Positions 1 to 64,000 of a stretch of 64,000 bases of DNA are shown piece after piece. This stretch comes from Hoeflea sp. YIM 152468. GTDB taxonomy: Bacteria > Pseudomonadota > Alphaproteobacteria > Rhizobiales > Rhizobiaceae. The notes beneath the pieces were generated by a model. That model searched no databases. It worked only from the letters and a program-made list of their open reading frames with translations, and was not told the DNA's origin. A program made the position numbers and the translations under genes. The stretch lies in the NCBI RefSeq assembly GCF_029210485.1, contig NZ_JARGET010000038.1, positions 310,001-374,000 on the forward strand, read 5' to 3'. Position 1 is the first letter of the stretch. The number at the start of each line of letters is the position of its first letter.

Positions 1-512
1 TCTGTGAGAAACCCTTCTTCCGATGTTTTCCGGCGCACCATGATGACATCCACCCGATCATTGGGCAGGATGAAGCCGCCGGCGCTGGTCGCCACCGAGA
101 TCTCTGTCGCGACAGCGCGCTTTCCGGCGGGCAACAGCGAAGACATGATGCGGGAAGATGAATCGACAATTTTCTCGGATCGAAGCGGCTCGCCCGCAAA
201 CAATGGCAGCCTGACGACAACACCGGTGAGTTCGGTGATCGCGTCGGGCCGGGCATCGCGGCGAATCAGCCCTTCGACCACCCCGTCTTCCGGCCAGCCT
301 TTCCACTCCAGACTGTCCTCATTCAGCCGACTCCCGACGGGAAGGTTGGAGGACGTGACCAGAACGTCGATGGTCGGCATCTTCTCGATTACCGGGGTTG
401 AGGAGATTTCGTTGATGTGAACGGTCGGGGAAGACAGGTTCATGGCCAAGTACCCTGCCAATCCTGCGGCCAGGACTGCCACTGACATGATGACGACGCG
501 GGCGGTTTTCAT
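1..512 (-). CDS. cpaB: Flp pilus assembly protein CpaB (C-terminus cut by window edge)
   Basis: The first 170 codons of CpaB, the periplasmic Tad/Flp pilus assembly factor that works with the CpaC secretin. Starting at 512 it reads MKTARVVIMSVAVLAAGLAGYLAMNL, a single N-terminal membrane anchor, followed by a SAF-type domain with the usual 'LVTSSNLPVGSRLNEDSLEW' stretch. The start is set by a GAGGAAA ribosome site 5 nt upstream. The frame stays open to base 1, so the C-terminal part lies outside. It is the third gene of a leftward pilA-cpaA-cpaB unit; the 277-nt gap before it holds TTAACC half-sites that may give it its own promoter. The family call is firm; the mechanism is known only from homologues. 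Confidence 0.9.
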   Translation of the reverse strand, partial: MKTARVVIMSVAVLAAGLAGYLAMNLSSPTVHINEISSTPVIEKMPTIDVLVTSSNLPVGSRLNEDSLEWKGWPEDGVVEGLIRRDARPDAITELTGVVVRLPLFAGEPLRSEKIVDSSSRIMSSLLPAGKRAVATEISVATSAGGFILPNDRVDVIMVRRKTSEEGFLT

Positions 513-574
513 GCTGTTTCCTCAAACGAATGTTGGGTACGCTCGAAACAGCATGCAGTTGTAATCGTGTAATT

Positions 575-606
575 ATGGTTAATACGGCGATACCAAACAC
601 GGTTAA
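575..606 (-). promoter_or_regulatory. Pair of TTAACC CtrA-like half-sites upstream of cpaB
   Basis: On the minus strand TTAACC occurs at 606-601 and TTAACCAT at 582-575, spaced 24 bp and lying about 65-95 bp upstream of the cpaB start. TTAACCAT is the usual CtrA half-site in alphaproteobacteria. They sit in the 513-789 gap between cpaA and cpaB, which otherwise shows no gene. CtrA binding is an inference from sequence only. Confidence 0.4.
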
Positions 607-789
607 CGCAACATTGCCGCCGATAAAACTTGCGCGCGGCATGGGGTAAGAAGCCGGCGTGAGCGGCCGGTACTGGATCGTGCAACGGCAGCACCGGTGG
701 ATCGGGACCTGGCAAAGGGATGCGGAAATCAGAGCCCAGTCTGGGCTATGGATTCCAAGGCCCAGGCTATGGATCAGTCGCAGCAGCTC

Positions 790-1305
790 TTAATAAGGAC
801 GGCTGAGCGCGTTGAGAAAAATCGAGGTTTCTGGATAGGTGACAAGCGCCGCGGCGCCTATAGCGACGCCATAGGGAATCCCCGCACGGTCCTTGAAAAA
901 GTGCATCGGAATGGGGATTGGCGAAACCAGCAGGATATTCTGGTTGGCGCGCACGACAAGAACGATAAGCGCCAACCCACCGCCAAAAATGCCGGTGTAG
1001 ACCAGGAACGCGACCAGATCGGCGTTCAGGCCGTACCAAAGTGCCGTTGCACTCAAGATCTTGGCATCGCCACCGCCCATCACATTCAGAGCGAACAGCG
1101 CGAAGCAACCTGTAAACACGGCAGCTCCGGCGAGGATCGACCATCCGAAAGTGGCCAGATCCATGCCGCTGAACGGCGCCACAGCAAAGAACGACAGCGC
1201 CAGGACAACCGAAACCCGGTTGGGAATTTTCATGGTCAGGATGTCGAAAAAGGCGGCCATCGCCAGGCACAGCGGCAGGATGACGAAAATGGCGGCCTCA
1301 AGCAT
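790..1305 (-). CDS. cpaA: Prepilin peptidase CpaA (TadV family)
   Basis: A 171-residue A24-type integral-membrane aspartic peptidase that cleaves Flp prepilin. Visible marks are the two catalytic aspartates, Asp21 in FFDILTMKIPNR and Asp80 in the GGGDAK (GxGD-like) motif, and four to five hydrophobic segments. It lacks the N-methyltransferase domain of full PilD, as is normal for CpaA. Start 1305 (MLEAAIFVI) follows a GGGAG site and gives the usual family length; an upstream in-frame start would add a Cys-rich tail that overlaps the pilA terminator. It lies downstream of pilA, its likely substrate, on the same strand. Confidence 0.92.
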   Translation of the reverse strand: MLEAAIFVILPLCLAMAAFFDILTMKIPNRVSVVLALSFFAVAPFSGMDLATFGWSILAGAAVFTGCFALFALNVMGGGDAKILSATALWYGLNADLVAFLVYTGIFGGGLALIVLVVRANQNILLVSPIPIPMHFFKDRAGIPYGVAIGAAALVTYPETSIFLNALSRPY

Positions 1306-1365
1306 CTGCTTACTCCCAGGTAAAGCCCGATCGTAAATGGAAGACATTAAGAAACAGCAACACGG

Positions 1366-1396
1366 ACACAAAAAGCCGCCCCGAAAGGCGGCTTTG
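1366..1396 (-). terminator. Rho-independent terminator downstream of pilA
   Basis: On the minus strand AAAGCCGCC, a six-base loop and GGCGGCTTT form a 9-bp stem that runs straight into TTTTTGTG. It sits between pilA (ends 1425) and cpaA (starts 1305). It probably lets pilin mRNA greatly exceed cpaA/cpaB mRNA, as expected for a structural subunit. Confidence 0.85.
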
Positions 1397-1424
1397 GTCT
1401 GTTCGCCTGGCTCTGGATCTGAGC

Positions 1425-1607
1425 TTAGTGCTTGCCGCTGGCAGTGTTCATATGGGTCGACAGAGAATTGAACTGGTTGCTCAGCGTGTCGCCGAGTGTG
1501 GTGGCGCCGGTGATCAGAGCGACCGAGATCAAAGCGGCGATCAGGCCGTATTCGATTGCTGTTGCACCGGATTCGTCTTCAACAAAACGATTAAAAAGGT
1601 TCTTCAT
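1425..1607 (-). CDS. pilA: Flp family type IVb pilin
   Basis: A 60-residue Flp pilin, the main subunit of the Tad pilus. The short leader MKNLFNRFVEDESG ends at the prepilin peptidase site; the mature part begins ATAIEYGL, with the invariant Glu at +5 followed by Tyr, and a hydrophobic stretch continues to about residue 40. The family is usually 50-65 residues, so the gene is complete. A GAAGGAA ribosome site lies just upstream. A strong terminator follows, then cpaA and cpaB on the same strand. It should be processed by the adjacent CpaA and assembled by Tad machinery lying to the left of the window. Confidence 0.95.
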   Translation of the reverse strand: MKNLFNRFVEDESGATAIEYGLIAALISVALITGATTLGDTLSNQFNSLSTHMNTASGKH

Positions 1608-2007
1608 GGGTCTGTTCCTTCATCCACTAGATGTTTTTCAGCACTCCGCCAGCTGCTTTGGCTGGTCGGATTTGACGATCATAGGAGAGGGGGTTTTCAA
1701 ACCGCTTAACGAACAAGGTTAGCGGATTCTTTCACTCGCAATAAGGTCTGCATGGTAAACAGCCCGCTAAGAACCGAGCGCCCACATCCGCCTAGAGACG
1801 GACGCGCCGGCCTGCCCAGCGTCTCACAGTCCGATGTCTACTTCCCATTATAGAGTGTGTCGAAGCAAGCCCGGTCCGCCAGATGAGCTCCGGCGCCAGC
1901 CATAAACCATCTCAATCTGGAAGATTTGTCCCTGTTGGCTCCGCCTTAAGTGTTCATTCACCAATCCGCGCGATTTTATGGAGCAGACGCTAACCCGAGG
2001 AAACGGC
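1608..2007. other. 400-nt divergent intergenic region of the pilus locus
   Basis: This gap separates leftward pilA from the rightward CpaC-N-like gene and should hold both promoters. I see no convincing open frame. An imperfect inverted repeat, CCGCTTAAC-N7-GTTAGCGG, lies at 1702-1725, and a lone TTAA at 1946-1949. No clean -35/-10 pair is visible to me. Confidence 0.5.
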
Positions 2008-2421
2008 ATGACCCATCCCTTCCCGCTACATCGCAGACTTGCCGTTGCCATCAGCAGTCTGGCCCTTGTCGCGATGTCTTCCTTCCCGGCCCAGGCCGTC
2101 GAGGATGTGATACGCGTCTTCATGGATCATGCCCGCATCCTCAAACTCGACCGCAACGTCAGCAAGGTCATCATCGGCAACGCCAATGTCGCGGACGTGA
2201 CCGTTTCCGATCCGCAAACAATCGTGCTGACCGGAAAATCCTATGGCACCACCAATCTGGTCATTCTCGACCAGAACGGCGAGGCTATCGTCGACGAGCG
2301 CATTCTGGTGTCAGTTGACGAAGCCAATACGCTTCGCGTCTTCAAACAAACCTCCCGGTCTGTCTATTCCTGTTCACCGGCGTGTGAAGAACATACGCCC
2401 ACCTCCGGTGCGCAGCCCTGA
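2008..2421 (+). CDS. Stand-alone pilus assembly N-terminal domain protein (CpaC-N-like)
   Basis: A 137-residue protein with a signal peptide (hydrophobic run ending SSFPAQA) followed by one T2SS/T3SS pilus N-terminal (BON-like) domain, recognisable from 'VSKVIIGNANVADVTVSDPQ' and 'GKSYGTTNLVILD'. This is the domain at the N-terminus of CpaC/RcpA secretins, but the secretin part is absent. The C-terminus carries a Cys-x3-Cys pair (YSCSPACEE). The start at 2008 is set by GAGGAAA, 5 nt upstream, nearly identical to the cpaB site; an earlier ATG at 1978 has no such site. It lies divergent to pilA and ahead of two TadE/TadG genes. A periplasmic accessory role is an inference. Confidence 0.8.
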   Translation: MTHPFPLHRRLAVAISSLALVAMSSFPAQAVEDVIRVFMDHARILKLDRNVSKVIIGNANVADVTVSDPQTIVLTGKSYGTTNLVILDQNGEAIVDERILVSVDEANTLRVFKQTSRSVYSCSPACEEHTPTSGAQP

Positions 2422-2440
2422 GCCACGACCGGCGCCGATC

Positions 2441-2457
2441 TTAAGATTTGCTTAACC
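2441..2457 (+). promoter_or_regulatory. Full CtrA-type box TTAA-N7-TTAACC upstream of the tadE-like gene
   Basis: TTAAGATTTGCTTAACC matches the CtrA consensus TTAA-N7-TTAA exactly, with the extra CC often seen. It lies about 88-104 bp before the ATG at 2545, a normal promoter distance, in a 123-nt gap. CtrA is known to control pilA in Caulobacter; its action here is inferred. Confidence 0.55.
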
Positions 2458-2544
2458 AGCCCCGCAATCTCCCGAAGTGTGGGTTACGAATATTCAACCA
2501 GTATGTCCTAGCATCGATCCAGGAAACGACTGTCCGGGAGTCCG

Positions 2545-3156
2545 ATGATGGATGTCACAGAACTAGCAGTTCAAACTGGAAAGCCGCCACAGCAGAAACG
2601 CCGGATATATTCCCGCTTCCGCAAGTCGCAGGATGGTACCGCTGCGATTGAATTTGCCCTGCTCGCGTTTCCGTTTTTCCTGCTGATCTTCGCCACGATC
2701 GAAGCGTTTATCGCCTTTGCCGGGGAGCAAGTGCTGTCAAACGCCGTTGATACCATGGCGCGGCAAGTCCGTACCGGGCAAATCAAGAATCTGTCCGCCG
2801 AGCAGTTCCGCACCAAATTCTGCGCTGAAGTCAGCCTGATGATCACCTGCGCTGAAAAGGAAGACCCGAAGGACAGGAAGCTCTATCTCGATGTCCGGCA
2901 ATTCGCGTCTTTCGCCGCCATTCCCAACTACATTCCCAAGGTTGACAACACGCTCTACTCGGAGCTGGACCCCAGCGATTTTGAGTATAATCCCGGCGGA
3001 CCGCAGAGCATCAATATCGTCCGGGCCTATTACCGCTGGGAAGTGATGACCGACCTGGTGCGCCCGTTCATCACCAATATCCGCAAGGAAGGCGAAATGC
3101 CGCGCGATTATCTGATGGTCGCAACCGCGGCTTTCCGCAACGAGAATTATCCATGA
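2545..3156 (+). CDS. TadE/TadG family pseudopilin
   Basis: A 203-residue minor pilin-like protein of the Tad secretion system. After a basic N-terminal tail of about 30 residues comes the class motif GTAAIEFALLAFPFFLLIF, with the pseudopilin Glu, followed by one membrane helix (about 32-58) and an extracytoplasmic domain of roughly 140 residues with two Cys (FCAEV and ITCAE). The prepilin peptidase CpaA is expected to cut before the AxxEF segment. Start 2545 has a GGGAG site; ATG 2548 is an equal alternative. It is followed 49 nt later by a second member of the family, so the two are likely co-transcribed from the CtrA-type promoter upstream. Confidence 0.85.
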   Translation: MMDVTELAVQTGKPPQQKRRIYSRFRKSQDGTAAIEFALLAFPFFLLIFATIEAFIAFAGEQVLSNAVDTMARQVRTGQIKNLSAEQFRTKFCAEVSLMITCAEKEDPKDRKLYLDVRQFASFAAIPNYIPKVDNTLYSELDPSDFEYNPGGPQSINIVRAYYRWEVMTDLVRPFITNIRKEGEMPRDYLMVATAAFRNENYP

Positions 3157-3205
3157 GCGGCATTGCGGTGAGCTTCAAAGGCGGAAACCAAAAGGAACCA
3201 CGATC

Positions 3206-3778
3206 ATGACGGGCATGCTGGCAAGACTGAACCAAAGCGCTCGGAAACTTCGCGGCGACAGCTCCGGGGTCGGAGCCGTCGAATTTGCCTTGATCGCGCC
3301 GGTTCTGATCGTGCTCTACATGGGCGCGCTGGAAATTTCGGTCGCCATGTCCGTCAACAAGAAGCTGGCACGTGCGTCCAGCACCGTGGCAGACCTCGTG
3401 ACCCAGGAAGAGGACGTCAACAAGGCCACCCTGAAGTCCATGGTGAACGTGGCGGAAAGCGTGATGATGCCATTCCGTACAGACGGGATGAAGGTCAAGA
3501 TCACCGGCATAGCCGTGGACAGCACCGGTGTGGGCAAAGCCAATTGGTCGTGGCAGCAAGACGAGACACGGCCTTACTCCGTCGGATCAATCCAATCCCT
3601 TCCCAAAGAACTGGCCGTTCCGAATACCTTTCTGGTTCGGACCGAAGTCGAACTGGATTACGAACTGCTGCTGGTCCTGTCGGGCATCCAGGACGTCGAT
3701 TTCAAGACGCTCGAAATGAAAAAGACCTACCATCTGCGCCAACGGGTGGGCGAAAAGGTGACCTGTTCCAACTGTTAG
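3206..3778 (+). CDS. TadE/TadG family pilus assembly protein
   Basis: A 190-residue protein with the TadE-type N-terminus (GVGAVEFALIAPVLIVLY), one membrane helix and a periplasmic or extracellular region ending in a CSNC pair. It lacks the von Willebrand A domain of long TadG proteins, so it is a short TadE/TadF-like member. An AAGGAA ribosome site lies at proper distance from ATG 3206. It is the last gene of the rightward pilus set; the next gene is on the opposite strand and unrelated. It probably acts with the preceding pseudopilin in pilus initiation or surface display, which is known only from homologous systems. Confidence 0.83.
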   Translation: MTGMLARLNQSARKLRGDSSGVGAVEFALIAPVLIVLYMGALEISVAMSVNKKLARASSTVADLVTQEEDVNKATLKSMVNVAESVMMPFRTDGMKVKITGIAVDSTGVGKANWSWQQDETRPYSVGSIQSLPKELAVPNTFLVRTEVELDYELLLVLSGIQDVDFKTLEMKKTYHLRQRVGEKVTCSNC

Positions 3779-3838
3779 CGCCGCCCGGAAAAAGCCAGAT
3801 AGCCGAGTATACCAGGACGCAAGACCGCTGCGGAAATG

Positions 3839-4804
3839 TCAGCGAAGGCTGCCTGCGGAGGTTTCGTCGGGCAATGCTTCCACAAGCCCGCGGACATTGC
3901 GGTAGTCTTCAGGACCGGGCGTGACGTAACCACCGCCATAAACAGGCTCGAACGCATCCAGCAATCCCGGAGCGGACGACGCCATGTCATCGAGAAATGT
4001 TCCGAGCACCGCAACCAGATCGTCAGGCAGGGAGCGGTGAACCGCATGCGGTCCGTAGGGGATTTTCTGGGAAGACCAGACCACCCGGAGCGGGTCGGCA
4101 GCGCTGATCGACGTCTGGTTCCAGCCGCCAAACAATTGCCCCAGGTCCGATCCTGCGTTGCCGGGGATATCGGGCAGCCAGGCAAAGAAGCCGTCAATTT
4201 CACCGGTCTGATAGAGCTCAACCACCGAGGCAACGCTGCCAGCTCGGACCATCTGTGGCCGTTCCAGACTGCCCGCCTTGATTGCCTGATCGGGTAACTG
4301 CCAGCCGGAGACAGAGCCTTCGTGCGAATACCCCACTGTCAAAGCGGAAACCGGTGCGTTGACGCTGTCGCGGACCACAAGCACCGCCCGGAAACCAGTG
4401 GATCCATCTGCAGCGACTGGAGACCGGAAAGCCCGGACGCATCCGCAGGCAGCATCCGCAGCCGCATATGATCTTGCCGAATGGATAGCATAACCGACGC
4501 GGCCACTGGCGTGCGCGTCAATCAACGCCGCATAGCTGCCCAGCTTGATGATCTCGACCGGTATGCCAAGAGCGGTGGCGAAGGCAGACTGCACCGCTTC
4601 AAGCTTGAGCGGATTGGCAGCGGCAACATAGCTTTCAACCACACCCAGGCGAAGCACAGAGAGAGATTCCCGGTAATCTGCGCGCGCCACGCTCGTCATC
4701 ATCATCGCCAGCGCCACCATTGATCCACCAAGCATCCAGCCGCCAGCCTTGGCGCGCGATCTGGCAAGTCCGGCAATTCTGACACTGGGCCTGGTCTCTG
4801 TCAT
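3839..4804 (-). CDS. Orphan PhnD-type substrate-binding protein
   Basis: A 321-residue protein resembling PhnD phosphate/phosphite/phosphonate ABC binding proteins: 'LRLGVVESYVAAANPLKLEAVQSAFATALG', then 'GRVGYAIHSARSYAAAD' and a long conserved stretch around 'AGSVASVVELYQTGEIDGFFAW'. The N-terminus has an unusually long charged lead (about 23 residues) before the hydrophobic signal, so an inner start at MLGGSM is possible. No phnC or phnE partner is visible on either side: the pilus genes and deoB flank it. It may feed a distant transporter or act as a sensor or periplasmic receptor. The ligand cannot be told from sequence alone. Confidence 0.7.
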   Translation of the reverse strand: MTETRPSVRIAGLARSRAKAGGWMLGGSMVALAMMMTSVARADYRESLSVLRLGVVESYVAAANPLKLEAVQSAFATALGIPVEIIKLGSYAALIDAHASGRVGYAIHSARSYAAADAACGCVRAFRSPVAADGSTGFRAVLVVRDSVNAPVSALTVGYSHEGSVSGWQLPDQAIKAGSLERPQMVRAGSVASVVELYQTGEIDGFFAWLPDIPGNAGSDLGQLFGGWNQTSISAADPLRVVWSSQKIPYGPHAVHRSLPDDLVAVLGTFLDDMASSAPGLLDAFEPVYGGGYVTPGPEDYRNVRGLVEALPDETSAGSLR

Positions 4805-4934
4805 GACCGATCTATACCACTCTGACGGATAAATGCACTTTCATGGTTACAACAAGGTTACCAGGACAGAGAGATCCGGTCTTTCGATCACGACACAAAC
4901 CGGCTAACTTGCCGGTCAGTTGGAGACATTTCGC

Positions 4935-6155
4935 ATGGCGCGCGCATTTCTGTTTGTTCTGGATTCTTTTGGCATTGGCGGAGCCCCTGACGCGGAAGCC
5001 TATGGCGATCTGGGCGCCGACACGCTGGGTCACATTGCCGAACAATGCGCCGCCGGGCTTGCCGACCGTCCCGGCGTGCGCAAGGGCCGTCTGTCGCTGC
5101 CGCATATGCAATCGCTCGGCCTGGCTGAAGCAGCGATCGCGGCATCGGGCAACCTTCCGGCCGGCTGGGTGCGCGCCGCCCGCCCCCGCGGCCTGCATGG
5201 CGCTGCGGCCGAAACATCGAAGGGCAAGGACACACCATCGGGGCACTGGGAGATCGCCGGCCAGCCGGTGATGTTCGACTGGGGCTATTTCCCCGATGTC
5301 GGCCCCGCTTTCAGCGACGAGCTGGTGGCCAAGATCGTGTCGGAGGCGGAGCTGCCGGGCATTTTGGGAAACTGCCACGCCTCGGGTACGGAAATCATCG
5401 CCCGGCTTGGTGTCGAGCACATGAAATCCGGCAAGCCGATCTGCTATACCTCGGCCGATTCCGTATTCCAGATTGCCGCACACGAACAGAGCTTCGGGCT
5501 GCAGAACCTGATCGATCTGTGCCAGATCGTGCGCAAGCTTGTCGATCCACTCAACATTGGCCGTGTCATTGCCCGGCCTTTCGTCGGCTCGGCTGAAGCG
5601 GGTTTTGACCGGACCGGCAACCGCCGCGATTTTTCGGTGCCGCCACCGGGGCCGACCTTGCTTGACGCGGTCAGCGAGAGCGGCCACCGGGTGTTTGCCG
5701 TCGGCAAGATCAGCGATATTTTCGCACACCAGGGTGTGACCGATCTGCGCAAGGCCAGCGGCAATGCCGCGCTTTTTGACGCCACACTGAAGGCAACACA
5801 GGATGCCGGGGACGGCGATCTGGTGTTCACCAATTTCGTCGATTTCGACATGCTGTACGGACATCGCCGCGATGTCGCAGGCTATGCCGCGGCACTGGAA
5901 CAGTTTGACGCCATGCTGCCGCGTTTTGCCAAGATGTTGAAACCGGGAGATCTGGTGATCATGACGGCGGATCACGGATGCGACCCAACCTGGCGCGGTA
6001 CGCAGCACACCCGCGAATGTGTGCCGATTCTGGGTTTCGGACCTGGAGTCGCAAGCCGCGACATCGGCGTGCGCACATCATTCTCCGATGTCGGCGCAAC
6101 ACTGGCGGGGCATCTGGGGCTGCCACGCGGCGACAATGGAAAGAGCTTTTTGTGA
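4935..6155 (+). CDS. deoB: Phosphopentomutase DeoB
   Basis: A 406-residue cytosolic alkaline-phosphatase-superfamily enzyme that interconverts (deoxy)ribose-1-phosphate and -5-phosphate, joining nucleoside phosphorylases to DeoC. Seen are the N-terminal metal site ([16 protein letters not shown]), the [11 protein letters not shown] segment and the C-terminal metal motif [10 protein letters not shown]...HTRE. The length is typical. ATG 4935 is preferred over a TTG 15 nt upstream because GGAG lies at proper spacing and homologues begin M-A-R. It overlaps the add start by 4 nt (GTGA), so the two are translationally coupled. It serves the salvage operon that faces it. Confidence 0.96.
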
Positions 6156-7123
6156 CACACGCCGTCAAGAAAGCCGAACTGCATTGCCATATCGAAGGCG
6201 CCGCATCTGCGGCGCTGGTGCTGGCTCAGGCGGAAAAATACAACAGCGACATTTCCGGTTTCATCTCGGAGCAGCAATATGTCTGGTCCAGTTTCACCGA
6301 ATTTCTCGCAGCCTATGATGGCGCCGCCGCCCTGTTTCGGAGTGCCGAAGACTACGCGCTGCTGGCGCGGACCTATCTTCAATCGATTGCGGCTGAAAAC
6401 GCCATTTATGCGGAAATCTTTGTTTCCCCCGATCACGCGGCCGCTGCCGGCCTGTCGTCTGAAGCCTATTTCGAAGGCCTGGCCGAGGGCATTGCCCAGG
6501 CCAAGGCATCTTCCGGGATCGAATGCCGGATGATCATCGTCGGCATCAGGCATCTGGGGCCGGAAAAGGTGGAGGCGGCAGCCAGGCTCGCCAGTACGCG
6601 GCCTCACCCCCTGATCACCGGGTTCGGCATGGCCGGAGAAGAACGTTTCGGCAAGGTTGCCGATTTCGCACGTGCTTTCGACATTGCCCGCGATGCCGGA
6701 CTTGGTATCACCATTCATGCCGGGGAACTCGCCGGACCCGAGAGCGTGCGTGACGCGCTGGACCATGTTCGCCCGGCCCGGATCGGCCATGGCGTGCGGG
6801 CTTCCGAAGATGGTGCGCTGACCAGACGGATTGCCGAGGCCGGCGTGGTTCTGGAAGTGTGCCCGGGATCCAACCTGGCGCTTGGCCTGTATCCGGACAT
6901 TGGCAAACATCCGTTCGACCAGTTGCGCCGCGCGGGCGTCAAGGTGACGCTGAGTTCGGATGATCCGCCACATTTCCGATCGTCGGTGGGCCGGGAATAC
7001 CAGATGGCGGCGGATGCATGGGGCTATGATACCGCTGATCTTACCAGCATCACCCGAACTGCAATCAAGGCCGCATTCGTCGACGAGCAAACGCGGTCAA
7101 ATCTCTTGGGACAGCTTGACTGA
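6152..7123 (+). CDS. add: Adenosine deaminase
   Basis: A 323-residue zinc hydrolase that converts (deoxy)adenosine to (deoxy)inosine, which the PunA encoded nearby can phosphorolyse. Family marks: metal ligands His11/His13 in AELHCHIEG, the ITIHAGE motif with the catalytic Glu region, the RIGHGV motif, and SSDDPPHF near the C-terminus. The start is GTG 6152, inside the deoB stop (GTGA); the open frame runs further back, but the homologous N-terminus ([11 protein letters not shown]) and a GGAAAG site support 6152. It belongs to the deoB-add-upp plus-strand group. Confidence 0.95.
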
Positions 7124-7301
7124 AATCCAATCTGGCGGTTGCTGGAACCCGGGAATAAGTGTCTAAATCAGGCATGGTTCATGCCGCGCTCCCGGAGGTT
7201 TCCCACGGTGGAGCCGGCGCAGACATTCTACCGCGCAGGCGTTTTCCGCATCAAGTTCGACAAGCAGCGGGGCATCTGACACAGATTCAAGGCAGAAAAA
7301 C

Positions 7302-7931
7302 ATGGACGGCGTTACAGTCATCAACCATCCTCTGGTGCAACACAAGCTCACCATCATGCGTAAGAAGGGAACTTCCACGGCCGGCTTCCGCCGCTTGCTC
7401 CGAGAAATCTCCACATTGCTTTGCTATGAGGTCACCCGCGACCTCGAACTGACCATGGAGCACATCGAAACTCCGATGATGGAGATCGAGGCACCGGTTC
7501 TTGAAGGCAAGAAGCTGGTTTTTGCCTCCATCCTGCGCGCCGGCAACGGTCTGCTGGAAGGCATGCTCGATCTCGTCCCCTCGGCGCGCGTCGCCCATAT
7601 AGGCCTGTACCGGGATCACGATACGCTGGAAGCGATCGAGTATTACTTCAAGGCGCCGGAAGATGTGAGCAGCCGTCTGATCATTGTGGTTGATCCAATG
7701 CTTGCGACAGGCAATTCCTCCATCGCCGCAGTTGAAAAGCTCAAGGAGCGCGGCGCCCGCAATATCCGCTTTCTTTGCCTGCTGGCCGCACCGGAAGGCA
7801 TCCGCACGTTCCAGACTGCGCATCCCGATGTGCCGATCTACACGGCTTCCATCGACAGCCATTTGAATGAACAGGGCTACATCATTCCCGGCCTCGGTGA
7901 CGCCGGTGACCGCATGTATGGGACAAAGTAG
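7302..7931 (+). CDS. upp: Uracil phosphoribosyltransferase
   Basis: A complete 209-residue enzyme that makes UMP from uracil and PRPP, closing the route from imported (deoxy)cytidine and uridine. The PRPP loop is [12 protein letters not shown], the uracil-binding C-terminus is [17 protein letters not shown], and the [11 protein letters not shown] segment is typical. It lies 178 nt after add on the same strand; that gap shows no gene and could hold a separate promoter. Start 7302 gives the standard family length. Confidence 0.97.
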
Positions 7932-8055
7932 GACCCGGCCGCCGCGTTTGGACCCTTTTAACCAAACTTTCGGATTTTCCAGCCATTGGCGCGGCGTTTC
8001 ATCGACCGTTAGTCTCAAACCTGTTCAATGGGCTGGTATTATCGGGAGTACCGGC

Positions 8056-8610
8056 ATGTTCAAAAATCTGTTTCTTGTCTGCTGTGCCGTGCTCGCAGTT
8101 TCCGGCCTGCCCTATTATGCGCAGGATATCTCGGGGTTCATTTCCCAGGATGTCGGCCTGGAAACAGCCGATGACAAGCAGATTTCCGCCGCGGTGGCAA
8201 AAGCCCCGCAACAGGCATTGGCGCATTATGCGACCGGTGTCCGCTCGGCGTTTATCCCGCAAAACAAGATGGGTCATTTCTCGGCGGATTTCCAGATAAA
8301 TGGACGCTATGTGCTGGGAATGATCGATACCGGCGCAACGTATGTGGCGATCAACACCTCAACCGCCCGCCGGCTTGGGCTGGGATTGACCAATGCCGAC
8401 TTCAAACACCAGGTTCAGACCGCCAATGGCCTGGCCAGGTCGGCCCTGGTCGTGCTGGATCGCATGAACGTCGGTTCCATTTCGGTCAGCAATGTCGAAG
8501 CTTTTGTGCTTGATGACAAAGCGCTCACCGCAACCCTGATCGGCATGAGTTTCATGTCGCGGCTCCAGTCCTACCGGGTCAAGAACAACAATCTCGAACT
8601 GATCAATTAG
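8056..8610 (+). CDS. Membrane-anchored retroviral-type aspartyl protease (TIGR02281-like)
   Basis: A 184-residue protein with an N-terminal membrane or signal segment (MFKNLFLVCCAVLAVSGLP) and a single retropepsin-like domain whose catalytic loop is MIDTGATYVAIN, later 'VSNVEAFVLDDKALTATLIGMSFMSRL', the usual second half of this clan-AA family. One Asp-Thr-Gly per chain implies a dimer. A GGGAG ribosome site fixes ATG 8056. Such small periplasmic proteases are widespread in alphaproteobacteria and their substrates are mostly unknown. It is placed between upp and the convergent deoA with no obvious tie to nucleoside salvage. Confidence 0.85.
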   Translation: MFKNLFLVCCAVLAVSGLPYYAQDISGFISQDVGLETADDKQISAAVAKAPQQALAHYATGVRSAFIPQNKMGHFSADFQINGRYVLGMIDTGATYVAINTSTARRLGLGLTNADFKHQVQTANGLARSALVVLDRMNVGSISVSNVEAFVLDDKALTATLIGMSFMSRLQSYRVKNNNLELIN

Positions 8611-8620
8611 ACCGCTTCAG

Positions 8621-8641
8621 CCGGTGTGGCGGCGGCACCGG
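8621..8641. terminator. Possible bidirectional hairpin between convergent genes
   Basis: CCGGTG-N9-CACCGG lies 11 nt after the protease gene and 49 nt beyond the deoA stop, the expected place for a shared terminator. The stem is only 6 bp and no clear T-run follows on either strand, so this is weak. Confidence 0.3.
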
Positions 8642-8689
8642 TCTTGCTGGCCGTTGCAGTTTCAAGCCATCCATCCCGCGCACCATCCT

Positions 8690-10000
8690 TCACCCTTTTC
8701 GGCCAAGAATTACCGGCGAGCGGTCGGGTGGGGTTTCGCTTACCTGCACGGCAGCACGCAATTGGCGTTGCACCATCGCCACCTGATCCTCGTTCCTTGC
8801 GTGAACAAGGGCGAGCGGCGTGTCTTTCTCCACCCGCGCGCCGACAGGGAGCAAGCCGGTCAGACCGACAGCATGATCGACGGGATCACCGGGCCGGGTG
8901 CGGCCACCGCCGAGCGCAACGACGCTCATGCCGATGCCGCGCGCGTCGTAGCCCGAAACATAGCCTTCCCGCCCTGCGCTCAAGGCTGATATCAGCGGCG
9001 CTCTCACCAGATGGCGACCGGGATCGCGGAGGAAGTCCGATGGCCCACCGAGCTCGGCAATCATGCGGTTGAACTGTTCGGCGGCTTTGCCGTCTTCAAG
9101 CGCTGCAAGTGCGCGGGTCCTGCCCTCGTCCGCATCGGTTGCCAGTCCGCCTGACACCAGCATTTCCGCTACCAGGGCGAGGGTGACGTCGAGCAAGCGA
9201 CCATCACGCGCCTTTCCGGTGAGAAAGTCGGCGGCATTAGCCACTTCAACCGCATTGCCGGCGGCACTTGCCAGCGGCTGGTTCATGTCGGTAATCAGCG
9301 CGGTGGTCGGCATCCCGGCGCCAGTCGCAACTTCCACCAGCGAGCCAGCCAGCTCATTGGCCCTGTCGGGATTGTCCATGAAGGCACCATTGCCACACTT
9401 GACGTCCAGCACCAGGGCGCCGAGGCCTTCGGCGAGCTTCTTGGACAGAATCGACGCGGTGATCAGCGGTACCGATTCGACAGTGGCCGTGACGTCGCGT
9501 ATTCCATAGAACCGTTTGTCGGCGGGTGCGAGATTGCCGGTCTGACCGATGATCGCACACCCGGCGGAGGCAATCACCTTGCGAAACAGGGCATTGTCGG
9601 GCACCGCATTGTAACCGGGAATCGATTCCATCTTGTCGAGCGTCCCGCCGGTATGGCCAAGACCACGGCCGGAAATCATCGGAACCGCCAGGCCGCAAGC
9701 CGCCGCGATCGGGGCCAGCATCAACGACACATTGTCGCCAACACCGCCGGTCGAGTGTTTGTCGACAACCGGCCGGTCAAGCTCCGGCCAGGACAAAACC
9801 TCGCCGGAATCGCGCATCGCCAGTGTCAGCGCCACGGCTTCAGCGCGGTTCATGCCCTGAAAATACACCGCCATCGCCAATGCCGCGACCTGGCCCTCGG
9901 TCACGCTTGAATCAGTCAGCCCCTGGACAAATCTGGCAATGTCGGCGGGATCGAGCTCGCCGCCATCGCGCTTGGTGCGGATGATCTCCTGGGTCAGCAT
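8690..10000 (-). CDS. deoA: Thymidine phosphorylase
   Basis: A 436-residue pyrimidine nucleoside phosphorylase that splits thymidine or deoxyuridine into base and deoxyribose-1-phosphate. The signature KHSTGGVGDNVSLMLAPIAA is intact, as are GRGLGHTGGTLDK and the C-terminal PYNP domain (GGGRTRPGDPVDHAVG). Length equals the E. coli enzyme. It is the last gene of the minus-strand nucleoside operon, 10 nt after the ALDH16 gene. Its product goes through DeoB to DeoC, both encoded in this window. Confidence 0.96.
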   Translation of the reverse strand: MLTQEIIRTKRDGGELDPADIARFVQGLTDSSVTEGQVAALAMAVYFQGMNRAEAVALTLAMRDSGEVLSWPELDRPVVDKHSTGGVGDNVSLMLAPIAAACGLAVPMISGRGLGHTGGTLDKMESIPGYNAVPDNALFRKVIASAGCAIIGQTGNLAPADKRFYGIRDVTATVESVPLITASILSKKLAEGLGALVLDVKCGNGAFMDNPDRANELAGSLVEVATGAGMPTTALITDMNQPLASAAGNAVEVANAADFLTGKARDGRLLDVTLALVAEMLVSGGLATDADEGRTRALAALEDGKAAEQFNRMIAELGGPSDFLRDPGRHLVRAPLISALSAGREGYVSGYDARGIGMSVVALGGGRTRPGDPVDHAVGLTGLLPVGARVEKDTPLALVHARNEDQVAMVQRQLRAAVQVSETPPDRSPVILGRKG

Positions 10001-10010
10001 GGTCTACCCC

Positions 10011-12401
10011 TTACACGCCAAATGGCGTCCAAACCGTCTTGATGCGGACCGCGCGGAAAAGAAACTCTTCGCCCTGGCCCTGTGAGGAGTCAAACCAATC
10101 ACGCGCCTTGCCATTGTTGGCCCAGACGGCTTTCAGGTTTCCCGCCGATTCCCGCTCGACGAGTTCGGTCCCCCCCGCACTGCCGAAATACCAGTGCGCG
10201 GCGACATCGTCATGTTTGGCGATCGTGTCGGCAAGACTGTCCCGGTCACCGGTAACGATGTTCACAACTCCCCCCGGCAGATCGGACGTGTCAAAGACCT
10301 GGTAGAGGTCGCAGGCGGCAAGCGGCTGCCGCTGCGACGGCGTCACCACCACCCGGTTGCCCATGGCAATTGCCGGCATGACCAACGAGACGAAGCCCAG
10401 CAACGGCGCTTCATCGGGGCAGGAAATGCCCATCACATCCCAAGGTTCGTTGAGCGCGAGCGTCAACAGCCGCTTGTCGGGTGCGCGCACCGCGCCGTCA
10501 TATTTGTCGGCCCATGCTGCGTAATGCATGATCCTTGCAACCGAGGCCTCGACCTCGCGCCTTGCCACAGAGGAAGACGCACCCGCGTCAGCCAGCCGCC
10601 CGGCGAATTCGGCCGCCCGCAGTTCGAGGTTTTCCGCCAGGAAATAGAGCACCTGCGCCCGGGCATGACCGGTCATCCCGCTCCAGCCGCTTGCCTTGTG
10701 TGCCGCCTCGACCGCGTTGCGTATGTCCTTGCGGTTGCCGAGCCCGACTTCCGCCAGGTGTTTGCCGTTCTTGCCGGTGACCGGGTAGGAGTAGCCCGAA
10801 TCCGGGCGGGCCTGCTTGCCGCCGATGTACATTTTCACCGTGCGGTCCAGCCCAGCGGTGTCACCACCGGGAGTCGGCACCGGCGCGGGAAGCGGCTCGC
10901 TTTCGGCAAGCGCTTTCGCCTTTTTCTGCCAGGACGGCACCAGATACTCGAGCATGCCTTCGCGGCCTCCCTCGCGTCCAAAGCCGCTCTCCTTGTAGCC
11001 GCCAAAGCCGGCAGAGGCGTCAAACAGGTTGGTCGAGTTGATCCAGACAATGCCTGATTTCAGCGTCCGCGCCGCGTCAAATGCCTCATCGAGGTTCTGC
11101 GACCAGACCGAGGCAGCCAGGCCATAGCGGGAATTGTTGGCCAGTTGCACGGCTTCGGCAGGTGTGCGGAAACTCATCGAAGCAAGCACCGGGCCGAAAA
11201 TCTCTTCCTGCGCCAGGGCCGAGGACGGGGCAACATTTGTAAACAGGGTCGGCGGGAAGTAGCAGCCGTCGGCACTTGTGACCGCCTGCGCCCAGCTCGG
11301 CTGCCACATCTGCGCGCCGTCAGCGAGTCCCGCCTCCACCCGGGCGGTGATTTCCCGGATCTGGACCGGCGCAACGACGGCGCCCATATCCATGGACTTG
11401 TCGAGCGGATTGCCGACGCGCAGTTTCTCCATGCGGGCGCGCAGCTTGTCATGGAAGCGGTCTGCGATGCCTTCCTGGACAATGGCACGCGATCCGGCGC
11501 AGCAGACTTCGCCCTGGTTGAACCAGATTGCGTCGACCACACCTTCAACCGCGGCATCCAGATCGGCATTGTCGAAGACGATGAAGGGGGATTTGCCGCC
11601 AAGCTCCAGCGACAGCTTCTTGCCCGATCCGGCGGTCTGACGCCGCAGCAGCCGTCCGACTTCGGTCGACCCGGTGAAGGCGAGCTTGGCGATGCCGTCA
11701 TGGCCGGCAAGCAGGGCGCCGGTCTCGCCGGCGCCGTTGACGAGATTGAACACCCCGTCCGGAAGGCCGGCTTCCGCGCAGATTTCGGCAAAAGCGAGGG
11801 CAGTCAGCGGGGTGTGTTCAGCTGATTTGAGAACAACCGTGCAGCCCGCGGCAAGCGCCGGCGCCACTTTCCAGGACAGCATCAGCAGCGGGAAATTCCA
11901 CGGGATGATCTGCCCGCAGACACCTGCAGCCTCGTATCCGGGAAAGGCGGTGTCGCAAAGCTCGGCCCAGCCGGCGTGGTGGTAGAAATGCCGGACCACC
12001 AGCGGAATGTCGATATCGCGGGTTTCACGAATGGTCTTGCCGTTGTCCAGCGTTTCCAGCACCGCGAGAAAACGGGCGTGTTTCTGAACATGGCGGGCCA
12101 CGGCATAGAGATGACGCGCACGCTGATTGCCCGATAGCGCCTGCCATTTTTTGAGCGCCTTGGCGGCTTCATGGACCGCGCTGTCGACATCGGCGGAATC
12201 GGCTATCGCGACATCGGCCAGTTTTTCACCGTTCGCCGGATTGGTAACGGCAAATGTCTTGCCTTTGGCTTGCGTGAACCTGCCGCCGACAAAGTGTCCA
12301 AATCCTGCCTTGTGGCTTTCAAGCCATGCGCGGACATCCTTGTCGTCTTCGGGAGCCGGGCCATATTCCATGGTGTTCAAAATATCTCTGATCTTGTTCA
12401 T
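10011..12401 (-). CDS. ALDH16-type aldehyde dehydrogenase with a pseudo-enzymatic second domain
   Basis: A 796-residue protein of two aldehyde dehydrogenase units. The first (about 35-495) is complete: PWNFP, general base Glu266 in LELGGK, and nucleophile Cys300 in NQGEVCCAGSR. The second (about 515-796) is a shortened ALDH fold (VTGKNGKHLAEVGLGNRKDIRNAV...) with neither the LELGG motif nor a nucleophilic Cys. This layout matches the ALDH16 family, whose bacterial members keep an active Cys in the first domain. It lies between deoC and deoA in one operon, gaps 10 nt on each side, so acetaldehyde from the DeoC reaction is the natural candidate substrate. That role is inferred. Confidence 0.88.
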   Translation of the reverse strand: MNKIRDILNTMEYGPAPEDDKDVRAWLESHKAGFGHFVGGRFTQAKGKTFAVTNPANGEKLADVAIADSADVDSAVHEAAKALKKWQALSGNQRARHLYAVARHVQKHARFLAVLETLDNGKTIRETRDIDIPLVVRHFYHHAGWAELCDTAFPGYEAAGVCGQIIPWNFPLLMLSWKVAPALAAGCTVVLKSAEHTPLTALAFAEICAEAGLPDGVFNLVNGAGETGALLAGHDGIAKLAFTGSTEVGRLLRRQTAGSGKKLSLELGGKSPFIVFDNADLDAAVEGVVDAIWFNQGEVCCAGSRAIVQEGIADRFHDKLRARMEKLRVGNPLDKSMDMGAVVAPVQIREITARVEAGLADGAQMWQPSWAQAVTSADGCYFPPTLFTNVAPSSALAQEEIFGPVLASMSFRTPAEAVQLANNSRYGLAASVWSQNLDEAFDAARTLKSGIVWINSTNLFDASAGFGGYKESGFGREGGREGMLEYLVPSWQKKAKALAESEPLPAPVPTPGGDTAGLDRTVKMYIGGKQARPDSGYSYPVTGKNGKHLAEVGLGNRKDIRNAVEAAHKASGWSGMTGHARAQVLYFLAENLELRAAEFAGRLADAGASSSVARREVEASVARIMHYAAWADKYDGAVRAPDKRLLTLALNEPWDVMGISCPDEAPLLGFVSLVMPAIAMGNRVVVTPSQRQPLAACDLYQVFDTSDLPGGVVNIVTGDRDSLADTIAKHDDVAAHWYFGSAGGTELVERESAGNLKAVWANNGKARDWFDSSQGQGEEFLFRAVRIKTVWTPFGV

Positions 12402-12411
12402 GGAGCGCTCC

Positions 12412-13433
<1,022 letters not shown>

Positions 13434-13437
<4 letters not shown>

Positions 13438-14231
13438 GCCAAATCTCCGATGAGGTGCGTGAGGATGGCGGACAATCGTTTGCCGCCAACCGGAGCCATG
13501 TCCTTGGTTTCCTGATGGCTGAGTTCGCCGCCCGTCATTCCGGCAGCATAATTGGTAATGACCGAGGCGGCAGTAACTTTCATTCCGAGAAACCGGGCAA
13601 GAATGACTTCAGGGACCGTCGACATTCCGACAGCATCCGCGCCCAAGATGCGCGCCATGCGGATTTCCGCCGGGGTTTCGAAACTCGGACCCGAGAGCCA
13701 CATGTAGACGCCTTCGTGCAACTCGGTGCCCGTGGCTTGAGCCGCCGCTTTCATGCGTGCAGCGAGGTCTGCATCATAGGCATTTGTCATGCCGACAAAA
13801 CGCCGGTCGCTGGGTTCGCCAAACAGCGGATTGGTGCCTGAAAAATTGATGTGATCGGAAATCCGCATCACCGAGCCCGGCGGCATCTCCTGACGCAAGG
13901 ATCCGGCAGAATTGGTCAGGATCAGATTGGTGACGCCAAAGCCCTGCAACGCCACCAGCGATGCGCGCATCGCGTCAGCTCTGCCGTGTTCGTAATAATG
14001 CGACCGGCCCGACAGCATGATCACCGGGGTTTTGCCGATATGGCCGGCGACAAGTTCTCCCGCATGGCCGGAAACACCACTTTCAGGAAAGCCCGGCAGA
14101 TCGCTGTAGGGGATGCGCACCGGGTCGGCGACCGTTTCGACCAGGGAGCCGAGGCCCGAGCCCAGGACAATGGCATGGCGCGGTTCCAGACCATGCAGCC
14201 TGTCGGTGAGGACATCGATCGCCGCGTTCAT
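13434..14231 (-). CDS. punA: Purine-nucleoside phosphorylase (trimeric PNP family)
   Basis: A 265-residue enzyme that phosphorolyses (deoxy)inosine and (deoxy)guanosine. Marks of the trimeric class: phosphate-binding GSGLG near the N-terminus, the GRSHYYE segment, the purine/ribose site SGPSFETPAEIRM and GADAVGMSTVPE, and VITNYAAGM. It overlaps both neighbours by 4 nt (cdd stop upstream, deoC start downstream). Together with add and cdd it allows use of all common nucleosides. The split between punA and xapA cannot be made from sequence alone. Confidence 0.93.
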
Positions 14232-14620
14232 CCGATCACCTCGGTTTCAAATGCAAAGGGCAGCAATTCATCCATCCGCATTGTCTGTCTGACGCCTTCA
14301 GCATCACACAGATGCACCAGCGTATCTGCATCGGCAAACTCGGCCAATCTTTGCCGGCAACCGCCGCAGGGCGGACACAGTTCCAGCTTTTCGGCCACCA
14401 CCGCAACTTCGCGGATGCGGTGTCCGCCAGCCATAATCATGTGACTGATTGCCGTGGTCTCGGCACACCAGCCTTCGGGAAAAGAGATCACCTCGATATT
14501 GGCGCCGGCATGGATCCGGCCGTCCGCATCGCGGATGGCGGCGCCAACGGGAAACTTGGAATAGGGCGCATGGCATCTGGCCATGGCGGTCCGGGCGGCC
14601 TCAAACAGATCACGGGACAT
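14228..14620 (-). CDS. cdd: Cytidine deaminase (homotetrameric type)
   Basis: A 130-residue zinc enzyme that turns (deoxy)cytidine into (deoxy)uridine. The zinc site uses three cysteines, WCAE with the catalytic Glu and PPCGGCRQ, as in the small tetrameric type rather than the E. coli HAE type. Start 14620 (MSRDLFEAA) lies one base after the upstream permease stop and has an AAGGA site; longer in-frame starts would overlap the permease. It is coupled to punA by a 4-nt overlap. Confidence 0.95.
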   Translation of the reverse strand: MSRDLFEAARTAMARCHAPYSKFPVGAAIRDADGRIHAGANIEVISFPEGWCAETTAISHMIMAGGHRIREVAVVAEKLELCPPCGGCRQRLAEFADADTLVHLCDAEGVRQTMRMDELLPFAFETEVIG

Positions 14621-14621
14621 G

Positions 14622-15593
14622 TCATCGTTCCTTGACATAGGGCACGCCGCCGGCACGCGGCGGAATGGCCTTGCCGATAAAACCTGCCAGCAGGATGACG
14701 GTCAGCAGATAAGGCAGCGCCTGCATGAACTGAACCGGCACCATGCCGATGAAGGGAAGCGGATTGCCCTGCATGCGGATCGACATGGCGTCGAGAAAGC
14801 CGAACAACAAACAGGCGAACATGACGTTGACCGGCTTCCATTTGGCAAAGATCAATGCCGCCAGCGCGATGAAGCCCTTGCCCGCGGTCATGCCCTTGAC
14901 GAAGCCGGCCGTCATGGCCATCGACAGATAGGCGCCGGCGACACCGCAGAGAATCCCGCAGCAGATCACCGCCCGGTAGCGCATCCAGGTCACGGAGATT
15001 CCGGCCGTATCAACCGCACCGGGATTTTCGCCGACCGCGCGCAGACGCAGCCCGAACCGGGTCCGGTAAAGCACCCACCAGGTAAACGGAACCAGCGCGA
15101 ACGCCAGATAAGTCAGCAGGAAATGGCCTGACAGCAGGTTTGAATAGATCGACCCAAGCACCGGTATGTCGGCGAGTTCGGCGGCAAAGGGCAGTTCGAC
15201 GGTGGTAAACCGTTCGCCGTCGCGCAATTGCGGGGTCCGCCCGCCCTGCCGGAACCAGGCCTGGCCGAGAATGACTGTGGCTCCGAGCGCAATGAAATTG
15301 ATCGCAACGCCGGAAACGATCTGATTTCCTCGCTGGGTGATGGACGCAAAGCCATGCACAATCGCCAGGCAGACCGAGACAAACACCGCAGCGCAAAGTC
15401 CGATGAATGCCGAACCGAACACCGACGCTGCGGCACCGCCGGCGAAGGCCGCGGCGAGCATTTTGCCTTCAAGCCCGATGTCGAAAATACCGGCGCGCTC
15501 GGAGTAGAGACCTGCAAGCGCCGCCAGGATCAACGGCACCGAAACCCGGATGGTGGATTGCAGAATAACGATGAGGGTGTCGAAATATTCCAT
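14622..15593 (-). CDS. Nucleoside ABC transporter permease (second subunit)
   Basis: A 323-residue inner-membrane permease of the BPD_transp_2 (RbsC-like) class. It is the shorter NupQ/YufQ-type partner of the upstream 377-residue permease. Hydrophobic segments fill the chain; 'LYSERAGIFDIGLEGKMLAAAF' and 'VGENPGAVDTAGISVTWMRYRAVI' are typical of the nucleoside/BMP transporter group. Start 15593 (MEYFDTL) follows GGAG and lies 4 nt after the preceding gene. Its place just ahead of cdd and punA supports nucleosides as cargo. Confidence 0.9.
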   Translation of the reverse strand: MEYFDTLIVILQSTIRVSVPLILAALAGLYSERAGIFDIGLEGKMLAAAFAGGAAASVFGSAFIGLCAAVFVSVCLAIVHGFASITQRGNQIVSGVAINFIALGATVILGQAWFRQGGRTPQLRDGERFTTVELPFAAELADIPVLGSIYSNLLSGHFLLTYLAFALVPFTWWVLYRTRFGLRLRAVGENPGAVDTAGISVTWMRYRAVICCGILCGVAGAYLSMAMTAGFVKGMTAGKGFIALAALIFAKWKPVNVMFACLLFGFLDAMSIRMQGNPLPFIGMVPVQFMQALPYLLTVILLAGFIGKAIPPRAGGVPYVKER

Positions 15594-15597
15594 GATC

Positions 15598-16731
15598 TCA
15601 CTCCGCCGCTGGCAGGGGTTTGTCGGCGCGGGCGGAACCCAGTGTGGCAAAGAACGTGGTGATTGCCGGCCGGAACATGTTTTCCAATGCACCGGCAAAC
15701 AGGATGACGAGGCCCTGGATAATGGTGATCATGTCGCGCGAGATCTCCGGCATTTCAAAGGAAATCTCCGCGCCGCCCTGATACAGCACACCGAACAGGA
15801 TCGCCGCCGGGACGATGCCGACCGGATGGGACCGGCCCATCAGCGCCACGGCAATGCCGACAAAGCCGGCGCCTGCCACGAAATCGAGCTGCATCGAGTG
15901 CTGATCGCCCATGATCGGGTTCAGCGCCATCATGCCGGCCAAGGCGCCCGACATCATCATGGTGATGATGATGATGCGGCTTTGGCGAATACCGGCATAG
16001 CTTGCCGCCGAGGGGCTGTGGCCCATGGTGCGGATCTCGTAGCCCAGTTTTGTGCGCCAGATCACAATCCAGACCACAATCGCAGCGACCAGTGCCAGCA
16101 GGAAGGACAAATTGAACGGCGCGCCGCCAATATCCAGCCCGACGGACGCCAGCAACCAGTCGAGACGGGGCAGTTGCCCGCCGTCGGCAAAGGTGCGGGT
16201 TTGCGGCGCCATGGAGCCGGTCGGCTTGAGCACATCGACCAGCACATAGACCATCAAACTCGACGCGATGAAATTGAACATGATGGTGGTGATCACCACA
16301 TGGCTGCCGCGTTTGGCCTGCAGCCAGCCCGGTATCATCGCCCAGAAGGCACCGACCAGTGCGGCGCCCAGGATTGCGACCGGAAAGACGACATACCAGG
16401 GCGCAAACTGGTCGAGCCAGAGGCAGGGCAGCGCCACACCGAGGCCGGCGACATAGGCCTGGCCTTCGCCGCCGATATTGAACAATCCGCAATGAAAAGC
16501 GACAGCGACAGCCAGCCCGGTGAAGATGAAGTTTGTCGCATAATAGAGCGTATACCCGATTCCCTCGCCATAGCCGAACGCGCCTTCGATCAGCAGAGTG
16601 GCAGCGCGCAGCGGGCTCTGACCAACCGCCAGAACGACCAGACCCGCCACCAGAAAGGCAACCGCCAGATTGACCAGCGGGATCAGTCCATAATCCACCC
16701 AGGCGGGCAGCTTTGCATAGGGCACGCTCAT
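15598..16731 (-). CDS. Nucleoside ABC transporter permease (first subunit)
   Basis: A 377-residue permease of the BPD_transp_2 class, similar to NupP/YufP of nucleoside importers: about 8-10 membrane segments, 'FNIGGEGQAYVAGLGVALPC' and 'TMGHSPSAASYAGIRQSRIIII' near the coupling region. Its ATG overlaps the ATPase stop by 4 nt, so ATPase and permease are translated together. It should form the membrane channel with the next gene's product. No BMP-family lipoprotein gene is found in the window, although this transporter class normally has one. Confidence 0.9.
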   Translation of the reverse strand: MSVPYAKLPAWVDYGLIPLVNLAVAFLVAGLVVLAVGQSPLRAATLLIEGAFGYGEGIGYTLYYATNFIFTGLAVAVAFHCGLFNIGGEGQAYVAGLGVALPCLWLDQFAPWYVVFPVAILGAALVGAFWAMIPGWLQAKRGSHVVITTIMFNFIASSLMVYVLVDVLKPTGSMAPQTRTFADGGQLPRLDWLLASVGLDIGGAPFNLSFLLALVAAIVVWIVIWRTKLGYEIRTMGHSPSAASYAGIRQSRIIIITMMMSGALAGMMALNPIMGDQHSMQLDFVAGAGFVGIAVALMGRSHPVGIVPAAILFGVLYQGGAEISFEMPEISRDMITIIQGLVILFAGALENMFRPAITTFFATLGSARADKPLPAAE

Positions 16732-18263
16732 TCCGCTGCCTCCCTGGTATCTTCGACGCCCGCCATCAGCAGTCCGAGTTCCGCCTCCCCGGCGTCCGGC
16801 GCGCGTTCGCCGACGATGCGACCGTCGAACATGACCAGAATCCGGTCCGACAACGCACGAATCTCGTCGAGCTCGACCGAAACCAGCAGAACTGCCTTGC
16901 CGGCATCGCGCATTTCAATAATGCGCTTGTGAATAAATTCGATGGCGCCGACATCGACTCCGCGGGTTGGCTGACCAATCACGAGAACCGCCGGATCCCG
17001 CTCCATTTCACGCGCCAGCACAATTTTCTGCTGATTGCCGCCGGAAAAATTTGCCGTTTTCAGCAGTGGGTTGGGCGGTCGAATGTCATATTTCTCGATC
17101 TTGTCGGCCGCATCCTTGCGGATTGCGTCGATGTTGAGAAAAACTCCGTTGAGATATTTCGGATCGTCGTGATAGCCGAGGATGGTGTTCTCGCTCTGAT
17201 CGAATTTCAGCACCAGGCCCATGTGCTGACGGTCTTCGGGGACATGGGCCAGGCCCCGACGTCGCAATTCGGCGGCATCGGTCTTTCCAGTCACGTGAAC
17301 CGGCTGACCTTGCAGCTCAACCTTGCCCCTGACGGCGCGGCGAATGCCGGAAATCGCCTGCAGCAATTCGGACTGGCCGTTGCCCGCAATCCCGGCAATC
17401 CCGACAATCTCACCGGCGCGAACGGTAAAGGAGACATCCTTGACCATATCGACGCCGCGGCTGTCGCGCACCGTCAGGTTTTCCACGGACATGAGCACTT
17501 TGCCGGGCGATGCCGGGCCCTTGTCGACCTGTAGCAGCACACGGCGTCCCACCATCAGTTCGGCCAGTTCTTCGACCGAGGTTTCCGCAGTTGCGCGCGT
17601 TGCCACCATCTCGCCCCGCCGCATAACCGACACCTCGTCGGTCACCGCCATGATCTCGCGCAGCTTGTGGGTGATCAGCAGGATGGTCTTGCCCTGCGAT
17701 TTGAGCTGCTCAAGAATGCGGAACAGGTGATCGGCCTCAGCCGGGGTGAGCACCCCGGTCGGCTCGTCGAGAATCAGGATTTCGGCGCCGCGATAGAGCG
17801 CCTTGAGGATTTCGACACGCTGCTGGATGCCAACCGGAAGCTCTTCGATGACCGCATCGGGATCCACCTCGAGCTCGTACTCATCCTCAAGCCGCTTGAG
17901 TTCCTGACGCGCCTTGGTGATGCCGGCATTGAGGATCTGGCTTTCCTCCGCGCCGAGCATGATGTTTTCAAGCACGGTAAAATTCTCAACCAGCATGAAG
18001 TGCTGATGCACCATGCCAATTCCGACGGCAATCGCCGCATTGGGGTCCCTGATCTCGGTTTTTTTGCCATCCACAAAAATGTCGCCATCGTCGGCCTGGT
18101 AGAAGCCATAGAGAATCGACATCATGGTGGACTTGCCGGCGCCGTTTTCGCCGACAATCCCGTGAATCGTGCCCTTGCGGACGGTCAGATTTATATTCTT
18201 GTTGGCATGAATGAGGCCGAACTTCTTGTCGATCCCCTTCAGCTCAATGGCAATGTCGTTCAT
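16728..18263 (-). CDS. Nucleoside ABC transporter ATP-binding protein (two ABC domains)
   Basis: A 511-residue tandem ABC ATPase of the sugar/nucleoside (RbsA/NupO-like) class. The first domain has Walker A GENGAGKST (38-46) and Walker B ILILDEPTGVLTP; the second has the degenerate A-loop GIAGNGQSE, normal for this class, with Walker B VLVIGQPTRGVD. Start 18263 (MNDIAIELKG) is preferred because GAGGGG lies just upstream; in-frame starts up to 18392 exist but would add a basic tail absent from homologues. It is the first gene of the eight-gene nucleoside operon; the promoter must lie in the 217-nt gap before it. Confidence 0.92.
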   Translation of the reverse strand: MNDIAIELKGIDKKFGLIHANKNINLTVRKGTIHGIVGENGAGKSTMMSILYGFYQADDGDIFVDGKKTEIRDPNAAIAVGIGMVHQHFMLVENFTVLENIMLGAEESQILNAGITKARQELKRLEDEYELEVDPDAVIEELPVGIQQRVEILKALYRGAEILILDEPTGVLTPAEADHLFRILEQLKSQGKTILLITHKLREIMAVTDEVSVMRRGEMVATRATAETSVEELAELMVGRRVLLQVDKGPASPGKVLMSVENLTVRDSRGVDMVKDVSFTVRAGEIVGIAGIAGNGQSELLQAISGIRRAVRGKVELQGQPVHVTGKTDAAELRRRGLAHVPEDRQHMGLVLKFDQSENTILGYHDDPKYLNGVFLNIDAIRKDAADKIEKYDIRPPNPLLKTANFSGGNQQKIVLAREMERDPAVLVIGQPTRGVDVGAIEFIHKRIIEMRDAGKAVLLVSVELDEIRALSDRILVMFDGRIVGERAPDAGEAELGLLMAGVEDTREAAE

Positions 18264-18480
18264 GGCCCCTCGTTTTTTCCCCAGGTTCGTCATTACCGCC
18301 CTTCTTGCGGCCGCGACCTTTGGCTTAGTTTCGACAGTTCTTTCTGCAAAGTCCAGAATCATTTGGCCAAACACGCGTATGGCAATTTGCACTCACTCCC
18401 TCCGAGCCTCCGCATTCATAAACGGCAAAGCAGTTGACAAAGTCTTGCGAACCGCCGCCGGGCATGGTGAAAGCACTGCA
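18264..18480. other. Divergent promoter region between nucleoside operon and thioesterase
   Basis: A 217-nt gap without a convincing gene. It must hold the promoter of the leftward nucleoside operon and that of the rightward thioesterase-slyX pair. A TTGACA hexamer occurs at 18434-18439, but no fitting -10 follows at normal distance. I see no clear operator. Confidence 0.4.
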
Positions 18481-18915
18481 ATGACACGCACACCACCGCC
18501 AATCCGCACCGACTTCAAGATTTTCCGCGAGCTTCAAACCCGCTGGGCCGACAACGATGTCTATGGCCACATGAACAATGTGGTGCACTATCAGCTGTTC
18601 GATACCGCCATCAATCAGTGGCTGATCGAGACAGGCCTGCTGGACCCGCTGACCGGCGCCGTGATCGGACTGGTTGTGGAGACGGGATGCCGCTACCACG
18701 CCGAAGCCGGCTTTCCCGACCGCATCACCGCCGGGATTTCGGTGGTCCGGCTCGGCGGATCGTCAGTGACCTACGCAATCGGACTGTTTCGCAATGGTGA
18801 GGAGACGGCCTTTGCCGATGGCCGGTTTGTCCATGTCTATATCAATCGCGCCACCCGGCGGCCGGTAACGCTGCCGGAGCAATGGCGGGCGACACTCGGG
18901 AAGATCACGCAATGA
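18481..18915 (+). CDS. Acyl-CoA thioesterase, hot-dog fold (FadM/YbgC type)
   Basis: A 144-residue 4-hydroxybenzoyl-CoA-thioesterase-like protein. The family motif TRWADNDVYGHMNNVVHYQLFDTA contains the catalytic Asp (WADND) and the conserved HMNN. It acts on acyl-CoA in the cytosol; chain length cannot be told. Start 18481 gives the usual size. The stop overlaps the slyX start by 4 nt (ATGA). It is divergent from the nucleoside operon and functionally separate from it. Confidence 0.88.
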   Translation: MTRTPPPIRTDFKIFRELQTRWADNDVYGHMNNVVHYQLFDTAINQWLIETGLLDPLTGAVIGLVVETGCRYHAEAGFPDRITAGISVVRLGGSSVTYAIGLFRNGEETAFADGRFVHVYINRATRRPVTLPEQWRATLGKITQ

Positions 18916-19142
18916 ACCTGAATGACGAGACGCGCATGGAAACCGAGGCCCGCATGGTGCGGCTTGAGGAACTGGTGGCGCACCAGCAGGCGGCGATCGA
19001 GGAATTGTCCCGGCAGCTGACCGAGAGCTGGAAGCAATCCGAGAAGCTGCGCGCCGAACTCGCACGGCTCAGTGACCGGTTTCAGGACATGGAAGACACC
19101 GCCGAGAGCCCGCCGGCCAACCAGCCGCCGCCGCACTGGTAG
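18912..19142 (+). CDS. slyX: SlyX family protein
   Basis: A 76-residue protein made of one coiled coil: METEARMVRLEELVAHQQAAIEEL with heptad leucines and acidic/basic pairs, then a Pro-rich tail ending PPPHW, the ending usual for SlyX. Its molecular role is unknown in spite of wide distribution. The start is ATG 18912 within the thioesterase stop; the preceding AT-poor stretch offers no better one. It is downstream of, and coupled to, the thioesterase. Confidence 0.88.
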   Translation: MNLNDETRMETEARMVRLEELVAHQQAAIEELSRQLTESWKQSEKLRAELARLSDRFQDMEDTAESPPANQPPPHW

Positions 19143-19171
19143 GCTGACGGCAAGCCGCGTCCGGCGCGCGC

Positions 19172-20002
19172 TCAGCGGTTGCCTTGGTGATACCGGACGA
19201 AAGCAAACCGGCTGCCATCGGGTGACCAGCAGGGCACGTTGATGGTGCCCTGGCCGCCAAACAACGCCAGCAATGTGCGAACCGAGCCGTCAGCCAGATC
19301 CAGGAGCCGCAATTCGACATTACGGTCGCGCGGATGACCTTCGGTTCCGGGGTCGTAGCTGAGGTAAAGCACCGAATGGCCGTCGGGACCCGGGTGGGGA
19401 AACCAGTTGACCCGGTGGTCATCGGTCATCTGCTCCGGCGCGCCGCCGCCTGCCGGTATTCGCCACAGTTCCATGCTGCCGCCGCGGTCCGAATTGAACC
19501 AGATCCAGGCGCCATCTGGTGAATAGTCGGGTCCGTCATAGTGGCCGCCCCTGCTGATCAGATGCTGTTCGTCGCCAGCATCGACACCGATCGTGTAGAT
19601 GCCGAACCCACCGTCGCGGCGGCCGACATAGGCGAGCGTCTTGCCGTCAGGCGACCAGCCATGCCACCAGGAAGGAACCTGCCGGGTGACTTGGCGCGGC
19701 GTACCGCCGGTGACCGGCAGAACCCAGATGCAAGAGGCCCCGGTGTCAGTGGAACCACTGATCACCAGCCGGCTGCCATCGGGCGAAATGCCATGATCAT
19801 TGTTGCAGTCAACTGCATGGCCGGTGTCGATCGGTGCCAGCTCCGGCGCATCAAGCGGAACCCGGAACATGCGGCCATCGCCATTGACGATCAGCGATGC
19901 GTTGTCCGGCGTCCAGTTTGGTGCTTCGATGAGGCGCGGGGTGGCCAAAACCTCCTGCACCGCGCCGGTGGCAAGCGCATAGGTACAAAGCTGACTGCGC
20001 AT
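19172..20002 (-). CDS. Intracellular PD40 (TolB-like) beta-propeller protein
   Basis: A 276-residue protein with repeated propeller blades of the WD40-like PD40 type: SPDGSRLVISG, SPDGKTLAYVG, SPDGAWIWFNS, and a last SPDGSRFAFVR. No signal peptide is visible, unlike periplasmic TolB, so it should be cytosolic. It overlaps the GH43 stop by one base (TGATG) and is the last gene of the sugar operon. In oligogalacturonate lyases a similar propeller is catalytic, so an enzymatic or sugar-binding role is possible; function is not known. Confidence 0.75.
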   Translation of the reverse strand: MRSQLCTYALATGAVQEVLATPRLIEAPNWTPDNASLIVNGDGRMFRVPLDAPELAPIDTGHAVDCNNDHGISPDGSRLVISGSTDTGASCIWVLPVTGGTPRQVTRQVPSWWHGWSPDGKTLAYVGRRDGGFGIYTIGVDAGDEQHLISRGGHYDGPDYSPDGAWIWFNSDRGGSMELWRIPAGGGAPEQMTDDHRVNWFPHPGPDGHSVLYLSYDPGTEGHPRDRNVELRLLDLADGSVRTLLALFGGQGTINVPCWSPDGSRFAFVRYHQGNR

Positions 20003-21618
20003 CAGGCCTCGATCGGGATGTAGGCGAAGCGGTCAAAATCCGCCTCTATCGCGCCGCCCGAGGTGTCGAAGGCGGCCATTCCGGTGAACGCGCCGGTGAA
20101 GGAGGCGTGCTCGCTTCGGCCTCCCTCATCGGAAATGACGCTGGCATCGAGCACCGGACCGACGGGTCGCCACTCCTGGGCCGGCAGTCTGTGGAAGAAC
20201 TGCAGCGCCGCGCCATCGATATTCATTGCCAGCTCGACCGCGCCGTCTTCTGGCAAGGCAACAGGCTGTTCGAGCGGGAACTGAAGCTTGCCATCCGGCC
20301 AGTCACCGGGGCAGCTCAGGATGGTCAGCACCCGTCCCATGTCTTCATGCCAGGTCAGCGCCAGATAGTGGAATTTGTAACGGTTGTAATAATGCACCAG
20401 CCCGGCGGCCTGCTGGAAATTGCACGGCGCAAAGCTGACGCTTGTCTCGGCGCGGAATCCCAGATGCTCCTGCCGCCGCGCCACCAGCGCCTGCTCGAAC
20501 CAGCTGCCGATGGATTCGCGCGCATGCAGCCTGAGCGCCGACCCGGTCAGCGAGAAAATCCGTTCCGGTTGCGGCGTGCGGAGCCACTGGAATTCCTCGG
20601 GCAAGGTGTCGCCGGTGAAATCGCGGTGGATGGCCTCGTCCGGCAGCTTGCGGCTCGCCGGATCGGGTGCAGGCACCGCGACATCGGGGACCCGGCCACC
20701 CTGCGCCAACCGCAGCCAGCCATCCTCGCCCCAGACGCATTTCTGAATTGACGTTTCGCGCCCGAGCGGCGAGCGGCGAACGCCCGGCAGGGGCCGCGAG
20801 CACAGATGGGTGTGATAGACTTCGCCCTCCGGGGTCTCGACCATCTGGCCATGGCCGGCGCGTTGCAACACGGCGTCAGGCGCGTCCTTCGAGGTCATCA
20901 GGAAGGTGTCGGGGTGCAATTCATAGGGCCCGGTCAAATCGCGCGAACGGGCCATGGTGACGGCATGATCGTAACCGGTGCCGCCTTCGGCCACGGTGAT
21001 GTAGTACCAGCCGTCGCGCCGGAACAGGTGTGCGCCTTCGACCAGGCCGTGAGAACTGCCGGCAAAGATGTTGACCGGTTCGCCCACCAGCTTGCCGGCC
21101 GCAGCATCATATTCCTGCGCCAGAATGCCTGCGAAGGCCGGATGCTTCGGGCTTCCGCCGACAGAATCCGTGCGGTGGTTCCAGACCATGTTGAGGAACC
21201 ATTTGCGGCCGTCATCATCATGAAACAGCGACGGGTCGAAGCCGGAAGAATTGACATAGACCGGATCGGACCAGGGGCCCGTGATGTCGGGCGCGGTGAC
21301 GATGTAGTTGTGGGCGTCCTTGAAGTTGCCGTCGAGCCGCTTGACGTCGGTGTAGACCAGCCAGAACAATCCGTCGGCATGAGACAGGCACGGCGCCCAG
21401 ATGCCGCAGGAATCGGGGTTGCCGCGCATGTCGAGCTGGCTGGCGCGGGTAAGCGGGCGGCTCACCAGCCGCCAGTTGACCAGATCCGTCGAGTGATGGA
21501 TCTGGACGCCGGGATACCACTCGAAGGTCGAGGTGGCGATGTAATAGTCCGGGCCTGCCCGGCAGATCGAAGGGTCCGGATTGAAACCGGGCAGAATCGG
21601 ATTGATGATCTGGCTCAT
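20002..21618 (-). CDS. Glycoside hydrolase family 43 beta-xylosidase / arabinofuranosidase
   Basis: A 538-residue five-bladed propeller glycosidase with a C-terminal jelly-roll domain (about 330-538), as in GH43 subfamily 11 xylosidases. The inverting triad is visible: base Asp15 (GFNPDPSI), Asp128 (SSGFDPSLF) and acid Glu194 (LVEGAHLF). It has no signal peptide, so it cuts imported oligosaccharides in the cytosol. It overlaps GFA by 4 nt and the PD40 gene by 1 nt, placing it firmly in the operon. Xylosidase is the likeliest activity; arabinofuranosidase activity is a frequent side or alternative activity in this family. Confidence 0.9.
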   Translation of the reverse strand: MSQIINPILPGFNPDPSICRAGPDYYIATSTFEWYPGVQIHHSTDLVNWRLVSRPLTRASQLDMRGNPDSCGIWAPCLSHADGLFWLVYTDVKRLDGNFKDAHNYIVTAPDITGPWSDPVYVNSSGFDPSLFHDDDGRKWFLNMVWNHRTDSVGGSPKHPAFAGILAQEYDAAAGKLVGEPVNIFAGSSHGLVEGAHLFRRDGWYYITVAEGGTGYDHAVTMARSRDLTGPYELHPDTFLMTSKDAPDAVLQRAGHGQMVETPEGEVYHTHLCSRPLPGVRRSPLGRETSIQKCVWGEDGWLRLAQGGRVPDVAVPAPDPASRKLPDEAIHRDFTGDTLPEEFQWLRTPQPERIFSLTGSALRLHARESIGSWFEQALVARRQEHLGFRAETSVSFAPCNFQQAAGLVHYYNRYKFHYLALTWHEDMGRVLTILSCPGDWPDGKLQFPLEQPVALPEDGAVELAMNIDGAALQFFHRLPAQEWRPVGPVLDASVISDEGGRSEHASFTGAFTGMAAFDTSGGAIEADFDRFAYIPIEA

Positions 21619-22034
21619 GGCGCAGCCTCCTGATAGGCGGGCAGCCCGGCAGGCACTGAGTCCCAGGCCTGGCGTGTCCGCGTGAACTGGGCCTTTTGGG
21701 GCGTGAACAAATGCCGGTCATCGAGGCTGCCGGCATAGATCGTGACAAAATCCGGCGCGGCCTCCGGCGTTCCGAACAGCAGGCTGTGGCAATTGGCGCA
21801 GAAGTTCCGGATCGCCCTCAAGCCGCTGCCGCCGGTGACTGTCGACATGACCGTCGGGCCATCCACCGTGAAGCCCGACCTGGCCACGCCCATGATCGGA
21901 ACGTGGCCGGTCCCGGAGGCCTTCTGGCAATCCACGCAATAGCACAACAGACTGAACAGCACCGGGCCACTCGCCTCATAGCGGGTTTGTCCGCACAGGC
22001 AACCGCCCGTTATGCGCATTGCGGCGGCTTTCAT
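21615..22034 (-). CDS. GFA domain protein (zinc, glutathione-dependent formaldehyde-activating family)
   Basis: A 139-residue Mss4-like zinc protein. Cysteine motifs are all present: GCLCGQTRY, the CYCVDCQKASG core and FCANCHS. Family members were named after Gfa, but most have no proven function and may only bind zinc or glutathione. Start 22034 overlaps the aldo/keto reductase stop (ATGA); an inner ATG at 22019 is possible. Its own stop overlaps the GH43 start by 4 nt. Its tight coupling within a sugar operon is unusual. Confidence 0.85.
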   Translation of the reverse strand: MKAAAMRITGGCLCGQTRYEASGPVLFSLLCYCVDCQKASGTGHVPIMGVARSGFTVDGPTVMSTVTGGSGLRAIRNFCANCHSLLFGTPEAAPDFVTIYAGSLDDRHLFTPQKAQFTRTRQAWDSVPAGLPAYQEAAP

Positions 22035-23074
22035 TTTCTCGAGGGCCCCTTCCTCTCGGCGGATGCCGCCCACAGGTTGATGTCGGCGTCACGGGCATAG
22101 GTGTCGATCTCAGCCAGTTCGGCCTCGGTGAAGTCCTGATTGTCGAGCGCGCCGACGCAATCGATGATCTGCTGCGGCTTGCTGGCGCCGATCAGGGCTG
22201 TCGTCACCCGGCCACCGCGCAGCACCCAGGCCAACGCCATCTGCGCCAGCGTCTGGCCGCGGCGCTTGGCAATCTCGTTGAGCGCGCGGATGTTGTCGAG
22301 GTTGCGCTCATTGAGGAAGCCAGCATTGAGCGACTTTTCCTGCGCCGCGCGGCTGTCTTCGGGGATACCATTGAGATACTTGGTGGTCAGCATGCCCTGC
22401 GCCAGCGGCGAGAACACGATCGAACCGATGCCCTCCTGTTCAAGCGTGTCGAGCAGGCCGTCATCCTCGACCCAGCGGTTGATCATCGAATAGCTTGGCT
22501 GATGGATCAGGCACGGGGTGCCGAGCTGCTTGAGAATCGCTGCGGCCTCCTTGGTGCGCTTGGAATTGTAGCTGGAAATCCCGGCATAAAGCGCCCGGCC
22601 CGACCGGACGATGTGATCGAGCGCCATCATGGTTTCTTCCAGCGGCGTATCGGGATCATAACGGTGCGAATAGAAGATATCGACGTAGTCGAGACCCATG
22701 CGCTTGAGGCTCTGGTCACAGCTTGAAACCAGATATTTGCGGCTGCCCCATTCGCCGTAAGGCCCGGGCCACATGCCGTAACCGGCCTTGGACGAAATGA
22801 TCATCTCGTCGCGCAGACCGTGGAAATCGGTCTTGAGGATTTCGCCGAAGGCGGTTTCGGCCGAGCCGGGAGGCGGGCCGTAATTGTTGGCCAGATCGAA
22901 ATGGGTGATGCCCAGATCAAACGCGGTTCGGCACAGTTCACGCTTGAGCTCGTGCGGCGTGTCGCCGCCAAAATTGTGCCACAGGCCGAGCGAGATGGCC
23001 GGCAGCTTGAGCCCTGAGCGGCCGGTGCGGCGATAGCTCATGGTGTCATAACGGTCTGGTGCAGGTGTCCACAT
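22031..23074 (-). CDS. Aldo/keto reductase, YghZ / glyceraldehyde-3-phosphate reductase type
   Basis: A 347-residue NADPH-dependent oxidoreductase of the AKR fold. Marks: GLWHNFGGDTP, catalytic Asp/Tyr region HFDLANNYGPPPGSAE, the Lys in ISSKAGYGMWPGPYG, the His in DYVDIFYSHRYDPDTP and the cofactor end ALIGASKPQQI. The sequence is closest in memory to E. coli YghZ (L-glyceraldehyde-3-phosphate reductase). In this operon it may reduce a sugar or sugar aldehyde released from oligosaccharide. Gap to the upstream oxidoreductase gene is 13 nt. Confidence 0.9.
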   Translation of the reverse strand: MWTPAPDRYDTMSYRRTGRSGLKLPAISLGLWHNFGGDTPHELKRELCRTAFDLGITHFDLANNYGPPPGSAETAFGEILKTDFHGLRDEMIISSKAGYGMWPGPYGEWGSRKYLVSSCDQSLKRMGLDYVDIFYSHRYDPDTPLEETMMALDHIVRSGRALYAGISSYNSKRTKEAAAILKQLGTPCLIHQPSYSMINRWVEDDGLLDTLEQEGIGSIVFSPLAQGMLTTKYLNGIPEDSRAAQEKSLNAGFLNERNLDNIRALNEIAKRRGQTLAQMALAWVLRGGRVTTALIGASKPQQIIDCVGALDNQDFTEAELAEIDTYARDADINLWAASAERKGPSRK

Positions 23075-23087
23075 GTTCGCTTACCTT

Positions 23088-24227
23088 CTATTTCAGGAGT
23101 GCCGCCGCTTGCTCGATTCCAAGCGGGGCTGGCTGCTCGCAACTGGTGGTGGGCCGAACGAATTCGCCGGTTTGCCCAGAATGAAGGATGGCGGTCATGA
23201 CGTCCACCACGTGCAGGGCAAATTCGAGTGAACAGCGGTGCTGCCGCCCGTCAAGAATGGCATTGGCCATGTCGGCCAGACCGGCGGTCCGGTAGTTGGC
23301 CATCATGCCCTGATTGTGCTGTTGATTGGGCACCCCGAGCGGGTGATCCCATGCAGGCAAATCTGCCTTCTCTCCATCTGAACCGATCAGTTCAACCGCG
23401 CCGCCAAAGAAATTCGGATCCGGCACCACCAGGCTGGCCTCGGTGCCGTAAAGCTCCATCGGGCGGTGGCCGTGGGCTTTCACATCCCAACTGGCGCCAA
23501 GGGTGGCGACCGCGCCATTGGCAAATTCAAGGATGGCCTGCACGGTGGTCGGGGTCTCGACCGTGATCATCTCGCCATGGCGCGGCTGGGAGGTGATCAT
23601 CCGCTCCGGGCTGGGGATCGAGCACATGGCGGCAACGCGGGTCACCGGTCCGATCAGTTGCACCAGATTGGAAATGTAATAGGGCCCGAGATCGAGGATC
23701 GGCCCGCCGCCCGGCTTGAAGAAGAAATCCGGATTGGGATGCCAGTGCTCCATGCCGGGGCTCAGCACATGGCAGGTGCCGCCGGTGATGCGCCCGGCAG
23801 CGCCACTTGCAACCAGATGCCGCGCCAGCTGATGCGCCCCCCCGAGGAAGGTATCGGGGGCAGATCCGATGCGGAGCCCCTTGCGCGCGGCCCGTTCGGC
23901 AAGATCGCGGCCCTCTTCAACCGAGAGCACGAAGGGCTTTTCCGAAAAGACATGCTTGCCCGCGTCGAGCACCGCAGCCGAAACGGCATAATGCACGGCA
24001 GGTACCGTGAGGTTGACGACCAGGTCGATATCGGCGGCAGCCAGCAACTCTTCCACGCTTTGCGCGCGGATGCCGTATTCGGCGGCGCGGGCCTTGGCGG
24101 CGTCGGCATTGATGTCAGCGCAGGCGCGAATCTCGATGCCCCTGAACAGAGGCGCCAGCCCGAGATAGGTGGTGGAAATGTTGCCACAGCCGATGATGCC
24201 GACGCCCAGAACCTTCGTCATATCCAT
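23088..24227 (-). CDS. Gfo/Idh/MocA family NAD(P)-dependent oxidoreductase
   Basis: A 379-residue Rossmann-fold sugar or cyclitol dehydrogenase: N-terminal GVGIIGCGNISTTYL binds NAD(P), followed by EKPFVLSVEEGRDL with the conserved EKP lysine, and a C-terminal alpha/beta substrate domain with DLGPYYISNLV. Start 24227 overlaps the preceding stop by one base (TAATG). The enzyme and the TIM-barrel isomerase before it are a common pair in inositol- or sugar-oxidising operons. The exact substrate is unknown. Confidence 0.9.
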   Translation of the reverse strand: MDMTKVLGVGIIGCGNISTTYLGLAPLFRGIEIRACADINADAAKARAAEYGIRAQSVEELLAAADIDLVVNLTVPAVHYAVSAAVLDAGKHVFSEKPFVLSVEEGRDLAERAARKGLRIGSAPDTFLGGAHQLARHLVASGAAGRITGGTCHVLSPGMEHWHPNPDFFFKPGGGPILDLGPYYISNLVQLIGPVTRVAAMCSIPSPERMITSQPRHGEMITVETPTTVQAILEFANGAVATLGASWDVKAHGHRPMELYGTEASLVVPDPNFFGGAVELIGSDGEKADLPAWDHPLGVPNQQHNQGMMANYRTAGLADMANAILDGRQHRCSLEFALHVVDVMTAILHSGQTGEFVRPTTSCEQPAPLGIEQAAALLK

Positions 24228-24979
24228 TACTCCGTGCCGCCGCGGCACCAGTCCAGTGATCGCGAGGCGAACCGGCCGACGTCCGAGGGATTGTCATGTT
24301 CCATGATGAAAAGTGTCGCCGGCGTGCCGGCCTTGAGCTGGGCAAACATGGCTGCCCAGTCAACGGTGCCATAACTGACATCGGCCCATCCGTCCTCGTC
24401 AGCGGCTTCCCCTGCAGGGGCGATATCCTTGACGTGCACCGCGGTGATCCTGCTGCCGAAGCGGTCGATCCAGTCCGCCGCATCGGCGCCACCGCGGATA
24501 ACCCAGGCAATGTCGGCTTCCCATTCGAGTTCGGGAGCCGTTTCAAGCAGGATCTGCATCGGCACGGACCCATCGCCGAGCGGCACGAATTCGAAATCGT
24601 GGTTGTGCCAGCCGAACCCGAAGCCGGCTGCCCGAACTTTCTCGCCGACGGCACTCAGCCGTGCGGCAAATGCCTGCCACCCGGTCTTGTCGGCCGGGCG
24701 CAGATCGGCTGCAATGTTCGGACAGTAGATGCGCTGGATGCCGAGGGCCGAGGCGGTTTCGAAAACCGCCTTGATGTCACCCTCCAGTGCATCAAGCGAG
24801 AAATGCCCCGACGGCATGGCCAGGCCATTCTGGTCCATCAGCTTGCGAAAGCCGGAGGCGTCTTCATAGACACCGCCAAATCCTTCGACATTCCTGTAGC
24901 CCGCGCTGGCGAGCATCGCCAGAACATCGGACCAGGGCTGAAAATTCCGGGCGCTGTAAAGCTGGAATGAGAAATTCAT
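24227..24979 (-). CDS. Sugar phosphate isomerase/epimerase, TIM barrel (AP endonuclease 2-like)
   Basis: A 250-residue xylose-isomerase-like TIM barrel. Typical elements: MNFSFQLYSARNFQPW at the first strand, GFGWHNHDFEFVPLGDG and FIMEHDNPSD carrying metal-ligand acid residues, and DIAWVIRGGADAADWIDRF. Such proteins isomerise or epimerise sugars and keto-sugars with divalent metal. It is coupled to the Gfo/Idh/MocA gene (1-nt overlap) and lies 104 nt after the transporter ATPase gene. The reaction cannot be assigned from sequence. Confidence 0.85.
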   Translation of the reverse strand: MNFSFQLYSARNFQPWSDVLAMLASAGYRNVEGFGGVYEDASGFRKLMDQNGLAMPSGHFSLDALEGDIKAVFETASALGIQRIYCPNIAADLRPADKTGWQAFAARLSAVGEKVRAAGFGFGWHNHDFEFVPLGDGSVPMQILLETAPELEWEADIAWVIRGGADAADWIDRFGSRITAVHVKDIAPAGEAADEDGWADVSYGTVDWAAMFAQLKAGTPATLFIMEHDNPSDVGRFASRSLDWCRGGTE

Positions 24980-25083
24980 CGGTTTGAACTTTCCTGTTTT
25001 TGCAGTGGCTTTGTTTGGTCTTATGCGGCGGTGAGGATGGGCATGCGAATGAGAAAAGCGTGGAGAGTAGAGGTTAAGCGGCC

Positions 25084-26166
25084 TCAGAGCCGCAGCTCGC
25101 TCCGCGCATCGAAAATGGAGGCCTTGGCCGGATCGAAACCGATGCGAATGGACTGACCGGCATGCAGCGGGCTTTGGCCATCGACCCGGAAGCGGAATTC
25201 CTTGCCGTCCAGCACCGCCCAGACCAGCGTATCAGCGCCCATCGGCTCGACAACCTCGATTTCGACGTCGGTGCTGAAGGGTTCATCCGATGCAGCAGTG
25301 CCGCAGCTGACGTGTTCCGGCCTGATCCCGAATATGGCGTGGTTTGGCCTGTCGGCCTGCGCAAAAGGATAGCGCGCCAGCGGGATCTGCGTCGACGCGA
25401 AATTGAAATCCGAATCACCGGCTCCGGAGATTTCACCCTCGATGAAATTCATGCCCGGCGAGCCCATGAAGCCGGCAACATAAAGGTTGACCGGCCGGTT
25501 GTAGATTTCGTGGGGGGTGTCGAGCTGCTGGATGATGCCGTTGCGCATGATGGCGATCCGGTCAGCCAGTGTCAGTGCCTCGATCTGGTCGTGGGTAACA
25601 TACACCATGGTGTTCTTGAGCCGGTGATGCAGGCGCTTGATTTCAACCCGCAGCTCGGCGCGCAGCTTGGCGTCGAGATTGGACAGCGGCTCATCAAACA
25701 GGAACACATCGACATCGCGCACCAGCGCCCGGCCGATGGCGACACGCTGGCGCTGGCCGCCCGACAGCTGCGCCGGCTTGCGCTGCAGAAGCGGCTCGAT
25801 CTGCAACACTTCGGCTGCGCGGGCGATCCGGCTGGCAATTTCGTGCTTCGGCATGCGGGCGTTTTTCAGGCCGAATGCCAGATTTCCCTCGACCGACATC
25901 TGCGGATAAAGCGCATAGGACTGGAACACCATGCCGATGCCGCGTTCACTCGGTTCGGTCCAGGTGACATTGTTGCCACCGATGAAGATCTGGCCATCGG
26001 AGATGTCCAGCAAACCTGCAATGCAGTTGAGCAAGGTCGACTTGCCGCAGCCAGAGGGTCCGAGAAGAACCAGGAACTCGCCTTCGTCAATATCGATATT
26101 GAGCGATTTGAGGACTTCAAGAGATCCGAATTTCAAAGTCAGATCACGGATCGATACACTGGTCAC
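25084..26166 (-). CDS. Sugar ABC transporter ATP-binding protein (UgpC/MsmK type)
   Basis: A 360-residue CUT1 ATPase: Walker A GPSGCGKST (36-44), signature LSGGQRQRVAIGRA, Walker B VFLFDEPLSNLDAKLR, and a C-terminal TOBE/MalK regulatory domain (about 240-360). It powers the importer formed by the two permeases just upstream (5-nt gap) and the binding protein. The operon order binding protein-permease-permease-ATPase is standard. Length is normal. Confidence 0.93.
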   Translation of the reverse strand: MTSVSIRDLTLKFGSLEVLKSLNIDIDEGEFLVLLGPSGCGKSTLLNCIAGLLDISDGQIFIGGNNVTWTEPSERGIGMVFQSYALYPQMSVEGNLAFGLKNARMPKHEIASRIARAAEVLQIEPLLQRKPAQLSGGQRQRVAIGRALVRDVDVFLFDEPLSNLDAKLRAELRVEIKRLHHRLKNTMVYVTHDQIEALTLADRIAIMRNGIIQQLDTPHEIYNRPVNLYVAGFMGSPGMNFIEGEISGAGDSDFNFASTQIPLARYPFAQADRPNHAIFGIRPEHVSCGTAASDEPFSTDVEIEVVEPMGADTLVWAVLDGKEFRFRVDGQSPLHAGQSIRIGFDPAKASIFDARSELRL

Positions 26167-26171
26167 GATTG

Positions 26172-27104
26172 TTACCCTTTCACCGCACCGGCGGCGATGC
26201 CGCGCACGAAAAGTTTCCCGGAAACGAAATAGATGAACAAGGGAACAAGCCCGGTGATGATGGTTGCGGCCATGTTCACATTGTACTCTTTGACGCCCTG
26301 AACCGAGTTGACGATGTTGTTGAGCTGCACGGTCATCGGGTAGACATCGGGCTTGGTGTAGACCACGCCGAACAGGAAGTCGTTCCAGATGCCGGTGATC
26401 TGGATGATGATGGCGACGACGAAGATCGGCAGGCTCATCGGCAACATGATCTTGAAATAGATGCCCCAGAAACCGGCGCCGTCAACGCGCGCGGCCTTGA
26501 ACAACTCCTCGGGTACTGTCGTGAAATAATTGCGGAACAGCAGCGTCAGGATCGGCATGCCGAAGATGGTGTGGACCAGACTGAGGCCCCAGAGGGTGCC
26601 GTAGATTCCAAGCTCCCGCAGCAGGATGACGATCGGGTAGAGCATCACCTGGTAGGGGATGAAGGCGCCGAAGATCAGGATGGTGAAGAAGACGTCGGCC
26701 CCCTTGAAGCGCCAGTTGGCCAGCGCGTAACCATTCACCGAGGCGATGGCGATCGACAGCACCACCGACGGGATAGTGATCCGCACCGAATTCCAGAACC
26801 CGCGCGACAGGCCCTCGCAATTGAGGCCGGTACAAGCGGTCGCCCAGGCCTTGACCCAGGGCTCGAAGGTGATTTCCACCGGCGGGGCAAAGATATTGCC
26901 GAGGCGGATTTCCGGCATGCCCTTGAGCGATGTGACAATCATCACATAAAGCGGCAGCAGGTAGTAGATCGAGACCAGCAGCAAGGTGCCGTAGATGAAG
27001 ACATTGCGCGGCGAGATGGCGCGTTTGGGCTTGCCGCCGCGCGGGCCGTCCACCAGACCCGTGGATGCAACGGGCCGTGTGGCGAGAGTGGTTGCGTCAG
27101 TCAC
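26172..27104 (-). CDS. Carbohydrate ABC transporter permease (MalG type)
   Basis: A 310-residue inner-membrane permease with six predicted helices. The EAA loop that contacts the ATPase is 'VPEELFKAARVDGAGFWGIYFKIMLPM'. The N-terminal tail is basic and cytosolic. It overlaps the MalF-type permease gene by 8 nt, so both are co-translated. It forms the channel heterodimer for sugar import. Confidence 0.92.
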   Translation of the reverse strand: MTDATTLATRPVASTGLVDGPRGGKPKRAISPRNVFIYGTLLLVSIYYLLPLYVMIVTSLKGMPEIRLGNIFAPPVEITFEPWVKAWATACTGLNCEGLSRGFWNSVRITIPSVVLSIAIASVNGYALANWRFKGADVFFTILIFGAFIPYQVMLYPIVILLRELGIYGTLWGLSLVHTIFGMPILTLLFRNYFTTVPEELFKAARVDGAGFWGIYFKIMLPMSLPIFVVAIIIQITGIWNDFLFGVVYTKPDVYPMTVQLNNIVNSVQGVKEYNVNMAATIITGLVPLFIYFVSGKLFVRGIAAGAVKG

Positions 27105-28008
27105 GCTGGCGTCCTCCGAATTCCATGTAGGCCCAGGGGATGAGCACGATGAGAACCGCCAGCAACATCATCGTCGAGCCGGCAAAGCCCTGACCGAGGT
27201 TCTGCGACAGGAACATCGCGTCATAGACATATTTGGCCGGAACTTCCGAGGCGATGCCGGGTCCGCCGGAGGTCTGTGCGACGACGAGATCGTAAAGCTT
27301 GACGATGCCCGAGGCGATGATCACCAGGGTGGTGACGAAGACCGCTCGCATCATCGGAATGACAATGAAGATATAGGTTTTCCAGGCCGGAATGCCGTCG
27401 ACGCGGGCGGCCTTCCAGATATCCTCGTCGATGCCGCGCAGGCCCGCCAGCATCAGGCACATGATCAGGCCAGTGCCCTGCCAGAGGCCGGCGATGAGAA
27501 TGCCGTAGATGACAATTTCCTGGTTGTTGAGCGGATCGAAGGAAAAGCTCTCCCATCCCATCGAGCGGACCACTTTCTGGATGCCGAAATCGGGGTTGAG
27601 GATCCACTGCCAGACCAGGCCCGTGACAATGAATGACAGGGCGAAGGGATAGAGCATGATGGATCGGAATGTGTTTTCGAAGCGGATCTTCTGATCGAGC
27701 AGGGCTGCGAGAACGAAGCCGATCACCAGCGAGAATATCAGCGAGCATATTCCGTAGATCAGCAGGTTTTCGATCGCGATCCCCCACTTGGAGCTCGACC
27801 AGAGACGGTCGTACTGATCAAGACCGATGAAGTTGGCCTTGGGCAGCAATTTCGACTTGGTGAACGAGAAGACGATCGTCCAGATGGTCCCGCCCATGAA
27901 CACCACGACGGCTGTCAGAATCATCGGAATGGCGGCAATCTTGGCTGCCTTGTTGCGAAACAGGCGTATCGGACGCTGCGTGGCCGCGGGCGTGCTGGTC
28001 GTGATCAT
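27097..28008 (-). CDS. Carbohydrate ABC transporter permease (MalF type)
   Basis: A 303-residue permease with six helices and the EAA motif 'DEDIWKAARVDGIPAWKTYIF'. It is the first permease of the CUT1 importer, following the binding protein after a 73-nt gap that holds a strong stem-loop. It overlaps the second permease by 8 nt. The cargo is inferred to be a xyloside or related oligosaccharide from the GH43 gene in the same operon. Confidence 0.92.
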   Translation of the reverse strand: MITTSTPAATQRPIRLFRNKAAKIAAIPMILTAVVVFMGGTIWTIVFSFTKSKLLPKANFIGLDQYDRLWSSSKWGIAIENLLIYGICSLIFSLVIGFVLAALLDQKIRFENTFRSIMLYPFALSFIVTGLVWQWILNPDFGIQKVVRSMGWESFSFDPLNNQEIVIYGILIAGLWQGTGLIMCLMLAGLRGIDEDIWKAARVDGIPAWKTYIFIVIPMMRAVFVTTLVIIASGIVKLYDLVVAQTSGGPGIASEVPAKYVYDAMFLSQNLGQGFAGSTMMLLAVLIVLIPWAYMEFGGRQRD

Positions 28009-28031
28009 CGACGCTCTCCAGGTGACTGATG

Positions 28032-28065
28032 ACCGCCGGCCCTAACTCAGGAACGGGCCGGCGGT
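28032..28065 (-). other. 11-bp stem-loop between binding-protein and permease genes
   Basis: ACCGCCGGCCC and GGGCCGGCGGT form a perfect 11-bp stem with a 12-nt loop in the gap between binding-protein stop and permease start. No T-run follows, so it is unlikely to be a full terminator. By analogy with malE-malF it may protect the upstream mRNA and raise binding-protein yield. Confidence 0.65.
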
Positions 28066-28081
28066 GCGATCAAGGACTTGA

Positions 28082-29314
28082 TCAGTCAGCGTCTTCCACG
28101 ATGGCGACGTAGCGCTTGTGGGCGTCTTCCGGCGTGATCGACTTGTCGTTCATGAACTCGACCATGAGATCGTTGAACTGGGTCTGGGTGTCAGCCGAGA
28201 AAACCATGTCGCCGGATGGCAGCAGGTTGCCGGTTGCGAGGATTTCCAGACCCTTCTTCATGCAGTCATTGGCCGCCGAAAGATCGATGTCACCGCGGAT
28301 TGGCAGCGAACCTTTCTTCAGGTTGAAGGCGACCTGGGTTTGCTTGGAAATCATCACAGACGCCAGTTCGAGCTGGGCTGCGGTCTTTTCCGCATCATCG
28401 AGCTTGGGGAAATAGAAGGCGTCGCCACCGGTCGAGAGATATTCGTGAACCCCGAGACCCGGAAGACAGGTGTAGTCCTTGCCGGCTGTCTGCTCGGCAA
28501 CCTGGAATTCACCCTGCGCCCAGTCACCCATGATCTGGCCGCCGGCGGTGCCGGTGATGACCATGTTGGTGGCCTGGTTCCAGTCCTGAACATTGGAGCC
28601 GTCAGCCATATCGCGAGCATCGCCCATGGCCTCGAAGACCTTGGCCATGTCCGGACCGCCGGCTGCATCGACATCCTTGCCGATATTGACCTGCTTCCAC
28701 AGGTCCAGACCGCCGACACCGATCTGAACGGCGCCGAAGAGCAGGTTCGACTGCCAGGGCTGCTGACCAAGGGCGAGCGGCTGAATGCCGGCTTCGCGCA
28801 GCTTCGGGGCTGCAGCAACATATTCGTCCCAGTTGCTGGGAACATCCACGCCGGCCTTTTCGAAGGCGGCATGCGACAGCCACAGCCACTGCGGTGAATG
28901 GATATTGACGGGAACGCAATAGATGCGGCCATCCAGGGTGCAGCTGTCGAGCAGGTTTGACGGATTGACGATGTCTTTCCAGCCTTCCTTTTCGGCGAGC
29001 TCGGTCAGGTCGAGCATCAGGCCGGCTTCAATCAGCTCTTCGGCCTGGCGACCGTGGTTGAACTGGGTCGCCGCCATCGGATCACCACCGGTGATGCGGG
29101 AAATCATGACCGGGCGGGCCGTGCCGCCACCGCCGGCGATGGCGCCGTCGACCCATTTGTTGCCGGTGGCGTCAAACGCCTTGGCAAATTCGGCCACAGC
29201 CGCGGCCTCGCCACCGGATGTCCACCAATGGGTGACTTCCAGATCTGTTGCATTAACGGATGTCGACAGTGCCAGCGCGGACGCGCCAGTCAAAAAAAGC
29301 TTGAATGTGTTCAT
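28082..29314 (-). CDS. Carbohydrate ABC transporter substrate-binding protein
   Basis: A 410-residue periplasmic receptor with a Sec signal (MNTFKLFLTGASALALSTSVNA) and the family-1 extracellular solute-binding fold: 'LEVTHWWTSGGEAAAVAEF' at the N-terminus and an aromatic ligand patch 'SPQWLWLSHAAFEKAG'. It resembles the glucose/mannose-type receptors of CUT1 systems. Start 29314 has a strong GGGAGGGAA site; the open frame extends to 29365 without better signals. It is the first gene of the sugar operon, divergent from the LacI gene, with two operators between them. Confidence 0.92.
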   Translation of the reverse strand: MNTFKLFLTGASALALSTSVNATDLEVTHWWTSGGEAAAVAEFAKAFDATGNKWVDGAIAGGGGTARPVMISRITGGDPMAATQFNHGRQAEELIEAGLMLDLTELAEKEGWKDIVNPSNLLDSCTLDGRIYCVPVNIHSPQWLWLSHAAFEKAGVDVPSNWDEYVAAAPKLREAGIQPLALGQQPWQSNLLFGAVQIGVGGLDLWKQVNIGKDVDAAGGPDMAKVFEAMGDARDMADGSNVQDWNQATNMVITGTAGGQIMGDWAQGEFQVAEQTAGKDYTCLPGLGVHEYLSTGGDAFYFPKLDDAEKTAAQLELASVMISKQTQVAFNLKKGSLPIRGDIDLSAANDCMKKGLEILATGNLLPSGDMVFSADTQTQFNDLMVEFMNDKSITPEDAHKRYVAIVEDAD

Positions 29315-29399
29315 CGAGTTCCCTCCCAGGATTGTTCCTCCTCCCGGTCTCGTCGCTCCCAGCAACTGCCCGGGCCCACCGGTGTCCTCACACCGCTTT

Positions 29400-29412
29400 C
29401 AATCGATTACAT
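29400..29412. promoter_or_regulatory. LacI-type operator, copy 1
   Basis: CAATCGATTACAT, centred on the palindrome ATCGAT, is one of two identical 13-mers in the divergent gap. The core is the CG-centred kind of inverted repeat bound by LacI-family dimers. It lies about 86 bp upstream of the binding-protein gene and should be bound by the LacI protein encoded at 29537. Confidence 0.72.
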
Positions 29413-29434
29413 CGATCTGTACTCTGATGCGCTG

Positions 29435-29447
29435 CAATCGATTACAT
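29435..29447. promoter_or_regulatory. LacI-type operator, copy 2
   Basis: A second CAATCGATTACAT, 35 bp centre to centre from the first; with its left neighbours it reads TGCAATCGATTACA, an almost perfect palindrome. Two sites at this spacing permit cooperative binding or control of both divergent promoters. Confidence 0.75.
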
Positions 29448-29536
29448 AAAGGTTGACCGTGATGACTTTTGGAGTCAAGTGATATTTGCGTTACGTACCT
29501 CAAGTCCGTCTCGCAGAACCGGGAATACGACTCATC

Positions 29537-30562
29537 ATGGAAACCAAAGCGCCGAGAATTACCGATGTTGCACGGCTTGCCGGGGTCTCGACGGCGACCG
29601 TCAGCCGGGCGCTGAGCAAACCGGAAACAGTAGCGGAATCAACACGTAATGCGGTGCTTGCCGCCGCGGAGAAAAGCGGCTACCGGGTCAATCTTTCGGC
29701 CCGCAATCTGCGGCGTCAGCGCACCGGCGCCATCGTCGTGCTGGTCCCGAATCTGGGCAATCCGTTTTTCTCGGAGATACTCGCCGGCATCGAGGTGGCC
29801 CTGTCGGACGCCGACATCAACATGCTGGTTGTCGACACAAGGCAGGCCCATACAAAGCCGCAGCTGGTGCTGGAGTATCTGCACGCATCCCGGGCCGACG
29901 GAATCATTGCGCTGGATGGCTCCTTGCCTGACGAAATCCTTTCGGTGGCGAGTGCGGGAACCGGCGCCCCACCCATTATCTTTGCCTGTGAGTGGCCCCC
30001 GAAGGACGCATTTTTCTCGGTTCGCGCCAACAACAGCGCCGGCGCCGGGTTGGCGATTGCACATCTTGTCGGGCTGGGGCATCGCCAGATCGGAATGCTG
30101 GCGGGGCCGCCGGAAAACGTGCTGACCCGCAGCCGAAGTGCGGGCGCGGAAACGGAGATGGTGAACAGCGGCCTGGCTCTGGACCCGTCACACCTCTTTT
30201 TCGGCGACTTCAGCCTCGAATCCGGCGCGCGCGCGGCTCAGGCATGGCTTCGACTCGATCATCGCCCCAGCGCTGTCTTTTGCCAATCCGACCAGATGGC
30301 TTTCGGCTTCATCTCGGAACTGGCGCGCAACGATGTCGCGGTTCCCGGCGATGTGTCAGTGGTCGGGTTTGACGACATCGATATCGCCCGCCGCTTCATT
30401 CCGGCGCTGACCACCGTTTGCCAGCCCCGCAAGAAGCTGGGGCTGTACGCAGCCAAAATGCTGATTGACCATGTCCAGACCAACACCAGCCCGGCGATAG
30501 AAACGACGATACTGGAAGTCGAACTGATCGTGCGGGACAGCACACGGCAACTTGCCGGTTGA
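29537..30562 (+). CDS. LacI family transcriptional regulator
   Basis: A 341-residue repressor. The N-terminal HTH (about 8-27, ITDVARLAGVSTATVSRAL) and hinge are followed by a periplasmic-binding-like effector domain (GAIVVLVPNLGNPFFSEIL ... VVGFDDIDIARRFIPALTT). Start 29537 (METKAPRITD) gives the usual distance to the HTH. It is divergent from the sugar operon, with two matching palindromic operators between, so it very likely represses that operon and itself until the transported sugar binds. Confidence 0.93.
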   Translation: METKAPRITDVARLAGVSTATVSRALSKPETVAESTRNAVLAAAEKSGYRVNLSARNLRRQRTGAIVVLVPNLGNPFFSEILAGIEVALSDADINMLVVDTRQAHTKPQLVLEYLHASRADGIIALDGSLPDEILSVASAGTGAPPIIFACEWPPKDAFFSVRANNSAGAGLAIAHLVGLGHRQIGMLAGPPENVLTRSRSAGAETEMVNSGLALDPSHLFFGDFSLESGARAAQAWLRLDHRPSAVFCQSDQMAFGFISELARNDVAVPGDVSVVGFDDIDIARRFIPALTTVCQPRKKLGLYAAKMLIDHVQTNTSPAIETTILEVELIVRDSTRQLAG

Positions 30563-30571
30563 ATATTCGAG

Positions 30572-30610
30572 AGAAATTTCTTATATAAATGATCTTGAAT
30601 GTTTAAATAT
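30572..30610 (+). promoter_or_regulatory. AT-rich candidate promoter/operator of the ArsR gene
   Basis: In a GC-rich window this short gap is AT-rich. It holds the perfect palindrome AGAAATTTCT (30572-30581), a following TATATAAAT that could be a -10 region, and the near-palindrome ATGTTTAAATAT (30599-30610) just before the ArsR start. Auto-repression is likely for such regulators, but the exact operator cannot be fixed by eye. Confidence 0.4.
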
Positions 30611-30623
30611 CGGAACGCCGACC

Positions 30624-30950
30624 ATGCTTGACGCACACGACATGCTTGAAATGGAACCGCGGATTGGTGAGGCGGCGAAGCTGATGGAAATGCTGTCGCA
30701 GCCGGTGCGCCTGCGCATTCTTTGCATCCTGCTGGACGGAGAACACAGTGTGCTCAGGCTGGCGGCGATGGTCGGCCTGTCGCAGCCCGCCATGTCGCAC
30801 CATTTGCGCAAGCTGCGCGACGCGGATCTGGTCGAGACCAAGCGTGATGCCCAGACGATTTACTATTCGCTGAAAGGCAAGGAAGTGGCGGCTGTGCTGG
30901 AAGTTCTGCACCGGCTCTACTGCGCGGAGCCCGCGGAGGTCAGCGGCTAG
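30624..30950 (+). CDS. ArsR family repressor of SqrR/BigR (persulfide-sensing) type
   Basis: A 108-residue winged-helix repressor. The recognition helix is in LSQPAMSHHLRKLRDADLV. It has exactly two cysteines, Cys34 (RILCILLDGEHSV) and Cys100 (LHRLYC), separated by 66 residues, the same spacing as the Cys41/Cys107 pair of SqrR and the pair in BigR that sense persulfides; flanking residues (ILC-LL-GE-SV and the LYC end) also match. ArsR-type metal-binding ELCVCDL is absent. Start 30624 is chosen by length; 30642 is an alternative. It stands 227 nt before soeABC on the same strand, which suggests that sulfane sulfur controls sulfite oxidation. Confidence 0.75.
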   Translation: MLDAHDMLEMEPRIGEAAKLMEMLSQPVRLRILCILLDGEHSVLRLAAMVGLSQPAMSHHLRKLRDADLVETKRDAQTIYYSLKGKEVAAVLEVLHRLYCAEPAEVSG

Positions 30951-31177
30951 CCCGGCCATTTGCGATGCCCCACCCTGTTGCCCTTGGACAATCACCCCGC
31001 CCGTGCACGCCAATCTGGCCTTAAAGGAAGTCAACCTGGCTTTACCCGCCGCCCTTGACATTTCCACGGCTGCACGGTCCGTTTGCGCTGCGGTCGCGGA
31101 GGGCGCCCGCATCGGATTGCCGTACGGCAACAATGGAACGCGCAGCACCCTGGGGCAGCGCGTCTTCGGGAGGGCGA
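30951..31177 (+). other. 227-nt leader between ArsR and soeA
   Basis: GC-rich gap with no convincing open frame. No AT-rich palindrome like the one before the ArsR gene is seen, so soeABC may be read through from that promoter. The only clear element is the GGGAGGG ribosome site of soeA at its end. Confidence 0.4.
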
Positions 31178-34018
31178 ATGAACCAGACCAGCAGGGCTCC
31201 CAGCACGGCTGACGGCACAACCGAGATTCGCAAGACCACCTGTTACATGTGCGCCTGCCGCTGTGGCATTGATGTTCACATCGCCGACGGCAAGGTCCGC
31301 TATATCGAAGGCAATCGCGACCATCCGATCAACAAGGGCGTGCTGTGCGCCAAGGGATCGGCCGGGATCATGCAGCATTATTCGCCGGCCCGGCTGAAGA
31401 AGCCGCTGCTCAGAACCGGTGAACGCGGCGCGGGGCAATTCAAGGAAATCGAATGGGACGAGGCTTTGGCGCTGGCCACCGACTGGCTCGGCGACGTGCG
31501 GCGCAGCGATCCGCGCAAGCTGGCGTTTTTCACCGGCCGCGACCAGAGCCAGTCCATGACCGGCTGGTGGGCGCAAGCATTCGGCACGCCGAATTATGCC
31601 GCCCATGGCGGTTTCTGCTCGGTCAACATGGCCGCTGCCGGCATCTACACGATGGGCGGCGCCTTCTGGGAATTCGGCGCGCCGGACTGGGAAAAGACCG
31701 AGCTGTTCATGATTTTCGGCGTCGCCGAGGATCATGATTCCAACCCGATCAAGATGGGGCTGGGCAAACTGAAAGAACGCGGCGTCAAGGTGATCGGCGT
31801 CAACCCGGTGCGCACCGGCTACAATGCCATTGCCGACGAATGGCTCGGCATCACGCCGGGCACCGACGGGCTGCTGATCCTGGCGCTGGTGCACGAACTG
31901 ATGCGCGCCGGCAAGATCGATGTCGATTACCTGATCCGTTACACCAATGCGCCCTGGCTGGTGATTGACGACCCCGACAGCGCTGACCACGGCCTGTTTG
32001 TGCGTGACGAAGAGGGTACGCCGCTGGTGGCCGAGCGGACAAGCGGCAAGGCACTGCCGTCGTCCACCCCAGGGATCAAGCCCGCCCTGAAAGGCCGGTT
32101 CGACTTGCCCGACGGTCGCTTCGCCATTCCGGTGTTCGAACTGCTGGCGCAAAAATATCTTGATCCGCAATATGCCCCTGCCGAGGTTGCCGAACGCACC
32201 GGAATTGCGGCTGACACCATCATCCGCATTGCCGGCGAGATTGCCGAGGCGGCGTTCGAGCGCGAACTCATCATCGAGCAGCCCTGGACCGACATGAAAG
32301 GCGAACGCCACGAGCGGATGATCGGCAGGCCGGTGGCGTTTCACGCCATGCGCGGCATCTCGGCCCATTCCAACGGATTTCAGACCTGCCGGGCGCTGCA
32401 TCTGCTGCAGATCCTGGTCGGCTCCATTGATTGCCCCGGCGGTTTCCGGTTCAAGCCACCCTATCCGCGCCCCGTTGCCGGCCAGCCACGGCCGCATGGC
32501 GGCGCCTGCGCCGACACCGCGCTGGCGGGCCCGCATCTGGGCTATCCGCGCGGGCCGGAAGATTTATTGCTCGAAGCCGACGGCGCGACGGCGCAGCGCA
32601 TCGACAAGGCGTTCTCGTGGGATGCGCCGCTGTCGGCGCACGGCATGATGCATATGGTGATTTCCAATGCCCATGCGCGCGATCCCTATGGCATTGATGT
32701 CTTGTTCATGTACATGGCCAACATGGCATGGAATTCGTCGATGAACTCCTCGTCGGTGATGGATATGCTCACCGACAAGGATGAGAAGGGCGATTATGTG
32801 ATCCCGAAGATCATCTATTCCGACGCCTATTCGTCAGAAATGGTGGCGTTTGCCGATCTGATCCTGCCCGACACCACCTATCTCGAACGGCACGACTGCA
32901 TTTCGCTTCTCGACCGGCCGATCAGCGAACCCGAAGCGCTGTGCGATTCGATCCGCTGGCCGGTGGTCGAACCCGATCGCGACGTACGCGGCTTCCAGAG
33001 CGTGCTGCTTGATCTCGGCGCGCGGCTGAAGCTTCCGGGCATGGTCACTGAGGATGGATCACCGGCCTACAAAGACTATGCCGACTACATCGTCAATCAC
33101 CAGCGCAAACCCGGCATCGGGCCGCTGTCAGGCTGGCGCGGCGAGGACGGCGACAAGACCGGGCGCGGCAAGCCCAATCCGAACCAGCTCGAGCGCTATA
33201 TCGAGAATGGCGGATTTTCACAGGTGCATGTGCCCATGGAAGCGCATTACTTCAAACACGCCAACCGGGCCTGGAGCGACTGGGCGATCGAAAAAGGCCT
33301 GCAGGACGGCCCGGTGGAAAACATCTTCCAGCTCTATCTCGAACCCTTGCGCAAGTTCCAGCTCGCCGCCGAAGGCAAGATCAAGCCGGTGCCGCCGGAA
33401 CATCATCGGGAGCGGATCAGATCCTGTTTCGATCCGCTGCCAACCTGGTATCCGCCGTTTGCCGATGACGGGCTGAGCGAGGAGGCCTATCCGCTGCACG
33501 CCATCACCCAGCGGCCGGCGGCGATGTATCATTCCTGGGGCTCGCAGAATGCCTGGCTGCGGCAGATCCACGGCGAAAACGCGCTCTATGTGCCGGGTGA
33601 TGTCTGCGACAGCCACGGACTGGAGACCGGCGACTGGGCGCTGGTGTCCTCGCAATCGGGCGAGATCCGGGTCAGGATTGCGCGCATGGACGCGGTCAAC
33701 GGCGCGACGCTGTGGACCTGGAACGCCATCGGCAAGCGCTCCGGCGCCTGGGCGCTTGATGCCGACGCACCGGAAGCAACCCGCGGGTTCCTGCTCAACC
33801 ATCTGATCGATGAATTGCTGCCGCCGAAAGGCGATGGCCGACGCTGGGCCAATTCCGATCCGATCACCGGTCAGGCGGCGTGGTTCGATCTGCGGGTGGC
33901 GATCCGCAAGGATGCCGATCAAACCACGGGTATCAGCCTGCCGCATGCCGCCTCCCAGGCAAGCCCGGTCGGGCCGGCGCCGAGGAATGTCAGTTTCGGA
34001 CCGGAGGCCGCTGAATGA
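31178..34018 (+). CDS. soeA: Molybdopterin sulfite dehydrogenase catalytic subunit (SoeA type)
   Basis: A 946-residue DMSO-reductase-family molybdenum enzyme. The N-terminal [4Fe-4S] ligands are Cys22, Cys25, Cys29 and Cys57 (TCYMCACRCG ... GVLCAKG). Cys147 in HGGFCSVN is the probable molybdenum ligand. There is no twin-arginine signal, so the enzyme is cytoplasmic, as SoeA is; periplasmic relatives such as PsrA/DmsA carry one. The C-terminal molydopterin-binding domain is about 770-890. GGGAGGG fixes ATG 31178. The stop overlaps soeB by 4 nt. The assignment to sulfite oxidation (to sulfate, electrons to quinone) is by resemblance of all three subunits. Confidence 0.82.
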   Translation: MNQTSRAPSTADGTTEIRKTTCYMCACRCGIDVHIADGKVRYIEGNRDHPINKGVLCAKGSAGIMQHYSPARLKKPLLRTGERGAGQFKEIEWDEALALATDWLGDVRRSDPRKLAFFTGRDQSQSMTGWWAQAFGTPNYAAHGGFCSVNMAAAGIYTMGGAFWEFGAPDWEKTELFMIFGVAEDHDSNPIKMGLGKLKERGVKVIGVNPVRTGYNAIADEWLGITPGTDGLLILALVHELMRAGKIDVDYLIRYTNAPWLVIDDPDSADHGLFVRDEEGTPLVAERTSGKALPSSTPGIKPALKGRFDLPDGRFAIPVFELLAQKYLDPQYAPAEVAERTGIAADTIIRIAGEIAEAAFERELIIEQPWTDMKGERHERMIGRPVAFHAMRGISAHSNGFQTCRALHLLQILVGSIDCPGGFRFKPPYPRPVAGQPRPHGGACADTALAGPHLGYPRGPEDLLLEADGATAQRIDKAFSWDAPLSAHGMMHMVISNAHARDPYGIDVLFMYMANMAWNSSMNSSSVMDMLTDKDEKGDYVIPKIIYSDAYSSEMVAFADLILPDTTYLERHDCISLLDRPISEPEALCDSIRWPVVEPDRDVRGFQSVLLDLGARLKLPGMVTEDGSPAYKDYADYIVNHQRKPGIGPLSGWRGEDGDKTGRGKPNPNQLERYIENGGFSQVHVPMEAHYFKHANRAWSDWAIEKGLQDGPVENIFQLYLEPLRKFQLAAEGKIKPVPPEHHRERIRSCFDPLPTWYPPFADDGLSEEAYPLHAITQRPAAMYHSWGSQNAWLRQIHGENALYVPGDVCDSHGLETGDWALVSSQSGEIRVRIARMDAVNGATLWTWNAIGKRSGAWALDADAPEATRGFLLNHLIDELLPPKGDGRRWANSDPITGQAAWFDLRVAIRKDADQTTGISLPHAASQASPVGPAPRNVSFGPEAAE

Positions 34019-34761
34019 CCCGTCTTCCCGCGACCACCGAAAAGCGGCTCGGCCTTGTCATCGATCTCGACACCTGCGTCGGCTGTCACGCCTGCGCGGT
34101 CAGTTGCAAGGAATGGAACACCAGCGCCGGAGCCTCGCCGCTGTCCGATGTCGACGCCTATGGCGCTGATGTGTCCGGCGCCTGGCTGAACCGGATCCAC
34201 ACTTTCGAAGTCACCCCCGAGGGGGCACCAGCGCAGATCGTGCATTTCCCCAAATCCTGCCTGCATTGCGATGACGCGCCGTGCGTGACCGTGTGCCCGA
34301 CCGGCGCCAGCTACAAGCGGCCCGAAGACGGCATCGTGCTGGTCGACGAGGATTTGTGCATCGGCTGCGGCCTGTGCGCCTGGGCCTGCCCTTATGGCGC
34401 GCGGGAAATGGACCCGGTCGAAAACGTGATGAAGAAATGCACCCTGTGCGTCGACCGGATCTACAGCGAGACCCTGGCTGAAGAAGACCGGATTCCGGCC
34501 TGCGTGCGCACCTGCCCTTCCAGTGCGCGGCATTTTGGCGATTTCAATGACCCGGACTCCAATGTTTCACAACTGGTGGCAGACCGGGGCGGCATCGACC
34601 TGATGCCGGAGATGGGGACACGCCCGGTCAACAAGTACCTGCCGCCGCGGCCGAAAACCCGGTCGCAGCCGGCGCCCGCGCCGGCCCTTGATCCAACACC
34701 TGCGCCCAAGGCCGACGGGTTCCTCGGCTGGCTCGACGCCGCACTCGACAGACTCGGATAA
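34015..34761 (+). CDS. soeB: Four-cluster ferredoxin subunit (SoeB type)
   Basis: A 248-residue iron-sulfur protein with 16 cysteines in four [4Fe-4S] sets: Cys21/24/27/31 (DTCVGCHACAVSC), Cys82/85/90/94, Cys115/118/121/125 and Cys142/145/163/167. This is the DmsB/PsrB arrangement; the opening RLGLVIDLDTCVGCHAC is characteristic of SoeB. A Pro-rich tail ends in a short amphipathic helix. It passes electrons from SoeA to the membrane subunit. It overlaps soeA (ATGA) and precedes soeC by 4 nt. Confidence 0.85.
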   Translation: MTRLPATTEKRLGLVIDLDTCVGCHACAVSCKEWNTSAGASPLSDVDAYGADVSGAWLNRIHTFEVTPEGAPAQIVHFPKSCLHCDDAPCVTVCPTGASYKRPEDGIVLVDEDLCIGCGLCAWACPYGAREMDPVENVMKKCTLCVDRIYSETLAEEDRIPACVRTCPSSARHFGDFNDPDSNVSQLVADRGGIDLMPEMGTRPVNKYLPPRPKTRSQPAPAPALDPTPAPKADGFLGWLDAALDRLG

Positions 34762-34765
34762 TCCC

Positions 34766-35677
34766 ATGCACCCTGCAGTTTCCGTTATCTTCTTTACCGT
34801 CATGTCGGGCGCCGGTTTTGGCATGATCTTTTTGCTCGGGCTCGGGTTTCCAGTCGACGGCGGCGCCGGGAAGGTGTTTTTGGTGTCGCTGACCGGTGGC
34901 GGCCTCGCGGTCGCGGGCCTGCTGGCTTCAACCTTTCATCTCGGCCATCCCGAGCGGGCCTGGCGGGCGCTCAGCCAATGGCGGACGAGCTGGCTGTCGC
35001 GCGAAGGCATCGCCGCCATCATGACGCTGATGCTCTTCGGGCTCTATGCGTTGATCTGGATGACAAGCGGAACCCGCAGTTCGCTGCTGGGGTGGACGGC
35101 AGCCCTTGGCGCGGCGGCAACAGTGTTCACCACCTCGATGATCTATGCGCAGCTCAAGACCGTGCCGCAATGGAACAGCCCGCTCACGCCGGCGGTCTAT
35201 TCCGGCTTTGCGCTCGGCTCGGGCTGGTTGCTGGCCTCCGCATTCGGAAATCACGGATATGCCGAGGTCTGGGGCATGGTGCTCGTCGCTCTGGCCTGGT
35301 CAGCCAAATGGCTCTGGTGGGTTCGGGCCGGCCGGGCGCGGCTTGCCGATTCGGGCTCATCGCCGGAGACGGCAACCGGACTCGGCTTGATCGGCAAGGT
35401 GCGCCTGCTCGAACGCCCGCACACCGGCGAGAATTACCTCACCCGTGAAATGGTTCACCGCATAGGTCGCAAACACGCCCGCACCCTGCGCATGCTGGCC
35501 TTGCTGCTGGGCGCCCTCGTGCCCCTTGTGATCCTTGCACTCATCGCGCTCAGCGGCGCCCCGGCGCTTTTCATCCTGGCCGCAGCGCTGTCGATGAGTG
35601 TCGGACTGCTGGCAGAACGCTGGCTGTTCTTCGCCGAAGCCGAACATGCGGTGTCGCTCTATTACGGCCACCGCTGA
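34766..35677 (+). CDS. soeC: Membrane anchor subunit, DmsC family (SoeC type)
   Basis: A 303-residue protein with eight or so membrane helices of the DmsC family. The segment STFHLGHPERAWRALSQWRTSWLSREG, about 55-80 residues in, is the family hallmark. It anchors SoeAB to the cytoplasmic face and reduces quinone. ATG 34766 lies 4 nt after soeB. Nothing follows on this strand; the next gene is convergent 21 nt away, with no obvious terminator. Confidence 0.86.
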   Translation: MHPAVSVIFFTVMSGAGFGMIFLLGLGFPVDGGAGKVFLVSLTGGGLAVAGLLASTFHLGHPERAWRALSQWRTSWLSREGIAAIMTLMLFGLYALIWMTSGTRSSLLGWTAALGAAATVFTTSMIYAQLKTVPQWNSPLTPAVYSGFALGSGWLLASAFGNHGYAEVWGMVLVALAWSAKWLWWVRAGRARLADSGSSPETATGLGLIGKVRLLERPHTGENYLTREMVHRIGRKHARTLRMLALLLGALVPLVILALIALSGAPALFILAAALSMSVGLLAERWLFFAEAEHAVSLYYGHR

Positions 35678-35698
35678 GATCGGGCCAAAACGACCGCT

Positions 35699-36721
35699 TC
35701 ATCGGATCATGCCGGCTTCCCGGTAATACTTCTCTGCACCGGGATGCAGCGGGATGGCAATGCCGTTCAGCGCGGATTGGAGCGTTACCACCGCCCCCTT
35801 GGCATGACCGACATCGAGCAATTTGCGTGTGGCCGGGTTCCACAGCGCCCTGGTGACCTGGTAGATCAGATCCTCATCCTGCTCCAGCCGGGTCAGCCAC
35901 TGTGCTCCCACCGCAATCGTCGGGACGCCGGGCACACCGTCATAGACGCCGTCCGGTATCGCGTCCCGGGTGAAGAATGAATGCTGCAGAACCATCCCGT
36001 CCACGTCGGGGCCTTGGATGGGAACGAGCACAATGGCAGCACTGGACGCAAGCTCGGCGATGGCCCTGGCGGGATAGCCGCCGACAAAGAACAGCGCATC
36101 GATCCGGCCTTGGCGCAGCGCATCGGCCGCATCCTCCGGCATCAGGTTTTCGATCGTGATGTCGGCATCGGAAAGACCGAAGGCCTCGAGGACCAGACGT
36201 GCATCGGGGTAGGTTCCCGAATCGGTCTTGTCGAGGGAGACACGCTTGCCCTTCAGGTCCGCGACCGAGCTGATGCCGGAGGCCTTGGCGGCAATCAGGT
36301 GAATATGTTCGGGATAGAGCGCAGCGATGACGCGCAGATCGCGCATCGGTTCCTGGCCTTCGAATATTCCGGTACCGGAATAGGCCCAATAGGCGACGTC
36401 GGACTGGGAGAAGCCGGTGTTCAAGCCGCCCGAGATGATGGCGCTGACATTGGCCACTGACCCATGCGAGGATTGCGCCACCGCCACCAGACCGGGGACA
36501 CCGCAGGACCCGCCTTCATCGCATTGGCGGGAACCGGGCGGGTTGGAGATGGCATTGGCGATGGTGCCGGCCAGCGGGAAATAGGTTCCGCCGACGCCGG
36601 CGGTTCCGATGGTGAAATAGCGGATGTCCTGGGCCTGGGCACTGCCCGCGCCGGCGACCAGCGCAACCGCACTTGCCAACACCCTGGCGGCGCATAACAG
36701 CGTCGATAGCCTCAGTCCCAT
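35699..36721 (-). CDS. TAXI family TRAP transporter solute receptor
   Basis: A 340-residue periplasmic receptor: Sec signal ending AGSAQAQ, then 'YFTIGTAGVGGTYFPLAGTIANAI', the TAXI hallmark, and later 'KGKRVSLDKTDSGTYPDARLVLEAFG'. Start 36721 (MGLRLSTLL) has a GGGGGA site; the frame runs on to 36814 but that part is basic and not signal-like. TAXI systems need a fused 4TM-12TM permease, which is not present here, so the partner is elsewhere. It follows the AstE-like gene by 134 nt on the same strand; cargo could be glutamate-like or an acylated amino acid, which is inference. Confidence 0.88.
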   Translation of the reverse strand: MGLRLSTLLCAARVLASAVALVAGAGSAQAQDIRYFTIGTAGVGGTYFPLAGTIANAISNPPGSRQCDEGGSCGVPGLVAVAQSSHGSVANVSAIISGGLNTGFSQSDVAYWAYSGTGIFEGQEPMRDLRVIAALYPEHIHLIAAKASGISSVADLKGKRVSLDKTDSGTYPDARLVLEAFGLSDADITIENLMPEDAADALRQGRIDALFFVGGYPARAIAELASSAAIVLVPIQGPDVDGMVLQHSFFTRDAIPDGVYDGVPGVPTIAVGAQWLTRLEQDEDLIYQVTRALWNPATRKLLDVGHAKGAVVTLQSALNGIAIPLHPGAEKYYREAGMIR

Positions 36722-36855
36722 CTTTTTCCCCCACCTTGCAAGCTGCACGGGACCGGTCTGGTGCCGATCTTTTTCACGCCGCAACAAAGTCGCGGTTTGG
36801 CTCATCAAAGTCAAAGGCAGCCGCTGGAAACCGCTCAGCGTGGTAAAAAAGGATG

Positions 36856-37914
36856 TCAGTCTTCGAGGGCGCCCTTTCGTGCGGCAACGGCTGCAGCCTC
36901 GCCGATGATCTTGAGCACATTGTCACCCATGCGAATGAAACGACGGATACGCCGGGTCAGCACATAGCCCGCCTGCGGCGCCAGCACCGCAACAGATCCA
37001 CCCTTGCAGCCGGGATTGACGATGATTTCGGCCAAGACTTGTCCTGCGGCGACACGCTGGCCGGGCTCGACATGAAACAGGATCGTGCCGCCCACCGGCG
37101 CCAGCACCATCTCGACATGGCGGATGGGTTTGCCGACGAAGGTCTGGCTCAGGACCGGGGCCTGTTTGCCGTCATTAGCGACAACGCCTCGCCCTTGCAG
37201 AAACCGGTAAATGCCCTCGGCGTCCTTCCTGGCCAGGCTTGCATCCACATCATTCTGGCCGCGCAATTCGACCGTGGTGACACAGTGACCAGACAGATCG
37301 CCGTTTGGCGCCCGGGCCAGCATCTGCTCGAAAATGGCCTCTTCGAAAGCCCGGTCGGAGCCGCAATCCCACAACACGGCTGCTTCTGCGTCCAGGCAGG
37401 CGGCGAGATCGGACATGTCCGGCCACAGTCTCTCGGGCGCATAGATATACTGAACAGCCTCATCGTCGCAGTGCAGATCGAGCACGATCGGACAACCATC
37501 GGCAAGTTCGAGCAGCCGGCTTTTGAGACGGCGCTCGGCGAACACCGGCGCCGACGCGTGGTCGAGGTGTCTTGTGCCGCTCGCGTCGGGAACCGGGAAA
37601 TCGCGGTTGAAATTGGCCCGCGTCCCGGTCGAAAACCGGCCCATGTGCTCCCCGTAATGATGCTGCGCCGCGCCGATCGGGTTGGCGTGCGGCACCAATG
37701 TCAGCGACCCCTGGAGACGTCCCTCGGCCTCGGCCTGCTCCAGCATCGGAATGAGGTAATGCATGGCTGCGACACCAGGGCGTTCGTCGGCATGCAGGCC
37801 AGCCTGGATGTAAACGCTCGGGGCGGAAGCGTCAGAGCCGGCAAACCTGTGAATGATCAGCTCATAGGCTATGCCCGGAGTTTCACCGGCGATGGATTCG
37901 ATCTCGGTCTTCAT
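36856..37914 (-). CDS. Succinylglutamate desuccinylase / aspartoacylase family deacylase
   Basis: A 352-residue zinc carboxypeptidase-like enzyme (AstE/AspA, M14 class). Zinc ligands are His41 and Glu44 in GLHADERPG, with the third His in LDLHCDDE; NFNRDFP carries the substrate-binding Arg. The C-terminal part (about 250-340) is the beta-sheet lid with the 'HVEPGQRVAAGQVLAEI' biotinyl-lipoyl-like strand set seen in this family. It removes an acyl group from an N-acyl amino acid in the cytosol; which one is unknown. It lies 41 nt downstream of the CrtI/PYROXD2-like gene. Confidence 0.87.
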   Translation of the reverse strand: MKTEIESIAGETPGIAYELIIHRFAGSDASAPSVYIQAGLHADERPGVAAMHYLIPMLEQAEAEGRLQGSLTLVPHANPIGAAQHHYGEHMGRFSTGTRANFNRDFPVPDASGTRHLDHASAPVFAERRLKSRLLELADGCPIVLDLHCDDEAVQYIYAPERLWPDMSDLAACLDAEAAVLWDCGSDRAFEEAIFEQMLARAPNGDLSGHCVTTVELRGQNDVDASLARKDAEGIYRFLQGRGVVANDGKQAPVLSQTFVGKPIRHVEMVLAPVGGTILFHVEPGQRVAAGQVLAEIIVNPGCKGGSVAVLAPQAGYVLTRRIRRFIRMGDNVLKIIGEAAAVAARKGALED

Positions 37915-37955
37915 CTCGTATCACCCTGACTGTCTGTTTTGCGGCGCGCAGACGA

Positions 37956-39563
37956 TTACACCCGTCGCGCACCGATGTCGCTCAGAATTTCGCGCGCGGC
38001 ATTGTGGCCCGGAACACCGGTGACGCCGCCGCCGGGATGAGTGGCGGAGCCGCACATGTACAGACCCTTCATCGGGGCGCGATAGGCGGCATGACCCAGA
38101 ACCGGACGCGCCGAGAACAGCTGGTTGAGACTGAGCTTGCCATGGAAAATGTCGCCGCCGACGAGCGACAGCTTGCGTTCGAGATCCAGCGGCGACAGCA
38201 CCTGGCGGCCAAGCACGCTCCTGGCAAAGCCGGGCGCATAGCTGTCGACTGTGTCGATCATCAAATCGGCGACAGCCTCCTTGTGATCGTCCCAGGATGA
38301 GCCGCCGGGAAAGTCGTCGGGCAGGTCCGGCGCAACGTGCTGGCAAAACAGGCTGGCGACATGCTTGCCCTCGGGCGCCAGTGTGGAATCGAGCGTTGAG
38401 GGGATCAACATTTCGACCACTGGCTGGCGCGACCAGCCATGGGCGCGGGACTGAAGATAGGCGCGGTCCATGTAGTCGAGCGACGGCGCAATGATGATGC
38501 CCGCGGTCAGGTGATCGCCTGCTTCGGGACGCGCCGTGAATCTCGGCAGCGCATCCAGCGCCACATTCATGCGGAAGGTGCCGGAGCCGCTTTGCCAGTA
38601 GCCGATGCGGCGGCGGAAATCGGCGGGCAATGGCGCGTCCTGCAGCAGATCGCCGACCAGCAGTTGCGGATGGATGTTGGAGGCAACGATATCAGCTTCG
38701 TAACGGGCACCGTCTTCGGTGATGACGGCGGACACTTGGCTGCCGGCGGTGTCGATACGGGCGACCGAGGCGCCGGTTTTTACCACAACGCCTTTTTCCT
38801 CACAGGCCCGCCGCATGGCTTGGGTGATGGCGCCCATGCCGCCGATGGCGTGGCCCCAGATGCCCTGTTTGCCGTTGACCTCGCCAAAGCAGTGATGCAG
38901 CAGCACATACCCGGTGCCCGGCGTATGCGGACTGACCCAGGCCCCGACAATGCCATCAAACCCGAACAGCGCCTTGATCGGATCGCTTTCGAACCAGCGG
39001 TCCAGAATCTCGCTGGCCGAACAGGTGAAGAGATCGAACACATCGCGGCGCGCATCAAGCGGCAATCCGGCGAACTGGCGACCCAGTGATGCGGCCTTCA
39101 ACAACTCCGGCACTGCCGAGATCCAGTTGCCTTCGGTGACATTGGGCGGCGTGCGCAGCAACAGGTCACGCAGCACATTGGCGGCGGCGTCGAGCATGCG
39201 GTTGAACCCGGAAAGCGCCTCGGCGTCTTTTTGCGAAAACTGCGCGACGGATTGGCTGGTCCGTCCGGGCCCTGCCTCGAGCGCGCGGCCATCGGGCAAC
39301 GGCAGAAAATTGCTCATGCGGCGCTCGACGATCTCAAGTCCGTGACGGGCCAGGTCGAGATCGGCGATCACCTTGGGATTGAGCAATGACACCGTGTAGG
39401 AGGCGACGGAATTGCGGAAACCGGGATGAAATTCCTCGGTGACGGCGGCGCCGCCGATGATGTCGCGTTTCTCGAGAACGGTGACCTTGTGCCCGGCCGC
39501 AGCCAGATAAAAGGCGCAAACCAACCCGTTATGGCCGCCGCCGACGACAACTGCATGTTTCAT
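37956..39563 (-). CDS. FAD-dependent oxidoreductase, PYROXD2 / phytoene-desaturase-like
   Basis: A 535-residue flavoprotein. The N-terminal dinucleotide fold is VVVGGGHNGLVCAFYLAAAG followed by VLEKRDIIGGAAVTEEFHPG; the C-terminal FAD motif is GLYMCGSATHPGGGVTGVPGHNAA. No carotenoid gene lies nearby, and the HNGL/TEE pattern fits the PYROXD2-like branch rather than CrtI. The substrate is unknown. It is the first gene of a leftward set with an AstE-like deacylase and a TAXI receptor, suggesting catabolism of an amine or amino-acid derivative. Confidence 0.88.
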   Translation of the reverse strand: MKHAVVVGGGHNGLVCAFYLAAAGHKVTVLEKRDIIGGAAVTEEFHPGFRNSVASYTVSLLNPKVIADLDLARHGLEIVERRMSNFLPLPDGRALEAGPGRTSQSVAQFSQKDAEALSGFNRMLDAAANVLRDLLLRTPPNVTEGNWISAVPELLKAASLGRQFAGLPLDARRDVFDLFTCSASEILDRWFESDPIKALFGFDGIVGAWVSPHTPGTGYVLLHHCFGEVNGKQGIWGHAIGGMGAITQAMRRACEEKGVVVKTGASVARIDTAGSQVSAVITEDGARYEADIVASNIHPQLLVGDLLQDAPLPADFRRRIGYWQSGSGTFRMNVALDALPRFTARPEAGDHLTAGIIIAPSLDYMDRAYLQSRAHGWSRQPVVEMLIPSTLDSTLAPEGKHVASLFCQHVAPDLPDDFPGGSSWDDHKEAVADLMIDTVDSYAPGFARSVLGRQVLSPLDLERKLSLVGGDIFHGKLSLNQLFSARPVLGHAAYRAPMKGLYMCGSATHPGGGVTGVPGHNAAREILSDIGARRV

Positions 39564-39663
39564 GTCTGATGTCCTGCTCCCTGTACCGGCGCATCCTGCA
39601 CCGGGAGCAAAGCCCGGCGCAATGGTTTGCGAGCCGGCACCGGTGGCCTTCGCAGCTTCCCGG

Positions 39664-40014
39664 CTATATTGCAGGAAATCTCCTGTCGGCGATCCTGTCG
39701 ACCAGTTCGGTGGGCAGATCAGTCATGAATTTCAGGTGCAGGCCATCGTCGGACCGATCAATCACCGCACAGGGAAATTTCACAGCCAGTCCCTCAAGCA
39801 CGAAGTAGACGAAATCGGGTATCGGCTCTGCAACAAGCCGGCACACGTGACAGCCGCTTTCGGAGATATTGTCCATCCTGCAGGACTGCGATGTGTAACC
39901 GCGAACCCCGTGACGCAAATAGTAGACTTTGCCCACCTTGTTGGTTTGCCGGCGCGGTTTTTCACGCCTGTCCTCATCGGGGAGACGCGACAAATAATGC
40001 TTCGGTGCTCTCAA
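39664..40014 (-). CDS. PilZ domain protein with TTG start
   Basis: A 116-residue c-di-GMP-binding-type protein. PilZ marks are RxxxR at Arg17-Arg21 (RREKPRR) and N49-x-S-x-x-G54 (MDNISESGCH), followed by a small beta barrel (to about 105). It also has three cysteines between 45 and 58, unusual for PilZ. The start is TTG at 40014: a GGGAGGG site lies 6-7 nt upstream and no ATG precedes the RxxxR motif at fitting distance. It is monocistronic. A link with the Tad pilus 36 kb away is possible but not shown. Confidence 0.8.
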   Translation of the reverse strand: MRAPKHYLSRLPDEDRREKPRRQTNKVGKVYYLRHGVRGYTSQSCRMDNISESGCHVCRLVAEPIPDFVYFVLEGLAVKFPCAVIDRSDDGLHLKFMTDLPTELVDRIADRRFPAI

Positions 40015-40234
40015 ACCAGTCCCTCCCTATGCCGCTCGACACATGCCTAGGTTTTCCGGGTTAAGTTCCAGTGAAAATTGAATAAATGACCCACGCAGGA
40101 TCGTGCTAACGGCACGGCCTTGTAATCTATGATCAATCTGCTTTTGTGCGCGGCCGCTGCTGATATCGCAATTGCCATCATCGGGCATGAGAGGCGAGAC
40201 TTGACGCAGGTCGCGTCATGGTGCGCACTCGGCT

Positions 40235-41821
40235 ATGCCTTCACTTATGAATGATTCGCCCACAAATGCCGCCGAGTTCACGGTCAGTGAGCTGTCTGGC
40301 TCGATCAAGCGGACCGTCGAGGATACGTTCGGCTATGTCCGGGTCCGCGGCGAGATATCCGGCTATCGCGGGCCGCACTCCTCAGGTCATGCCTATTTTT
40401 CGTTGAAGGATGACAAAGCCCGTATCGAAGCGGTGATCTGGAGAGGCGTGTTCTCGCGGCTCAAACACCGGCCCGAAGAAGGGCTGGAAGTGATCGCCAC
40501 GGGCAAGATCACCACCTATCCTGGTTCGTCGAAATACCAGATCGTGATCGATTCGATCGAACCTGCCGGGGCCGGGGCGTTGATGGCGCTGATCGAGGAG
40601 CGCCGGCGCACGCTCGCCGCCGAAGGCCTGTTTGACGAAGCGCGCAAGCAATTGCTGCCCTCTATGCCGCTGGTGATCGGCGTGGTGACATCACCGACAG
40701 GGGCGGTGATTCGCGATATCCTGCACCGGATCGAAGACCGGTTTCCCGTCCATGTCATTGTCTGGCCGGTCCGGGTTCAGGGCGAGACGTCAGGCGAGGA
40801 AGTGTCTCGCGCCATTGCCGGGTTCAACGCGCTTGGTCCAGACGGTCCGATCAAACGACCCGACCTGGTCATCGTTGCGCGGGGCGGCGGCAGCCTTGAA
40901 GACCTTTGGGGTTTCAATGACGAAGCGGTGGTGCGCGCCGCAGCGAGCTCGGAAATACCGCTGATCTCGGCGGTCGGCCACGAGACCGACTGGACGCTGA
41001 TTGACCACGCCAGCGACCGGCGCGCGCCGACGCCGACGGGGGCTGCGGAAATGGCAGTCCCGGTCAAGGCGGACCTCGAAGCACAGATTGCCGCGTTCAC
41101 GGCCCGGTTGAAATCGGCCCAGTCACGCACCCTTGACCGCCGCCGCGAGGCGGTCCGCTCGCTGGCGCGGGCACTGCCGACGCTCGACAGCGTGCTGGCG
41201 CTGCCGCGGCAGCGGCTGGACCGGTCGGGTCAGGGGCTTGGCCAAGCGCTGCAACTCAACACGGCAAACCGGCGGCGCAGTTTCGACCGGCAGGCCGGGC
41301 GGCTCACGCCGGTCGCGCTGGTTTCGGCGATTCGGGAAAAGCGCCAGATGGTGCGCGACAGGATTTTGCGCGCCGATCGCTCACAGGAGCGGCGGCTCGA
41401 TGGGTGGCGGTCACGGCTGGAGCGCCATGCTCAGGTTCTTGCGGCGGTGCCTCGCCGGATCGCCGACATCCATGCGCGCGGGCGGGATCGCCTCACAGAC
41501 CTTGGCCGCAGAAGCGACAGCACGCTGACCATGATGCTGGATCGGCGCAAACGTGGCCTCGACGCCCAGGCGCGGATGCTCAACTCGCTGTCGCATCACA
41601 GCGTGCTGGGGCGGGGATTTGCGGTGATCCGCGATTGTGACCGCAAGGTCCTGGCGCGGGCTGCTCAGGTCGATGCCGGCACCATGCTGGCCATCGAGTT
41701 TGCAGACGGCGAGGTCTCGGCTCTTGCCAACAGTGGCGACAAGCCTGTGTTGCGACCGAAGAAGCCGGTTCGCACCAAAGCCGGCAAGCCGGCCGATCAG
41801 AAACAAGGCGACTTGTTCTGA
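40235..41821 (+). CDS. xseA: Exodeoxyribonuclease VII large subunit
   Basis: A 528-residue nuclease subunit that, with XseB, degrades single-stranded DNA. An N-terminal OB fold (15-110, [32 protein letters not shown]) is followed by the catalytic domain ([48 protein letters not shown]) and a long coiled coil, then a basic tail. ATG 40235 keeps the rhizobial beginning M-x4[10 protein letters not shown]; ATG 40247 is possible. xseB is not adjacent. A 220-nt gap precedes it, without a clear promoter. Confidence 0.94.
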
Positions 41822-41857
41822 ACCGGATTGCCCGCTTCCGCCACGATGGCTTCGCCT

Positions 41858-41972
41858 CTAAAGTGCGTCGCATCAAACCGGTTCCGGGTGACGCATTTTA
41901 GGCACTTTGTTTATGGATGTCGTGGCCGCAAAACCGCTGCACACTTTTGCGCGACCTGCATCAGCTGAAAAA
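41858..41972. repeat. Two-palindrome intergenic element resembling rhizobial RIME
   Basis: Right after xseA come two inverted repeats: AAAGTGC (41860-41866) pairing with GCACTTT (41902-41908) around an inner TGCGTC/GACGCA pair (41864-41869 / 41890-41895), then GATGTCG (41915 on) facing CGACCTGCATC (to about 41963) with the AAACCGCTGCACACTTTTG stretch between. Length near 110 bp and two palindromes match what I recall of RIME elements, common in rhizobial gaps. It may also end xseA transcription. Only one copy is seen in this window. Confidence 0.5.
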
Positions 41973-42308
41973 CTGCTGGTACAGATCCGGCTTGAAGCCG
42001 ACGAGGATCCGGTCATCCGCCTGCAGCACCGGGCGCTTGATCATCGATGGCTGGGCCAGCATCAGCGCGATGGCCTTGTCTGTGTCGAGATCCTGCTTGT
42101 CGGTGTCGGGGAGCTTGCGGAAGGTGGTGCCGGCACGATTGAGAACAGTTTCCCAGCCGGCTTCATCGCACCAGCGCTGAAGGTGGTCACGATCAATGCC
42201 CGAAGCCTTGTAATCGTGAAACTCTGCCTCGATCGAATGGTCGGCGAGCCAGGCCCGCGCCTTCTTCATCGTGTCGCAGTTTTTTATGCCATACATGGTC
42301 ACGGTCAT
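41961..42308 (-). CDS. ArsC/Spx family protein (YffB-like)
   Basis: A 115-residue thioredoxin-fold protein: VTMYGIKNCDTMKKARAWL carries a single active-type Cys (no CxxC), followed by HDYKASGIDRDHLQRW, and the typical C-terminal SMIKRPVLQ. This fits the ArsC/YffB group; true arsenate reduction is not shown for it and no ars genes are nearby. GGGAAAG precedes ATG 42308. It follows guaA on the same strand after 48 nt. Its end touches the palindromic element downstream of xseA. Confidence 0.85.
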   Translation of the reverse strand: MTVTMYGIKNCDTMKKARAWLADHSIEAEFHDYKASGIDRDHLQRWCDEAGWETVLNRAGTTFRKLPDTDKQDLDTDKAIALMLAQPSMIKRPVLQADDRILVGFKPDLYQQFFS

Positions 42309-42356
42309 GATCGGTCTTTCCCGGTGTTCTATCCAGAGATCAGCGGCGCCAGCGCC

Positions 42357-43928
42357 TCATTCCCACTCGATGGTTCCGGGCGGCTTGGAGGTGACGTCGT
42401 AGACGACGCGGTTGATGCCCTTGACCTCGTTGATGATCCGGGTCGCGGTCTTGCCGAGGAAATCCATGTCGTAGGGATAGAAGTCCGCGGTCATGCCGTC
42501 GACCGAGGTGACAGCACGCAGCGCGCAGACGAACTCGTAGGTGCGGCCATCGCCCATGACGCCAACAGTCTGCACCGGCAACAGCACAGCAAAGGCCTGC
42601 CAGATGGTGTCATAGAGGCCTGCCTTGCGGATCTCGTCGAGATAGATGGCATCGGCCTGACGCAGGATGTCGAGCTTGTCGCGGGTGATGCCGCCGGGGC
42701 AGCGAATCGCCAGTCCCGGGCCCGGGAAGGGATGTCGGCCGATGAAGCTTTCGGGCAGGCCAAGCTCACGTCCCAGCGCGCGGACTTCGTCCTTGAACAG
42801 TTCGCGCAAGGGCTCGACCAACTGCATGTTCATCCGTTCGGGCAGACCGCCGACATTGTGATGCGACTTGATCGTGACCGACGGACCGCCGGAGAACGAC
42901 ACACTCTCGATAACATCGGGATAGAGCGTGCCCTGAGCCAGGAAATCGGCGCCGCCGATCTTCCTGGCCTCTTCCTCGAAGACCTCGATGAACAGCCGGC
43001 CAATGGTCTTGCGCTTGGTTTCAGGATCAGCCTCGCCTTCAAGCTGCGAGATGAAACGGTCGGAGGCATCGACCATCTTCAGCGACAGATTGTAATGCTC
43101 ACGGAACATCGCCACCACGTCGGCGGCTTCGTTGAGGCGCATCAGGCCGTGATCCACCAGAATGCAAGACAGCTGATCGCCGATGGCTTCGTGAATGAGC
43201 AGGGCTGCAACGGAGGAATCAACGCCGCCCGAGAGCGCGCAGATGACCTTGCCGGAGCCGACCTGGTCGCGGATCTTCTGCACCATTTCCGCCCGATAAG
43301 CGGCCATCGACCAATCGGATTTGAGACCGACGATCTTGTGGACGAAATTGGACAGCAGTTTCGCACCATCGGGCGTATGCACGACTTCGGGATGGAACAT
43401 GGTGGTGTAATAGCGCCGCTTTTCGTCAACCGAGATGGCGAACGGCGCATTGGGTGATGTGCCGATGACCTCGAAACCATCCGGCAGCCGAGTGACCCGG
43501 TCGCCATGGCTCATCCAGACCGGATACTTGTTGCCGACGTCCCAGACGCCCTCAAACAGCGGCGAGGGTTTCAGGATCTCGACGTCGGCGCGGCCGAATT
43601 CACGGTGATGGCCGCCTTCGACCATGCCGCCGATCTGCATGCACAGGGTTTGCTGGCCATAGCAGATGGCCAGGATCGGCACGCCGGACTCAAACACTGC
43701 CTGCGGCGCGCGCGGCGAGCCTTCGCGGGTGACCGAATCCGGCCCGCCGGAAAAAATCACGCCCTTGGGCTGCATCCGCTCAAAGCCTTCATCGGCGAGC
43801 TGGAACGGGACGATCTCGCAATAGACGCCGGCTTCACGCACCCGGCGCGCGATGAGCTGCGTCACCTGACTGCCGAAGTCGATGATCAGAATGGAATCTG
43901 GATGAGTGGTGTGGAGGATATCGTTCAT
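42357..43928 (-). CDS. guaA: GMP synthase (glutamine-hydrolysing)
   Basis: A 523-residue two-domain enzyme for XMP to GMP. The class I glutaminase domain has nucleophile Cys in [12 protein letters not shown] and [10 protein letters not shown]; the synthetase domain has PP-loop [12 protein letters not shown]; the C-terminal dimer domain ends [11 protein letters not shown], as in all GuaA. It lies 9 nt after the nucleosidase gene, so purine genes are grouped here. Confidence 0.97.
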
Positions 43929-43937
43929 GGCGAGCGA

Positions 43938-44570
43938 TTAAGCCAAAGCGGCGCCGGATGCAATCGCTGCTTCGACGCGATCCACCGCTTGGGCGAGTTT
44001 TTCATCGATGATGTGGAGATATTCGGTCCAGTCGCCGATATGGTTGAGCTCAACCTTGCCATCGGAGATGCCGCGCAGGCCCAGGACCGGGACGCCGAAA
44101 CGGCTGGCGGCGCGCAAGACCGCAAACGTTTCCATGTCGACCATGTCAGCGTCGATGAGATCGTATGCGGCACCCGAGACGATATTGGCGCCGGTCGACA
44201 GGCTTGCCGATGGAACGTCTTGCGCGATCACCGGCAGCGGCACGACGGCCGGCAGATCGAGAAACGGCGTGCGCCCCTTCTCGAAGCCAAGCGCGCTCGC
44301 GTCCATGTCGCGGTAACTGACCGCTGAGACCTGGTAGACATGGGTTTGCTCCAGCGACCGCGACCCCGCCGAGCCCAGACAGACAATGCAATCGGGCAGT
44401 TCATGCTCGATAGCGGCAAGACTTGCTGCAACCGCCCCTGCGGCCTCAACCGGACCCACGCCGGTGAACAGCGGCGTGAACCGCGCCTTGAGATGTGGGC
44501 CATATTCCGGCTCCGCCGCCATCACATAAAGCACCCGGCGATCGCCGGCCATCTTGATTGCGCCACTCAT
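43938..44570 (-). CDS. 5'-methylthioadenosine/S-adenosylhomocysteine nucleosidase-like protein
   Basis: A 210-residue nucleoside phosphorylase superfamily member. 'LYVMAAEPEYGPHL' at the N-terminus, 'IVCLGSAGSRSLEQTHVYQVSAV' and 'DMVDMETFAVLRAASRFGVPVLGLRGISDG' with the ribose-binding Met-Glu and the catalytic Asp are visible. It is somewhat shorter than E. coli MtnN. Its start overlaps the PaaI stop by 4 nt. It would release adenine from MTA or SAH; substrate choice is not sure. Confidence 0.85.
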   Translation of the reverse strand: MSGAIKMAGDRRVLYVMAAEPEYGPHLKARFTPLFTGVGPVEAAGAVAASLAAIEHELPDCIVCLGSAGSRSLEQTHVYQVSAVSYRDMDASALGFEKGRTPFLDLPAVVPLPVIAQDVPSASLSTGANIVSGAAYDLIDADMVDMETFAVLRAASRFGVPVLGLRGISDGKVELNHIGDWTEYLHIIDEKLAQAVDRVEAAIASGAALA

Positions 44571-45016
44571 CCGTCGATCCCTTCGCGTCCGCGCACCACC
44601 ATCATGGTGCCGGTCATGGATGCAATCAGCTTAGCCGGGCCATCGGAGAGCGCATATCCACGCCCGTCACTGACAATGATGGTGCTGCCGGGCTTGGTGA
44701 CCTCGCCGCGAAACAGGAAGCGGTCACCCCGGCCGGGCGACAGCAGATTGATCTTGAACTCGATGGTCAGCACTGCGGCCTCCGGCGGCATGACCGAGAG
44801 TGCGGCGTAACCACAAGCCGAATCAAGCGCTGTCGACAGAATGCCCGCGTGAAGAAAACCGTGCTGCTGGGTCAGGTCATCGCGAAACGGCATCTCGATC
44901 TCGACAACGCCATATTCGACGCGGGTGAGAACCGCGCCGATGGTGCGCATGGCGTTCTGGCGGTCGAAGCTGGCGATGACGCGTTCGCGGAAATTCTCGT
45001 CTGGCCTCTCATTCAT
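44567..45016 (-). CDS. PaaI family hot-dog thioesterase
   Basis: A 149-residue hot-dog protein: QHGFLHAGILSTALDSACGYAA is the PaaI/YdiI-like active-site helix region (HG-x3-A), followed by 'LTIEFKINLLSPGRGD'. Start 45016 (MNERPDENF) has an AAGGA site 8 nt away; the frame extends to 45208 but over non-conserved residues. It hydrolyses an unknown acyl-CoA. It is coupled to the nucleosidase gene by ATGA overlap. Confidence 0.87.
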   Translation of the reverse strand: MNERPDENFRERVIASFDRQNAMRTIGAVLTRVEYGVVEIEMPFRDDLTQQHGFLHAGILSTALDSACGYAALSVMPPEAAVLTIEFKINLLSPGRGDRFLFRGEVTKPGSTIIVSDGRGYALSDGPAKLIASMTGTMMVVRGREGIDG

Positions 45017-45092
45017 GCGGCAGATCCTTTCGCAGGTGCGAAGGTGCCAAGCGACAGGACAAACAGCAAGCGAATTTTCTGCAATGCCTGGA

Positions 45093-45557
45093 TCAGACCG
45101 GATTGAGCCACCAGATTGAACCGTTGAGCAACCCGGCAAAGGCGACCCATGCGGCATAGGGCAGGAACAACAGGGCGGACGGCCGATCGCGGTTCCAGCC
45201 GATCGCAATAAAGCTCAGGATCGCAACCAGCATGGCGATCAGCACCACGAGCGCCAGATCGGGCCGGTGCAGGGTGAAGAATGCCGGCGACCAGAGGAAG
45301 TTCAGCGTCATCTGGACAAACCAGAGTTTGGGCAGCCAGGTGCCGCGCTCGCGGATGAACACCCGGGCGCCGGCGATCCCGATCAATATGTAGAGCGACG
45401 TCCAGACCGGGCCGAAAATCCAGCCCGGAGGATTGAACAAAGGCTTCTGCAGTCCCTGATACCAGGGACCGGGGAGCGTCAGATAACCAATCGCGCTGCC
45501 GCCAGCGACCGTGAGGCCGATAAACAGAACCAGGATCAGTGCGTGCGATCTATTCAT
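45093..45557 (-). CDS. tspO: TspO/MBR family membrane protein
   Basis: A 154-residue tryptophan-rich protein with five membrane helices. Key stretches are LQKPLFNPPGWIFGPVWTSLYILIG, the family signature, and NFLWSPAFF; it ends GLLNGSIWWLNPV. TspO binds tetrapyrroles and modulates their export or photooxidative stress. No pigment genes are near. It follows the RsmB-type gene's opposite end as a single gene. Confidence 0.93.
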   Translation of the reverse strand: MNRSHALILVLFIGLTVAGGSAIGYLTLPGPWYQGLQKPLFNPPGWIFGPVWTSLYILIGIAGARVFIRERGTWLPKLWFVQMTLNFLWSPAFFTLHRPDLALVVLIAMLVAILSFIAIGWNRDRPSALLFLPYAAWVAFAGLLNGSIWWLNPV

Positions 45558-45615
45558 CGTTCCCCCTCTTGCCCCTCACGATCGATTGCCGGCCCGAAAA
45601 TACCGTCTCCGATTG

Positions 45616-46908
45616 TCACATCTTGCGGCGGAAGCCGGCGAAATAAAATCCGTCGGTGCCGGTACGGCGCGGCGACAGCAGCAATCCCAGGTTCGAAACC
45701 GCATAGGGAACCGGTGCATCGGGATCTGCCACTGCGGACCGCCAACGCTGCTTGAGGCTGATGGTTTCAAATTCCGGGTGGCGCTGCAGGAACGCCTTGA
45801 CCCGATCCGTGTTTTCTTCAGGCAGGAGCGAACAGGTGACATAGGCCAGTTCGCCGCCTGGACGGACATAGAGCGATGCATCATCGAGCACCTGATCCTG
45901 ATCGGCGATGCGGTCGCTGATGTTCTTTTCCGATATGCGCCATTTGGCATCGGGGCGGCGGCGCCAGGTTCCGGTTCCCGTGCATGGCGCATCGATGAGC
46001 ACCCGGTCCATGCGGCCTTCAAGACCGGAGAGTTTGGCCACCCGATCCTTGATATAGATGATCTCGGCGCCTGCACGCCCGATGCGTTCGACCATCGGCG
46101 CAAGCCGGCGCCGGTCGGCATCATAGGCATTGATACTTCCCTCATTGCCCATCATCGCCGCGAATGCCAGCGACTTGCCGCCCCCGCCAGCGCAATAATC
46201 AAGCACCTTTTCCCCGGCAGCCGCGCCTGCCAGACCTGCGGCCAATTGCGATCCTTCATCCTGAATTTCAAACCAGCCGCGGGTGAAACAGACCTCGCCG
46301 GTGGCAGCGATCTGGCGCTTGGGCCCTTCGCTTGCTTCGATCCGGATACCGTTTGGTGCCAACCGGGTGGGCCGGGCGCCATGCGCGTTAAACTCGGCCA
46401 GCACCTGATCGCGCTCGGCCATCAGTGTATTGGCTCTGAGATCAAGCGGAGGACGGGCTGCCATCGCCTGCGCTTCCGCTTCCCAATCAGCGTCGAATGC
46501 CCGTTCGAAGGACCCTGCCAGCCATTCCGGGATATCGGCCCGGACATGGGCCGGCGCCGCCGACAGATCCCGCCCCAGGCAAGCCGCAAGGACCCCGACA
46601 GACGGAATCTCAGGTGCGAACTTGTCTCCATCGAGGCTGGAGGTCAGCTCTTCCGGGCTGATGTTCCATTGCCGCAGCAAGGTGGCCACGGCCAGGTCGG
46701 CGGGCGTATCGCCATCCATAAGGAAACCGTGCGACAATTTCATGCGCAACGCGTCATGCACCAGGTTGGATATGGCCGCGCGATCACCGGAGCCGGCAAA
46801 ACGATGCGACGCACCCCAGTCCTTCAGCGCCTCGGGCACCGGTCGATGCCGGGTTTCGATGTCGGTGAGAACTTCAATGGCTGCTTGCAGTCGACCGCCG
46901 AGGCGCAT
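45616..46908 (-). CDS. RsmB/NOP family rRNA (cytosine-C5) methyltransferase
   Basis: A 430-residue SAM-dependent methyltransferase. The N-terminal NusB-like part (1-130) is followed by the Rossmann domain with LDYCAGGGGKSLAFAAMMG (SAM site), DAPCTGTGTWRRRPDAKW (motif IV, with Cys) and VTCSLLPEENTDRV (motif VI, catalytic Cys). Start 46908 (MRLGGRLQAA) has GGAG 8 nt upstream; upstream in-frame residues are not family-like. It acts on 16S rRNA, most likely m5C. Confidence 0.9.
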   Translation of the reverse strand: MRLGGRLQAAIEVLTDIETRHRPVPEALKDWGASHRFAGSGDRAAISNLVHDALRMKLSHGFLMDGDTPADLAVATLLRQWNISPEELTSSLDGDKFAPEIPSVGVLAACLGRDLSAAPAHVRADIPEWLAGSFERAFDADWEAEAQAMAARPPLDLRANTLMAERDQVLAEFNAHGARPTRLAPNGIRIEASEGPKRQIAATGEVCFTRGWFEIQDEGSQLAAGLAGAAAGEKVLDYCAGGGGKSLAFAAMMGNEGSINAYDADRRRLAPMVERIGRAGAEIIYIKDRVAKLSGLEGRMDRVLIDAPCTGTGTWRRRPDAKWRISEKNISDRIADQDQVLDDASLYVRPGGELAYVTCSLLPEENTDRVKAFLQRHPEFETISLKQRWRSAVADPDAPVPYAVSNLGLLLSPRRTGTDGFYFAGFRRKM

Positions 46909-47080
46909 GATCTTGTCTCCGAACGCACAGGGCTCATAGCCAGACACCTGAACTATACCGCTTATGCATTGCTTCAGTTGGATGGAGCACCTGGCGCATC
47001 CCGGCTGAGGTACGGCGCTGCAGGTGGCCTCTGCTAGAGGGTTTCGTGCGCAAATGAAAGCTGTTTGACTGTCAGTACGC

Positions 47081-47827
47081 CTATATACAGCGACCGCCGT
47101 CAACTTCCATGGCGACACCGGTGATCATCGCCGCCTCGTCGGAGCAGAGGAAACAGGCGGCATTGCCCATGTCCTCGGGCGTCGAAAACCGCCCCAGCGG
47201 GATGGTCGCCAGGAATTTGGCACGCATTTCCGGCGTGTCTTCGCCCATGAACGACTTGAGCAGCGGTGTTTCACCTGCCACCGGATTGAGGGCATTGACC
47301 CGCACGCCGGAGGGAGCCAGTTCCACCGCCATGGATCTGGTTGCCGTGATCATCCAGCCCTTGGAGCAGTTGTACCAGCTCAGTCGCGGGCGCGGGCTTA
47401 CCCCTGCGGTCGAGGCGATGTTGAGAATGGCGCCCGAGCGCTTCTGTTTCATGGCCGGAACAAAATGACGGGCGGTGAGGAAGACCGACTTGGCATTGAC
47501 CGCCAGCACCCGGTCGAAATCTTCCTCGCTGACCTCGTCCAGTGCGGCCGGCAAATGGGTGATGCCGGCATTGTTGACCAGAATATCGAGATCGCCGTAG
47601 CGGCCAAGCACGTGCTTGGCCATTGCTGCAACACTTTCATTGCTGGACACATCCACAGCCACGGCACATGCCTGATCGCCGAGCGCCGATGCAAGGTCCG
47701 TGGCCGCATCGGCGTTGATATCAGCGATGGCGACGCGTGCGCCCTCACTCAGAAACTTGCGAACGATGCCTGCGCCAAATCCGGATGCGCCGCCGGTCAC
47801 CAGAGCCGTCTTGCCTTCAAGTCTCAT
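47081..47827 (-). CDS. Short-chain dehydrogenase/reductase
   Basis: A 248-residue SDR with the cofactor motif TGGASGFGAGI, NNAG, catalytic Ser and YNCSK, and the C-terminal ITGVAMEVDGGR. Asp after beta-2 (IADIN) indicates NAD preference. ATG 47827 has GGAG 6 nt upstream; the GTG one codon earlier is less fit. It follows the aldehyde dehydrogenase gene by 21 nt, and both follow the peptide-type transporter, so it should oxidise an intermediate of the imported compound. Confidence 0.9.
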   Translation of the reverse strand: MRLEGKTALVTGGASGFGAGIVRKFLSEGARVAIADINADAATDLASALGDQACAVAVDVSSNESVAAMAKHVLGRYGDLDILVNNAGITHLPAALDEVSEEDFDRVLAVNAKSVFLTARHFVPAMKQKRSGAILNIASTAGVSPRPRLSWYNCSKGWMITATRSMAVELAPSGVRVNALNPVAGETPLLKSFMGEDTPEMRAKFLATIPLGRFSTPEDMGNAACFLCSDEAAMITGVAMEVDGGRCI

Positions 47828-47848
47828 CACTTGCTCCTCAATGAAACA

Positions 47849-49315
47849 TCAATGACCATGCCAGACGGCGACAGTCTTGAGAGCGGAAAATCCGTAAAGC
47901 GCTTCAAATCCCTTTTCGCGGCCATGGCCTGATTTGCCGACGCCGCCGAAGGGCAACTCCACCCCGCCACCAGCGCCATAATTGTTGATGAAGACCTGCC
48001 CGGAGCGGATGGAGCGCGCCATCCGCATCTGACAGCCGCCGTCGCGGGTCCAGACGCCGGCGACCAGACCGTAATCGGTGCCGTTGGCGATGGCCACCGC
48101 TTCCTCTTCATCGCGGAACGGAATGATCACCTGCACCGGGCCGAAGATTTCATCACGCGCAAGCGCATGGCCGGGATCAACATCGCCGTAGAGCGTTGGC
48201 CGGACATAATGTCCGCCCATCGGCGCGGATTTCGGCATCTGTCCTTCGGCCACCGGGGCGAGACCGTCTTCATCGGCTTCCGCGAGAAACCCCTGAACGA
48301 TGTTTTTCTGGCGCTCCGAGATCAGCGGGCCAACCGCCCGATCCTCGATCGCCGCACCGACGGTCAGCGCCTTGTAGCGCTCGCTCATCAGCCGCACGAC
48401 CTCCTTGTGGATCGAAGCCTCGACAAGAATGCGCGACGACGCCGAGCAGGTCTGACCGGCATTCTGGATGCCGGCATTGACCAGAAACGGCAGCGCCCGG
48501 TCGAGATCGGCATCGGCGAAAACGATCTGCGGAGACTTGCCGCCAAGTTCGAGCGTCACCGGGATGACATTGCGCGATGCGGCTTCCTGAACCTTGCGTC
48601 CGGTCTCGACCGATCCGGTGAAGGAAACATGCTGGATGCCGGGATGGCCGCAGAGCGCCGCTCCAGCCTCCTCGCCCAGTCCGGGCACCACATTGAGCGC
48701 GCCATCGGGCAGGCCGCAATCAACCGCGATGCGGGCGAAGGCCAGCGCCGTCAATGACGCTTCTTCAGCCGGCTTCAAGACTGCGGCATTGCCCATCGCC
48801 AGCGCCGCGCCGACCGAACGGCCGAGGATCTGCATCGGATAGTTCCAGGGGATGATATGGGCCGTCACGCCGTGCGGCTCGCGCAGTGTGTAGACCGTGT
48901 AATCATTGAGATAGGGGATGGTTTCGCCGTGGATCTTGTCGGCCGCGCCGGCGTAGAATTCGAGGTAGCGGGCCAACGCGCGGGCATCGGCACGGGCCTG
49001 GGTCAGCGGCTTGCCGACGTCATGAGCCTCGAGATTGGCCAGCCATTCGATGTGATCCTCGACCGCCCGCCCGATCCTGGCGAGCAAGCGGCCGCGCTCG
49101 GCAGCGCTCAACTGGCCCCATTCGCCATCGCGCGCAAGCTGCGCTGCGTCAACAGCCGCCTCGATTTCGGGCTTGCCGCCACGGGCGATGCGTCCGATCT
49201 CCTTGCCGGTCGATGGATCTTCCACCGGCAAGGTCTTGCCGCCGCTGGCGCCGATCCAGCGGCCGCCGATCAGACACTGGCTGGTGTCGAAACCGGCGTC
49301 AAAGGGGTTGGACAT
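47849..49315 (-). CDS. Aldehyde dehydrogenase family protein
   Basis: A 488-residue NAD(P)-dependent ALDH. General base Glu in VTLELGGKSP, nucleophile Cys in NAGQTCSASSRI, IPWNYPMQI and the end of the fold (NNYGAGGGVELPFGGVGKSGHGREKG) are all intact. Resembles betaine-aldehyde/aminobutyraldehyde types, but the substrate is not fixed. AAGGAA precedes ATG 49315. It stands 19 nt after the ABC transporter ATPase gene. Confidence 0.92.
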   Translation of the reverse strand: MSNPFDAGFDTSQCLIGGRWIGASGGKTLPVEDPSTGKEIGRIARGGKPEIEAAVDAAQLARDGEWGQLSAAERGRLLARIGRAVEDHIEWLANLEAHDVGKPLTQARADARALARYLEFYAGAADKIHGETIPYLNDYTVYTLREPHGVTAHIIPWNYPMQILGRSVGAALAMGNAAVLKPAEEASLTALAFARIAVDCGLPDGALNVVPGLGEEAGAALCGHPGIQHVSFTGSVETGRKVQEAASRNVIPVTLELGGKSPQIVFADADLDRALPFLVNAGIQNAGQTCSASSRILVEASIHKEVVRLMSERYKALTVGAAIEDRAVGPLISERQKNIVQGFLAEADEDGLAPVAEGQMPKSAPMGGHYVRPTLYGDVDPGHALARDEIFGPVQVIIPFRDEEEAVAIANGTDYGLVAGVWTRDGGCQMRMARSIRSGQVFINNYGAGGGVELPFGGVGKSGHGREKGFEALYGFSALKTVAVWHGH

Positions 49316-49334
49316 CTAGGTTCCTTTCCTGGTT

Positions 49335-50945
49335 TCAGCTTGCCGGCGCCGCCAGTGCAGCCTCCAGCGATGGCGTCGCGGCCACCAGCGTCTGTGTATA
49401 GGGATGCTGCGGATTGCGAAACACGCTTTCGGTTTCGCCCTGCTCGACGATCTGGCCATCCTTCATCACCAGCACCCGGTCGGTGATGGCACGGACCACC
49501 GACAGATCATGCGAGATGAACAGGTAGGACAGATCAAGCCGGTCCGACAAGCCGGCCAGCAGATCCAGCACTTGGGCCCGAATCGACACATCAAGCGCCG
49601 ACACCGCCTCATCGAGCACAATCAGCGCCGGCTCGATAATCAATGCGCGGGCGATGGCGATGCGCTGGCGCTGACCGCCGGAAAATTCGTGAATATACTT
49701 GCCGGCATCGCTGGAGGTCAGGCCCACCTCGGTCAAGGCGCGGTCCACCCGCCGGTCCAGTTCGGCGCCGCGCGGGGCTGACCCGACAAGATGAAACGGT
49801 TCCGAAACGAGCCGGTGGACCCGGTGACGTGGGTTAAATGACCCATAGGGGTCCTGAAACACCACCTGCATCCGGGAACGGAGTTCGGGGTTGGGGCCGT
49901 CGCCGGCGCTGGTGAACACGTGACCATTGAGCCGGATGTTTCCGCCTTGAAGCCCGTCCAGCGCCAGGATCGCCCGCGCCAGGGTCGACTTGCCGCAACC
50001 GGATTCGCCGACAAGGCCGACATTCTCACCATGGCGAATCTCGAAACTGACCTGATCGACAGCGCGAAACGGCGGCGGCCGGACGAACAGGCGGCGACGC
50101 GGCTGCTGGTACTCGCGGACGACATTTTCCACCGCGAGCACCGGCGTGCGGGCAAGTGCGGGCTTGCGACTCCGCTCGGGCACATGGGCGGAGGCAGAAA
50201 ACAGGGCCCGCGTATAGGGATGACGCAGGGCGCGGAAGACCTCGCGGGTGGGGCCGGACTCAACCACTGCGCCTTCTTTCAGTATCGCAATCGAATCGGC
50301 CAGTCCGGCCACCACGGCGAGATCGTGGGTGATCAGCATCAATCCCATATCCTCTTCGCGCACCAGTTGCCTGAGCAGATCGAGAATCTGGGCCTGCGTG
50401 GTCACATCCAGCGCCGTGGAGGGCTCGTCTGCAATCAATACCTTGGGCCTGAGCGCGATGGCCTGGGCAATCACCACCCGCTGGCGCTGGCCGCCGGAGA
50501 GATCATGCGGATAGCGATCGAGCGGGAAACGGTCTTCAGGCAGACCGACACGGTCAAGCATCCGGCGTGCAATGGCAAGCGCCTCGCGGCGGCTGGCGCC
50601 GGTGTGGACACAAACGGTTTCGGCCACCTGATCGCCGATGGTGCGGACCGGGTTGAGCGCGGTCATCGGTTCCTGGAAGATCATGCCGACATCGCGGCCG
50701 CGCATCTGGCACAGGGCCGCCTCGTCCAGGGTGTCAAGGTCATTGCCGGCGACGCGTATATCGCCGCTCCACACGCTGCCGCGCGGCAGCAATTGCATCA
50801 CCGACAAGGCGGTCATCGATTTGCCGGAGCCGGATTCGCCGACAACACCCAGAATGCGGCCCGCATCGAGCGACAGGTCGATGTCGTGCAGAACAGTGGT
50901 GCCGTGAATCTGGACCTTGAGATTGGAGATCGAAAGCGCCGTCAT
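49335..50945 (-). CDS. Fused dipeptide/oligopeptide ABC transporter ATPase (DppD-DppF)
   Basis: A 536-residue protein with two complete ABC domains: Walker A GESGSGKS (36-43), LSGGQRQRV and Walker B VLIADEPSTALDVTT in the first, and GESGCGKST, FSGGQRQRIAIARAL, LIVLDEAVSALD in the second. This combines DppD and DppF in one chain, common in rhizobia. Its start overlaps the DppC stop by 4 nt. It energises the two permeases encoded upstream. Confidence 0.93.
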   Translation of the reverse strand: MTALSISNLKVQIHGTTVLHDIDLSLDAGRILGVVGESGSGKSMTALSVMQLLPRGSVWSGDIRVAGNDLDTLDEAALCQMRGRDVGMIFQEPMTALNPVRTIGDQVAETVCVHTGASRREALAIARRMLDRVGLPEDRFPLDRYPHDLSGGQRQRVVIAQAIALRPKVLIADEPSTALDVTTQAQILDLLRQLVREEDMGLMLITHDLAVVAGLADSIAILKEGAVVESGPTREVFRALRHPYTRALFSASAHVPERSRKPALARTPVLAVENVVREYQQPRRRLFVRPPPFRAVDQVSFEIRHGENVGLVGESGCGKSTLARAILALDGLQGGNIRLNGHVFTSAGDGPNPELRSRMQVVFQDPYGSFNPRHRVHRLVSEPFHLVGSAPRGAELDRRVDRALTEVGLTSSDAGKYIHEFSGGQRQRIAIARALIIEPALIVLDEAVSALDVSIRAQVLDLLAGLSDRLDLSYLFISHDLSVVRAITDRVLVMKDGQIVEQGETESVFRNPQHPYTQTLVAATPSLEAALAAPAS

Positions 50946-51805
50946 CCGCGCCCTCTCCTGAGTTTCGGATCATACAGATCGCGCAAGCCGTCGCCCATCA
51001 GGTTGAGACCCAGCACGGTGATGATGATGGCAAAGCCGGGAAACAAGGCCATGTGCGGGGCCAGCGAAATCAATGTCTGCGCATCGGCGAGCATGCGGCC
51101 CCAACTGGGCAAAGGCGGCTGCGCCCCGAGGCCCACATAGGCCAGCGCGGCCTCCGCCAGAATAGCCAGCGAGAACTGGATGGTGCCCTGAACGATCAAC
51201 AAATTGGCGATGTTGGGAAGAATGTGCTCGATCGATATCCGTGCCTTGCCCTTGCCGGAGACCCGGGCGGCGAGAACGAAGTCCCGGGTCCACAGCGACA
51301 AGGCGGCACCGCGCGCCAGCCGCGCGAACACCGGTATATTGAAGATGCCGATGGCGATGATGGCGTTGATCGCACCCGGACCGAACACGGCGGTTATCAT
51401 GATCGCCAGCAGAAGCGCGGGAAAGGCGAACACCAGATCGTTTCCGCGCATGATGATCTCGTCGGTGAGACTACCGCGGCGGGCAGCGGCGTACAGCCCC
51501 AGCGGGACGCCCAGACCGATGCCGATGCCGACCGCGACAAAGGCCACGGCAATCGAGACCCTAGCCCCCACCATGATCATGGAGAACATATCGCGGCCGA
51601 AATGATCTGTTCCGAACCAATGATCGAAGGAGGGGCCCTTGAGCTTGGTGGCAATGCTGAGTTTGGTTGGATCGAACGGGGTCCATACCAGCGAGAGGAG
51701 CGCCAGAAGGACGAAAAATGCGGTCAGCAGGAAGCCGATGACAAGAGAGCGGTGGCTCAGGGCCATCTTGAGGATGGAACGGTCGGGGGCGAAGGACCGG
51801 GTCAT
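50942..51805 (-). CDS. Dipeptide-type ABC transporter permease (DppC type)
   Basis: A 287-residue permease with six helices, the N-terminal OppC stretch (RSLVIGFLLTAFFVLLALL) and HWFGTDHFGRDMFSMIMVGAR, the DppC hallmark. EAA-like loop: TRDFVLAARVSGKGKARISIEHILPN. Start 51805 overlaps the DppB stop (ATGA); a longer frame to 52072 would lie inside dppB. It pairs with the DppB-type permease. Confidence 0.93.
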   Translation of the reverse strand: MTRSFAPDRSILKMALSHRSLVIGFLLTAFFVLLALLSLVWTPFDPTKLSIATKLKGPSFDHWFGTDHFGRDMFSMIMVGARVSIAVAFVAVGIGIGLGVPLGLYAAARRGSLTDEIIMRGNDLVFAFPALLLAIMITAVFGPGAINAIIAIGIFNIPVFARLARGAALSLWTRDFVLAARVSGKGKARISIEHILPNIANLLIVQGTIQFSLAILAEAALAYVGLGAQPPLPSWGRMLADAQTLISLAPHMALFPGFAIIITVLGLNLMGDGLRDLYDPKLRRGRG

Positions 51806-52752
51806 TGCCTGTGCCTGCGCAGCCGCGGATCGACAGCGGCATAGGCCAGATCGACCAGAAAGGTGACGACGATCACGGCGAACACCAGAAGAATGACCAC
51901 CGAACGGACGACAATCAGATCGCGCTGGGTGATCGCCTGAAATACCAGCCGCCCAAGGCCGGGCAGATAAAACACATTCTCGATGATGATGCCGCCGGCC
52001 AGCAGGAACGAGAATTGCAGCCCGATGATGGTCAGGACCGGGATCAGCGCGTTGCGCAGGGCATGCCGCCACAGGGCCTGGCTGCGGCTCAGGCCCTTGG
52101 CCCGCGCGGTGCGCATGAAATCTTCCTCCAGCGTGTCAATCAGCGACGAGCGCATCACCCGCGCCAGGATCGATGCCTGCGGCAGAGCCAGCGCAATTGC
52201 AGGCAGGGTCAGAGCTTTCATTGCTGATCCGAAGCCGGCTTCCCATCCGGGAAATCCACCGGCGGACATCCAGCGCAGATTGATGGAAAAGATCAGCACC
52301 AGAATCATCGCAAACCAGAAATTGGGAATGGCTACGCCGAACTGGGTGGCGCCCATGACGGAGAAATCGGCGAAGCTGTTGCGCCGGGCGGCCGCAATGA
52401 TGCCTGCCGGAAAGGCAATCAGCGTCGACAGCGTCAGTGCATAGAGCGTCAGCGGCAGCGAGATCACGACGCGCTCGGCGATCAGTTCGGACACCGGCAC
52501 CCGGTAGGTGTAGGAGACGCCGAAATCCCCCTGAAGCAACCCCGCGACCCAGCCGAGATAACGCAGCGGCAGAGGGGCATCGAGGCCAAGCTGGCTGCGC
52601 AGGGCGGCCACCGCAGCCGGGTCGGCATTCAGACCCATCATGAACGACGCCGGGTCGCCGGGCACCATTTCCATCACCAGAAAGATGACCAGACTGGCGG
52701 CAATCAGGCTCAGGCAAAGGGACAGGAGGCGCCGCAGCAGATAGGCGGTCAT
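51802..52752 (-). CDS. Dipeptide-type ABC transporter permease (DppB type)
   Basis: A 316-residue permease. MTAYLLRRLLSLCLSLIAASLVIFLVM is the usual first helix, GDPASFMMGLNADP and 'EDFMRTARAKGLSRSQALWRHALRNALIPVLT' the EAA loop. It follows the binding protein after a 70-nt gap holding a small hairpin. Together with the DppC-type protein it makes the channel. Confidence 0.94.
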   Translation of the reverse strand: MTAYLLRRLLSLCLSLIAASLVIFLVMEMVPGDPASFMMGLNADPAAVAALRSQLGLDAPLPLRYLGWVAGLLQGDFGVSYTYRVPVSELIAERVVISLPLTLYALTLSTLIAFPAGIIAAARRNSFADFSVMGATQFGVAIPNFWFAMILVLIFSINLRWMSAGGFPGWEAGFGSAMKALTLPAIALALPQASILARVMRSSLIDTLEEDFMRTARAKGLSRSQALWRHALRNALIPVLTIIGLQFSFLLAGGIIIENVFYLPGLGRLVFQAITQRDLIVVRSVVILLVFAVIVVTFLVDLAYAAVDPRLRRHRQ

Positions 52753-52783
52753 CGGGCTTGATCCAGGGGTAGGGCGTCACGAC

Positions 52784-52803
52784 GGCCGGACCTGAGCCCG
52801 GCC
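52784..52803 (-). other. Hairpin between binding-protein and DppB genes
   Basis: GGCCGG-N8-CCGGCC in the 70-nt gap, without a T-run. It is in the same position as the larger stem-loop in the sugar transporter operon and may set the ratio of binding protein to permease. Confidence 0.45.
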
Positions 52804-52822
52804 ATCGCCTCCGCATCAGGTC

Positions 52823-54313
52823 TCACTCTTCCCAGTACACGCCGGTCATGTCGTTGGCCTGGGTCGGCGAGTTGGGCCAGATGCCCTTGAGCTTGGCGTT
52901 GATGACGCCGGCACGCGCAAGCTGGAACAGATAGGCGTTGACGTAGTCGTCCGCGATTTTCTTCTGTGCTGCCTGCATCAGTTCGGTGCGTTTTGCCGGG
53001 TCGGTGGCTTTGTCGAGGTCGGCCATGATCGCCTTGAATTCCGGGTCACCATACTGGAAATAGTAATCGTCGCGGGCGTAGATGCCGATATCCATCGGCT
53101 CGGTGTGCGACACGATGGTCAGATCGAAATTCTTGGCCTTGAACACATCTTCGAGCCACTGCGCCCATTCGACATTGGTGATGTCGACATTGATGCCGAC
53201 CTCGCGCAATTGTGCGGCAACGATCTCGCCGCCACGGCGGGCATAGCTTGGCGGCGGCAGTTTCAGGGACAGGGTCAGATCGCTGACGCCGGCTTCAGCC
53301 AGCAAGGCCCTGGACTGCTCGGGATCATGGGCCGATTGCGCCGTCAGATCGACATAGGCCGGGTTGTGCGGAGCGAAATGGGTGCCGATCGGCGTTCCGT
53401 AACCGAACATGGCGCCATCGATGATGGCCTGACGGTCGATGGCATGGGCAATTGCCTGACGCACCAGGATGTTGTCGAGCGGCGGCTTCTTGTTGTTCAT
53501 GGCGAGGATGGTTTCACCCTCGGACGAGCCATTGATGACCAAAAAGCGTGAATCGGCCTCAAACTGGACCAGGTTTTCCGGCGCCGGAAAAGCCGGATAG
53601 GCGTCGATATCGCCGGCCATCATGGCGGCAAAAGCCGCCGTCGGATCGGAAATGAACTTGAAGGTCACATGGTCGAGCTTGACCGCGTCGCCCCAGTAAT
53701 CGGGATTGCGGGTGAGATCGACACGGTCGCCCTTGACCCATTCAGCGAAGACGAAGGGTCCGGTGCCGACCGGCTTGGCGGCATTGTCGGCGGCGGTTTC
53801 AGGCGCGACGATCACCGCATCGCCCCAGGCCATGTTGAACAGGAACGAGCCGTTCGGCTTGGACAGCGTCACCTTGACGGTGGCGGGATCGACCACCTCG
53901 ACCGAGGCGATGTCGGCAAACAGCGCCTTCTGGGCATTGGTCGACTCGTCAGCGCGCGCGCGGTCGAGCGAGAACTTGACGTCTTCGGCGTCGAAATCCG
54001 AGCCGTCGTGAAATTTGACGCCCTGGTGAAGTTTGAACGTGTAGGTCAGACCGTCCTCGGAAATCTCCCAGCTATGTGCCAGCGCCGGAAGTATGGATCC
54101 ATCCGCGCCAAAGCGGGTCAGACCCTCGAACACATTGGCATAGACCACTTCGTCGATCGCTGCGGCTGCGCCGCCGGTCGGATCGAGATTCGGGGGTTCG
54201 AGCTGCATGCCGATGGTGACATCCATTTTGGCGGCCATTGCCGGCGTAACGCCAAGCGTCAATCCCAGGGCCAGAATCGAAGCGGCTACTGCCGCAATCG
54301 GGTTGTTTGTCAT
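52823..54313 (-). CDS. Peptide/nickel-type ABC transporter substrate-binding protein
   Basis: A 496-residue periplasmic receptor (SBP family 5). Signal peptide up to TPAMAAK; then 'LEPPNLDPTGGAAAAIDEVVYANVFEGLTRF', 'HDGSDFDAEDVKFSLDRA' and 'NKKPPLDNILVRQAIAHAIDRQAIID', typical of DppA/OppA. GAGGAAG precedes ATG 54313. The cargo need not be a peptide: many family members bind amines, sugars or opines. It is the second gene of a unit headed by the M20 deacylase. Confidence 0.93.
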   Translation of the reverse strand: MTNNPIAAVAASILALGLTLGVTPAMAAKMDVTIGMQLEPPNLDPTGGAAAAIDEVVYANVFEGLTRFGADGSILPALAHSWEISEDGLTYTFKLHQGVKFHDGSDFDAEDVKFSLDRARADESTNAQKALFADIASVEVVDPATVKVTLSKPNGSFLFNMAWGDAVIVAPETAADNAAKPVGTGPFVFAEWVKGDRVDLTRNPDYWGDAVKLDHVTFKFISDPTAAFAAMMAGDIDAYPAFPAPENLVQFEADSRFLVINGSSEGETILAMNNKKPPLDNILVRQAIAHAIDRQAIIDGAMFGYGTPIGTHFAPHNPAYVDLTAQSAHDPEQSRALLAEAGVSDLTLSLKLPPPSYARRGGEIVAAQLREVGINVDITNVEWAQWLEDVFKAKNFDLTIVSHTEPMDIGIYARDDYYFQYGDPEFKAIMADLDKATDPAKRTELMQAAQKKIADDYVNAYLFQLARAGVINAKLKGIWPNSPTQANDMTGVYWEE

Positions 54314-54349
54314 CTAAGCTTCCTCACTCCCGTTGGCACAATTTGCGTC

Positions 54350-55657
54350 TTAGGCGCGCCCGTGCAGTAGATCATCCAGGGCAAAGGCCATCACCTTTGC
54401 CGAGTCGACCATGTCATCTATGCCCACATATTCATCCGGCTGGTGCGCCAGGTCGAGAATGCCGGGGCCATAGGCGATACAGTCTTTCAACCGGCCAATC
54501 CGGTCAATATGTTTCTGGTCGTAGGTGCCCGGCGAGACCACATGCACCGGTTCGCAAGCCAGCGCCGCACGGATGCTGCGCTCGACCGCGCGCACCACCG
54601 GTGCGTCGACCGGGGTCATGGTCGGGCTGACCTGCCACAACTCTTCAAAATCATAGCGAAATCCCGGCCGTTCAGCCCTGACCCGTTCGAGCAGGTCGAC
54701 GATTTCCTCGCGCACCTCGTCGGCGCTTTCCTCAATCAGATAGCGCCGGTCGATGATCATGCGGGCCTCGTCGGGCACGCAGGCCGAGGGAAAGCCGGTG
54801 TAGCCGGGCTCGGGCTCGGCCTGTCCGCCATGCAGCGAATTGATATTCATGGTCGATTGCCTGGCTCCGTCGGGAACAACCGGCATGGCCGTGTGCTTGC
54901 GCGCCAGAGCCGGAAACAACGAGGCTTCCATCTCGGATATCACCGCGCCCATGTGGCGCACGGCACAATCGCCGAGAAACGGCATCGAACCATGTGCAAT
55001 CCGGCCGTGGGTGCGGATCTGCGCCCACATGACGCCACGGTGTCCGAGGCAGATGCGATCCTTGTTGAGCGGTTCGGGAATGATGACATGCTGAACCCGC
55101 TCGGGCGAAAAATAGCCCTGCTCGGCCAGCCAGGCGACACCGCCATAACCGCCGGTCTCCTCATCGGCCGTGCCGGAAATCTCGATTGCACCGGGATAGT
55201 CGGGCCACAGGGCGACAAAGGCTTCCGCGGCAATGATCGAGGCGGCAAGCCCGCCCTTCATGTCGCAGGCGCCGCGGCCATAGATCTTGCCGTCCGAGAC
55301 CGTTGCGGCAAAGGGATCGAAGGTCCAGCCAGCGCCGGTTTCAACCACATCGATATGGGAATTGAAATGCACGCACGGACCGGACCGACCGCCCTCGCGG
55401 CGAGCAACAATGTTCCAGCGCGGATGGCGTTCGCTGTCGCCAGGCGTCCCCTCGGCGCGCAGAAGCTCGACCTGGAAGCCGGACTTTTCCATCCGCCGGG
55501 CCAGCAGTTCACAAATGTCACGATAGAACTCGCCGGGCGGATTGAGCGTCGGGATGCGGATGAGATCCTGGGTCAACGCGACGAGATCGTCGCGCCGGGA
55601 GACAATCTCCCGGGTCAGTGCCTGCTGCCTGTCAGTTATGTCGACGACCTGCGCCAT
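54350..55657 (-). CDS. M20 family deacylase (ArgE/DapE type)
   Basis: A 435-residue two-zinc hydrolase. Metal ligands are in HFNSHIDVV and GRGACDMKGGLAA; the catalytic Glu is in SGTADEETGGYGG; a dimerisation domain sits at about 190-310. This ArgE/DapE group removes acyl groups or splits amide bonds. ATG 55657 has GAGG 8 nt upstream. It leads a same-strand series with a Dpp-type transporter, ALDH and SDR; deacylation of an imported N-acyl compound followed by oxidation is the likely scheme. Confidence 0.88.
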   Translation of the reverse strand: MAQVVDITDRQQALTREIVSRRDDLVALTQDLIRIPTLNPPGEFYRDICELLARRMEKSGFQVELLRAEGTPGDSERHPRWNIVARREGGRSGPCVHFNSHIDVVETGAGWTFDPFAATVSDGKIYGRGACDMKGGLAASIIAAEAFVALWPDYPGAIEISGTADEETGGYGGVAWLAEQGYFSPERVQHVIIPEPLNKDRICLGHRGVMWAQIRTHGRIAHGSMPFLGDCAVRHMGAVISEMEASLFPALARKHTAMPVVPDGARQSTMNINSLHGGQAEPEPGYTGFPSACVPDEARMIIDRRYLIEESADEVREEIVDLLERVRAERPGFRYDFEELWQVSPTMTPVDAPVVRAVERSIRAALACEPVHVVSPGTYDQKHIDRIGRLKDCIAYGPGILDLAHQPDEYVGIDDMVDSAKVMAFALDDLLHGRA

Positions 55658-55722
55658 CCAAGTGCCTCTCTGCCTGCTTCGCCACAATAGCGAGGCAGGC
55701 CGGTCTGGCAAGACGCGTCAGG

Positions 55723-56106
55723 TCAGGAAACCACGTTATAACAAACCTTTGCGACGCCTGCATTGATCATGCCCAGGCGACCGGCGGCGGCCTTGGAAAC
55801 ATCGATAATGCGGCCTTTGACGAAGGGACCCCGATCGTTGATGCGAACGATGACGGATTTGCCATTGCGTGGATTGTGCACTTCGACCTTGGTGCCGAAG
55901 CGCAGCCGCGGATGGGCGGCGGTCAGCTTGGAGGGATCCATGCGCTCGCCCGAGGCGGTGCGCGAAGTCAGCGCATACCAGGATGCACGTCCGCAGGAGG
56001 GGCCGGCAGCCGAAGCCGGCGGGACGATGGTGACAATGGCTGTCACGGCCATGAGGCCGGCGAGGAACAAAGCGGCGGTTCGTGCATTGGTGCTGGTTGA
56101 CGTCAC
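55723..56106 (-). CDS. Septal ring lytic transglycosylase RlpA-like protein
   Basis: A 127-residue secreted protein with an N-terminal signal or anchor (ALFLAGLMAVTAIVTIVPPASAAG) and a double-psi beta-barrel: CGRASWYALTSRTASGERMDPSKLTAAHPRLRFGTKVEVHN, ending RINDRGPFVKGRIIDVSKAAAGRLG. It lacks the SPOR domain of full RlpA. GTG 56106 is chosen because AAGGGA lies at proper spacing; another GTG at 56178 is possible. Activity on peptidoglycan is inferred from RlpA. Confidence 0.85.
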   Translation of the reverse strand: MTSTSTNARTAALFLAGLMAVTAIVTIVPPASAAGPSCGRASWYALTSRTASGERMDPSKLTAAHPRLRFGTKVEVHNPRNGKSVIVRINDRGPFVKGRIIDVSKAAAGRLGMINAGVAKVCYNVVS

Positions 56107-56210
56107 TGTTTCAATCCCTTTTGCTGAAGCCGAGGTGGTGCACACCGAACCGGGCCAAAAAAAGTTCGGTAAAGTCACTTGTTGTTGCGGTTTGTTGCAA
56201 TGCAGCAGGG

Positions 56211-57083
56211 TCAGCCTGCCCAGCTTTGCTCTCGCCAGAGGGCGCCAAGGCCGGCTTCGTAGTCCGGATGAAGGAACTGATAGCCCGCAGCCTTTATTCG
56301 GGCATTGGAAACGCGCTTGTTCTCGCCGTAGAAGGATCGCGCCATCGGTGACAGATCGGCTGTCTCGAAATCGACCTCCGGCGGAGGCGGCACGCCCATC
56401 AATTTGGCGGCATGCGCGACAACATCCTGCGGCGGTGCAGGCTTGTCATCGGTGACATTGAAGATGCCACCCAGGCTCTGCCGGGCCAGCAGGGCCGTGG
56501 CCCCGCCGATATCGGCGACGTGGATGCGATTGAACACCTGACCCGGCTTGATCAGACGCCGCGCCTTGCCCTCGCTCATGGTCTTGAGCGCGTTGCGACC
56601 GGGACCGTAAATCCCCGACAGACGGATGATGGCCAGCGGCACGCCGGCGTGTTCTGCCATGCCGGTCCATCCCTGTTCGGCGCCCATCCGGGCCACGGAT
56701 CGTTTGGAAACTGGCTTGCAGGGCATGGTTTCGTCAACCCAGGCGCCGCCATGATCGCCATAAACACCGACCGTGGACAGATAGCCGATCCAGGCGAGCT
56801 TCGGCATGAATTGTTTCAGCCCGCCGCCCAGGCGCCCCAGCAACGGATCGCCATCAGCGTCCGGCGCAATCGACATCACCAGATGGGTGGTCTCGCCCAG
56901 CGCAACCCTGATGCTGTCGGAAAAATCTGCCCCCTGATAGAGGAACGGCGTGAGGCCTGCCTGCGCCAGATCCGCGAACCGTTGCGGATTGCGGGTGGTG
57001 CCGCCGGCAAACATGCTCTGCGTCGCAAGCGCGCGCGCAATGGCGAGGCCGGAAAAACCTGCACCAAAAATCATCAGTTTCAT
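56211..57083 (-). CDS. NAD(P)-dependent epimerase/dehydratase family protein (YeeZ-like)
   Basis: A 290-residue atypical extended SDR: MKLMIFGAGFSGLAIARAL (nucleotide site), 'LSTVGVYGDHGGAWVDETMPCKPVSKR' in place of the usual YxxxK, and 'IRLSGIYGPGRNAL'. Resembles E. coli YeeZ, function unknown. Start 57083 is preferred over ATG 57095 because GGATGG lies at proper distance. It follows queG by 33 nt on the same strand, an arrangement common in rhizobia. Confidence 0.85.
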   Translation of the reverse strand: MKLMIFGAGFSGLAIARALATQSMFAGGTTRNPQRFADLAQAGLTPFLYQGADFSDSIRVALGETTHLVMSIAPDADGDPLLGRLGGGLKQFMPKLAWIGYLSTVGVYGDHGGAWVDETMPCKPVSKRSVARMGAEQGWTGMAEHAGVPLAIIRLSGIYGPGRNALKTMSEGKARRLIKPGQVFNRIHVADIGGATALLARQSLGGIFNVTDDKPAPPQDVVAHAAKLMGVPPPPEVDFETADLSPMARSFYGENKRVSNARIKAAGYQFLHPDYEAGLGALWREQSWAG

Positions 57084-57116
57084 TTTGCCATCCATCCTCT
57101 TGTTGCTGCCCCCGTT

Positions 57117-58304
57117 TCAGGGTTGCGCCGTCTGGTGGTCTGCGCAGAGTGCGCGCCGCCATTCGGCACGGACATCGGCATCCGCGTCTTCTCCGGCGCG
57201 TGCCGCCAACCGAGCCATATGGGCGGCATCGGTCAATTGCGACACGGCCCAGACTGCTGCACCACGCACCAAGGGTGCGGCATCGTCGATCAGGGCTTCG
57301 CAGGCAGCAACCAGCGCCGGGTCAGCGCTGTTTCCCGCAGCCACCAGCACGTTGCGCAGGAACCGGTCGCGGCCGATTCTCTTGACCGGAGAGCCCGAGA
57401 AAAACGCCCGGAATGCCGGATCGTCCATTGCCAGGAAATCGGTCAGGGGTGGGGAAACAAGGTCATCGCGGGCGACCAGCTTGGCTTCACGGGCGGCGTG
57501 CGCATATTTGTTCCACGGACAAGCGGCAAGGCAATCATCGCAGCCATAGATCCGGTTGCCCATGGCGCGGCGGAACTGATGCGGAACCGGGCCCTTGTTC
57601 TCGATTGTGAGATAGGAAATGCACCGCCGCGCGTCGATCTGATAGGGCGCTGGAAAGGCGCCGGTCGGACAGGCATCAAGGCAGGCCCGGCAGGAGCCGC
57701 AATGATCGGTGTCGGGGGCATCCGGGATCAGGTTGACGGTCGTGAAGATCGACCCCAGAAACAGCCAGGAGCCATGCCTGCGGCTGACCAGATTGGTGTG
57801 CTTGCCGATCCAGCCGAGTCCGGCTGACTGGGCCAACGGCTTCTCCATCACCGGTGCGGTGTCGACAAAGACCTTGACGTCGCCGCCGGCGCGGGAGACG
57901 AGTTTGCTTGCCAGTTGCTTCAGCCGGCCCTTGACGATGTCATGATAGTCGCGATTGCGGGCGTAGACCGACACGGAGGCATTGGATTTTCGATCGAGAT
58001 TGGACAACGGGTCGGTGTCCGGGCCGTAATTCATCGCCAGCATGATCACCGAGCGGACATCGGGCCACAAGGTTTGCGGATCAACCCGCCGGTCCAGCGT
58101 GTCCGCCAGCCAGTCCATCGAACCATGCCGCTCCAGCGCAACAAACTGCTCAAGCCGTGTCCGCACATCCGGATCGGCATCGGCTCCGGTGATGGCAAGT
58201 TCGCAGAAACCGAGGGCCGTGGCCTCCTTGCGAAGATAGGCGGTCAGACGCTCCGCCCTGGCATCGGCCCGGGGCACAGACGGATCGGGACGAGAACCGG
58301 GCAT
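57117..58304 (-). CDS. queG: Epoxyqueuosine reductase
   Basis: A 395-residue cobalamin- and [4Fe-4S]-dependent enzyme for the last step of queuosine formation in tRNA. Two cluster motifs are present: [21 protein letters not shown] and [14 protein letters not shown]. The C-terminal HEAT-like repeats ([12 protein letters not shown]) are also seen. Start 58304 lies 4 nt past the gst stop. The QueG gene is placed in the gst-queG-epimerase group shared by many rhizobia. Confidence 0.95.
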
Positions 58305-58308
58305 GGCT

Positions 58309-59001
58309 CTAGAAATCGAGATCGGCGTAATGGGCGACCGGCGGGAGGTTTCGGATGCGGTCGACCAGAAGCGGTCTGAACGAAGGGCGGGATTTGAGGC
58401 GCTGATACCATTCCTTGGCGGTCGGGTATTCGTTCCACTCGATCTCGCCGAGATAATCGAGCAACGACAGGGAGGCGGCGGCGGCCAGATCGGCATAGCT
58501 CAACCGATCTCCGGCCAGCCAGGCCCGTGATCCTGCCAGCCATGAGAGATATTTCATATGCTGGCGTATATTTGCGCGACCGGTGCGAAGCATTTTCGGG
58601 TCGGGTGCTCCGCCACCATTGCTGTTGGGTATTTGCAGTTTGATAACCCGCTCCCGCACCAACGGGCGAACCACATCCTGCTCGAACTTAATCAGGAACC
58701 ATTCGATAAGACGCCGGATTTCGGCGCGGCGGAACGGATCTTCAGCCAAAAGCCGGCGATCGCGTTTGAACACGCCAAAGGATTCGTCGAGCCATTCGGC
58801 GATAATATGCGGACCGCACAATACGTGGCCGTTGTCCGTCACGCAGACCGGAAGGGTCCCCGCTGGATTGATCTTGAGAAACCCCGGCCGCCTTTCCCAC
58901 GGCAATTCCTCTGTCAGTTCGACGGCAAAATCGACCTCGTCGAAACAGACCCGGACAAACCGGGACGCGGTGGATGTAGTATGGTGATATAAGATTGGCA
59001 T
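58309..59001 (-). CDS. Glutathione S-transferase family protein
   Basis: A 230-residue GST with an N-terminal thioredoxin-like domain ([32 protein letters not shown]; the [11 protein letters not shown] gamma-site) and an alpha-helical C-terminal domain ('[21 protein letters not shown]'). The active residue near Ser11 is not certain. Function is unknown; position next to queG and uppP is conserved in rhizobia. Confidence 0.9.
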
Positions 59002-59212
59002 CGTGAAGCTGAACGGGTTTGCGTTGGCGCCCGGTGCGCGGGACTGGTCAGATTCCGGAAAATAGAGCTATAGGGACTGGCCCACCGCAAGACAAGCGAA
59101 TCACTGAACAGGTATTGGTGAATCCTTGCGGCAAGAAAGGGCAAGAAAGAGGCCCGGGTCAGCAATTTGACATGACGCGGGCGGCAAAACGCGAAATGGA
59201 GACTGCTCCAGC

Positions 59213-60016
59213 ATGAATGATTCGACTATTGTCGGGGCGCTGCTCGGCCTCATAGAGGGACTTACCGAATTCGTTCCGGTCTCCTCGACCGGGCACCTGC
59301 TGCTGGCCGGCCATTTCCTCGGTTTCAAATCACCCGGCAACAGTTTCGAGGTGCTGATCCAGCTTGGCGCCATACTGGCGATTCTTTCGGTCTATTCCGT
59401 CCGTCTCTGGAGGCTTGCTGCGGATCTACCCTCCAGCGCAAGGGCGCGGCGCTTTGTCGGGGCCATCCTGCTGGCCTTCCTCCCCGCCGCGGTGATCGGT
59501 GCGCTGGCGCATGGGTTCATCAAATCGGTGTTGTTCGAATCAACCGCGCTGATCTGCTGGGTGTTGATCGGCGGCGGCATCATTCTGCTGATCATCGACC
59601 GGATGAAACTGACGCCGAAATACACCAACGTCATGGATTATCCGCTGCCGCTGGCGCTCAAGATCGGCCTGTTCCAGTGCCTGGCGATGATACCGGGCAC
59701 GTCACGCTCGGGCGCGACAATCGCCGGAGCCCTGCTGCTGGGCGCAGACAAGCGTTCGGCTGCGGAATTTTCGTTCTTCCTCGCCATGCCGACAATGGTC
59801 GGCGCCTTTGCGCTCGATCTTTACAAGAATTACGACAAGCTGGCGTATGACGACATCGTCACAATCGTGGTCGGCTTCATCACCGCTTTCATCGCGGGCG
59901 TGATCGTGGTGCGCGGGCTGCTCGATTTTGTCTCGCGGCACGGCTTCGCACTGTTTGCGTGGTGGCGCATCCTGGTGGGCAGTCTCGGACTCTTGGGCTT
60001 GTGGATTCTCGGCTGA
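59213..60016 (+). CDS. uppP: Undecaprenyl-diphosphate phosphatase UppP (BacA)
   Basis: A 267-residue membrane enzyme that recycles the C55 lipid carrier of cell-wall synthesis. Active-site parts: [15 protein letters not shown] (15-29) and [15 protein letters not shown]. Eight helices fit. A GGAG site lies 11 nt before ATG 59213. It is divergent from gst across a 211-nt gap in which I see no gene. Nothing is cotranscribed after it. Confidence 0.96.
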
Positions 60017-60065
60017 GATGCCGGGCCGGCTCTATCGTGGCGCTGACGCATGATTTCGGGATAAG

Positions 60066-60218
60066 CTACTCGGCACTTGCCTGCATGGCACAGGGGTCCA
60101 CACCGTAAGCAGGCGCACAGCCCTTGGATGAGTGAGCGACGCTACGCGGTGCAAAAGCCGAGGCGGCGAGGATCACCACGATTGCGAAAGCGAACGCGGA
60201 TATGACGGTCTTGCCCAT
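60066..60218 (-). CDS. 50-residue secreted or anchored small protein
   Basis: A short frame in the gap after uppP. It begins MGKTVISAFAFAIVVILAAS, a signal or anchor helix, cut probably after AFA or VAHS, and ends with a small tail holding two cysteines (KGCAPAYGVDPCAMQ), then TAG. A clear AGGAAAG ribosome site stands 5-6 nt upstream of ATG 60218. Hydrophobic start, ribosome site and the spaced Cys pair suggest a true gene. Function unknown; tail could form a disulfide loop in the periplasm. Confidence 0.6.
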   Translation of the reverse strand: MGKTVISAFAFAIVVILAASAFAPRSVAHSSKGCAPAYGVDPCAMQASAE

Positions 60219-60457
60219 GACTTTACTTTCCTGATTTGTTTCAAGTCCAATGCTGCGACCCTTGGACTGGTTCCCGCGGCTGCGGTCATTTTCTTAAAAA
60301 GACATTAACTGCCCCGTGAGCGGGGCTGGTGAAGCGATCTGGGGCTCGGCATCTGCCGACTTCGCAAGAGGCAGGGGCGATGTACGGGGCTCCGAGGCGA
60401 GGTTCAAGTCTCCGGCATGCAGGATAGGCATTAAGACCGTGGATTGTTAAATCATTG
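60219..60457. other. 239-nt gap upstream of the small protein gene
   Basis: Contains a GC-rich hairpin (GCCCCGTGAGCGGGGC, about 60311-60326) without an adjoining T-run and a TTAA-N7-CTAACC CtrA-like near-match at 60447. No convincing coding frame. A promoter for the small gene should be here but is not clear. Confidence 0.35.
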
Positions 60458-61225
60458 CTAACCATGCGCCATTTCGGCAACACCACGGCGCACCAGGTCC
60501 AGCGCCAGAACGGTCAGGCAAACCCTGAAAATCAGCTGAAAGCGGTTTTCGGGCGTCCTGCGCAGGATATGGCTTCCCACCCAGGTTCCCGCCAGTCCGG
60601 TCAAAATCATCGCCGCGACCAATCCGAGCCAGGGGCCAAAGACAAAGCCTGCCAGGGCGAAGGCAATGGTCTTGACCAGATGCTGCAGGCTCATCAGCGC
60701 CGCCGTTGTGGCCTGAAAGCGCAGCCGCTCCGGAAATGTCTTGGACAAAATCACGGCGTTGAGCGGCCCCGTCGCACCAAAGATCATGGTCAGAGATGTG
60801 GTGACAGCACCGGTCAGCGCAAAGCCCGGCAGCGTTATGGCTGAGAGACGCGGAAGCCTGATCCAGGTGATCGCCAGGATAAAACTGCCCAGGGCCGCCT
60901 TGAGCGCTGGTTCGGCCAAGGCGCCGACCGCCGCGCTGCCGGCCCACGCGCCGGGGATGGCGCCAACCAGAAAAGCAGCGAGACAGGTCCAGGCGACCTC
61001 CTTGCGCAGGATTGCTGCTCGGCCAACATTGGAGCCCAGCTGCACCACGCCGTGCAGCGGAATGATGGCCGCAACAGGGATGAGATAGCCCATCAGTGCC
61101 AGCATGGCGATACCGCCGCCCACACCGATGGACACCGTCAGGGCGGAGGCGAAAAAACTTGCGCCGATCAGAACTGATGCGGCCCATATGTCGAGCCCCG
61201 GCGGCGCCAGGACTGATGAGAGCAA
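60458..61225 (-). CDS. TauE/SafE family sulfite/anion exporter-like permease
   Basis: A membrane protein of about 255 residues with eight helices. Typical parts are 'SIGVGGGIAMLALMGYLIP' in the first half and 'GFALTGAVTTSLTMIFGATGPLNAVIL' in the second, the two inverted TauE repeats. No ATG exists near the N-terminus: TTG 61225 is the first usual start, while a CTG overlapping the previous stop (CTGA) would add 7 residues. So the start is uncertain. Family members export sulfite, sulfoacetate or other anions; the cargo here is unknown. Confidence 0.82.
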   Translation of the reverse strand: MLSSVLAPPGLDIWAASVLIGASFFASALTVSIGVGGGIAMLALMGYLIPVAAIIPLHGVVQLGSNVGRAAILRKEVAWTCLAAFLVGAIPGAWAGSAAVGALAEPALKAALGSFILAITWIRLPRLSAITLPGFALTGAVTTSLTMIFGATGPLNAVILSKTFPERLRFQATTAALMSLQHLVKTIAFALAGFVFGPWLGLVAAMILTGLAGTWVGSHILRRTPENRFQLIFRVCLTVLALDLVRRGVAEMAHG

Positions 61226-61242
61226 GGACGTGAACAGGTCGC

Positions 61243-62223
61243 TCAGGCTTCGCTTCCCGTACCGCTATACTGGCCATAGGGCCGGAACCGGGTGAGATAG
61301 CTCGGCAGGATCGCCTCAACCGATGTCTGCGGAATCCCGATGCCGGCCAGAGTGCGATTCTCGACGACAGCTTCGGGCGAGACCACATTATCGCTCTTGA
61401 GCAGAACCACCTGATCAGCGGTCAGGGGCGGGTCAACAAACGGAATGAACGTGGCGACCTTGCCGATCAACGATGCCACGCGCCACGGCAATGAAACCAA
61501 TGCACGCTTGCGGTGGGTGATAGCCAGAACCTCTTCGAGGACTTCCTTGAAGCTCATCACCCGGGGGCCGCCCAGTTCGTAAATCGTACCGCCGGCCAAG
61601 GTTCCGTCGACGCTGCGGGCAACCGCTTCGGCGACATCGCCGACATACACCGGCTGGAACCTGGTTTGTCCTCCGCCAATCAGCGGAAGCGCCGGCGCAA
61701 AGCGCGCCATTTCGGCAAATTTGTTGAAAAAATCATCACCGGGCCCAAAAACAATCGAAGGCCGCAGGATCACCGCGTCAGGCAGAACCTTGAGGATGGC
61801 CTGATCAGCGCGGCCCTTGGAGCTGGCATAGACCGATTCCGACTCACTGTCTGCGCCAATGGCCGAAATGTGGGTCAGGCCAACGCCCGCCGCACGGGCA
61901 GCCTCCGCCACCGCGCGGGCACCAAAATCCTGGACCGACGCAAAGGTGTTGCGTCCGGATTCGAAAAGAATGCCGACACAATTGACGACGTGGTCCGATC
62001 CCCTGACTGCACGGTCGACCGACTCACGATTTCGCAGATTGGCCTGAACGGCGGCAATCTGGCCGACGCCCCCCAACGGCTGCAAATGACCGGCAAGGTC
62101 GGGCCGGCGGACGGCAACACGGATGCGGTAACCGCGCCGCGCAAGCGCGCGAATCACATGGCGGCCAACGAAGCCGGAGCCGCCAAACACCGTGACGAGC
62201 TTGGGTTGATTGAGCGATGTCAT
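61243..62223 (-). CDS. NDUFA9-like NAD(P)H-binding protein
   Basis: A 326-residue atypical SDR: VTVFGGSGFVGRHVIRALARRGYRIRVAVRRP binds NAD(P)H; 'HISAIGADSESESVYASSKGRADQAIL' and 'LRPSIVFGPGDDFFNKFAEMARF' follow. This is the bacterial counterpart of the complex I subunit NDUFA9, found in alphaproteobacteria. It is 18-25 nt before the TauE-like gene on the same strand. Its role in complex I is established for mitochondria; for bacteria it is inferred. Confidence 0.9.
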   Translation of the reverse strand: MTSLNQPKLVTVFGGSGFVGRHVIRALARRGYRIRVAVRRPDLAGHLQPLGGVGQIAAVQANLRNRESVDRAVRGSDHVVNCVGILFESGRNTFASVQDFGARAVAEAARAAGVGLTHISAIGADSESESVYASSKGRADQAILKVLPDAVILRPSIVFGPGDDFFNKFAEMARFAPALPLIGGGQTRFQPVYVGDVAEAVARSVDGTLAGGTIYELGGPRVMSFKEVLEEVLAITHRKRALVSLPWRVASLIGKVATFIPFVDPPLTADQVVLLKSDNVVSPEAVVENRTLAGIGIPQTSVEAILPSYLTRFRPYGQYSGTGSEA

Positions 62224-62453
62224 CTATGCACTCCCTGGCAGGATCATTCTGGCCGGTTGATTTGACACAGCGCCACGCGGCCACCCGACGCACAGTCTAG
62301 CAAATAAAGTCACTGTCCGGCTGCTCTAAACCAGTCCGGGTGACGCCGCCAAACCGTCGCGCAACCGGAATCGACCGCAGTCCAACCAAGCTCATAGTCA
62401 AAAACTGCCGCGAGGTGAAGGGCCAAGGATTGCGCTGATCCGACAATCTCGGT

Positions 62454-62747
62454 TCAGGCGTCGTGACCTTTGACGACAACCAGTTCGCCCTCGGCGAATT
62501 TCTGCCGGATTGCCCGCGCCTTCTGATAGGTGGCGGAGTTGTAGCAGGCCAGGGCGGCCTCGTAGCTGGGGAACTCGATCACGACATTGCGGGCGCGTGC
62601 CTGACCCTCAACCGGATCAAAGTCCCCGCCACGAACGAGAAAGGTCGCACCGAACTCCTTGTAGGCCGGTGTCGCGGTCTCGACATAGGCCTTGTATGCT
62701 TCAGGATCATGCACATCGATACGGCCGATCCAGTATCCCTTTGCCAT
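62454..62747 (-). CDS. DUF1330 domain protein
   Basis: A 97-residue ferredoxin-like-fold protein of the dimeric alpha-beta barrel class: AKGYWIGRIDVHDPEAYKAY and 'RNVVIEFPSYEAALACYNSATYQKARAIRQ' are typical. Two ATGs (62747 and 62753) fit one GGAG site. Function unknown. It follows pyrF closely (18 nt), an arrangement found in several rhizobia. Confidence 0.88.
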   Translation of the reverse strand: MAKGYWIGRIDVHDPEAYKAYVETATPAYKEFGATFLVRGGDFDPVEGQARARNVVIEFPSYEAALACYNSATYQKARAIRQKFAEGELVVVKGHDA

Positions 62748-62764
62748 ACTCATTGTCTCCGTTT

Positions 62765-63493
62765 TCAAGTTTGTGCCATTTCCAACCGGATTGCGCGGGC
62801 GGCAGCGGCGGGATCCCCGGACGCCGAAATCGGCCGGCCCACCACCAGGTGCGACGCGCCCGCGGCAAGCGCCTGAGCCGGCGTCATGACCCGTTTCTGA
62901 TCTCCGTGGGCTGCGCCTGCCGGGCGGATACCCGGAGTCACAACAGCCATATCGGGACCGACCAGGGCTCGGACAGCGCGCGCTTCATTGGCCGAGCAGA
63001 CAATGCCGCCCATGCCGGCGTGCCGGGCCTGGGTCGCGCGTTGCAACACCAGCGCCTCGGGAGACAAGGCATAGCCCGCCTCCGCCACATCGCTCGCATC
63101 CATCGAGGTCAGCACCGTGACGCCAAGCAGACAGAGATCGCTGCCTTGCGCGGCGGCGACTGCGGCACGCATCGCCTTGGGGTAGGCGTGGAGCGTCAGC
63201 ATGTCCACGCCCATGCGGACGACATTCTCGACGCCCTTGGCAACCGTGTTGTCGATATCGAGAAGTTTCATGTCGAGGAAAACGCTGCGGCCCGACTGCT
63301 TGAGGTCGCGGGCCAGCTGCAAACCGCCGGCGAAGGCAAGCTGGTAGCCGATTTTGAAAAACGCGGCCTCATCGCCAATTTTCGCCACCAGCGTCTCGGC
63401 TTCGGCAACAGTCGGCACATCCAGCGCAACAATCAGCCGCGGATCGGCGATGTCACTGGCCGGCGCCTTCACGTCGAACGCTGTCTCTGTCAT
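62765..63493 (-). CDS. pyrF: Orotidine-5'-phosphate decarboxylase
   Basis: A 242-residue TIM barrel for the last step of UMP synthesis. The active-site motif is [17 protein letters not shown] with the Asp/Lys set; VTPGIRPAG and [10 protein letters not shown] are the phosphate-gripping strands. GGAGGGAA places the start at 63493 (MTETAFDV). It heads a pyrF-DUF1330 pair and supplies UMP de novo, in addition to the upp route earlier in the window. Confidence 0.95.
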
Positions 63494-63638
63494 GCTGCAT
63501 TCCCTCCGGAGTGTCCGGTCCTCGCACATAGATTTGCTGTTCACAAGGTCCGCTGCACCATAGCCGGCAAGCAACCGCTGCCGTTTCTGGAAAACACATT
63601 GCAGCTTGCGGATCAAGGTGGCGCGCGATCAGGGCACT

Positions 63639-64000
63639 TCAGCGGCCGCTCATCATCATGCAATGCGCGATCAGCGCGTTGCAAGTCTTGGCGAGCATGG
63701 CCTGTGTCCGCTCATCCTTGAGCCGTCCGTCCGCCTCAAACGCCTCTGCCGCGCCGCTGACGGAGCATTGCTCGCTGATGATCTGGGTTCCGACATTCAT
63801 CATCACCGTGCGGACATGATTGAGGCAGCGAATGCCTCCAAACTTGCCGTTGGACGACGACCCGAGCGCCACATAACGGCCAGACCAGGGCTTGAACGGG
63901 CGGTCGTCATCTTTGGAAATCAGGCTGACCCAATCGATCATGTTCTTGAGCAGCGGAGGGATCGAGGCATTGTACTCCGGACAACACATGAACACGCCGT
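63639..64000 (-). CDS. NADPH-dependent FMN reductase family protein (N-terminus beyond window)
   Basis: The C-terminal 120 residues of a flavodoxin-fold reductase. It opens inside the sequence with VFMCCPEYNASIPPLLKNMIDWVS, the FMN/flavin-binding PEYN motif, then 'WSGRYVALGSSSNGKFGGIRCLNHVRTV'. The frame continues to the last base, so the N-terminal FMN site is outside. It lies 145 nt from pyrF on the same strand. Confidence 0.88.
   Translation of the reverse strand, partial: GVFMCCPEYNASIPPLLKNMIDWVSLISKDDDRPFKPWSGRYVALGSSSNGKFGGIRCLNHVRTVMMNVGTQIISEQCSVSGAAEAFEADGRLKDERTQAMLAKTCNALIAHCMMMSGR

Follow-up and report, generated by a model that had tools for sequence, protein, structure and literature searches.

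What is a small, two-cysteine regulator of the ArsR family doing directly in front of the genes for a putative sulfite-oxidising enzyme? The question is posed by a stretch of 64,000 nucleotides – the window – from a Hoeflea genome of 4.27 Mb in 40 contigs, in which an earlier note had seen a SqrR/BigR-like persulfide sensor encoded next to soeABC. The arrangement is as described there: arsR (30624..30950, + strand) encodes a protein of 108 residues whose sole cysteines, C34 and C100, stand 66 apart, and after a gap of 227 nt it is followed on the same strand by soeABC (31178–35677). The mechanically called open reading frame of arsR begins with a TTG at 30552, and the N-terminus added in this way would bring one more cysteine; the ATG at 30624 is the start of the Hoeflea orthologues in our alignment A1. 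Upstream of arsR lies a gene for a LacI-family regulator (29537..30562, + strand; Pfam LacI and Peripla_BP_3), whose start is uncertain.

The three genes downstream, also on the + strand, encode a SoeA-like molybdopterin catalytic subunit (31178..34018; PF00384 and PF04879, Fe4S4), a SoeB-like 4Fe-4S subunit (34015..34761; PF13247 and other 4Fe-4S dicluster families) and a SoeC-like membrane anchor (34766..35677; PF04976, DmsC, the Pfam run having started from 34763). A molybdoprotein, an iron–sulfur protein and a DmsC-type anchor, with no Tat signal found by eye, make up a SoeABC-type set, as had been proposed. The enzyme likely oxidises sulfite to sulfate.

What kind of sensor, then, does arsR encode? 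Both cysteines are invariant in all 19 rows of alignment A1; alignment A2, of 41 rows, keeps the first throughout and the second almost throughout. Their spacing is not specific to SqrR and BigR, because HlyU and a NolR-like paralogue in the window genome carry the same 66 residues, and it was set aside as insufficient proof of persulfide sensing; the paralogue (L211) differs in having this pair from the solved NolR segment. The Pfam helix–turn–helix family PF01022 (HTH_5) matches the window protein with 56.3 bits against a cut-off of 22. The earlier note had held that a place in a metal-sensing ArsR branch would speak against its reading; a maximum-likelihood tree built on 47 rows instead groups the protein with SqrR, BigR, HlyU, YgaV and NolR, split from SmtB, ArsR, SrnR and two further ArsR proteins of its own genome with 95/97 support, a value to be read with the partial and long outgroup rows and with the program's warning of long-branch joins that may be false. 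Its companions on that side are the blh-linked proteins of G029, L051 and G018 (85/35 and 94/85, not strong), and it lies nearer to this subclade than to Rhodobacter capsulatus SqrR or Xylella fastidiosa BigR, again without strong support.

An AlphaFold2 model of the protein (mean pLDDT 87.7) finds its first match in the PDB in HlyU (rank 1), followed by BigR (8), NolR (9), YgaV (11), SqrR (13), SmtB (26) and CzrA (29), a ranking among regulators that all have the same fold. The NCBIfam equivalog model for BigR (NF040642) gives 85.7 bits against a cut-off of 155; because all eight tested relatives linked to blh or a persulfide dioxygenase (PDO) gene miss that cut-off too, with 77–90 bits, the model was not used as proof of membership either way. 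Tree, fold and cysteine pair speak for membership in the SqrR/BigR group. On its sequence, the window protein is probably a BigR-type ArsR repressor that senses reactive sulfur.

The neighbourhood of arsR and soeA is a feature of the genus. Across a set of 18 Hoeflea genomes (G000–G017, G000 being the window genome) the two genes are adjacent in 18/18, with orthologues 75–89% identical to the window protein encoded directly before soeA in all 17 others. In 17 genomes the lacI gene lies directly upstream of arsR; G009 is the exception, with lacI about 5 kb off and arsR and soeABC still together. Outside the genus, no ArsR-family match was found upstream of soeA at 114 other Rhizobiaceae loci (with flanks of 1.5 kb at 25 and of up to 2.6 kb at 89; at least 1 kb at 113), taken from the 121 non-Hoeflea Rhizobiaceae genomes with soeA after seven with incomplete soeA matches had been left out. 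The same holds for 49 loci from elsewhere in the Alphaproteobacteria (46 of them with 1 kb or more), which come from the 63 non-own genomes with soeA in the search of the class; at most soeA loci it was the upstream side that was read. A weak ArsR match in L337 was set aside, as it falls inside soeA. Adjacency in 18/18 genomes, together with invariant cysteines, makes the pairing more than chance.

Where might such a repressor bind? A candidate core promoter, P1, can be read at 30559..30587 (+ strand; TTGAAT–17 nt–TATATA), its −35 element overlapped by the lacI stop codon, and by eye TTGAA stands ahead of TATATAA in 18/18 Hoeflea genomes. The consensus promoter scanner did not list P1; this promoter and terminator scan, which returned about as many matches as in shuffled sequences, was discarded. 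A genome-wide pattern search places a candidate BigR operator, TATATAAR-N9-ATRTKYA, at 30582..30605 (+ strand), over the −10 element. The site lies inside the stretch 30560–30625 that the earlier note had picked for binding by the repressor, and it recurs before the Hoeflea blh operon. In every Hoeflea genome TATATAA is found 38–59 nt from the arsR ATG, and in 17/18 RATGTT follows it with no more than one mismatch; the whole arsR site keeps within one mismatch in 16/18, G014 and G016 exceeding it. The same pattern also stands before arsR in L032, L033, L034 and L051. Upstream of soeA elsewhere, no exact match to it occurs at the 114 Rhizobiaceae or the 49 other loci. Three loci of another Rhizobiaceae genus (L138, L140, L144) have a conserved TTTATATAAGGAATCCTTAATATAAG-like AT-rich stretch before soeA.

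The second location of the site leads to the relatives of the window protein. The blh-type persulfide dioxygenase operon is the classic target of BigR. Among the 80 matches listed in an ArsR scan, at least four orthologues (G029, G111, G018 and L051; 69–74% identity) adjoin an operon of this type, with two YeeE-type genes, a metallo-beta-lactamase gene resembling persulfide dioxygenases, SulP and, in two cases, TauE. Orthologues of about 70% identity in the Rhodobacteraceae L052 (Planktomarina) and L053 have no soe or blh match within 12 kb. The G030 orthologue (77%) adjoins the acetate kinase gene ackA in a genome with neither soe nor an exact operator site. Both the window (40235–41821) and G030 (L031, 4811–6412), in which no soeA was detected, have an xseA gene less than 10 kb from arsR or its orthologue, a possible remnant of a common gene order.

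Hoeflea itself carries a yeeE–yeeE–persulfide dioxygenase–SulP operon, which in the window genome lies on another contig (G000:C14), away from arsR–soe. The dioxygenase is 82% identical in the window genome and has a counterpart at 80–84% in 16/18 Hoeflea genomes. Among solved proteins, metallo-beta-lactamase ones match it first and ETHE1 (4chl) more distantly, so that its persulfide dioxygenase activity is a prediction. A tblastn search with the window ArsR detected no such gene beside the Hoeflea PDO in 16 loci with flanks of up to 1.5 kb and five longer ones (L178–L182). The window genome also has a second dioxygenase-like gene, 41% identical (L183, 8122–8973).

The operator links the two separate loci. 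Aligned blh promoters of Hoeflea read [CT]TTGAATAT[GA]G...TTATATATAT in 14/14 cases, the reverse complement of TATATAAR-N9-ATRTKYA; the pattern was written with this alignment and the sites before arsR in view, though it would also follow from the arsR sites and the canonical ones by themselves. With up to one mismatch allowed, the window genome holds two sites against one for the reversed control. Both are exact – one before arsR (340582 on C32, window 30582) and one before blh (131206 on C14) – against 0.008 exact sites expected from the composition of the window. The 18 Hoeflea genomes together have 52 sites within one mismatch against 12 for the reversed control, and of the 28 exact ones 15 precede the PDO operon, 10 precede arsR and one a gene for a YgaP-type transmembrane domain (YgaP-TM), the other two falling on contigs that were not read. 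Where site and PDO fall on the same contig, an exact site precedes the PDO operon in 15/15 genomes, a count that leaves out G002 (PDO at a contig edge) and G007 and G008 (no strong PDO match; 77 and 75% complete) and includes G009, whose dioxygenase has no yeeE genes nearby. Seen as regulator of a bigR–blh system, the Hoeflea arsR thus lacks the adjacency to blh that at least four near relatives have, and shares the site of its own gene with that operon.

A matrix built from the 18 arsR sites finds its best match on the operator in 14/14 blh promoters (6 to 21 bits), scores as high being reached by 4–16 of 4000 background windows, among which YgaP-TM sites may remain, and by 0–6 of 3000 shuffles. 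On the four canonical promoters the same matrix performs less well, with 24.5 on the site in L033 and a low 2.4 in L034, and its best match in L032 and L051 falls on another stretch.

From the computed sensor class, its constant place next to soe and the site common to both loci we infer DNA binding, repression, effector, read-through, enzyme activities and a physiological role, and on this basis we think it probable that a BigR-type repressor, once split off from the blh operon and now placed with soeABC, coordinates the oxidation of persulfide to sulfite with that of sulfite to sulfate. Reduced ArsR would bind TATATAAR-N9-ATRTKYA over the core promoter and block transcription, both at its own promoter P1, from which read-through along arsR–soeABC may occur, and in trans at the promoter of the yeeE–yeeE–persulfide dioxygenase–SulP operon on G000:C14; as a likely docking site lies before both arsR–soe and blh, one sensor may run both steps. 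Persulfide or polysulfide would then link C34 and C100, and ArsR would leave the DNA. The related SoxR comes off DNA with polysulfide, mildly with thiosulfate and not with sulfite (PMC10451225); by analogy, persulfide would be a likelier signal than sulfite. Dioxygenase and SoeABC, making sulfite from persulfide and sulfate from sulfite, respectively, would be induced together, and toxic sulfite would therefore be removed as it forms.

The metabolic setting offers more than one origin for that sulfite. Persulfide dioxygenase yields sulfite, which is toxic, and with xsc over its cut-off in 17/18 Hoeflea genomes – in the window genome on the same contig as soe – sulfonates would be another source; with dioxygenase and xsc both present, sulfite could thus arise from persulfide and sulfonates alike. 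Also encoded in the window genome are a sox cluster, in which SoxX, Y, A, B and C exceed their cut-offs, a SqrR/SoxR-like regulator close to it (L213 / L222, about 5733–6032), with Trp in place of the first sensing cysteine, and an SQR-like flavoprotein that stays under its cut-off.

The gap between arsR and soeA raises the first rival explanation. It contains direct repeats, CTGGnCTTA / CTGGnTTTA, with a 21-nt period, followed by TTGACA (31015..31060, + strand), a promoter-like element, absent from the earlier note, that emerged from comparison of the Hoeflea gaps and is here called P2. CTGGnnTTA-like repeats and TTGAC, the latter mostly followed by TCCGTTTG, are found in 17/18 arsR–soeA gaps, more weakly in G017 and not at all in G009, and P2 is absent from 25 non-Hoeflea soeA promoters. 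No BigR site was found in P2, and the gap shows no good intrinsic terminator. Since P2 is conserved without a BigR site, soe may be driven independently of ArsR; with no good terminator in the gap, soeABC may be read from P1, P2 or both. The Hoeflea-specific 21-nt repeats ahead of TTGACA resemble an activator site.

The repressor might, on this evidence, govern itself and blh, while soeABC is transcribed mainly from P2 under another regulator that answers to signals derived from sulfonates or sulfite, the proximity of arsR and soe mattering little. The conservation of P2, the presence of xsc and the want of any ArsR upstream of soeA at the 114 other Rhizobiaceae loci favour this account; the pair kept together in all 18 genomes, even in G009 with lacI displaced and P2 unseen, and the stretch free of a good terminator weigh against it, and we hold it to be unlikely. 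Given P2, soe may nonetheless be run partly or wholly otherwise than by the BigR-type repressor.

Another rival concerns what SoeABC does. The nearest solved chain to SoeA by sequence is the thiosulfate reductase 2vpw, its top NCBIfam match, far under the cut-off, is PhsA, and SoeA homologues in plasmid records are annotated just as belonging to the molybdopterin oxidoreductase family. That the enzyme, within the same superfamily, is instead an oxidoreductase for polysulfide or thiosulfate seems to us quite improbable, given that no Tat signal was seen, the DmsC-type anchor and the PDO neighbours at two other soe loci. At these loci, 2 of the 49 from other alphaproteobacteria (L326, 1501–5330; L350, 1541–3200), a dioxygenase-like gene 53–54% identical lies divergent to soeA, less than 200 nt away, an arrangement that hints independently at joint action of the two enzymes.

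Could another two-cysteine paralogue with the same DNA preference, such as the SqrR-like protein on G000:C16, run the blh operon? NolR-like, SqrR-like and SoxR-like relatives are indeed encoded in the window genome, yet the operator also stands directly before the window arsR, and the distribution of exact sites points the same way: in the stricter form, ATRTKCA, they occur in 21 of 76 genomes, namely the 18 of Hoeflea, G018 and G029, which both carry the ArsR orthologue, and the AT-rich G075, the only genome where the reversed control also matches. Apart from G075, exact sites are thus found only where a soe- or blh-linked orthologue is present, and we give the paralogue little chance. Least probable of all, and very much so, is that ArsR senses a metal, a peroxide or another thiol oxidant rather than persulfide: the one NCBIfam model to exceed its cut-off describes a generic metalloregulator subfamily, and oxidants can turn cysteine pairs into disulfides, but tree and fold place the protein elsewhere and its candidate targets resemble sulfur genes.

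If a BigR-type repressor does coordinate the two oxidation steps, how did the wiring arise? It seems rather likely, albeit less so than the coordination itself, that in an ancestor of Hoeflea the BigR of a blh operon parted from blh, joined soeABC and kept the blh operator, which would have given a genus-wide regulon of two loci – perhaps three, with a YgaP-type gene – that co-induces sulfite production and removal as a feed-forward safeguard. A repressor would then have swapped its neighbour gene and kept its distant target, and sulfane-sulfur sensing would be tied directly to sulfite removal in a genus that would also make sulfite from sulfonates through xsc.

The BigR of X. fastidiosa and Agrobacterium (PMC5823870) shares with the Hoeflea protein the ArsR fold, the cysteine pair 66 residues apart and the link to a persulfide dioxygenase operon; the Hoeflea arsR differs in adjoining soeABC away from blh, and its product stays under the NCBIfam BigR cut-off. 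That paper describes the system of plant-associated bacteria with a sulfite exporter, so that sulfite exported there would be oxidised in Hoeflea, the same class of sensor being wired to an enzyme expected to turn sulfite into sulfate. SqrR of R. capsulatus is alike in cysteine spacing and fold; it is 35–37% identical in the structure alignment, and a separate SqrR-like paralogue exists in the window genome. SoxR and sHdrR of Hyphomicrobium denitrificans are likewise ArsR repressors that respond to sulfane sulfur and act on genes for sulfur oxidation, their targets being sox and shdr, in an organism described without efficient sulfite oxidation (PMC10451225 and PMC12423496). The kind of regulator is known; in the open papers searched (including PMC8147356, PMC6620896 and PMC9774590) no link between BigR or SqrR and soe was found.

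A further parallel is found in the YgaV–YgaP pair of Escherichia coli, where the regulator is related and the partner has the kind of membrane domain encoded by the candidate third target in Hoeflea; we know of no link of that pair to soe or blh. In 17/18 Hoeflea genomes there is a small gene whose product carries the YgaP-like transmembrane domain (PF11127). Its promoter carries the operator within one mismatch in 6/17, and by eye ATAAAACAT with the same surroundings can be seen in 13/17, including the window genome, whose copy departs from the pattern at two positions. We regard this gene as a possible third target of ArsR. As read by eye, the gene (L209, L194–L208) lies between thioesterase-like and thioredoxin-like genes.
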